Part shown: piece after piece, positions 1 through 27,285 of the stretch | How the letters are laid out: every line of letters begins with the position of its first letter | Position numbering within the stretch: position 1 is the first letter of the stretch | From: a virus | Strand: one strand, 5' to 3' | IMG/VR virus record: IMGVR_UViG_3300030012_000828 | Location: 1-27,285 of that record | Length of the DNA stretch: 27,285 bases | Position numbers and translations under genes: made by a program | The notes under the pieces: generated by a model | Told to the model about the DNA's origin: nothing | What the model saw: the letters and a program-made list of their open reading frames with translations, nothing else | Database searches by the model: none

Positions 1-135
1 GCAGAGCAGATCAACAAAGTTGAAAACTACCGTGATCCAGACTCATTTGCAGACATTGTACGTGGTATGCACCTATATGGACGTAAAATTCTACGCCCAC
101 AAGCATTAGTTGCAGCCGTTTACAACGCTGCTTAA
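1..135 (+). CDS. C-terminal end of probable major capsid protein (partial)
   Basis: The reading frame is open from the first base and ends at TAA 133-135, giving the last 44 residues of a protein whose start lies outside the window. The visible tail contains MHLYGRKILRPQAL, a closing segment I associate from memory with major capsid proteins of marine podoviruses. The position also fits, because a capsid gene normally precedes the small structural and tail genes seen downstream. A hairpin follows the stop codon, which is common after highly expressed capsid genes. The assignment rests on a short C-terminus and on synteny, so another head protein is possible. Confidence 0.6.
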   Translation, partial: AEQINKVENYRDPDSFADIVRGMHLYGRKILRPQALVAAVYNAA

Positions 136-151
136 TATCAACTAAACTATT

Positions 152-181
152 GGGCTGGTCTTGTCAAGAGGCTGGCCCTTT
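152..181 (+). terminator. Hairpin after capsid gene, weak terminator or mRNA end stabiliser
   Basis: Bases 152-178 can fold into a stem of about ten pairs with several G-U wobbles: GGGC pairs with GCCC at the outside, and the loop is around 162-168. Only three T residues follow (179-181), so full termination is doubtful. It lies 16 bases after the TAA of the capsid-like gene and 34 bases before the next start codon. A partial terminator that lowers expression of the tail genes relative to capsid would fit, as would a 3' stabilising structure. Confidence 0.45.
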
Positions 182-214
182 AGTGCTTCTATAACCTCAT
201 AAAGGAATCCAATA

Positions 215-652
215 ATGGCTATCACAACAGCAATGTGTACAAGCTTTAAATCGGAACTATTGGGTGGTACTCATGATTTGGACACCCACACATTAAAGCT
301 TGCACTTATAAAGGCATCACCATCAGGTACATACAATGCCGCAACAACTAACTACTCAGATGTAACTGGTAACTCAGACGAAGCTTCTGGAACTGGTTAT
401 TCTTCAGGTGGACAAAACTTAGACGGTGCTGCTATTTCCGTAAGTGGAACTACAGCTATCGTTGACTTTACAGATGAAGTATTTTCTTCAGCTACAGTAT
501 CTGCTGATGGTTGTATTATTTATAATTCATCTGCATCTAACAAAGCAATTTGCGTAATTGATTTTGGTGGCACTAAAACATCTACAAATGGTGACTTTAC
601 TATTCAGTTCCCAACTGCAGATGCATCTAACGCAATTATTCGTATCGCATAG
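215..652 (+). CDS. Small beta-rich virion structural protein
   Basis: This is a 145-residue protein, mostly of small and beta-forming residues, with no signal peptide or membrane segment. The N-terminus (MAITTAMCTSFKSELL, then LKLALIKAS around residues 27-35) and the C-terminus (SNKAICVIDFG at 108-118, then GDFTIQFPTADASNAIIR at 126-143) match a pattern I recognise from uncharacterised structural proteins of marine phages. The start is supported by AAAGGA at 201-206, eight bases upstream of ATG. Lying directly after the capsid gene and before the first fibre, it could be a head decoration, neck or fibre-base protein. The exact role is not known. Confidence 0.65.
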   Translation: MAITTAMCTSFKSELLGGTHDLDTHTLKLALIKASPSGTYNAATTNYSDVTGNSDEASGTGYSSGGQNLDGAAISVSGTTAIVDFTDEVFSSATVSADGCIIYNSSASNKAICVIDFGGTKTSTNGDFTIQFPTADASNAIIRIA

Positions 653-667
653 ATAGGAGCATATACT

Positions 668-2953
668 ATGGCTCTCGTAGTTAAAGACAGAGTAAAACAA
701 ACAACTACCACAACTGGTACAGGCAGTATAGTCCTTAATGGTAACATTGATGGGTTTCAAACTTTTGCTGCTGCTTTGACAGACGGTGATACTACTTATT
801 ATGGTATTTTTGTGCCTAGTACAAATGCATTTGAAGTCGGGCTAGGAACGTGGACAGAAGGTAGTGCCACCCTAGCTCGTACTACTATTCTTGAAAGTTC
901 TAACTCAGGAAGTGCCATAAACATTACTGCACAGGCTGAAGTATTTATTACACAACCTGCTGAAAAAGCTGTATTTCAAGATGCTAATGGCGATGTAGAT
1001 TTAGGTGGTAACAAAATACTGTTTGGTAATTTGTACTCTAGTACAGGTGACTTACCTAGTGCATCTACTTATCACGGTATGTTTGCACACGTTCATGGTA
1101 CAGGAAAAGCTTACTATGCACACGGTGGTAATTGGATTGAACTTGTAAATGAAGATACAAGTGGTAATGTCAGTATGGGTGGTAACTTAACTGTTACTGG
1201 TGATCTTACTGTCAACGGAACAACGACTACTGTTAGTACAACTAATACTGTAGTAAAAGATTCATTAATAGAATTAGGAAATGGAACATCTGGTTCTCCA
1301 TCGAATGACGCAGGTATTGTTATTGAACGTGGTTCATCAGACAATGCCTTTATTGGTTATGACGAAAGTGCAGATAAATTTACTGTAGGTACAGGATCGT
1401 TTACAGGTGCAACTACAGGCAATCTTACAATTAGCACAGGTACACTTGTAGCTAACGTAGAGGGTAATGTTACAGGAAACGTAACTGGTAATGCTGATAC
1501 GGCAACAACAGCAGGTACAGTCACAACGGCTGCACAATCTAACATCACATCACTAGGTACACTTACAACACTAACCGTAGATGACATCACAATCAATGGG
1601 TCAACCATAAGTGATGGAGGTGATTTTACTGTAGATGTGGGTGGTGCTATTACTCTTGATGCTGATAGTGGTTATATTGATTTTGCTGACGGTGGAACAA
1701 CTATTGGTCGAATAGAAAATTCTAGCAGTGATTTTAAATTCGAAGCAAGAGTACAAGATAAAGATATACTTTTTGTCGGCAATGACGGTGGCAGTGGTAT
1801 AACTGCTTTACAGCTAGATATGGCAAACGCAGGTGCAGCTACGTTTAATGCAGGTATTACTACTACGGGAATAATTACTGGTGGTTCATATAATGTAGGT
1901 GGCACTGCTGTTATTGATTCAGGCAGAAACCTTGTAAACATGGGTAATGTTAATGGTGCGGCAGGTATCTTTGGTACTGTTACTGTTGATGACATTACAA
2001 TTAATGATTCAACTATATCTGATGCAGGTGACTTGATTGTAGACGTTGGCGGCAATTTACATCTTGATGCTGATGGTGGCAATATAACTTTCAAAGATGC
2101 AGGAACTCAGTTTGGAAAAGTTCGACACGATGGTAGTAACAACGCAGAACTTTACTCAACTGGACAACTTCATTTACGTGCAAATGACGGAACAAACTCC
2201 CAATCACATTATGTTTGGAACCAAGGCAATGTTGCACCTTGGGCAGATAGTTATTTTGATCTTGGCACTACATCATACGGATGGAAAGACGGTTATTTTA
2301 CTGGCAGCATTACTGTTGGAAGCAACATTGTACATGACGGTGATGATGATACTTACCTACAGTTCGATGCTGCTAACAGCTTCCGCATAATCGCAGGAAA
2401 TACACAAACAATTAAAACAACATCTAGTGCAATTACAATGCACTTAGATACGGACATAGACGGCAGTCTAACGGCTGATGATGTTTATGTTGCAGGGTCA
2501 TTAATACATGAAGGTGATACAGATACTAAGATTAGTTTTGGTACTGATTCAGTTCAAACATATGCTGGGAATACTGCTACTTGGAGTGTGTACTCTAGTT
2601 ATGTTGCACTTCAAGCTCCTATATTCAATTACTATACTTACTACGATGAAAGTACACAGTTAACTGGCACAACCCCAACAATTAATGCGGCAAACTCAGG
2701 CAATTTTTACTTAACCATGTCAGGCAATACGACATTTACTTTTAGTGATACTCAGACTGGTGGCTCATGGGCGCATGGTTTTACTTTATATCTTACTGGA
2801 AATGGCTCAACAGTTACATGGCCTAACGATGTTAATTGGGCAGGTGGAACTGCACCAGATGCACCTGCAAATGGAGAAGTAGATGTTTACGTTTTTCATA
2901 CCAGAGATGGTGAAAACTGGTATGGTGTACTTTCGATTGATGCAGCTTCATAA
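668..2953 (+). CDS. Tail fibre-like structural protein, 761 residues
   Basis: The N-terminal region (MALVVKDRVKQTTTTTGTGS and about 100 further residues) looks like the virion-attachment module of marine phage fibres. The middle is low-complexity beta-structure rich in G, T, N and D. It includes two diverged copies of a block beginning TVDDITIN, at residues 303-335 and 439-471, and a NVTGNVTGNADTATTAGTVT stretch typical of trimeric fibre shafts. The last about 85 residues, from around TTFTFSDTQ to NWYGVLS, form a compact end domain that recurs in the 450-residue fibre at 6357-7709. No chaperone peptidase or enzymatic motif is visible. A receptor-binding or adhesive role is inferred from this architecture and from its place among tail genes. 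Confidence 0.75.
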   Translation: MALVVKDRVKQTTTTTGTGSIVLNGNIDGFQTFAAALTDGDTTYYGIFVPSTNAFEVGLGTWTEGSATLARTTILESSNSGSAINITAQAEVFITQPAEKAVFQDANGDVDLGGNKILFGNLYSSTGDLPSASTYHGMFAHVHGTGKAYYAHGGNWIELVNEDTSGNVSMGGNLTVTGDLTVNGTTTTVSTTNTVVKDSLIELGNGTSGSPSNDAGIVIERGSSDNAFIGYDESADKFTVGTGSFTGATTGNLTISTGTLVANVEGNVTGNVTGNADTATTAGTVTTAAQSNITSLGTLTTLTVDDITINGSTISDGGDFTVDVGGAITLDADSGYIDFADGGTTIGRIENSSSDFKFEARVQDKDILFVGNDGGSGITALQLDMANAGAATFNAGITTTGIITGGSYNVGGTAVIDSGRNLVNMGNVNGAAGIFGTVTVDDITINDSTISDAGDLIVDVGGNLHLDADGGNITFKDAGTQFGKVRHDGSNNAELYSTGQLHLRANDGTNSQSHYVWNQGNVAPWADSYFDLGTTSYGWKDGYFTGSITVGSNIVHDGDDDTYLQFDAANSFRIIAGNTQTIKTTSSAITMHLDTDIDGSLTADDVYVAGSLIHEGDTDTKISFGTDSVQTYAGNTATWSVYSSYVALQAPIFNYYTYYDESTQLTGTTPTINAANSGNFYLTMSGNTTFTFSDTQTGGSWAHGFTLYLTGNGSTVTWPNDVNWAGGTAPDAPANGEVDVYVFHTRDGENWYGVLSIDAAS

Positions 2954-2963
2954 GGAATAGCTA

Positions 2964-3752
2964 ATGTCTTTTGGACAAAATCCTTTTGGTATAGTAGCTT
3001 TCGGTGAAAGCTCACAACAAGAAGATGCAACATTTGCTATCACAGGTGTTGCAGGTACAACTGCTATAACTGCAGCAGCAGGTAAAGCAGCAGCAGATGT
3101 ATCAATTACAGGTGTATCTGCTACAGGTACAATAGGAACACCTACTGAAGAAGGTAGAGTTGTACACGGTGTTACAGGTGTAGCAGGTACAAGTGCATTA
3201 GGTACTATTGCAATTACTGGCGGTGCAGGTACAGTAATATCAGTTACAGGTGTAGCAGGTACAGGTGCGGTAGGTTCTCTTACATCAGTTGCTAAAGCTG
3301 TAGTTGTACCAACAGGTGTATCAGCTACTTGTATTACAGACGATCCTGCTGTTAATGGAGATGAAATTACATCATCTTCAGATGCTAATGTATCAATTAC
3401 AGGTGTTGTAGGTACAACTGCTATAACTGCAGCAGCAGGTAAAGCAGGTTCAACTAATGTACCTACAGGTTTAACAGCAACAGGTTCTATCGGCTCGTTA
3501 ACTATTGTAGCTAAATGTGTACATACACTTGCAAGTGCAATAGGAACAGGTTCACTAGGAACTGTAACTCCAGACTGTAAAGCTGTAGTTGTACCAACAG
3601 GAGTTCAAGGAACATTTACTTTAGGTAATGAAACTATCAATGCTGTACAGTTTGATTACGAAGCAATTAAAAATAACTATAGTAGGGATCGTACCGTTTA
3701 CATTGGTGAACACAGCACACTAGGTAATACAGCATATGTACGCGCAGCATAG
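2964..3752 (+). CDS. Repeat-rich beta-structured virion protein
   Basis: After a short N-terminus (MSFGQNPFGIVAFGES) this 262-residue protein consists of about eight degenerate units of roughly 25-35 residues built on a pattern like TGV-(A/S)-x-T-x-x-(I/L)-G-T. They alternate with lysine- and valine-containing strands such as KAVVVPTGV, which occurs twice. ITGV(A/V)GTTAITAAAGKA occurs twice, 119 codons apart, and is nearly identical in DNA too. The C-terminus (FDYEAIKNNYSRDRTVYIGE) is not repetitive and may be an attachment or trimerisation end. Its position between a fibre and the tail adaptor suggests a virion surface or fibre protein. No enzymatic motif is visible and the precise role is unknown. 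Confidence 0.65.
   Translation: MSFGQNPFGIVAFGESSQQEDATFAITGVAGTTAITAAAGKAAADVSITGVSATGTIGTPTEEGRVVHGVTGVAGTSALGTIAITGGAGTVISVTGVAGTGAVGSLTSVAKAVVVPTGVSATCITDDPAVNGDEITSSSDANVSITGVVGTTAITAAAGKAGSTNVPTGLTATGSIGSLTIVAKCVHTLASAIGTGSLGTVTPDCKAVVVPTGVQGTFTLGNETINAVQFDYEAIKNNYSRDRTVYIGEHSTLGNTAYVRAA
3042..3090 (+). repeat. 49-bp direct repeat, copy 1
   Basis: This segment of the repeat-rich structural gene matches 3399-3447 with a single mismatch (GCAG against GTAG). It encodes TGVAGTTAITAAAGKA. The offset of 357 bases is a whole number of codons, so recombination between the copies would keep the frame. Confidence 0.8.
3399..3447 (+). repeat. 49-bp direct repeat, copy 2
   Basis: This is the second copy of the repeat at 3042-3090, with one base different, encoding TGVVGTTAITAAAGKA. 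The surrounding units have diverged much more, which points to a recent duplication or to gene conversion within the array. Confidence 0.8.
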
Positions 3753-3763
3753 GAATAATAATA

Positions 3764-4084
3764 ATGTCTCTTAAATGGCCTAACAAAGACCCTGATGAAA
3801 TAATAGACTATAGTATTGATTGGTCACGTTTTCTTAGTGGTGCAACTATTAGCAGTGTTACATGGTTTGTTGATGATGCAGATGGTGTAAAAACACAGCT
3901 AACTCCTAGTGGTCAGCTTGTTAATGGCATACAATTAGTATCAGCTACAAATACAGACAGCATTGCTACAGCACGTTTAGGTTCAGGTAGCAATAACATA
4001 CAATATCAATTTCATTGTAGAATAGCAGATTCCAATGGATTAGTAGTAGAACGTAAAGTTCGTTTACGTGTAAGGAATAAGTAA
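3764..4084 (+). CDS. Small Ig-like phage structural protein
   Basis: This 106-residue protein opens with LKWPNKDPDEIIDYSIDWSRFL, a motif I recognise from small proteins located beside tail or neck genes in marine phages. It continues as alternating beta strands (SSVTWFVDDADG, then IATARLGSG, then YQFHCRIADSNGLVVERKVRLRVRN), which suggests an Ig-like sandwich. Its TAA shares the final A with the ATG of the adaptor gene at 4084, so the two are probably translationally coupled. A head-tail joining or decoration role is inferred from context only. Confidence 0.65.
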   Translation: MSLKWPNKDPDEIIDYSIDWSRFLSGATISSVTWFVDDADGVKTQLTPSGQLVNGIQLVSATNTDSIATARLGSGSNNIQYQFHCRIADSNGLVVERKVRLRVRNK

Positions 4085-4794
4085 TGGCATATAATTTTAT
4101 AGGACTTGTAAACGAAGTAAATCGTAGGTTAAACGAAGTAGAATTATCCAGCACCAACTTTGCCTCTGCTGCAGGTTTTTATAATACAGCTAAGGATTCT
4201 GTAAATGCTTCATTACGTCATATTAATCATGAAGAATATAACTGGCCCTGGAACCATGTATTAGAAGAGGAAACTCTTACTGCTGGTGTTACTCGTTATG
4301 ATTATCCTACGGACGCTAAACTTATTGATATAAATAGTTTCCGTATTAAAAAGAACACGACATTAGATGTTGGCACTACTAAATTAAAATCAATGGATTA
4401 TCAGGAATACCTTGACAAACACGTTGATTATGAATATAACTCTAGTGCAGATATGAGAACAGTTCCTACTAATGTAGTACGTGCACCTAGCCAAGAATTT
4501 ATTCTTCTACCTACTCCCGATAAAGCATATGAGTTAATATATGAGTATTATCGTAATCCTGTATCCCTAGAATTACATGATGATGTACCAAATGTACCTT
4601 TTGAGTTTAAACATATCATAGTAGACGGTGCTATGTTTTATGCTTATCAGTTTAGGGGTGATACTCAAGCTTCACAAATCGCTCAAGGTAAGTTTGAGAC
4701 AGGTGTTAAATACATGCGTAGCTTATACATAAACAGATATGAATATGTACGATCAACTGTCTTAAATAGAAAATCTTCTGGCTTAAGAGTTTAA
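4084..4794 (+). CDS. Tail adaptor protein (T7 gp11 / tail tubular A-like role)
   Basis: This 236-residue, mostly helical protein has an N-terminus (VNEVNRRLNEVELSSTNFA, then AKDSVNASLRHINHEEYNWPWN) with the helix and aromatic pattern seen in podovirus adaptor proteins, which ring the portal and join it to the tail nozzle. The central LLPTPDKAYELIYEYYRNP and C-terminal IIVDGAMFYAYQFRGDTQ segments also fit that family. It lies immediately upstream of the nozzle-like gene, the order expected for a gp11-gp12 type pair. It overlaps the preceding gene by one base (TAATG). The function is assigned from family resemblance and synteny, not from a catalytic motif. Confidence 0.72.
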   Translation: MAYNFIGLVNEVNRRLNEVELSSTNFASAAGFYNTAKDSVNASLRHINHEEYNWPWNHVLEEETLTAGVTRYDYPTDAKLIDINSFRIKKNTTLDVGTTKLKSMDYQEYLDKHVDYEYNSSADMRTVPTNVVRAPSQEFILLPTPDKAYELIYEYYRNPVSLELHDDVPNVPFEFKHIIVDGAMFYAYQFRGDTQASQIAQGKFETGVKYMRSLYINRYEYVRSTVLNRKSSGLRV

Positions 4795-4799
4795 TAACT

Positions 4800-6347
4800 A
4801 TGGCTACACAGTGGCAAACATTTCCTGTACCTTTTACTGGTGGATTGATTACAAACCTTAGCCCCTTACAACAAGGTCTTAATAATGTGGGTTCAGCTAA
4901 TCAATTACAAAACTTTGAACCTTCTCTTGATGGAGGTTACAAAAAAGTAGGCGGCTACACCAAGTTTATTAACGCTGCTTTGACAGGTAGTGGAGCAGTA
5001 AAAGGTTTGGCTATTGTTCAGCAAGATAGTAATCAAAAAGTTATAGCTGTACGAGGTGGTACTTATTTTATAGCAAATGCTACTGATTCTAGTCCTGCCT
5101 GGGCTTCTCTAGGAACTGCAGCTAATACTAGCTTTACTAAAGTAAGGCAGACTCGTTTTAACTTTAGCAACGCATACAAAATATATTTTGTTGATGGTGT
5201 TAACTTTCCTGCTGTATATGATCGTTCAGCAAATAGTTTAACATATATAACAAGCTCGTCTGATAATGATGCTGTCGAAGGTGCTAGCCACGTATGTAGA
5301 TTTAAAAATACTATCTTTTTTGGCGTAGGCACTGAATTAGTTTTTAGTGCTCCCTTCCTCCCTACCGACTTTACCAGTGGAAATGGCGCAGGTAGTATTA
5401 GTATAGGTTCCGAAATAAAAGGTTTAGTAGTATTTCGAGATCAACTAATTATATTTGCAGTAGATAAGATTATGCGTCTTACAGGAACCACCGCATCAGA
5501 CTTTAAAGTTAGTCCGATTACAGAAGACTTAGGATGCTTAAGTGCTGATACTATTCAAGAAGTTGGTGCAGATGTTATGTTTCTTGGTCCTGATGGATTA
5601 CGAACATTAAGCTCAACAGATCGTATTGGTGACTTTGGTATTGATGTAGCTTCAAAAAATATAAGACCAACAGTAAATAAGTTACAAGATTATGCCTCTA
5701 GTTTTTGTAGCATGGTTATAAGAGCTAAAGCACAATACAGGCTTTTTGCATATGTAGACGGTGAACAATCAAAAGTAGCTAAAGGCGTGTTAGGAACTAA
5801 GTTTATTGATCAAGGTGGTCAAGGTTTTCAATGGGCAACTCTTCAAGGATTTAAAGTAAATGTAGCTGACTCACAATTTATAGGAGAAGATGAGTTTCGT
5901 GTTTTTGCTAACAATGATGGCTATGTATATAAAATGGATCAAGGTACAAGCTTAGATGGAGAAAGTATAGATGCTATATATGAATCTCCGTACATGCCTA
6001 TTAATGATCCTCAAATACGTAAAACATTTTATAAGTTAGATTTTTACATCAAACCTAGTGGTGCTATTAATATTAATGCAGGTATAAAATTTAATCAAAA
6101 TAAAATAGGTCAGATACAACCTTCAACTTTTAGTATTACTGATTCAGGTGGAACAGCAGGTATATTTGGTGATAACGCTACTCTTTATAATACTGCTGTA
6201 TATGGAGCACCTAGCACACAAAGTTATAAAAATCAAGTTGTTGGATCAGGGGAAACAGTAGCAATACGCATTGAAGACAAAAGTTCAGATGCTTCATTTT
6301 TATTAGACACAGCAATCTTTGAGTTTGCTACAGACGATAGACAGTAA
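4800..6347 (+). CDS. Tail nozzle / stabilisation protein (tail tubular B-like role)
   Basis: This 515-residue beta-rich protein starts TFPVPFTGGLITNLSPLQQG and then has QLQNFEPSLDGGYKKVGGYTKF. That is the classic opening of podovirus tail nozzle proteins, in which the chain declares its missing reference to earlier fields and then folds into a beta-propeller-like body. Further segments such as VRGGTYFIAN, KIYFVDGVNFPAVYD and VVFRDQLIIFAVDKIMRLTG look like successive propeller blades. The C-terminus (KLDFYIKPSGAININAGIK, then VAIRIEDKSSDASFLLDTAIFEF) is typical of the family. It directly follows the adaptor gene with five bases between. The upstream region has only a weak ribosome binding site, so coupling to the adaptor gene is likely. 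Confidence 0.72.
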   Translation: MATQWQTFPVPFTGGLITNLSPLQQGLNNVGSANQLQNFEPSLDGGYKKVGGYTKFINAALTGSGAVKGLAIVQQDSNQKVIAVRGGTYFIANATDSSPAWASLGTAANTSFTKVRQTRFNFSNAYKIYFVDGVNFPAVYDRSANSLTYITSSSDNDAVEGASHVCRFKNTIFFGVGTELVFSAPFLPTDFTSGNGAGSISIGSEIKGLVVFRDQLIIFAVDKIMRLTGTTASDFKVSPITEDLGCLSADTIQEVGADVMFLGPDGLRTLSSTDRIGDFGIDVASKNIRPTVNKLQDYASSFCSMVIRAKAQYRLFAYVDGEQSKVAKGVLGTKFIDQGGQGFQWATLQGFKVNVADSQFIGEDEFRVFANNDGYVYKMDQGTSLDGESIDAIYESPYMPINDPQIRKTFYKLDFYIKPSGAININAGIKFNQNKIGQIQPSTFSITDSGGTAGIFGDNATLYNTAVYGAPSTQSYKNQVVGSGETVAIRIEDKSSDASFLLDTAIFEFATDDRQ

Positions 6348-6356
6348 GGAAATCTT

Positions 6357-7709
6357 ATGGGTACAGGTTATGTAAGAATAGACACATCAAACAACATTGC
6401 TAACGGTAATGTTATTGATGCTGATGATCTAGACAATGAGTTTAACGGAGTAGAAGCAGCCTTTAGTTCTAGCTCAGGACATACTCATGATGGTACAGCT
6501 AGTGAAGGTGGCCCCATAACAGTAGTAGGTCCAGCGCAAGATATTGTTGTAACTACATCTTTATTGCGTCCTAAAACAAATAATACTGTAGATCTTGGTA
6601 GTAGTAGTTTAAAGTATAAAGATTTACATATGGCAGGTACTGCAGCTATAGCTACTAATGCTACAGTAGGTGGTACTTTAGGTGTAACAGGTGCAACTGT
6701 TTTATCAAGCACACTTGCTGTTACAGGTAATCAAACTAACACAGGTGATCTTACAGTAAATGGTAATACTACGCTTGGTAATGCAGCATCTGATACGGTC
6801 ACGGTGACTGCTGATGTGGCTTCAAATCTTATTCCTTCTGCTGATAACACTTATGATTTGGGTGCTAGTGGCAGCGAGTGGAAAGATCTCTATATTGATG
6901 GCACTGCTAATATTGATACTGGCTCTATTGATACTGCAAATGTGGGAACTTTAGCCGTATCAGGTAATAGCACATTAGAAGGTGATCTTACAGTAAATGG
7001 TAGTATAAGTGGTTCGGGTTCTATTGTTGCAACTACAGCAAATACACTAACAACTGCACGTACAATTACAATTGCAGGTATAACTGCAGGTGCAGCTAAC
7101 TTTGATGGTTCAGCTAATATAACTATAACAACAAGTGGTCTTACTCTTGGTGGTACAGCAGTTACATCCACAGGTGCAGAGTTAAACATACTAGACGGTG
7201 TTACAGCTTCAACTGCAGAACTTAACACTCTTGATGGTATTACAGCAAGTACTACAGAATTAAATCACGTAGATGGTGTTACATCTGCAATACAAACACA
7301 GCTAGATTCAAAAATAGGTGCAAATTATACAGGTGATATTGACATCACTGGTGAAATTATAGCAGATTCTTACAATGAAACCTTTGCTACTATATCATCC
7401 TCAAGCGGCACAGCAGCAATTAATTGTGAAGCAGGAAATGTATTTTCCTTGACACTGAGTGAAAATATCACTACTTTCAATTGGAATAATCCACCCACAA
7501 GTGGTGTAGCTTATGGATTTTCATTGAAAGTCATACAAGATAGTTCTGCTAGTGGTTATACAATTTCATGGCCTACAACTATTGATTGGCCTAATTCAAC
7601 TGTACCAACACTTACTAGTACTGCTAATGCAATAGATCAGTTTGTATTTTATACACATGATGGTGGAAGTAATTGGTATGGTTTTACAGCAGGACAAAGT
7701 TTAGGATAA
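6357..7709 (+). CDS. Second tail fibre protein, 450 residues
   Basis: The N-terminal 100 residues (YVRIDTSNNIANGNVIDADDLDNEFNGVEAAF in pieces, then SGHTHDG) match the base domain of marine phage fibre proteins that carry a GHTHDG motif. The shaft contains repeats of the type LTVNGNTTLG and NTYDLGASGSEWKDLYIDGTA. It also has a three-fold run, LNILDGVTAST / LNTLDGITAST / LNHVDGVTSA, around residues 276-320, typical of trimeric beta fibres. The last 80 residues (FSLTLSENITTFNW to SNWYGF) correspond to the C-terminal domain of the fibre at 668-2953. Both fibres therefore probably end in related tip or trimerisation modules. A host-recognition role is inferred. Confidence 0.75.
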   Translation: MGTGYVRIDTSNNIANGNVIDADDLDNEFNGVEAAFSSSSGHTHDGTASEGGPITVVGPAQDIVVTTSLLRPKTNNTVDLGSSSLKYKDLHMAGTAAIATNATVGGTLGVTGATVLSSTLAVTGNQTNTGDLTVNGNTTLGNAASDTVTVTADVASNLIPSADNTYDLGASGSEWKDLYIDGTANIDTGSIDTANVGTLAVSGNSTLEGDLTVNGSISGSGSIVATTANTLTTARTITIAGITAGAANFDGSANITITTSGLTLGGTAVTSTGAELNILDGVTASTAELNTLDGITASTTELNHVDGVTSAIQTQLDSKIGANYTGDIDITGEIIADSYNETFATISSSSGTAAINCEAGNVFSLTLSENITTFNWNNPPTSGVAYGFSLKVIQDSSASGYTISWPTTIDWPNSTVPTLTSTANAIDQFVFYTHDGGSNWYGFTAGQSLG

Positions 7710-7715
7710 TATAAG

Positions 7716-9686
7716 ATGACTAATTTTAAAAAGTTAATGATGGCTGCAGCAACAGGTGGTGATCCTGTTAATGTAGAAAATGTGTTTTCCACACATTTGT
7801 ACACTGGCGCAGGTGGAACAACGGCTACAATAAACAACGGAATTGATTTGTTAAATGAGGGTGGTTTAGTTTGGATAAAAGCTCGCAATGCCACAGAAAG
7901 CCATGGTTTATTTGATACTGTAAGGGGTGTTACTAAATACATTAGTTCTAATAATACAAATGCTGAAGCTACAAATTCAGGCACATTAACTAATTTTTAT
8001 GATAACGGATTTAAAGTTGACGGAAATGGAATTGTAGGTAGTTCTTTAGACCCATATGTCTCATGGAGTTTTCGCAAAGCCAAAAAGTTTTTTGATATTG
8101 TTACATATACAGGCTCTGGAGGTGCTAAAACTATTAGCCACAGCCTTGGCTCCACTCCTGGTATGATTTTTGTTAAAAATCTATCTACTGCACAAAGTTG
8201 GTATGTCTTTCATACAAGTGTTGGTGCTACTAAAGGATTGATTTTAGACGGAACTTACGCAGCAGTACTCGGTAGTTCCTATTGGAACGATACTGCACCT
8301 ACGAGCACACAGTTTACTGTAGGCGCAAATGCTAGTGACAATGGCGATTCATATGTAGCCTACCTATTCGCTCACAACAACAGTGACGGTGGGTTCGGCC
8401 CTGACAGTGACCAAGATATTATCAAGTGTGGTAGTTATACTGGTGCAGGTTCAGGTTCTTCTACTACTGTTAATTTAGGGTTTGAACCTCAGTTTGTATT
8501 ATTAAAAAATATTAGTTCTTCTTCTGCTTGGAGCATTGTTGACAGTATGAGAGGTATAGTTACAGGAGGAAATGATCAAACCTTTGAAGGAGATACAACT
8601 GGCGCAGAGTATGCTGCTGATCTAATTGATTTAACATCAACTGGATTTGTAACTAAATCAAATTTTAGTGGCAGTAATACATCTGGACACACATTTGTCT
8701 ACATGGCAATACGCAGAGGCCCAATGGCTGTACCAGAGGATGTGACTAAGGTTTTTCATGTTAATAATTACTCTGGTAATAGTAATAGTAACATTTATAA
8801 TACTGGTTTTGATGTTGATATGAATATTAATACAAAAACAGGTGGTTACGCTAAGCATATAATATCCAGATTAACTGGTAAAAATCTTCTGAAGAGTGAC
8901 TCAACTGATGATGAAGTTAATTATTCTACCGTAAAATGGTTTGATAGTAAAAGTAATCATATTGATTTAAGCACTTCTTGGCTTACAACTCATAATGATG
9001 TAATAAGTTACTCTTGGCGTAGAGCACCTGGTTTTTTTGATGTAGTTTGCTATGACGGAACAGGAAGTGCAAAAACTGTAGCCCATAATCTTGGTGTAGT
9101 GCCAGAAATGATTTGGGTAAAAAATAGAGGATACTCTGGAAATGAAGACTGGTCTGTTTATCACAAAGGCGTAAACGGAGGAACTGACCCAGAAGATTAC
9201 ATTCTTAAGTTAAATTCGGGGTATAAAGAAATAAATTCAGCTAATGATTGGAATGATACTGCACCAACTTCAACGGTGTTTACTGTAGGTAGTGATAGAA
9301 GAACAAATGCTCTTTTGGAGGCTTCTATAGATAATAGATACGTAGCCTACCTTTTTGCTACACTTGCTGGTGTATCCAAGGTGGGTAGTTATACTGGAAA
9401 TGGTTCTTCTAGTGGTCCTACTGTTGATTGTGGTTTTTCAAATGGGCCAAAGCTTGTTATAATTAAAAGAGCAAGTGATGGCAGTAATGATAATTGGATA
9501 GTATTTGATACTGTGCGAGGGTTATCATCTGGTAATGACCACTACATAGCTTTAGATAATACAGATGCTGAGTTTAGTAATGTGGATTGGATTGACCCAA
9601 CTAGTTCAGGTTTTCAAGTAGTGCAAAGCAACTCAGGGGTTAACGCCTCTGGAGACACTTATATCTTTTACGCAGTAGCAGTATAA
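7716..9686 (+). CDS. Large tail-associated protein with two three-domain repeats
   Basis: After a short N-terminus (TNFKKLMMAAATGGDP) this 656-residue protein appears to be six related domains of about 100 residues, arranged as A-B-C then A'-B'-C'. A and A' end in SFRKAKKFFDIVTYTG and SWRRAPGFFDVVCYDG, with the FF pairs at residues 125 and 440. B and B' share WNDTAPTST (from residues 190 and 512) and YVAYLFA. C and C' share GSYTG near the start and SGF then YMAI or YAVA near the end. The individual domain resembles the DUF7483-type repeat I recall from cyanophage and marine phage fibres, an unverified recollection. Binding to host surface glycans or receptors is an inference from tail-gene context. 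Confidence 0.68.
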   Translation: MTNFKKLMMAAATGGDPVNVENVFSTHLYTGAGGTTATINNGIDLLNEGGLVWIKARNATESHGLFDTVRGVTKYISSNNTNAEATNSGTLTNFYDNGFKVDGNGIVGSSLDPYVSWSFRKAKKFFDIVTYTGSGGAKTISHSLGSTPGMIFVKNLSTAQSWYVFHTSVGATKGLILDGTYAAVLGSSYWNDTAPTSTQFTVGANASDNGDSYVAYLFAHNNSDGGFGPDSDQDIIKCGSYTGAGSGSSTTVNLGFEPQFVLLKNISSSSAWSIVDSMRGIVTGGNDQTFEGDTTGAEYAADLIDLTSTGFVTKSNFSGSNTSGHTFVYMAIRRGPMAVPEDVTKVFHVNNYSGNSNSNIYNTGFDVDMNINTKTGGYAKHIISRLTGKNLLKSDSTDDEVNYSTVKWFDSKSNHIDLSTSWLTTHNDVISYSWRRAPGFFDVVCYDGTGSAKTVAHNLGVVPEMIWVKNRGYSGNEDWSVYHKGVNGGTDPEDYILKLNSGYKEINSANDWNDTAPTSTVFTVGSDRRTNALLEASIDNRYVAYLFATLAGVSKVGSYTGNGSSSGPTVDCGFSNGPKLVIIKRASDGSNDNWIVFDTVRGLSSGNDHYIALDNTDAEFSNVDWIDPTSSGFQVVQSNSGVNASGDTYIFYAVAV

Positions 9687-9713
9687 TCAAACTCATAAGA
9701 AAGGATCAATCAA

Positions 9714-10235
9714 ATGGGTGAATTTAGGAATAGAACAACAGGTGAAATAAAATCACAAGGTGAACTTAGGCGTGACAATCCTAATATGTCGATGCCTAGA
9801 GTATGGACTAGTAATGTACACGATGCATTAAATGTTGACCCTGTATTTGAATCAGCTAAACCTAGATCTGGTAAAGATGGGGAGCCTATTGGTCAATACC
9901 AACACGTTGTTCGAGATGGTGTAGAGCAAGATGCAAAAGATAACTGGGTTCAGGCTTGGAAAATAGTAGATATGTTTGCTGATACTACTGATAAAGATGG
10001 CAAGAAAACTACCAAGGCAGAGCATGAAGCTGCGTATCAAATAGGATTAGACAACAATGCAGCAGAACGTAACCGTAGTCAACGTAACAAACTTTTAGCT
10101 GAAACAGATTGGTGGGCTGTATCAGATCGCACTATGTCATCTGAACAAACTGCATATCGTAAAGCACTACGTGATATAACTACACATTCTAATTGGCCTC
10201 ACCTAGAAGAAGGTGATTGGCCTACTAAACCTTAG
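9714..10235 (+). CDS. Tail-fibre assembly / phage tail chaperone-like protein
   Basis: The diagnostic part of this 173-residue protein is at residues 117-173: RNKLLAETDWWAVSDRTM, then EQTAYRKALRDI, a proline-containing turn and a final DWPTKP. This is the signature of the tail assembly chaperone or tail-fibre assembly domain common at the end of phage fibre operons. The N-terminal half (MGEFRNRTTGEIKSQGELRR and onwards) is hydrophilic and probably contacts the fibre. It follows the fibre genes directly, which fits a role in folding or attaching them. AAGGA at 9701-9705 supports the start. The domain call is from motif recognition and the client protein is not known. Confidence 0.7.
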   Translation: MGEFRNRTTGEIKSQGELRRDNPNMSMPRVWTSNVHDALNVDPVFESAKPRSGKDGEPIGQYQHVVRDGVEQDAKDNWVQAWKIVDMFADTTDKDGKKTTKAEHEAAYQIGLDNNAAERNRSQRNKLLAETDWWAVSDRTMSSEQTAYRKALRDITTHSNWPHLEEGDWPTKP

Positions 10236-10245
10236 TGTGTAGTTT

Positions 10246-10500
10246 ATGAGTGGCATCAACCTATCTCCTGAAGAATTAGAAGAAATGTTAGACAACGCAG
10301 CTAGGCGTGGTGCTAAAGAGGCATTGCGTTCTATTGGTCTACTTGATGATGATGCTGCAAAAGATATAATGGAAATGCGTAATCTTATAGAAGCGTGGAG
10401 AGATACACGAAGGTCAATAAGATCTACCGTAGTAAAACTAGCTACCGTTGGAGTCCTGACATTTATTGCAGGTGCGGTATGGATGACAATGGGTAAGTAA
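10246..10500 (+). CDS. Small single-span membrane protein (DUF6127-like)
   Basis: This 84-residue protein has a charged helical N-terminus (SPEELEEMLDNAARRGAKEA, then an acidic DDDAAKD and a WRDTRRSIR basic stretch). One transmembrane helix follows at about residues 61-82 (VVKLATVGVLTFIAGAVWM). The layout resembles a small family I remember as DUF6127 from alphaproteobacteria and their phages. The single C-terminal span and short length would suit a holin-like or accessory lysis protein, or a membrane anchor. Nothing in the sequence proves lysis activity. The gene lies ten bases after its upstream neighbour and ten before the large internal protein gene. Confidence 0.6.
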   Translation: MSGINLSPEELEEMLDNAARRGAKEALRSIGLLDDDAAKDIMEMRNLIEAWRDTRRSIRSTVVKLATVGVLTFIAGAVWMTMGK

Positions 10501-10510
10501 GGAATAAGGC

Positions 10511-13500
10511 ATGGCTAAACGTTTTGGTGGTTTTACACCACAGCAACAACAACAACTGTTATCACCTTTGGGTTATACAGGCCCAGCGCAGCAGGATGAT
10601 ATGAATAAGTTCATGATGTCTAGCCCTCAAGCCGCATCAATGATGGGCAAGTATGCAGAGATGGCAACGGCTCGTGTTGAGGGTGGCCCACAGACGGCTA
10701 TGCATTTAGGTGGTGATGTACCTCTTCAAATTGCGCCAGGTCAGAGTTTAGCTGATGCTGCTAATAACCAACAAATTGCTGCTGATCAGGCTGTTGTTAC
10801 ACAAGATCCACAGATTGTTGCAGCTAATGCCGCTATTGCTCAAAGGAAAAAAGCAGATTTACGACAAGCCGAACTCACAAAGCCCTCAGTACGTGTACGT
10901 ATTAACGATGATGGGAGGCAATTTGGATTCGATGAATACTTTAAGACTATGTATCCTGAAGGTTATATGAGTACACAAGAGTATAGAAAGCCTGTTGAGT
11001 TTCAAGGAGAGTTACGTGATCCAAAGCAGGTAGCAGAATATAAGAAATACTTAGATCTGTCATCTATGGTTACACCTGTTACTGATCCAAACATGCTAAG
11101 GCTACCAGATCAACAGATACAAAGAGATTTACCTCGTCCTACTACACTGCCAAGTTTACAAAAACGTCAAAACCCACAGACAGGTTCGTTTGAGGTGGTT
11201 AATGAACAGGGTAAAGTTGTTCGTTCTAATTTAGATAATGAACAACAAGCCAATGCTTACATTATGGAAAATCAAACTCCTATAAGGATGGCACAGCAGA
11301 GAAATGAAATTCCAGAGTTTTTGAAAAATTTTAATGAACAAGAAGCTTTGAAAAATTATATGAGTTTCTACGATAGACAGCGTGACGGAAGAGCGTTTGG
11401 ATTCCAAGAAGGAGGTGTTACTACAAATGAAGTAACTACTGATCCTGTATATGATCCTTCGCAAGGCTTGCCTGATCCAGTAGCAGACTTGTATACTGAT
11501 ACAGGGGCAGCTATTGATTCTGTATTTGATGCAGGTACATTTAATGAAGGTACTGAAGGACAGAATCAGAACATAGATAGTGATAAGACGTGGGCTAAAA
11601 ATACTGTAGGAGAATTGTCAGGTAATACTACTATTATGCAAGACCCTAGTAATTATGAACTAGGTACTTATATAGCTGAAAATGGTAAAACATATTACCA
11701 AATCCAATACCCTGATGGTACTGCAGTAAAGACAGGTCATGGAAATAAAAACTTTGCTATAGGTAGAGCTAACGCATTAAGTGCTGCATTTCAAGCTGCT
11801 AGTGGAGTTGTTACACCTGAAGAGAAAACTGCGTTAGAACAACAATATCAAGATCAGCTTGGTCAATACGAACAATATCAGACAGGACAGGCTACTACTG
11901 CATCTCAAGCTCCTGTAGCTGAAACAATACAAACAGCACAGAGTCAGGTTAATGTTAGTAACAACCTTATTGGTCAATATAATAAAGAGTTAGCTAGATT
12001 AGATGTTAATGATCCTAAACGTACCGTATTAGAAAAGTATATAGCTGATGAACAGATAAAGTTAAATCAAGCTACTGCTGATCTTACCCAAGCAAAAGAT
12101 AGACAAAGCGCAGAGCAATCACAAGCAAGTAAAGAAAGAACTGCTTCTACAGAAGCAGACCCTTCAAGTAGTATTACTAAGGCAGACGTTGCTACAATAG
12201 ATGACACTGCAAAAGAAGCAGGTAAGATAGGCGAAGGTGTAGGTTCAGCAGGAGATGCAGCAGAAGCTGATGTAACTAAAGCAGGAGATGCAGGTCAAGC
12301 AACCGTTCCAACAGCTAAAAAAGCAGCTACCTACACTGCGGAAGAATCACAAGAAAAAGTAAAAGAAACACTAGATGCTCTTGTGGCTGCTACAGGGAAA
12401 CCTAGCACTGAGGCATTAGCTGAAGCACAGACTATGGACCCTGAAGAGTTAGCTCAATTGGGTCTTACTGCTGCACAGATTGAAGAGGCTGTACAGGTAA
12501 CAGCACCTGACAAACGTGTAGCACAAGAGGGTGAGCTTCTAGATGTAGATAAAGATGTCACAGTAGACATGGAGCGTGTAGAAAAAGAAGCACTCAACTT
12601 TGAGGCTGCTACTGGTACACCATCTAGTGAAGCTACAGTGCAGGGTCAGTTAACTGCATTGATGGCTGACTTTGAAGGTGGAAAACCTCCTGCTTGGGCT
12701 GCTGGTGCAATGAGGGCAGCTACAGCACAGATGGCTGCTCGTGGTTTAGGTGCTTCTAGTATGGCTGCACAAGCTATCGTACAAGCTGCTATGGAATCTG
12801 CACTACCTATTGCTATGCAAGATGCACAGACAGTAGCAAGCTTTGAAGCACAGAACTTATCTAACAGACAGCAGGTAGCTATGTTTGCTGCAGAACAACG
12901 TGCTAAGTTTCTTGGTATGGAGTTTGATCAAGGCTTCCAAATTCGTGTACAAAATGCTGCTAAGATTGCAGACATTGCTAATCAAAACTTTAGTGCTGAA
13001 GTACAGATTAGTCTAGAGAATGCTCGACTAGCTAACACTGTAGACTTGGCTAACCTTGATGCTAAGAATGCTAAGATTCTATCTGATGCTGCAGCAATGA
13101 CTAACTTAGATTTACAAAACTTAAACAATCGTCAACAGGCTGCAGTACAAATAGCTAATGCTTTCTTGGGGTTTGACATGGCAATGTTTGATGCTAAACA
13201 GCAGGTTGCTATGTTTAAAGCACAAGGTAACATACAGTCTATCCTATCAGATCAGGCTGCTATAAATGCTGCTGAACAGTTTAACGCTACATCAGAAAAT
13301 CAAACTAATCAGTTCTATGATAGCTTAATATCCCAAGTGCAACAGTTTAATGTTGATCAAGACAATGCAATGAAGAAGTTTGAAACTGAGCAAGCTAATG
13401 CTTTAGCTATGTTTAACACTGAGCAAGAAAATAAACGTGCAGAGTTTGAAGCAACCAATGCCTTACTTATTGCACAAGCAGATGCTAAGTGGGAGCAAGA

Positions 13501-13783
13501 GATTGCTTTAACTGAAACAGCAGCTACCAATGCAGCTAACAATGAAGAAGCAAGAGCAGCTAATGGTATGACAGCAGCAGTATACGAAGCGTCTAAGCAA
13601 GCAGATAGAGATACAATGAGCTACTCATTTCAGACAGCTAACAATAATGCTGATAGAGCTACATCTATAGCATTACAAACTATGCAAAATGAAGCGTCTG
13701 CTAATAGTGCAGCAGCATCTAAGTCAGCATCATTCGCAGCAGCAGCAGGTGCAGTTATAGCTAATGTAATTAAAGCAGGTTAA
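10511..13783 (+). CDS. Large alanine/glutamine-rich internal virion protein
   Basis: This 1090-residue protein has no recognisable enzyme. The N-terminus (FGGFTPQQQQQLLSPLGY) and residues 100-430 are mixed. Two short modules, SFEVVNEQGKVV around residue 225 and TYYQIQYPDGTAVKTGHGNK near 395-415, look like small beta units. From about residue 430 to the end it is almost entirely helical, rich in A, Q, N and E, and should form long coiled coils. It contains an NLSNRQQVAMF unit at residue 782 and a related NLNNRQQAAV unit at residue 870, 88 residues apart. A conserved-looking AARGLGASSMAAQAIVQAAM helix near 735-755 could be amphipathic. Size, composition and position before the lysin gene suggest an ejected internal protein. 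Confidence 0.6.
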   Translation: MAKRFGGFTPQQQQQLLSPLGYTGPAQQDDMNKFMMSSPQAASMMGKYAEMATARVEGGPQTAMHLGGDVPLQIAPGQSLADAANNQQIAADQAVVTQDPQIVAANAAIAQRKKADLRQAELTKPSVRVRINDDGRQFGFDEYFKTMYPEGYMSTQEYRKPVEFQGELRDPKQVAEYKKYLDLSSMVTPVTDPNMLRLPDQQIQRDLPRPTTLPSLQKRQNPQTGSFEVVNEQGKVVRSNLDNEQQANAYIMENQTPIRMAQQRNEIPEFLKNFNEQEALKNYMSFYDRQRDGRAFGFQEGGVTTNEVTTDPVYDPSQGLPDPVADLYTDTGAAIDSVFDAGTFNEGTEGQNQNIDSDKTWAKNTVGELSGNTTIMQDPSNYELGTYIAENGKTYYQIQYPDGTAVKTGHGNKNFAIGRANALSAAFQAASGVVTPEEKTALEQQYQDQLGQYEQYQTGQATTASQAPVAETIQTAQSQVNVSNNLIGQYNKELARLDVNDPKRTVLEKYIADEQIKLNQATADLTQAKDRQSAEQSQASKERTASTEADPSSSITKADVATIDDTAKEAGKIGEGVGSAGDAAEADVTKAGDAGQATVPTAKKAATYTAEESQEKVKETLDALVAATGKPSTEALAEAQTMDPEELAQLGLTAAQIEEAVQVTAPDKRVAQEGELLDVDKDVTVDMERVEKEALNFEAATGTPSSEATVQGQLTALMADFEGGKPPAWAAGAMRAATAQMAARGLGASSMAAQAIVQAAMESALPIAMQDAQTVASFEAQNLSNRQQVAMFAAEQRAKFLGMEFDQGFQIRVQNAAKIADIANQNFSAEVQISLENARLANTVDLANLDAKNAKILSDAAAMTNLDLQNLNNRQQAAVQIANAFLGFDMAMFDAKQQVAMFKAQGNIQSILSDQAAINAAEQFNATSENQTNQFYDSLISQVQQFNVDQDNAMKKFETEQANALAMFNTEQENKRAEFEATNALLIAQADAKWEQEIALTETAATNAANNEEARAANGMTAAVYEASKQADRDTMSYSFQTANNNADRATSIALQTMQNEASANSAAASKSASFAAAAGAVIANVIKAG

Positions 13784-13787
13784 TGTA

Positions 13788-15440
13788 ATGGAATATGACT
13801 TTGCAATGAGTTTCGGTGAGCCAACAAAGCTCGACAGTGATTTTAAACAATCGCAAGGCATAGCTGTTCCACCTAAGAAAGTGGAAGAACCTGAAGATAC
13901 AGGTGTGTATGATTACTTTGGTGATATAATAGTTGGCTACTTTGGTGATGACGAAGAAGAAGGTAAGAGCATACTAACTGAAAGCCCTAGTCTTAGTACA
14001 CCATCTGAGTCTTACTTGGATGACACACTAGAGATGCTTAAGTCTGTAGACATCTCTTCAGATGAACAACTTAAAACAGCATTAGCAGAAGGTGCTACAC
14101 TAGGTGAATCTCCAAATAAACTAGAAGATATATACACTAGTATGGACACAGACTTTGTGACGCTAGAGAATCAGCCCACAGTTGACAGTGAGGGTGAACT
14201 ACTTGAGATAGAACAGACAGAACCATTAGGACTTATGAGTAAACCGTCTGGTGAAACATTAGTAGACAGAACTGAGTCACCCTCAATGCCAGATGAAGCT
14301 GCGCCAACAGAAGAAGTAAGTGTAGATAAAAAAATATTAAGCCCTGCATTTCTTAACGCTATTGGTATTACAGGAAGCTTGACTGAAAAGGGTGTGCAGA
14401 GTGAGGTTAAAAAGATACTAAAAGAACAAGGAATGTCGGATGAAGAGATTGCTAATCTTGTTAATAAGTCTCTTGCTGCTGAGGTGCAGCCTACAGATAT
14501 ACCCGAATTTAGCGAAGAAGAGTTAAGGCTTAGTTTTACTGAATACCCTTCAACTGAAGAGAAAGCAATAGCATACGCTAGTGATATATACCCTAATAAT
14601 AAAGTAGCTGCTGCAGCTTTGGCTGCAACAATTCAATTTGAAGGTATGAAAAATTCTGTTGAGGAAATAGGAGAAAATGAAGATTATAAACTTAAAAAAG
14701 TTTTGTTTTCTAATACAAAAAAACCTCCTTTAAAAAGAAACGATCAGAAAATATATGAGATACTAGGTTTTCCAAAACAGACAGATGATGATGGTAACAT
14801 TGTTTATCTAGAAAGACCAAAAACTATTTTAAATAAAGAAGTTCAAGAAGCCTTAAATAAAAAAGGAATTGATGTAGGTAATGTAGACGGTATAATAGGT
14901 AAAAATACAATTTCTGGGATTAAAAGATTTCAAAAAATAAAAGGCTTAAATGTAACAGGGAAGCTAGACCCTGAAACCTATAAAAAATTAAATATAGAAT
15001 ATAGAGAGTTAGATCATGTAGGACAGCCAATAGCTATGCATGTTGTTAAGAATCCTCCTAAATTTATACCTTCAGATAAAGCAGAAGAAGTATTTAATAT
15101 TAGATATAATGATCATTATAGGAGTGAAGGATATAAACTAGGTAATGTAGGAGATAAAAAGTTTGCAAGGTATAGAGGTAGAGGCCCTATCCAAATTACA
15201 GGAGAAGATACATATAGAAAAGTAGGAGATGCTATAGGTGTTGATCTTATTAAAAATCCTGATCTCTTATCAACAAATGATGCCGTATCAAAAGCCGCAG
15301 TAAAAGCTTACTTAAAAATGAAAGGCTTTTCAAATTACAGTACACCAGAAGAAATGCTAAAAAGTATAAATCCTGGTGAAAAAAATATTGTTAAGAAAAG
15401 ATTTCCAACTTATGAACAATATTTGAAAGAAATAAATTAA
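13788..15440 (+). CDS. Virion-associated lysin: GH19-like domain with inserted peptidoglycan-binding domain
   Basis: This 550-residue protein has three parts. Residues 1-260 are acidic and low in complexity, with no recognised fold. Residues 262-305 (VAAAALAATIQFEGMKN, then GENEDY) resemble the first half of GH19 lysozyme/chitinase domains: E285 sits where HE(S/T)GG normally carries the acid, and E296 or E298 sits at the ENLNY position. Residues 347-402 are a PG_binding_1 domain (GNVDGIIGKNTISGIKRFQ). Residues 430-500 then resume GH19 with FNIRY and RYRGRGPIQITG at 461-472, then VGDAIGVDLIKNPDLL. Expected activity is cleavage of peptidoglycan glycan strands, acting from the virion during DNA entry or at lysis. 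Base composition drops sharply from about 14640. The histidine usual before the catalytic Glu is replaced by Phe. Confidence 0.72.
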   Translation: MEYDFAMSFGEPTKLDSDFKQSQGIAVPPKKVEEPEDTGVYDYFGDIIVGYFGDDEEEGKSILTESPSLSTPSESYLDDTLEMLKSVDISSDEQLKTALAEGATLGESPNKLEDIYTSMDTDFVTLENQPTVDSEGELLEIEQTEPLGLMSKPSGETLVDRTESPSMPDEAAPTEEVSVDKKILSPAFLNAIGITGSLTEKGVQSEVKKILKEQGMSDEEIANLVNKSLAAEVQPTDIPEFSEEELRLSFTEYPSTEEKAIAYASDIYPNNKVAAAALAATIQFEGMKNSVEEIGENEDYKLKKVLFSNTKKPPLKRNDQKIYEILGFPKQTDDDGNIVYLERPKTILNKEVQEALNKKGIDVGNVDGIIGKNTISGIKRFQKIKGLNVTGKLDPETYKKLNIEYRELDHVGQPIAMHVVKNPPKFIPSDKAEEVFNIRYNDHYRSEGYKLGNVGDKKFARYRGRGPIQITGEDTYRKVGDAIGVDLIKNPDLLSTNDAVSKAAVKAYLKMKGFSNYSTPEEMLKSINPGEKNIVKKRFPTYEQYLKEIN

Positions 15441-15883
15441 TGTTTGGATTACCGCTAGAACTAATCACCATGCTCTTCTCCACTGTACTAGGTGGAGTAA
15501 TGTCTATCTGGGGTCAGTCAATGAAGAACCGCCAGATGCAGCAAGAGATGTTGATGCAACGTGCAGAGTTCAACCGTAGTGCTGTAGCTGATGCAAGAGA
15601 TGCAGGTAAGAATGACTCACACTTTGCATGGACACGTAGGCTTATAGCTTTATCTGCTGTGTTCTCTATAATTGTATTGCCAAAGCTAGTCGCTGTATGG
15701 TATCCTGAAGTTAGTGTGTTTGTAGGATACACAGAAGCAACTGGTGGCTTTATGAGTTGGTTGTTTGGACCAGAAGAAGCTATACAGTGGAAGATGGCAC
15801 AAGGTTTTGTAATTACACCACTAGACACACACATCGTATCAGCCATAGTAGGACTATACTTTGGCGCTGGATTTACTAAATAA
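15440..15883 (+). CDS. Multi-span membrane protein, candidate holin or entry-channel component
   Basis: Three hydrophobic segments are visible in this 147-residue protein, at about residues 5-24 (LELITMLFSTVLGGVMSIWG), 67-88 (RLIALSAVFSIIVLPKLVAV) and 122-144 (FVITPLDTHIVSAIVGLYFG). A charged Q/M/R-rich helix lies between the first two. I recognise the sequence type from many marine phages, where it is usually left as a hypothetical protein. The gene starts on the last A of the lysin stop codon (TAATG at 15438-15442). That coupling to a cell-wall enzyme makes a holin role plausible, but its place among internal virion genes also allows a membrane-entry role. The function is unproven. Confidence 0.62.
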   Translation: MFGLPLELITMLFSTVLGGVMSIWGQSMKNRQMQQEMLMQRAEFNRSAVADARDAGKNDSHFAWTRRLIALSAVFSIIVLPKLVAVWYPEVSVFVGYTEATGGFMSWLFGPEEAIQWKMAQGFVITPLDTHIVSAIVGLYFGAGFTK

Positions 15884-15895
15884 GGTATATATAAA

Positions 15896-16453
15896 ATGGC
15901 AGAAGCAGTAGACTTTTTATCTGGTCCTATTCCAGGTCAGTCCTTAACCGCAACTCCTGGCAACTTCCCTTGGGAGCAGCCACCAGAGATGGTTGAGGTA
16001 GAAGATGTAGTAAAGTATTACATCAATAAACTAGCAGATCAAGATGTTATGGACGATTTAGCTGTTATGTTTGAAGCTGAAATGCCTGTATCTTCTTTTG
16101 TTAAATCATTAGTGTTAAGCGGTACAATGTTTGGAAGACACACACACGCTTCAGGAGCGTTGGCTGCACCTGCAATACACGCATTCATCAAAGCTGCTAT
16201 GACTCAGTATGAGATAAAAGTAAAAGATGAACCTTACAATCCAGATAAAGATCCAACAGTAAAAGAACAGCGTAGACTAGAGCTACGTATTAAGTTGGCT
16301 ATGGCTGAAGCAGAGGCTGAAGGTAAGACAGCAGAGAATGATCCTGGCGTAGCTCTTCTACAAGAAATGCAGCAAGGTGAACCACAAGAAGAAACACAAG
16401 AAGAAGCTCAACCTGATGAAGGTGGCATGGGCTTAATGTCAAAAGGAGCTTAA
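15896..16453 (+). CDS. Conserved marine-phage virion protein, function unknown
   Basis: This 185-residue protein begins with FLSGPIPGQSLTATPGNFPW and EQPPEMVEVEDVV, an opening I recognise from uncharacterised proteins of marine and cyanobacterial phages. Residues 40-110 are helical, with GRHTHASGALAAPAIHAFIKAAM near the centre. Residues 130-175 are acidic and glutamine-rich, probably a flexible tail. It ends GLMSKGA, and the GLMSK pentapeptide is also present in the lysin at residues 148-152. Its neighbours are internal virion genes, so it is probably packaged in the particle or acts in its assembly. No catalytic motif is visible. Confidence 0.6.
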   Translation: MAEAVDFLSGPIPGQSLTATPGNFPWEQPPEMVEVEDVVKYYINKLADQDVMDDLAVMFEAEMPVSSFVKSLVLSGTMFGRHTHASGALAAPAIHAFIKAAMTQYEIKVKDEPYNPDKDPTVKEQRRLELRIKLAMAEAEAEGKTAENDPGVALLQEMQQGEPQEETQEEAQPDEGGMGLMSKGA

Positions 16454-16455
16454 CT

Positions 16456-18306
16456 ATGGCATTTGATTGGCAAGCTTTTGCTACAGGTTTTCTAGAACAG
16501 ACAGCTAGGAATCAAGAAGAGGCTATGAAGGATGCTCGTGATTATGAAGAGCGTCAACGTAATTTAGCTGAACGTAATGCAGTATCTATATCTAAACGTA
16601 ATGCTATAGCAAATGAAGTTATAAGTATAAGTAATATGCTTCGTGACAACGGTGCTAGTCAGCAAGTGATACAAGCTGCTGTATCTGCAGGACCAAAAGC
16701 TATCGCAGATTTAGCTAAGAAAGTAAATCAAGCTCGTGAGCTATATGGACGTAAGCTTGGTGAGGATGACATCGAAGCATTGATAAACATGCCTGAAGGT
16801 TTTTCTGTGATTGACATGGATACAGAGGACTTCATTAAAAAGACATACGGTTTAGGATATGCAGGGTCAGGTGTAGCTAAGGATAAACCAGAACGTAGCT
16901 TTATAGACAGACTCACTGGACGTAAAGCTCGTGAAATGGCACAGTTTAAACTTGACAGTGAGGTTATGCAAGATGGTCTTACAGCGTATGACATCAATCA
17001 AATGGCACAGCAGCAAGACTACGAAAGCTTAGTTCCAGGCACATTCATTACGTTTAATGATGTTAAGTTTTTCAATCCTTCTACAGACATGGCTCCGTTC
17101 ACTCGTACCTTTACTAATCTAGTAAGTGATCTAGAAGATTCAACAGCTTATAAGAGCTTAGTAGATGAAATAAAACAAATAGAGATGGATACTTCATTAA
17201 CAGATGAAGAAAGGGCAATTAAGAAAGCAAAAGCAGAGAAAAAGTTAGATGAATTATACCTACGTAATGTAGGACCAACTGTTGATTCTTTTGTTTCACA
17301 GTATGGAGATACTTTTGTTGATGCAGCAGATGGCTTCTTACGTAACTATCTAAGTGACTCTTATGTAGATAGCTTGTCTTCTAGCATAGATGAAGATGAA
17401 GAAGAAGGAGATGACACAACTGTAGATTCAGCTATTGCAGAAAAAGAAATAGATCAACAGCAGGACAAAATATTACGTAGTATGTATGCCACTATGAAAA
17501 CAATAGAAAGAGATGCAGATGGTGTGCCTATAAAAGCAATTTCCGAAACTGGGCAAGTCTTCACACCTGATAGCGAAGGTTGGGATGTATTCTTACAGGC
17601 TGATAAACTTATGAATCCTGTAACTAAAGTAGGTCCAGAAGAAAAGAAGCAAATGGAGCAACTAAATCTAAGAAATGAGGTAGACTTTACACAACCAGAA
17701 GTTAGTAATACCGTACCTGAAGTAGACCAGACGCAACGAATGCTAGATCTTGAACCTCCTGAGCAAGAACGTGAGGTAGAAGACGTAGTAGAAACTGCAG
17801 AGGAGATGGGTGTACGTAAAGCTGCACAGTACATGGACAGAGACAGGATAAGCTTTGAAGAGTGGGAGGAGATGGGTCCAAACGCTAGGAAGCTACTTGG
17901 TCTACCTACATCCAAAGTCGGTGCACAAAATGCAACTACTAATGGCTTTATGGAGCTACCTAGAGCCAAGGTAAAGCGTGAAACTATTGCTGCACGTATG
18001 GCAGAGCTAGAGCCTGGTGATGCTGTAAGAAGTGTGCAAGATAAAATAAAGCGTAAGTTTGGTGTAACACAAGAGCAGATAGATACAGGTATAGACACAG
18101 GCTCTATCACAGAGCTAGACTTGCAGGTGTTAGACAGTTATGGTGATGACATATTTGAGTATATGCAGCAAGAGGGTCTTGATAAAGACTCAGATAGAAT
18201 GGACATAATGCAAGCACTAACTGGTTGGGGAGATATAAATAATAAGGTGCTACCTTACAACTTAGGTTTCTTAACTATACAATTCCAAAAGGCATTTAAT
18301 AAATGA
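16456..18306 (+). CDS. Putative internal virion / ejection protein, 616 residues
   Basis: The N-terminal 100 residues (FDWQAFATGFLEQTARNQEEAM in pieces, then DARDYEERQRNLAERNAVSI) are strongly helical and charged, likely a coiled coil. A highly acidic linker of about 20 residues, SSIDEDEEEGDD, lies near residue 310-320. The second half has further charged helices and the segment FEEWEEMGPNARKLLGLP. There is no signal peptide, transmembrane segment or recognised catalytic motif. The gene has a two-base gap after its upstream neighbour, and its end overlaps the ATG of the 1164-residue protein gene (ATGA). This pairing of medium and very large helical proteins recalls the ejection protein sets of podoviruses. 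The function is inferred from position and composition. Confidence 0.55.
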   Translation: MAFDWQAFATGFLEQTARNQEEAMKDARDYEERQRNLAERNAVSISKRNAIANEVISISNMLRDNGASQQVIQAAVSAGPKAIADLAKKVNQARELYGRKLGEDDIEALINMPEGFSVIDMDTEDFIKKTYGLGYAGSGVAKDKPERSFIDRLTGRKAREMAQFKLDSEVMQDGLTAYDINQMAQQQDYESLVPGTFITFNDVKFFNPSTDMAPFTRTFTNLVSDLEDSTAYKSLVDEIKQIEMDTSLTDEERAIKKAKAEKKLDELYLRNVGPTVDSFVSQYGDTFVDAADGFLRNYLSDSYVDSLSSSIDEDEEEGDDTTVDSAIAEKEIDQQQDKILRSMYATMKTIERDADGVPIKAISETGQVFTPDSEGWDVFLQADKLMNPVTKVGPEEKKQMEQLNLRNEVDFTQPEVSNTVPEVDQTQRMLDLEPPEQEREVEDVVETAEEMGVRKAAQYMDRDRISFEEWEEMGPNARKLLGLPTSKVGAQNATTNGFMELPRAKVKRETIAARMAELEPGDAVRSVQDKIKRKFGVTQEQIDTGIDTGSITELDLQVLDSYGDDIFEYMQQEGLDKDSDRMDIMQALTGWGDINNKVLPYNLGFLTIQFQKAFNK

Positions 18307-21300
18307 GTGATTCATTCTTAGATTACATGGACCAGTACGGTTTGAAAAGAGAAGATCTCTTTAAGTCACAACCTATTGAAACACCAAGCTTAGTGCAGGA
18401 ACCTGAAGAGGATGATGAACCTACACTCAGTGGTGGTAAGCTAAAGAAGGATGACTTACTAGAGTATGAGAACCTTAACAAGATCCGTACTTACATGATG
18501 CAGCGTAAAGGCGTAGACTACAAGGATAAAGCTGCTGAAGAAGTAGTCGATGACTTTGTAGATCACATGCGTTGGTTTAACAGTAACCTTGTCTCTACTG
18601 GTGGTGAGGTACGCTATATATCTAAAGCAGATGAAAACCAAAAGCGTATAGCTAAAGATGCCTATCAACTGTATGATGATCTAGGTAATGTATTTGTTAA
18701 TGATGGTTTCTTTGGTGCAGTTGATGGTGTTAAGGATTACATCCTTGCTGCAGCAGCAGACCCGACTAACTACCTTGGGCTATTTACAGGCGGCATAGGT
18801 AAAGCAGGTGCTTATGGTGTATCCAAAGGTGGTAAGGAGTTAATTAAAAAGACTGTAAGAGAAGCAGGTGCAAGAGCAGCAAGAGAAGGTCTAGATAGTG
18901 CAGCACAAAAGAAGCTAGTAGATCAAGCCGTTGAAAGAGCTACTATTAGACTAGCAGAAAAGGGTGTCAAAGGTAAAGTCGCAGATGACATCATAAAGAA
19001 TGTAGCACGTAAAGAAAAGAACATATACTTAAGAGGATTGCGTGAAGCAGGTGAACGATCTGTGCTAGACCCTCTTGATAAAGCAGCTAGACGTTACAGC
19101 TTGTATGGCACTACTGCTCTTGATGGCACGTTTGCCATGCTTAACGATTACCAAATACAGAATGTGATGTTAGATGTAGGTGCACAAGAAGAGTATAGTT
19201 CTTTGCAGACTATGTTTGCATTTGGTTTAGGTACAGTAGGCGGTGGTGCACAGCTTGCAGCAGGTAAGTTTCGTGGTAAGAGCAAGCTTGAAGGTATTGA
19301 AGGTCAGCTAGAAAGAGGTGCTATACGACAAGACATCGAAGCTGAGATAGCTGGTGCGTTACCTACTAAAGAAATAGAACGTGCAACTAAAACGGTTAAA
19401 GAAGCAGTAGATTCTTGGGAAGCTAAGTGGACTCGTGGCAAAGCAAGTTATGACAACAAGGTTACACCTGTAGATTTAATAAAAGAAATCATGCTAGGTA
19501 AAAGTGGTAATGGTGGACTAGCTAAGATATTTAAAGATAACAATATGAGGTTAGGCAGAAATGATACTGTATCAGATGTCATGACAAACCTTGTAAGACA
19601 GATTCCTGAAAAAGAATTAGCAGAGATAAATGATAAGCTAGTAAAGAGCGTAGGTATAACTCTTGGTGATACATCTGAATCAAGAGTATCTTTAGGAGAC
19701 TTACTGGCTAAGGATATTCGTACATCAGCACAATCACTAAATGTAATGTCACAAGTACGCAAGACTATTGATGGTGGTTTAGCGCACTCTACAGCCTTGA
19801 TTGATGATATTACAAGACGTGGCGATATTAGTGAGGCTATTGCAGAAGAGAAAGCTAAAGCAGGACGTGCTAAAGTAGGTCAGTATGGTCAGTCTGTATG
19901 GCGTAGATTGTTGGTGTCATCTCCTGCTACTACTGCTGTTAACGTCATGGGCTTTGGTCAATACTATGTAGGTCAAAGTATAGCTGACATGTTTAGTGCT
20001 ACAAACTTAATGGCTGCATCTTTGTTCTACGGTACTTCAGCTAAAGGTAAAGAACTAAGACGTATGGCTGGTGTGTATAAAACTATGCAAGCTGAAAAGA
20101 TGAAGTATGTACTTGATCCGTACACTACACATGATGCATACATGAAGTTCTTGGACCAACATAAAGATGTAAAGAAAGTTTTGTTTGAAAGTTTTACAGG
20201 TGGTGTAGAACGTAGCGCCAAACGTTTTGGCATTGATGAAGATGCTAAGTGGTTTAAGCGTACAGAAGCAGTCACTGAGTCTATGAACAGACTAACTGGT
20301 GTTAAGATTCAGGATACATTTACTAAGTCACAAATGTTTATGGCTGAAATGGATAAACAACTAAGACTACAGAAAGACGGTAGAACATTACAAGATGTGC
20401 TAGCAGAAGGAACACTTGAAGAGATTGATGATGGTGTATTGAGCCTTGCTCTTGATACAACAATGAAGTCTGTATACTCGAAAGACTACACAGGTAATGA
20501 CCAGATGTTAGCAGGTGTTGCTAAGTTTGTAGAAAACATTTCTAATACACCTGTGCTTGGTACAGTACTTCCATTCGGACGCTTCATGAATAACGTTGTT
20601 GCTACCACTTATCAGTTCTCTCCCTTCGCTTCTATCAATGCCGCAAAGAACATAGCTGCATCACAATTTAAGAAAACAGGCACAAAGATAAGCGACATAG
20701 AAGCAATGTCTCGTGGGCTAGTAGGTACTACAGCTTTGGGTCTTGCTATGAATTATGATGAAGAAAGACAAAAACAAGGCTTAGGTCTTTATGATATGGA
20801 TGTAGGTGGTGGCACTATTGTTGATGTTAAGAATACATTTCCATTCTCTTTATGGCTTGTAGCTGGACGTGTAGGTAATTTAAGAGCAGACAACCAGACC
20901 GTAGGACCAGAGCTTATTACAGAGTTAACATCTCAACTAGCTGTAGGTCAAGTTGCTAAAGACTTTCAGTTTGGTAATGACCTTAACAATGTTGTTGACT
21001 CATTCATAAACATGGAGGGAGTAGCGAGTCAGAGAGCGTTAAGAGCTTTGGGTAGATCCACAGGTAACTTTGCTGCAGGTTTCACACGTCCTTTAGATGC
21101 TGTTAATAAACTTACTGGTTACATTACAGAGACAGATACAGCTAAGGACATACGCCAAGCAGACACAGGTGTAGGTACATTTACACAGAGTGCTACTAAA
21201 TACTTTGACAACATACTTGAAGTCTTTGATAAGAATATAGATGGTATCACTGGTGAAGAACTTAGGGTAGTCACACGTAAGGGTGAAGTCTATGACGCTA

Positions 21301-21797
21301 ATCCTCTAGCTCGTATCTTTGGTATTACTGTTAAGCGTGGACGTACAGCTACAGAGAAAGCTTACTCACTAGCTAACATGGCAGAGTGGACAGCTAATGA
21401 ACGTAGTGAGATGCCTGAGTATGACAAGATGTTTAACTCACACGTAGCTCCTATACTTGAAAATGCTACAAACAAATTAATACGAGATAAACGTTTTGCT
21501 GAAGGTGATAGTGATGTACGTAGGAAGATGCTACGAGATACTTTAAGGCAAGTAAAAGCTAAAGTACGTGAATACACAAATGATTATGCGCCTGGAAAAG
21601 TACAGCTACTAGCTCTTCGTAGAAAAGCAAACATGGTAGGTAGTAAGCAAACAAGAAATAAAGCTATGCAAGCTATGAGAACAAGGTATGGATTTGATGG
21701 AAGTATATCCGACATGACATACAAAGAGTTGAAGTTCTTTATGGACTACGTAGATTACTTGGATGATTACTTAAAGCCAGGATACATAACGCAATAA
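18303..21797 (+). CDS. Very large internal virion / ejection protein, 1164 residues
   Basis: This is the last gene of the virion operon, starting in an ATGA overlap with the previous gene. Residues 1-130 are charged (FLDYMDQYGLKREDLF and onwards). Several moderately hydrophobic stretches follow. One is GFFGAVDGVKDYILAAAADP near 137-157, and another is RLLVSSPATTAVNVMGFGQY from residue 535, followed by a long apolar helix to about 578. A conserved-looking VLPFGRFMNN lies near 756. Such stretches between charged helical regions fit a protein that enters the host envelope, like the large T7-type core proteins. I see no lytic transglycosylase or protease motif. The final 150 residues are basic and helical. 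The role is inferred from size, position and composition. Confidence 0.6.
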   Translation: MSDSFLDYMDQYGLKREDLFKSQPIETPSLVQEPEEDDEPTLSGGKLKKDDLLEYENLNKIRTYMMQRKGVDYKDKAAEEVVDDFVDHMRWFNSNLVSTGGEVRYISKADENQKRIAKDAYQLYDDLGNVFVNDGFFGAVDGVKDYILAAAADPTNYLGLFTGGIGKAGAYGVSKGGKELIKKTVREAGARAAREGLDSAAQKKLVDQAVERATIRLAEKGVKGKVADDIIKNVARKEKNIYLRGLREAGERSVLDPLDKAARRYSLYGTTALDGTFAMLNDYQIQNVMLDVGAQEEYSSLQTMFAFGLGTVGGGAQLAAGKFRGKSKLEGIEGQLERGAIRQDIEAEIAGALPTKEIERATKTVKEAVDSWEAKWTRGKASYDNKVTPVDLIKEIMLGKSGNGGLAKIFKDNNMRLGRNDTVSDVMTNLVRQIPEKELAEINDKLVKSVGITLGDTSESRVSLGDLLAKDIRTSAQSLNVMSQVRKTIDGGLAHSTALIDDITRRGDISEAIAEEKAKAGRAKVGQYGQSVWRRLLVSSPATTAVNVMGFGQYYVGQSIADMFSATNLMAASLFYGTSAKGKELRRMAGVYKTMQAEKMKYVLDPYTTHDAYMKFLDQHKDVKKVLFESFTGGVERSAKRFGIDEDAKWFKRTEAVTESMNRLTGVKIQDTFTKSQMFMAEMDKQLRLQKDGRTLQDVLAEGTLEEIDDGVLSLALDTTMKSVYSKDYTGNDQMLAGVAKFVENISNTPVLGTVLPFGRFMNNVVATTYQFSPFASINAAKNIAASQFKKTGTKISDIEAMSRGLVGTTALGLAMNYDEERQKQGLGLYDMDVGGGTIVDVKNTFPFSLWLVAGRVGNLRADNQTVGPELITELTSQLAVGQVAKDFQFGNDLNNVVDSFINMEGVASQRALRALGRSTGNFAAGFTRPLDAVNKLTGYITETDTAKDIRQADTGVGTFTQSATKYFDNILEVFDKNIDGITGEELRVVTRKGEVYDANPLARIFGITVKRGRTATEKAYSLANMAEWTANERSEMPEYDKMFNSHVAPILENATNKLIRDKRFAEGDSDVRRKMLRDTLRQVKAKVREYTNDYAPGKVQLLALRRKANMVGSKQTRNKAMQAMRTRYGFDGSISDMTYKELKFFMDYVDYLDDYLKPGYITQ

Positions 21798-21802
21798 CAA
21801 AC

Positions 21803-21830
21803 AGGGCCGCAGTAGCGGCCTTATTTTTTT
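21803..21830 (+). terminator. Intrinsic terminator at the convergent junction
   Basis: A perfect six-pair stem GGCCGC (21805-21810) and GCGGCC (21815-21820) encloses the loop AGTA. It is extended by a G-U and an A-T pair and followed by seven T residues at 21824-21830. It lies six to eight bases after the stop codon of the virion operon. On the opposite strand the same hairpin is followed by a weaker TGTTTGTTATT tract, so it may also slow transcription of the minus-strand operon, whose last stop codon lies at 21821-21823. Confidence 0.9.
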
Positions 21831-22027
21831 ACACCATTGAGTCTGGAACTACGATTAGCCCACATATGTAATGCTATCAAATGCTTGATTGCTTCTCTTG
21901 TTTCCGAAGTATGATAAAGATTATCAGTCATAAACTTATCTAAAGCTTCTACTTTTTCCTGTAAAGCTCGTTCAAAATAATCGTTCCTCCTAGCTACAAA
22001 GTCTTTCGCTTCTTTTTCTAGGCTCAT
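21821..22027 (-). CDS. Small charged helical protein, function unknown
   Basis: This 68-residue protein is the last gene of the minus-strand operon. It is predicted to be nearly all helix and rich in E, K and R (SLEKEAKDFVARRNDYFERA, then IKHLIALHMWANRSS). There are no cysteines, membrane spans or recognised motif. The start codon overlaps the stop of the endonuclease VII-like gene as ATGA, which supports real translation. The stop codon lies inside the T-tract of the opposing terminator. I do not recognise a family. Confidence 0.6.
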   Translation of the reverse strand: MSLEKEAKDFVARRNDYFERALQEKVEALDKFMTDNLYHTSETREAIKHLIALHMWANRSSRLNGVKK

Positions 22028-22473
22028 TTATCTTCCTTTGTGTAGTGCCTTTTTAAATATGTTAGAGCTTTTTCTACGCCCTCTATATTATCTCCTAGCT
22101 GTCCGATTCCTACATTACAATTACGACATAGCCATCCCCTGAATTGTAAAGTCTTATGATCATGATCTAAATGTAAGTCGTTGGGTTCAAGTGTTTTACT
22201 ACAACAAGCACAAGGTACAGGGTGTAAAGGTCTTTTAGGTGCATTACGATGTGCTTCTCTTAAACCTTTGTTATAGGATTTGAAACATTTTATACACAGT
22301 ACTGCAGTACCTGCACCTTGTCTCTGTCCTACGTCTGGTTTCATGAGAGCTAGAGCAGAAGGATAGAAGTAATGACTTTGTAAATATTCGTCACATCCTT
22401 TACAATGGAATGTCTCTTCACCTTCTTCTAGCTTTTTTGTAATATCTTCTTCATTGAATAGCTCTAGCTGCAT
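22024..22473 (-). CDS. Endonuclease VII-like HNH nuclease
   Basis: The C-terminal half of this 149-residue protein carries the recombination endonuclease VII signature. A zinc site is formed by C88/C91 and C116/C119. HLDHDH at 101-106 gives D103, H104 and H106, and N120 immediately after the last zinc cysteine matches the spacing of the T4 endonuclease VII catalytic set D40-H41-H43-N62. FRGWLCRNCN and GIGQLGDN are typical of the family. An additional CxxC pair (C24/C27 and C60/C63) in the N-terminal half suggests a second zinc ribbon. The expected activity is cleavage of branched DNA or structure-specific nicking. A homing-type HNH is an alternative. It is coupled to both neighbours (TAATG at 22473, ATGA at 22024). 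Confidence 0.85.
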   Translation of the reverse strand: MQLELFNEEDITKKLEEGEETFHCKGCDEYLQSHYFYPSALALMKPDVGQRQGAGTAVLCIKCFKSYNKGLREAHRNAPKRPLHPVPCACCSKTLEPNDLHLDHDHKTLQFRGWLCRNCNVGIGQLGDNIEGVEKALTYLKRHYTKEDK

Positions 22474-22664
22474 TAAACTTCAACTGGTATTTCAGTACAG
22501 TATGCGTGAACATTAGAGTTAGGTGTAGGTCTAGCACTCATAAGATCACTACGAAGGTATCTTGCTGCTTCTTTACAGTCATTCATCGTAGGATAAATAT
22601 GATTGACAGCTTTAACATTAACGAAACCAGTTCCTATTGTCATTATGAGTACTAGTACATACAT
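22473..22664 (-). CDS. Small membrane-anchored or secreted protein, function unknown
   Basis: The first 20 or so of its 63 residues (YVLVLIMTIGTGFVNVKAV) are hydrophobic and could be a signal peptide or membrane anchor. A soluble part follows with two cysteines, C30 and C56, which might form a disulphide outside the cytoplasm. The gene begins on the last base of the 36-residue gene stop and ends sharing a base with the next start (TAATG at both ends). No family is recognised. An envelope or superinfection role could be imagined, but the sequence does not show it. Confidence 0.55.
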   Translation of the reverse strand: MYVLVLIMTIGTGFVNVKAVNHIYPTMNDCKEAARYLRSDLMSARPTPNSNVHAYCTEIPVEV

Positions 22665-22774
22665 TATTCTGTAACTTCTATTGTAGGTTCTTCAGTATTT
22701 TCTTTGTCTGTCATTTTAATATCAATAAATTCTAATATTGCCATGCCAATTACAAATGTTAATATTGCATTCAT
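22664..22774 (-). CDS. 36-residue membrane peptide
   Basis: This short ORF fills the only sizeable gap between glutaredoxin and the 63-residue gene. It reads ATG at 22774 to TAA at 22664. The product starts MNAILTFVIGMAILEFIDIK, one short hydrophobic span, and ends in an acidic tail DKENTEEPTIEVTE. The start is preceded by an AAAGGAGA ribosome binding site. It lies two bases after the glutaredoxin stop, and its own stop shares a base with the following ATG (TAATG). That fit on both sides, together with the good ribosome binding site, is the evidence for translation. The function is unknown. Confidence 0.6.
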   Translation of the reverse strand: MNAILTFVIGMAILEFIDIKMTDKENTEEPTIEVTE

Positions 22775-22776
22775 CC

Positions 22777-23013
22777 TTAATCTCCTTTGTGTAAATACTT
22801 TATAAGGTCATCATAGCCCCCAACATACTTACCTTTTTCATTCCATATCTGAGGTACAGTCATTATATTAGCTTTCTTCATTAAGTCAACTATCCATTTA
22901 GTTTTATTGATGGCATAGTAATTAACTACGCCACCTCTATCTCTTATTAAACCTGCAGCTTTACTACAAGCCATACAATCAGTTTTACCTATTAATGTAA
23001 ATGCTTCACCCAT
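22777..23013 (-). CDS. Glutaredoxin
   Basis: This 78-residue protein is close to the normal size of small glutaredoxins. The redox site is C13-M-A-C16, an unusual variant of the common CPYC. The cis-proline is P54 in TVPQIW, and GG at 65-66 followed by YDDL is the glutathione-binding end. The start shares a base with the stop of the ribonucleotide reductase gene (TAATG at 23013). Such pairs usually mean that the glutaredoxin re-reduces the enzyme's C-terminal cysteines after each turnover. A thioredoxin-like fold member with a different donor is possible because of the altered active site, but the family call is firm. Confidence 0.88.
   Translation of the reverse strand: MGEAFTLIGKTDCMACSKAAGLIRDRGGVVNYYAINKTKWIVDLMKKANIMTVPQIWNEKGKYVGGYDDLIKYLHKGD
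22781..22788 (-). promoter_or_regulatory. Ribosome binding site of the 36-residue gene
   Basis: On the minus strand this reads AAAGGAGA, six bases before the ATG at 22774. It lies inside the last codons of the glutaredoxin gene and decides the start of the short downstream gene. Confidence 0.7.
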
Positions 23014-24908
23014 TATACTAGATCCACTATTTCACAGCTATTACCAGAACAAGCCATTGTTTGCATACCAACTGTATTATCTTCTTGTTCATATTCGTTA
23101 AGCTTTGACCAATCAATACTCTTAGGCATTATAGCCGACAGTTTCTTGTAATCATCCTTAGTGCAATCTTGATAAGGAGCTTGCTGATAAGTGTGATCTG
23201 AGTGTGGCAAAAATGATACACCTGACATTTCATCAAAGTGTTTATAAACAAATGCACCTACTTCCATCCATTCATCAGGCTTCACAGTACAGGTCACTGA
23301 GGGTTTATGCTCGCACCAATGTCGTTGATAAGTTAACCACATCTCCAGTTGTTCAATGGCTGTCATGTCGTTTCGAGTTACAGCTTTATCTGGTGACTTC
23401 ATTGGGAAGCTAAATACTGTGGTGCTATCTGGTTTCATGACACATGGTGCATTAGGTATACCTTGATCCTTCATCATCTGTGTCAGAGGATCTTTGTTGT
23501 CACCTCTCACAGTCCTGATATAATGACGTGCGTGACGTGCGTGTATACCTGATGCAGAGTCCACTAATTGTGATACTGTTCCGCTAGGTTTGATGGCCCC
23601 GATTGCTGCGCTTGCTGGAATGCCAAGGCGGTCAGCCCAAGTAGTATTAGTGCGAACAGCAACTTCTCGTAAATGTTCAAGAGTCTTCTCCAATCCTTTG
23701 TTTTTTGATGTCATAAGAGGATTGTCCATGAGGCCAGTTAAACTGACTCCAAGCAATCTTTCTTCTTCTGTGTTTGTTGTCCAGATTTTTCTGAGGTATG
23801 GGAACTTTGTGTACGTGCTTTGGATCGTCCCAAGTATTGTGGCGATTCTGACTTTTCTAGCCAAGTCTTCCACCGTGTCCGTGGCTCGTACCACAACTTC
23901 CGTAAGATTGCAGAACTGGTATGGACGTAAGATAATTTCACTACAAGGATTAGTTCCGAACTCAAAGTTAGGATCACGTCTGCCAAACTTTGCAGCTTGT
24001 TTCTTAGATGCTTCACGATTAAATAGACCTCTCTCTCCTGATTTACTTTCTACTAAGGCTAACCACTCACGCATAAAAGTTTCCGAATCTGGCTTCTCTG
24101 TGTAGCAAACTGAGTTATTAGCTAACGCCCTGTGTGCAGCCTCGTTCCACCATTGACCTGACTTAGCGTGACGCATACGATCATCACTGAGGTTAGACAA
24201 ACTAATCATAGCACTACGTCTAACACCACCAACAACAACTATCTGACCAATGAAACACATTAGGTCATGACACTCCAAGCTAGATAGCTTACGTCCTTGA
24301 GCATCCTTAAATGTTTTAACTGTAAAGTTAAACAATTCAACTAAAGGCGCTGGGCCACTAGCTCTACCGCCAAATGTTTTTAGCCTTGCACCTGCAGGGC
24401 GAACTCTGCTAACATCCCACTGTGGAATCTCACCTGCCCATAAGAGTGCCAACACTTGTCTGAACGCCTTAGCCCAGCCTTCCTTGCTGTCCTTTACCAC
24501 AACGGTAGTATCACTATCGAACAGTTTAGGCACTTCGGGAAGCTTGCTAATGAACTGCCTCTCGACACTGAAGCCGACACCAGTACCACAGAGCAAGATG
24601 TACATAGCTTCATCAAAGGACTTTGGATCATCTACGGGTAAATAACTACAGTTATATCCTGCAGTGTTGTCTCTATCTAGTGCTGCCCCTGATGTCATCA
24701 TTGCTCTCATGCTAGGCATAACCTCTAGGTTAAGTATAGCAAACATTAATTCATCTTTAGTGTCTGCGTCTACTTTATTACCTACAACATTTTCTATGTA
24801 ACGCTCTATTGTTTCAGACCAAGACTCTCTGCCTTTGCCATCAATGTATTTAGCATAACGTGATTTGTGTATAAAACTTTGGTAGTCTGTTGGTAAGTAG
24901 TTATTCAT
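23013..24908 (-). CDS. nrdJ: Adenosylcobalamin-dependent class II ribonucleotide reductase
   Basis: This enzyme makes deoxyribonucleotides for phage DNA synthesis using vitamin B12 coenzyme and no oxygen-dependent radical. The key residues follow the monomeric Lactobacillus enzyme: C87 in GYNCSYLPVDD matches C119. N320, C322 and E324 in GTNPCSEII match N406, C408 and E410. C333 in RPYQFCNL matches C419, with exactly the same 11-residue spacing. C620 and C625 near the C-terminus (MACSGNSCEIVDLV) match the C731/C736 redox pair. At 631 residues it is shorter than the 739-residue prototype. No intein or ATP-cone is visible. The start overlaps the upstream 54-residue gene by eight bases, and the glutaredoxin gene follows directly. 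Confidence 0.93.
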   Translation of the reverse strand: MNNYLPTDYQSFIHKSRYAKYIDGKGRESWSETIERYIENVVGNKVDADTKDELMFAILNLEVMPSMRAMMTSGAALDRDNTAGYNCSYLPVDDPKSFDEAMYILLCGTGVGFSVERQFISKLPEVPKLFDSDTTVVVKDSKEGWAKAFRQVLALLWAGEIPQWDVSRVRPAGARLKTFGGRASGPAPLVELFNFTVKTFKDAQGRKLSSLECHDLMCFIGQIVVVGGVRRSAMISLSNLSDDRMRHAKSGQWWNEAAHRALANNSVCYTEKPDSETFMREWLALVESKSGERGLFNREASKKQAAKFGRRDPNFEFGTNPCSEIILRPYQFCNLTEVVVRATDTVEDLARKVRIATILGTIQSTYTKFPYLRKIWTTNTEEERLLGVSLTGLMDNPLMTSKNKGLEKTLEHLREVAVRTNTTWADRLGIPASAAIGAIKPSGTVSQLVDSASGIHARHARHYIRTVRGDNKDPLTQMMKDQGIPNAPCVMKPDSTTVFSFPMKSPDKAVTRNDMTAIEQLEMWLTYQRHWCEHKPSVTCTVKPDEWMEVGAFVYKHFDEMSGVSFLPHSDHTYQQAPYQDCTKDDYKKLSAIMPKSIDWSKLNEYEQEDNTVGMQTMACSGNSCEIVDLV

Positions 24909-25065
24909 ATTTTTTAACCTCTATCTTTCTAATTACTGCACCATCAATATCATAAATAATATCCTGGAATAACTCAGTAACCGCATCCTCGTGCATCTCT
25001 GCTACTATAGGTAGTATTCGTTCTTCCTGATCTATTTCTATTGTTAGTTTAATATTGAACTTCAT
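24901..25065 (-). CDS. 54-residue protein between MazG-like and RNR genes, function unknown
   Basis: This short ORF fills the gap between the MazG-like gene and nrdJ. It starts at ATG 25065, overlapping the MazG-like stop as ATGA. It ends at TAA 24901, overlapping the nrdJ start by eight bases (ATGAATAA). The product (MKFNIKLTIEIDQEERILPI, then VTELFQDIIYDIDGAVIRKI) is acidic and reads as alternating strands and helix, about what a small ferredoxin-like or regulatory domain would give. No membrane span or cysteines are present. The tight overlap on both sides supports it as a real gene. I do not recognise a family. Confidence 0.65.
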   Translation of the reverse strand: MKFNIKLTIEIDQEERILPIVAEMHEDAVTELFQDIIYDIDGAVIRKIEVKKYE

Positions 25066-25418
25066 CTCTTATCGCCACTGCCCTTAATGGTTCCGCGTTC
25101 CATACGGCTGTGAAGTTTATCTAAGTTACATCTAGCTATATATCCCATGTCAAAGTTTAGATCACGACACAAAGCTGCAATGTACCACAGGCAGTCACCT
25201 ACCTCTGCAGCTACATCTTCTCTGTCAAACTTTCCATCCCTTAACATCTTCTTTACTTTGTTGGCTACTTCACCTGCTTCACCTGCGAGTCCTAGCGCAG
25301 GGTAAACTATCTTGTGTTCTTCAGGATAGATAGCAGTCTTACGTGCTTCTATCTGATAGTCACCGAATGTCATTTCGTACATATCTTTCCATGCATTTAT
25401 ATCATCTGCTGTTATCAT
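25062..25418 (-). CDS. mazG: MazG-like nucleoside triphosphate pyrophosphohydrolase
   Basis: The all-alpha NTP pyrophosphohydrolase metal site is visible in this 118-residue protein as E47-A-G-E50 in GLAGEAGEVANKVKK and E72-V-G-D75 in AAEVGDCLWYIAALC. This is the ExxE then ExxD arrangement that binds magnesium. The length fits a single-domain phage MazG-like protein, not the two-domain bacterial form. It would hydrolyse NTPs or dNTPs to monophosphates and so trim aberrant or excess nucleotides, and it has also been proposed to alter host (p)ppGpp levels. Substrate cannot be told from sequence. The gene overlaps both neighbours as ATGA. Confidence 0.88.
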   Translation of the reverse strand: MITADDINAWKDMYEMTFGDYQIEARKTAIYPEEHKIVYPALGLAGEAGEVANKVKKMLRDGKFDREDVAAEVGDCLWYIAALCRDLNFDMGYIARCNLDKLHSRMERGTIKGSGDKR

Positions 25419-25684
25419 TTGTGAAACTCCATGTATCGTTTACGTAGTCTATTAAGATACCATATAGCCTTATCAATATCTTCTAATCCATTTTTATATT
25501 CATGTCTCCATAAATACTTTAATACATTTGCTGCGTGTGGTGCTGTCTTACCAGACATACTTTCTGTCATGGCTTCAATAGCATCAATGCATTCTATACC
25601 TGCTTGGTTATAATGAATAGGTTTGTTTACTGGATCAATAGTATCTTCAATTGTAATTGTTGTTAGTTTTGGGTCTACCTTCAT
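25415..25684 (-). CDS. DUF3310 protein (T7 gp1.7-like nucleotide kinase family)
   Basis: The DUF3310 pattern in this 89-residue protein is P22-I-H24-Y25, GIE at 29-31, N53-x-x-K56-Y57-x-x-R60, and a C-terminal D69-x-x-K72-x-x-W75-Y76-L77. The T7 member gp1.7 has been reported as a nucleotide kinase, so a role in dNTP supply is plausible here, and the neighbouring MazG and RNR genes fit that. The 20-residue N-terminal extension before the motif is not conserved in my recollection. Overlaps on both sides are ATGA. Confidence 0.82.
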   Translation of the reverse strand: MKVDPKLTTITIEDTIDPVNKPIHYNQAGIECIDAIEAMTESMSGKTAPHAANVLKYLWRHEYKNGLEDIDKAIWYLNRLRKRYMEFHK

Positions 25685-26013
25685 GCGCTACCTTTCGTTT
25701 TTGTCCATCTATTAAGTGTGTATACATTACCATCCCTTATAACATCAAGAGGTTCTTCATCTTCTAGCTCCAATTCCATTAAATAATTACGATGTTCCTC
25801 TACTAAATCATACACTTCAGGGTTATCTGTTGCCACATCAAGAAAAGCTGACATCATAGTAGCAACATTCAGCATCTGTGCTTGAATCTTAGGAGGTAAT
25901 ACTGATTCTGTTGATGCAACTAATTCTATATCTACCTCACCCTTCCAATCTTCACCAAAGTCTTTTGGGCGTATAACTATAGCTAATTCATCATCTCCAA
26001 TATCGTGTGTCAT
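25681..26013 (-). CDS. Conserved hypothetical protein, acidic
   Basis: This 110-residue protein begins with a beta-rich part (DDELAIVIRPKDFGEDWKGE, then VDIELVAS). A helical stretch LPPKIQAQMLNVATMMSAFL near 59-78 follows, and then an acidic helix (YLMELELEDEEP). No catalytic motif, cysteine cluster or membrane span is visible. It seems familiar from marine phage replication modules, but I cannot attach a family name. It is coupled to endonuclease I (TAATG at 26013) and to the DUF3310 gene (ATGA at 25681), so it is expressed in the early operon. Confidence 0.6.
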   Translation of the reverse strand: MTHDIGDDELAIVIRPKDFGEDWKGEVDIELVASTESVLPPKIQAQMLNVATMMSAFLDVATDNPEVYDLVEEHRNYLMELELEDEEPLDVIRDGNVYTLNRWTKTKGSA

Positions 26014-26450
26014 TATACTTTCCTTTTTGTTTTTAACTCTACTCGTTTTATTGTAATCTCTTTACCTTTTTCTTTCAGCCAATCTTCAGGAATAACACGA
26101 TGCGCCCACTGAAACTTGTGCTGCTCACACCAATGACAATACCTAGATTTAGCACCCTTGTATAACTTGGCGTTTGCGTTGCTGAATACAAACCTTATAT
26201 CTAACTCAGGGTGCTGCCTCTTTATCTCACGATGCTTACGTCTATCTGCGCTATCGAAGATACCTTTAGTCTCAATGATAATACCATTGTCCAATACGAA
26301 GTCAGGTGTGTAGGTACGATACTTTAAATCTTCCCACTCCACCTTTAATACTTCGTATCTGACTTTACTCTGTCGAGGCTTTAGATATGCAGCAACTTCT
26401 TTTTCAAGACCACTACGATAAGTCTTTCTATGCTTCCTCTTTGGACTCAT
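26013..26450 (-). CDS. T7-type endonuclease I (Holliday junction resolvase)
   Basis: This 145-residue protein aligns by eye along its length with T7 gp3 (149 residues). The catalytic residues E16 in RSGLEKEV, D50 in YTPDF, E60 and K62 in IETKG match T7 E20, D55, E65 and K67, with equal spacing between the last three. Further matches are RRKHREIKRQHPELDIR and the following KLYKG. It resolves branched DNA before packaging and, in T7, helps degrade host DNA. The start at 26450 lies 23 bases inside the upstream gene, and its ribosome binding site is weak, so re-initiation or coupling is likely. Confidence 0.92.
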   Translation of the reverse strand: MSPKRKHRKTYRSGLEKEVAAYLKPRQSKVRYEVLKVEWEDLKYRTYTPDFVLDNGIIIETKGIFDSADRRKHREIKRQHPELDIRFVFSNANAKLYKGAKSRYCHWCEQHKFQWAHRVIPEDWLKEKGKEITIKRVELKTKRKV

Positions 26451-26628
26451 CTTGATTTTCTGTAATTACTCTTGACAGAATTTCAACTCTATCCTTCAAT
26501 AGCTGTAGATTATAAGAAAGTCTTTGGTTCTCACCATTGCAAAAAACTATTTCATTATATGCTTTTATTTGATCTTCGTTGAAGTCATCTGTGTAATATT
26601 CTTTTTCATTTATTGTTATTTTAGCCAT
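26428..26628 (-). CDS. Small helical protein (DUF6447-like)
   Basis: This 66-residue protein begins MAKITINEKEYYTDDFNEDQ and then becomes a helix with LSYNLQLLKDRVEILSRVI. This short hairpin-plus-helix layout is one I recall from phage proteins labelled DUF6447, an unverified recollection. It probably forms a small coiled-coil. The C-terminal 23 bases overlap the endonuclease I start in another frame. The function is unknown. Confidence 0.6.
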   Translation of the reverse strand: MAKITINEKEYYTDDFNEDQIKAYNEIVFCNGENQRLSYNLQLLKDRVEILSRVITENQDESKEEA

Positions 26629-26637
26629 GTTAATCCT

Positions 26638-27285
26638 TTACTCATTTAATAATACATAGTCTACCATTGGTGGGTTTGCAGCGTTTGACTTTACAGCTTC
26701 ACGAGTCTGCAAGTTAGGCCAACACTTATGCTTGTAAGAACAGAACCCACACTCAGATCCCAGCTTTAAGTTACCAGTTAGCTTACGGTAATGTGTCTCT
26801 GGCACTGGCTCAAAGCAACGCTCAAAGGGTTTGTCCTCGTTGATGTAGCCTACCGTATCTTCAATGTTTTCTAGCACTTCAGATTTGTCTATAGAGTTAG
26901 CATCAACATATTTAAACTCACCGTTTGCTTTGTTTACCACCCACCAACCACCTACATCTAATCCTGCAGCTTCAGCATAGCCTACTAGTTGAGCTACGTA
27001 ACCAAAGCTATCACTCTTAGCTAGTGTTTCAAGTGTGTTGAACTTGTTCTTGTATGACCAAGGTGAAGCTGACTTAACATCATCTACCTTACCATCAAGC
27101 ACCATATCGTACTCACCTTTTACTTCTGTGCCATCCTTTAATTTAAGGGTAACACTATCATTGTCTTTGAAGTCTACCTCCGCAGCACGAAGAAGACCCT
27201 TGAACACTGCTTCCACAATGTCACCTATGATCATGTTGATCAAGAAGTGTGGGGGTAGTGGTGTCTTATCTTCAGGGTCATTCTT
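26638..27285 (-). CDS. PD-(D/E)XK nuclease with cysteine cluster (5' end missing)
   Basis: The frame stays open through the end of the window, so this is a partial gene of at least 215 residues. The first codon that could start within it is TTG at 27243, but the in-frame sequence before that (PEDKTPLPPHF) reads like protein, so the true start is outside. MIIGDIVEAVFKGLLRA holds the early Glu. EYDMVLDGKVDDVKSAS holds the metal-binding Asp and the D-V-K motif, and YVAQLVGYAEAAG is the Q-x-x-x-Y motif of RecB/Cas4-type nucleases. C-terminal C-x2-C-x5-C (ECGFCSYKHKCW) suggests three ligands of a 4Fe-4S cluster, the fourth being the upstream Cys in ERCF or one beyond the window. It probably acts as an exonuclease in phage replication or host DNA breakdown. 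Confidence 0.8.
   Translation of the reverse strand, partial: KNDPEDKTPLPPHFLINMIIGDIVEAVFKGLLRAAEVDFKDNDSVTLKLKDGTEVKGEYDMVLDGKVDDVKSASPWSYKNKFNTLETLAKSDSFGYVAQLVGYAEAAGLDVGGWWVVNKANGEFKYVDANSIDKSEVLENIEDTVGYINEDKPFERCFEPVPETHYRKLTGNLKLGSECGFCSYKHKCWPNLQTREAVKSNAANPPMVDYVLLNE

Follow-up and report, generated by a model that had tools for sequence, protein, structure and literature searches.

We found that the 656-residue protein encoded beside a tail fibre gene in a marine virus of bacteria (Table 1; the window is the whole stretch of 27,285 nucleotides that was analysed) consists of six homologous beta domains of ~105 residues in the order A-B-C-A'-B'-C', as the original prediction had proposed. 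The duplicated three-domain block is real: it equals the Pfam family DUF7483 (PF24299), one A-B-C triad being one DUF7483, and in other viruses it occurs as single genes or with an extra third triad. The triad, and not the single unit, is the real evolutionary unit, copied once, twice or thrice per protein. We propose that the 656-residue protein, with its two DUF7483 heads, serves a short-tailed marine phage as a tail adhesin, or receptor-binding protein, a reading that we consider probable.

Two stretches of the protein match DUF7483 (377 bits, where the cut-off is 27, E 8.9e-113). At the DNA level, the first triad is covered by the profile almost from end to end, and the second match starts at profile position 128, so that A' lies outside the reach of the Pfam profile. 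Pfam treats these 330 amino acids as one domain, whereas we read three homologous units, present twice. DUF7483 was the sole Pfam match at E up to 0.01, with no match to Laminin_G or any lectin family, and a sequence search of solved structures gave no match at E up to 1. PHROG matches were to a virion structural protein family and a tail fibre protein family. DUF7483 is a known family, with matches in 62 of 50,697 phage records and DUF7483-type matches in at least 544 stretches of viral contigs, and the double triad is a common architecture; a literature search for DUF7483 did not return the family name, and hence no binding evidence for the family.

Table 1. Positions, within the window, of the DUF7483 protein, its units and the other genes discussed
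Feature	Position	Strand	Remarks
Tail fibre gene	668..2953		
Tail fibre gene	6357..7709	+	450 aa; PHROG tail fibre matches; upstream of the DUF7483 gene
ORF with two DUF7483 triads	7716..9686	+	656 aa; leader of ~20 residues of low confidence, pLDDT <50 at 1-15
Unit A	7782..8093	+	residues 23-126
Unit B	8094..8420	+	residues 127-235; Asp/Gly-rich B-C linker at its end, typical of most first triads
B-C linker	8385..8420		Asp/Gly-rich; letters DGGFGPDSDQDI
Unit C	8421..8738	+	residues 236-341
Unit A'	8739..9038	+	residues 342-441; most divergent; beyond the Pfam profile
Unit B'	9039..9374	+	residues 442-553; short B'-C' junction
Unit C'	9375..9683	+	residues 554-656
DUF7483, first DNA-level match	7782..8717		profile 5-328 of 330; 216.9 bits
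DUF7483, second DNA-level match	9036..9680		profile 128-327; 168.4 bits
Tail-fibre-assembly-type (chaperone-like) gene	9714..10235	+	Phage_tail_APC (PF16778) C-terminus; downstream of the DUF7483 gene
Endolysin-like gene	13788..15440		PG_binding_1 and GH19 chitinase domains
Endonuclease VII-like gene	22024..22473	-	

Two matching triads and their age

Most of the motifs from which the duplication had been read are where they were said to be: the FF pairs lie 315 residues apart (FFDIV at 125, FFDVV at 440), WNDTAPTST recurs in B and B' (residues 190 and 512, 322 apart) and YVAYLFA occurs twice (213 and 542). The FF pair indeed closes A, but FFD(I/V)V as a whole, described as the end of A and A', straddles the unit boundary, strand 1 of B running from residue 126 in the DSSP assignment of the model. 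Likewise, GSYTG is shared by C and C' (239 and 557), but the SGF ending is exact only once, at 631 in C', where C has TGF. The relatives' consensus keeps the motif in B (NxTxPTSTxFTVG) as well as in B' (WNxTxPTxTxFTVG), so WNDTAPTST is common to the family and no sign of recent copying. The B-C junction also distinguishes the two triads: a loose pattern for the Asp/Gly-rich linker, which gave us no more than the impression of a possible calcium-binding loop, fits 105 of 137 B-C junctions versus 5 of 129 B'-C' junctions.

Within the 656-residue protein alone, B and B' share 48 of 93 residues (z 28.8) and C and C' 43 of 95 (z 26.5), values that none of 300 shuffles reached. The A-A' pair is weak in this comparison (z 2.0, reached by 12 of 300 shuffles), and A is nearer to C' (z 7.9), B (5.6) and C (5.3) than to A'. 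Unit profiles drew on 29 different double-triad proteins, 560-760 amino acids long (28 rows for A), three duplicates having been dropped; one relative with a Laminin-G-like A-B place (L040) was kept in the profile and shuffle comparisons and excluded from the entropy measure. While the unit labels of the training rows are circular, the scores between units are free of this circularity. B-B' scored 218.9, C-C' 176.4 and A-A' 66.3, against 29.1-93.5 for the twelve cross pairs. The expectation that each like pair exceeds every cross pair thus holds for B and C, and for A only when seen from A', which ranks A first (66, followed by C 42, C' 40, B 33 and B' 29); from the A side, B' (74) and C' (67) come before A' (66). 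Evidence for A-A' as good as that for the other pairs was not found, A' being strongly diverged and A not closest to it.

The same picture was obtained protein by protein. Summed within-protein scores reached 318 for the pairing of ABC with A'B'C' versus 137-249 for the five other pairings. The best second-triad partner was the like unit for B in 28 of 29 proteins, for C in 29 of 29 and for A in 6 of 28; in the reverse direction it was so for A' (22/28), B' (25/28) and C' (25/28). A' is the fastest-evolving unit, with a mean identity to 28 relatives of 32% versus 45-54% in the other units and an entropy of 2.12 versus 1.40-1.76 (28 rows), and its fast evolution explains the weaker A-A' score.

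A different phase, in which the copied block is B-C and an unrelated domain occupies the A' place, could be argued from the Pfam profile missing A', from the weak A-A' signal of the single protein and from A having closer partners than A'. Nevertheless, the A and A' profiles align end to end (columns 1-104 with 5-97, E 2.3e-12), A' against A scores 63.7 where column-shuffled controls reach at most 14.5 (n = 40), A and A' fall on one side of a tree branch (support 92, not starred) and their strand order is alike in the model. On profile scores, tree and column-shuffle controls we rejected the B-C-only duplication, which is highly unlikely. Six equivalent domains in plain tandem, not organised in triads, would fit the mutual homology of the units (A-B, A-C, A-C', B-C, B-C', C-B' and B'-C' each exceed shuffles by a wide margin in the 656-residue protein alone), but this arrangement is exceedingly improbable and was rejected because unit similarities are unequal, B-B' and C-C' scoring at least 1.9 times the highest cross pair, tree groups tracking position and one- and three-triad forms retaining the A-B-C phase.

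That the duplication is old, as had been supposed, was confirmed in a tree of 105 hand-picked unit rows (one of them, L068, labelled single though cut by its stretch end). A single branch sets B and B' off from all other units (SH-aLRT 99), another C and C' (98) and a third A and A' (92, not starred); in addition, the C units cluster as a clade of their own (95) without C'. By the grouping of the C and A units, the triads had split before the sampled contigs diverged; the B units give no clear answer, the free-search tree requiring four label changes for B, three for B' and two for C'. This free search used a quick method on 110 columns with long A' branches, and constraining C' to a single clade improved the log-likelihood by 58 units. 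Since the search missed this better tree its fine branching was not trusted and, given the few columns and long A' branches, only broad groups were used.

One, two or three triads in related viruses

Among 130 distinct ORF cores with units, 99 read A-B-C-A'-B'-C', six A-B-C, three A-B'-C, two carry three triads (ABC-ABC-A'B'C', in L037 and L045) and one reads ABC-ABC (L019), the remaining 19 having inserts, extra weak hits or a cut at the stretch end; these counts lean to doubles, the viral-contig loci having been found with double-triad queries. Uncut single triads occur in four loci (L054, L090 with three such genes, L130 and L131), and two others that look single (L046 and L068) are cut by the stretch end. 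The repeat phase follows from the uncut single forms and the triple forms, all of which begin with A and end with C. Positions 1-5756 of L090 hold three single-triad DUF7483 genes followed by one double-triad gene, and more than one unit-bearing ORF was also observed in L008, L012, L015 (the same contig as L102), L019, L039, L054, L068 and L121. For the 40 phage records listed of the 62, the length of the best match is 1.8-2.1 kb in nine and 0.8-1.0 kb in 31.

Among isolated phages, Roseobacter phages CRP-4, CRP-1, CRP-13, CRP-9 and CRP-603 match in one piece over 93-97% of the protein with 37-46% identity, and the double-triad make-up was read for CRP-4 and CRP-603. The CRP-603 protein differs by ~230 extra residues inside unit A, which look Laminin-G-like to the eye. 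Pelagiphage HTVC031P and cyanophage SS120-1 likewise have homologous units in A-B-C order, but one triad only, in which B scores nearer B' and the B-C junction is short like that of the second triad. Double-triad proteins of 1265 and 1031 amino acids were also observed in two contigs assigned to a Gracilibacteria MAG and to a lake bin (L134, 3066-6860, and L135, 2560-5652). Their frames span both triads under translation table 25 and are broken under table 11, so phages that infect code-25 hosts may have the double-triad architecture as well.

Many proteins carry triads without an insert. In others a further domain is inserted into a triad or replaces part of it, and a lectin scan of nine such stretches (leaving out L047, L048, L092 and CRP-603) found Laminin_G_3 (PF13385) in seven. 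The carriers are L014, L019, L103, L110, L042, L044 and L040; the domain lies inside unit A or between B and C, and takes the A-B place in L040.

Predicted structure of the triad

The model of the 656-residue protein (alignment of 27 rows, the query plus 26) reached a pLDDT of 86.1 and a pTM of 0.88, and DSSP assigned 7-9 strands in like order to each of its six units, A' included. The first triad alone reached 93.2 and 0.92, with an alignment of 108 rows (the query plus 107 of 113 listed triads, leaving out L001, a copy of the query, L040, L097 and the phage records L129-L131). This model confidence suggests that the three units may be packed into one rigid block.

Fold comparisons gave weak matches. 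The best (Z 5.7) aligned 66-70 residues of a single unit with the C-terminal part of a P. aeruginosa neuraminidase/pseudaminidase. Galectins reached Z 4.5 both with the full model (rmsd 4.1 over 87 residues) and with the triad alone (rmsd 3.0 over 73), where antibody-type domains scored nearly as high, and Foldseek TM-scores against the PDB were 0.35 or below among the matches listed. As such weak matches include antibody-type domains as well as galectins, they do not establish a glycan-binding fold.

The whole triad was matched by Foldseek to two kinds of three-repeat protein: APC-beta of an apicomplexan perforin-like protein 1 (probability 0.98 for the Plasmodium one, TM 0.27-0.33, rmsd 10-12 Å) and PCSK9 entries (probability 0.35-0.75), TM-scores across both sets being 0.17-0.33 and rmsd 9-12 Å. 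The available part of PMC6294395 describes Toxoplasma APC-beta and the PCSK9 C-terminal domain as single chains of three beta subdomains that form pseudo-threefold double-layered beta-prisms, with disulphide-linked layers. Neither has a sequence match to the 656-residue protein. Three-domain C1q heads also aligned with the first triad of the full model (205-222 residues, Z 3.3-3.4, rmsd 5.4-5.5), but they are absent from the best 50 fold matches of the triad alone, so a pseudo-trimer is not our main claim. We take the three-repeat matches as leads to a pseudo-threefold arrangement, not as proof of one.

The original prediction suggested that one triad might form one face of a fibre trimer or have distinct ligand sites; the block itself could, instead of one face, be a single-chain pseudo-trimer. 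That DUF7483 stands in, as such a pseudo-trimer, for the homotrimeric knob usual in phage fibres is a tentative idea that we hold at low confidence. If true, positions A, B and C would be free to diversify separately, the 656-residue protein would be two stacked heads, of which the second would bear an A' face that diverges fast, and marine phages would possess a widespread asymmetric receptor-binding head that accepts lectin inserts.

Tail-module setting and candidate function

The DUF7483 gene lies between a tail fibre gene and a chaperone-like gene, and this order is common in its relatives: of 101 distinct loci with enough downstream sequence, 83 have the start of a chaperone homologue no more than 100 bases away and 18 do not (a count that replaces a looser one of 98/115 loci, within 840 bases and not de-duplicated), and of 90 distinct loci with enough upstream sequence, 71 have the end of a homologue of either tail fibre gene of the window at no more than 100 bases. 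This is the tail-module setting expected of a receptor-binding tail protein.

Of the first 25 kb, 52% aligns with Roseobacter phage CRP-603 at 78% DNA identity. The part of PMC9038755 available lists CRP-603 with HMO-2011-type phages, and that of PMC8528129 describes CRP-9 and CRP-13 as short-tailed, with morphogenesis genes most like the HMO-2011 type; neither part discusses the gene of the 656-residue protein. From these sources and the closeness to CRP-603 we infer that the source phage is an HMO-2011-type podovirus. Compared with CRP-603, the 656-residue protein has 38% identity, whereas 11 of the 15 other plus-strand genes have 57-91% over about their whole length. As for the other four, a 262-residue gene product has 45% and a 616-residue one 72% over half of its length. 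The best match of the tail fibre at 668-2953 is 79% over the first 112 residues only, typical of a modular swap of the distal part. The endolysin-like gene has 35% to the CRP-603 cell wall hydrolase gene, and because this likeness is limited to the first ~153 residues its catalytic part seems swapped. For the endonuclease VII-like gene, comparison with 24 genes of CRP-603 and 16 of CRP-2 gave no match; in CRP-207, an endonuclease VII is annotated within the matching stretch.

In the adhesin that we propose, each triad would be a rigid block of three homologous ~105-residue beta-sandwich units, the C-terminal triad having specialised after the old duplication, with A' changing fastest. The neighbouring chaperone would aid folding or attachment next to the tail fibre at the tail tip. 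Loops exposed on the units and, in relatives, the grafted Laminin-G domains may bind host surface glycans, and two triads could raise avidity or read two ligands. The accessible portion of PMC3909814 reports that genes named tail fibre, lectin-like and C1q-like are among the under-recruiting ones in marine metaviromes and reads these as host-recognition genes.

The protein might alternatively be a structural tail decoration or spacer, its triads serving as ligand-free building blocks in the style of Ig-like repeats that hold another receptor-binding protein. The rigid multi-domain models are compatible with this, as are weak single-unit matches to phage baseplate proteins (9vzk, 9f4b, 4v96 and 9m8o with the full model, 9f4a with the triad alone); the Laminin-G lectin within relatives' triads could then be the true binder, and the modular tail fibre at 668-2953 could be the main receptor-binding protein. 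Against a spacer, only the endolysin-like gene among the 15 other plus-strand genes falls below the identity of the 656-residue protein to CRP-603, A' is variable even in its strands, and many triad proteins have no insert. Low conservation could also be due to relaxed constraint. Weighing these points, we consider a spacer unlikely and favour the adhesin.

The proposed adhesin resembles two described systems. Tandem BACON repeats of crAss-like phages are also tail-associated tandem beta domains thought to bind the host, but the part of PMC6949934 available attributes these arrays to single-domain duplications, or to horizontal transfer and duplication, whereas here a three-domain block was copied. 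Alteromonas phage A5 has a tail fibre with a knob duplication and a paired chaperone gene, according to the available portion of PMC10579305; its chaperone family (DUF4376) and its fibre differ, a distinction drawn from the description only.

What we add is the three-unit reading of DUF7483 together with the one-, two- and three-triad series. The Pfam name carries no function, though the family is common among marine phages; the three-unit reading gives it a usable domain map and places it in the tail/host-recognition gene cluster. A' and the insertion sites are where host-range determinants of Roseobacter and SAR11 phages should be sought.
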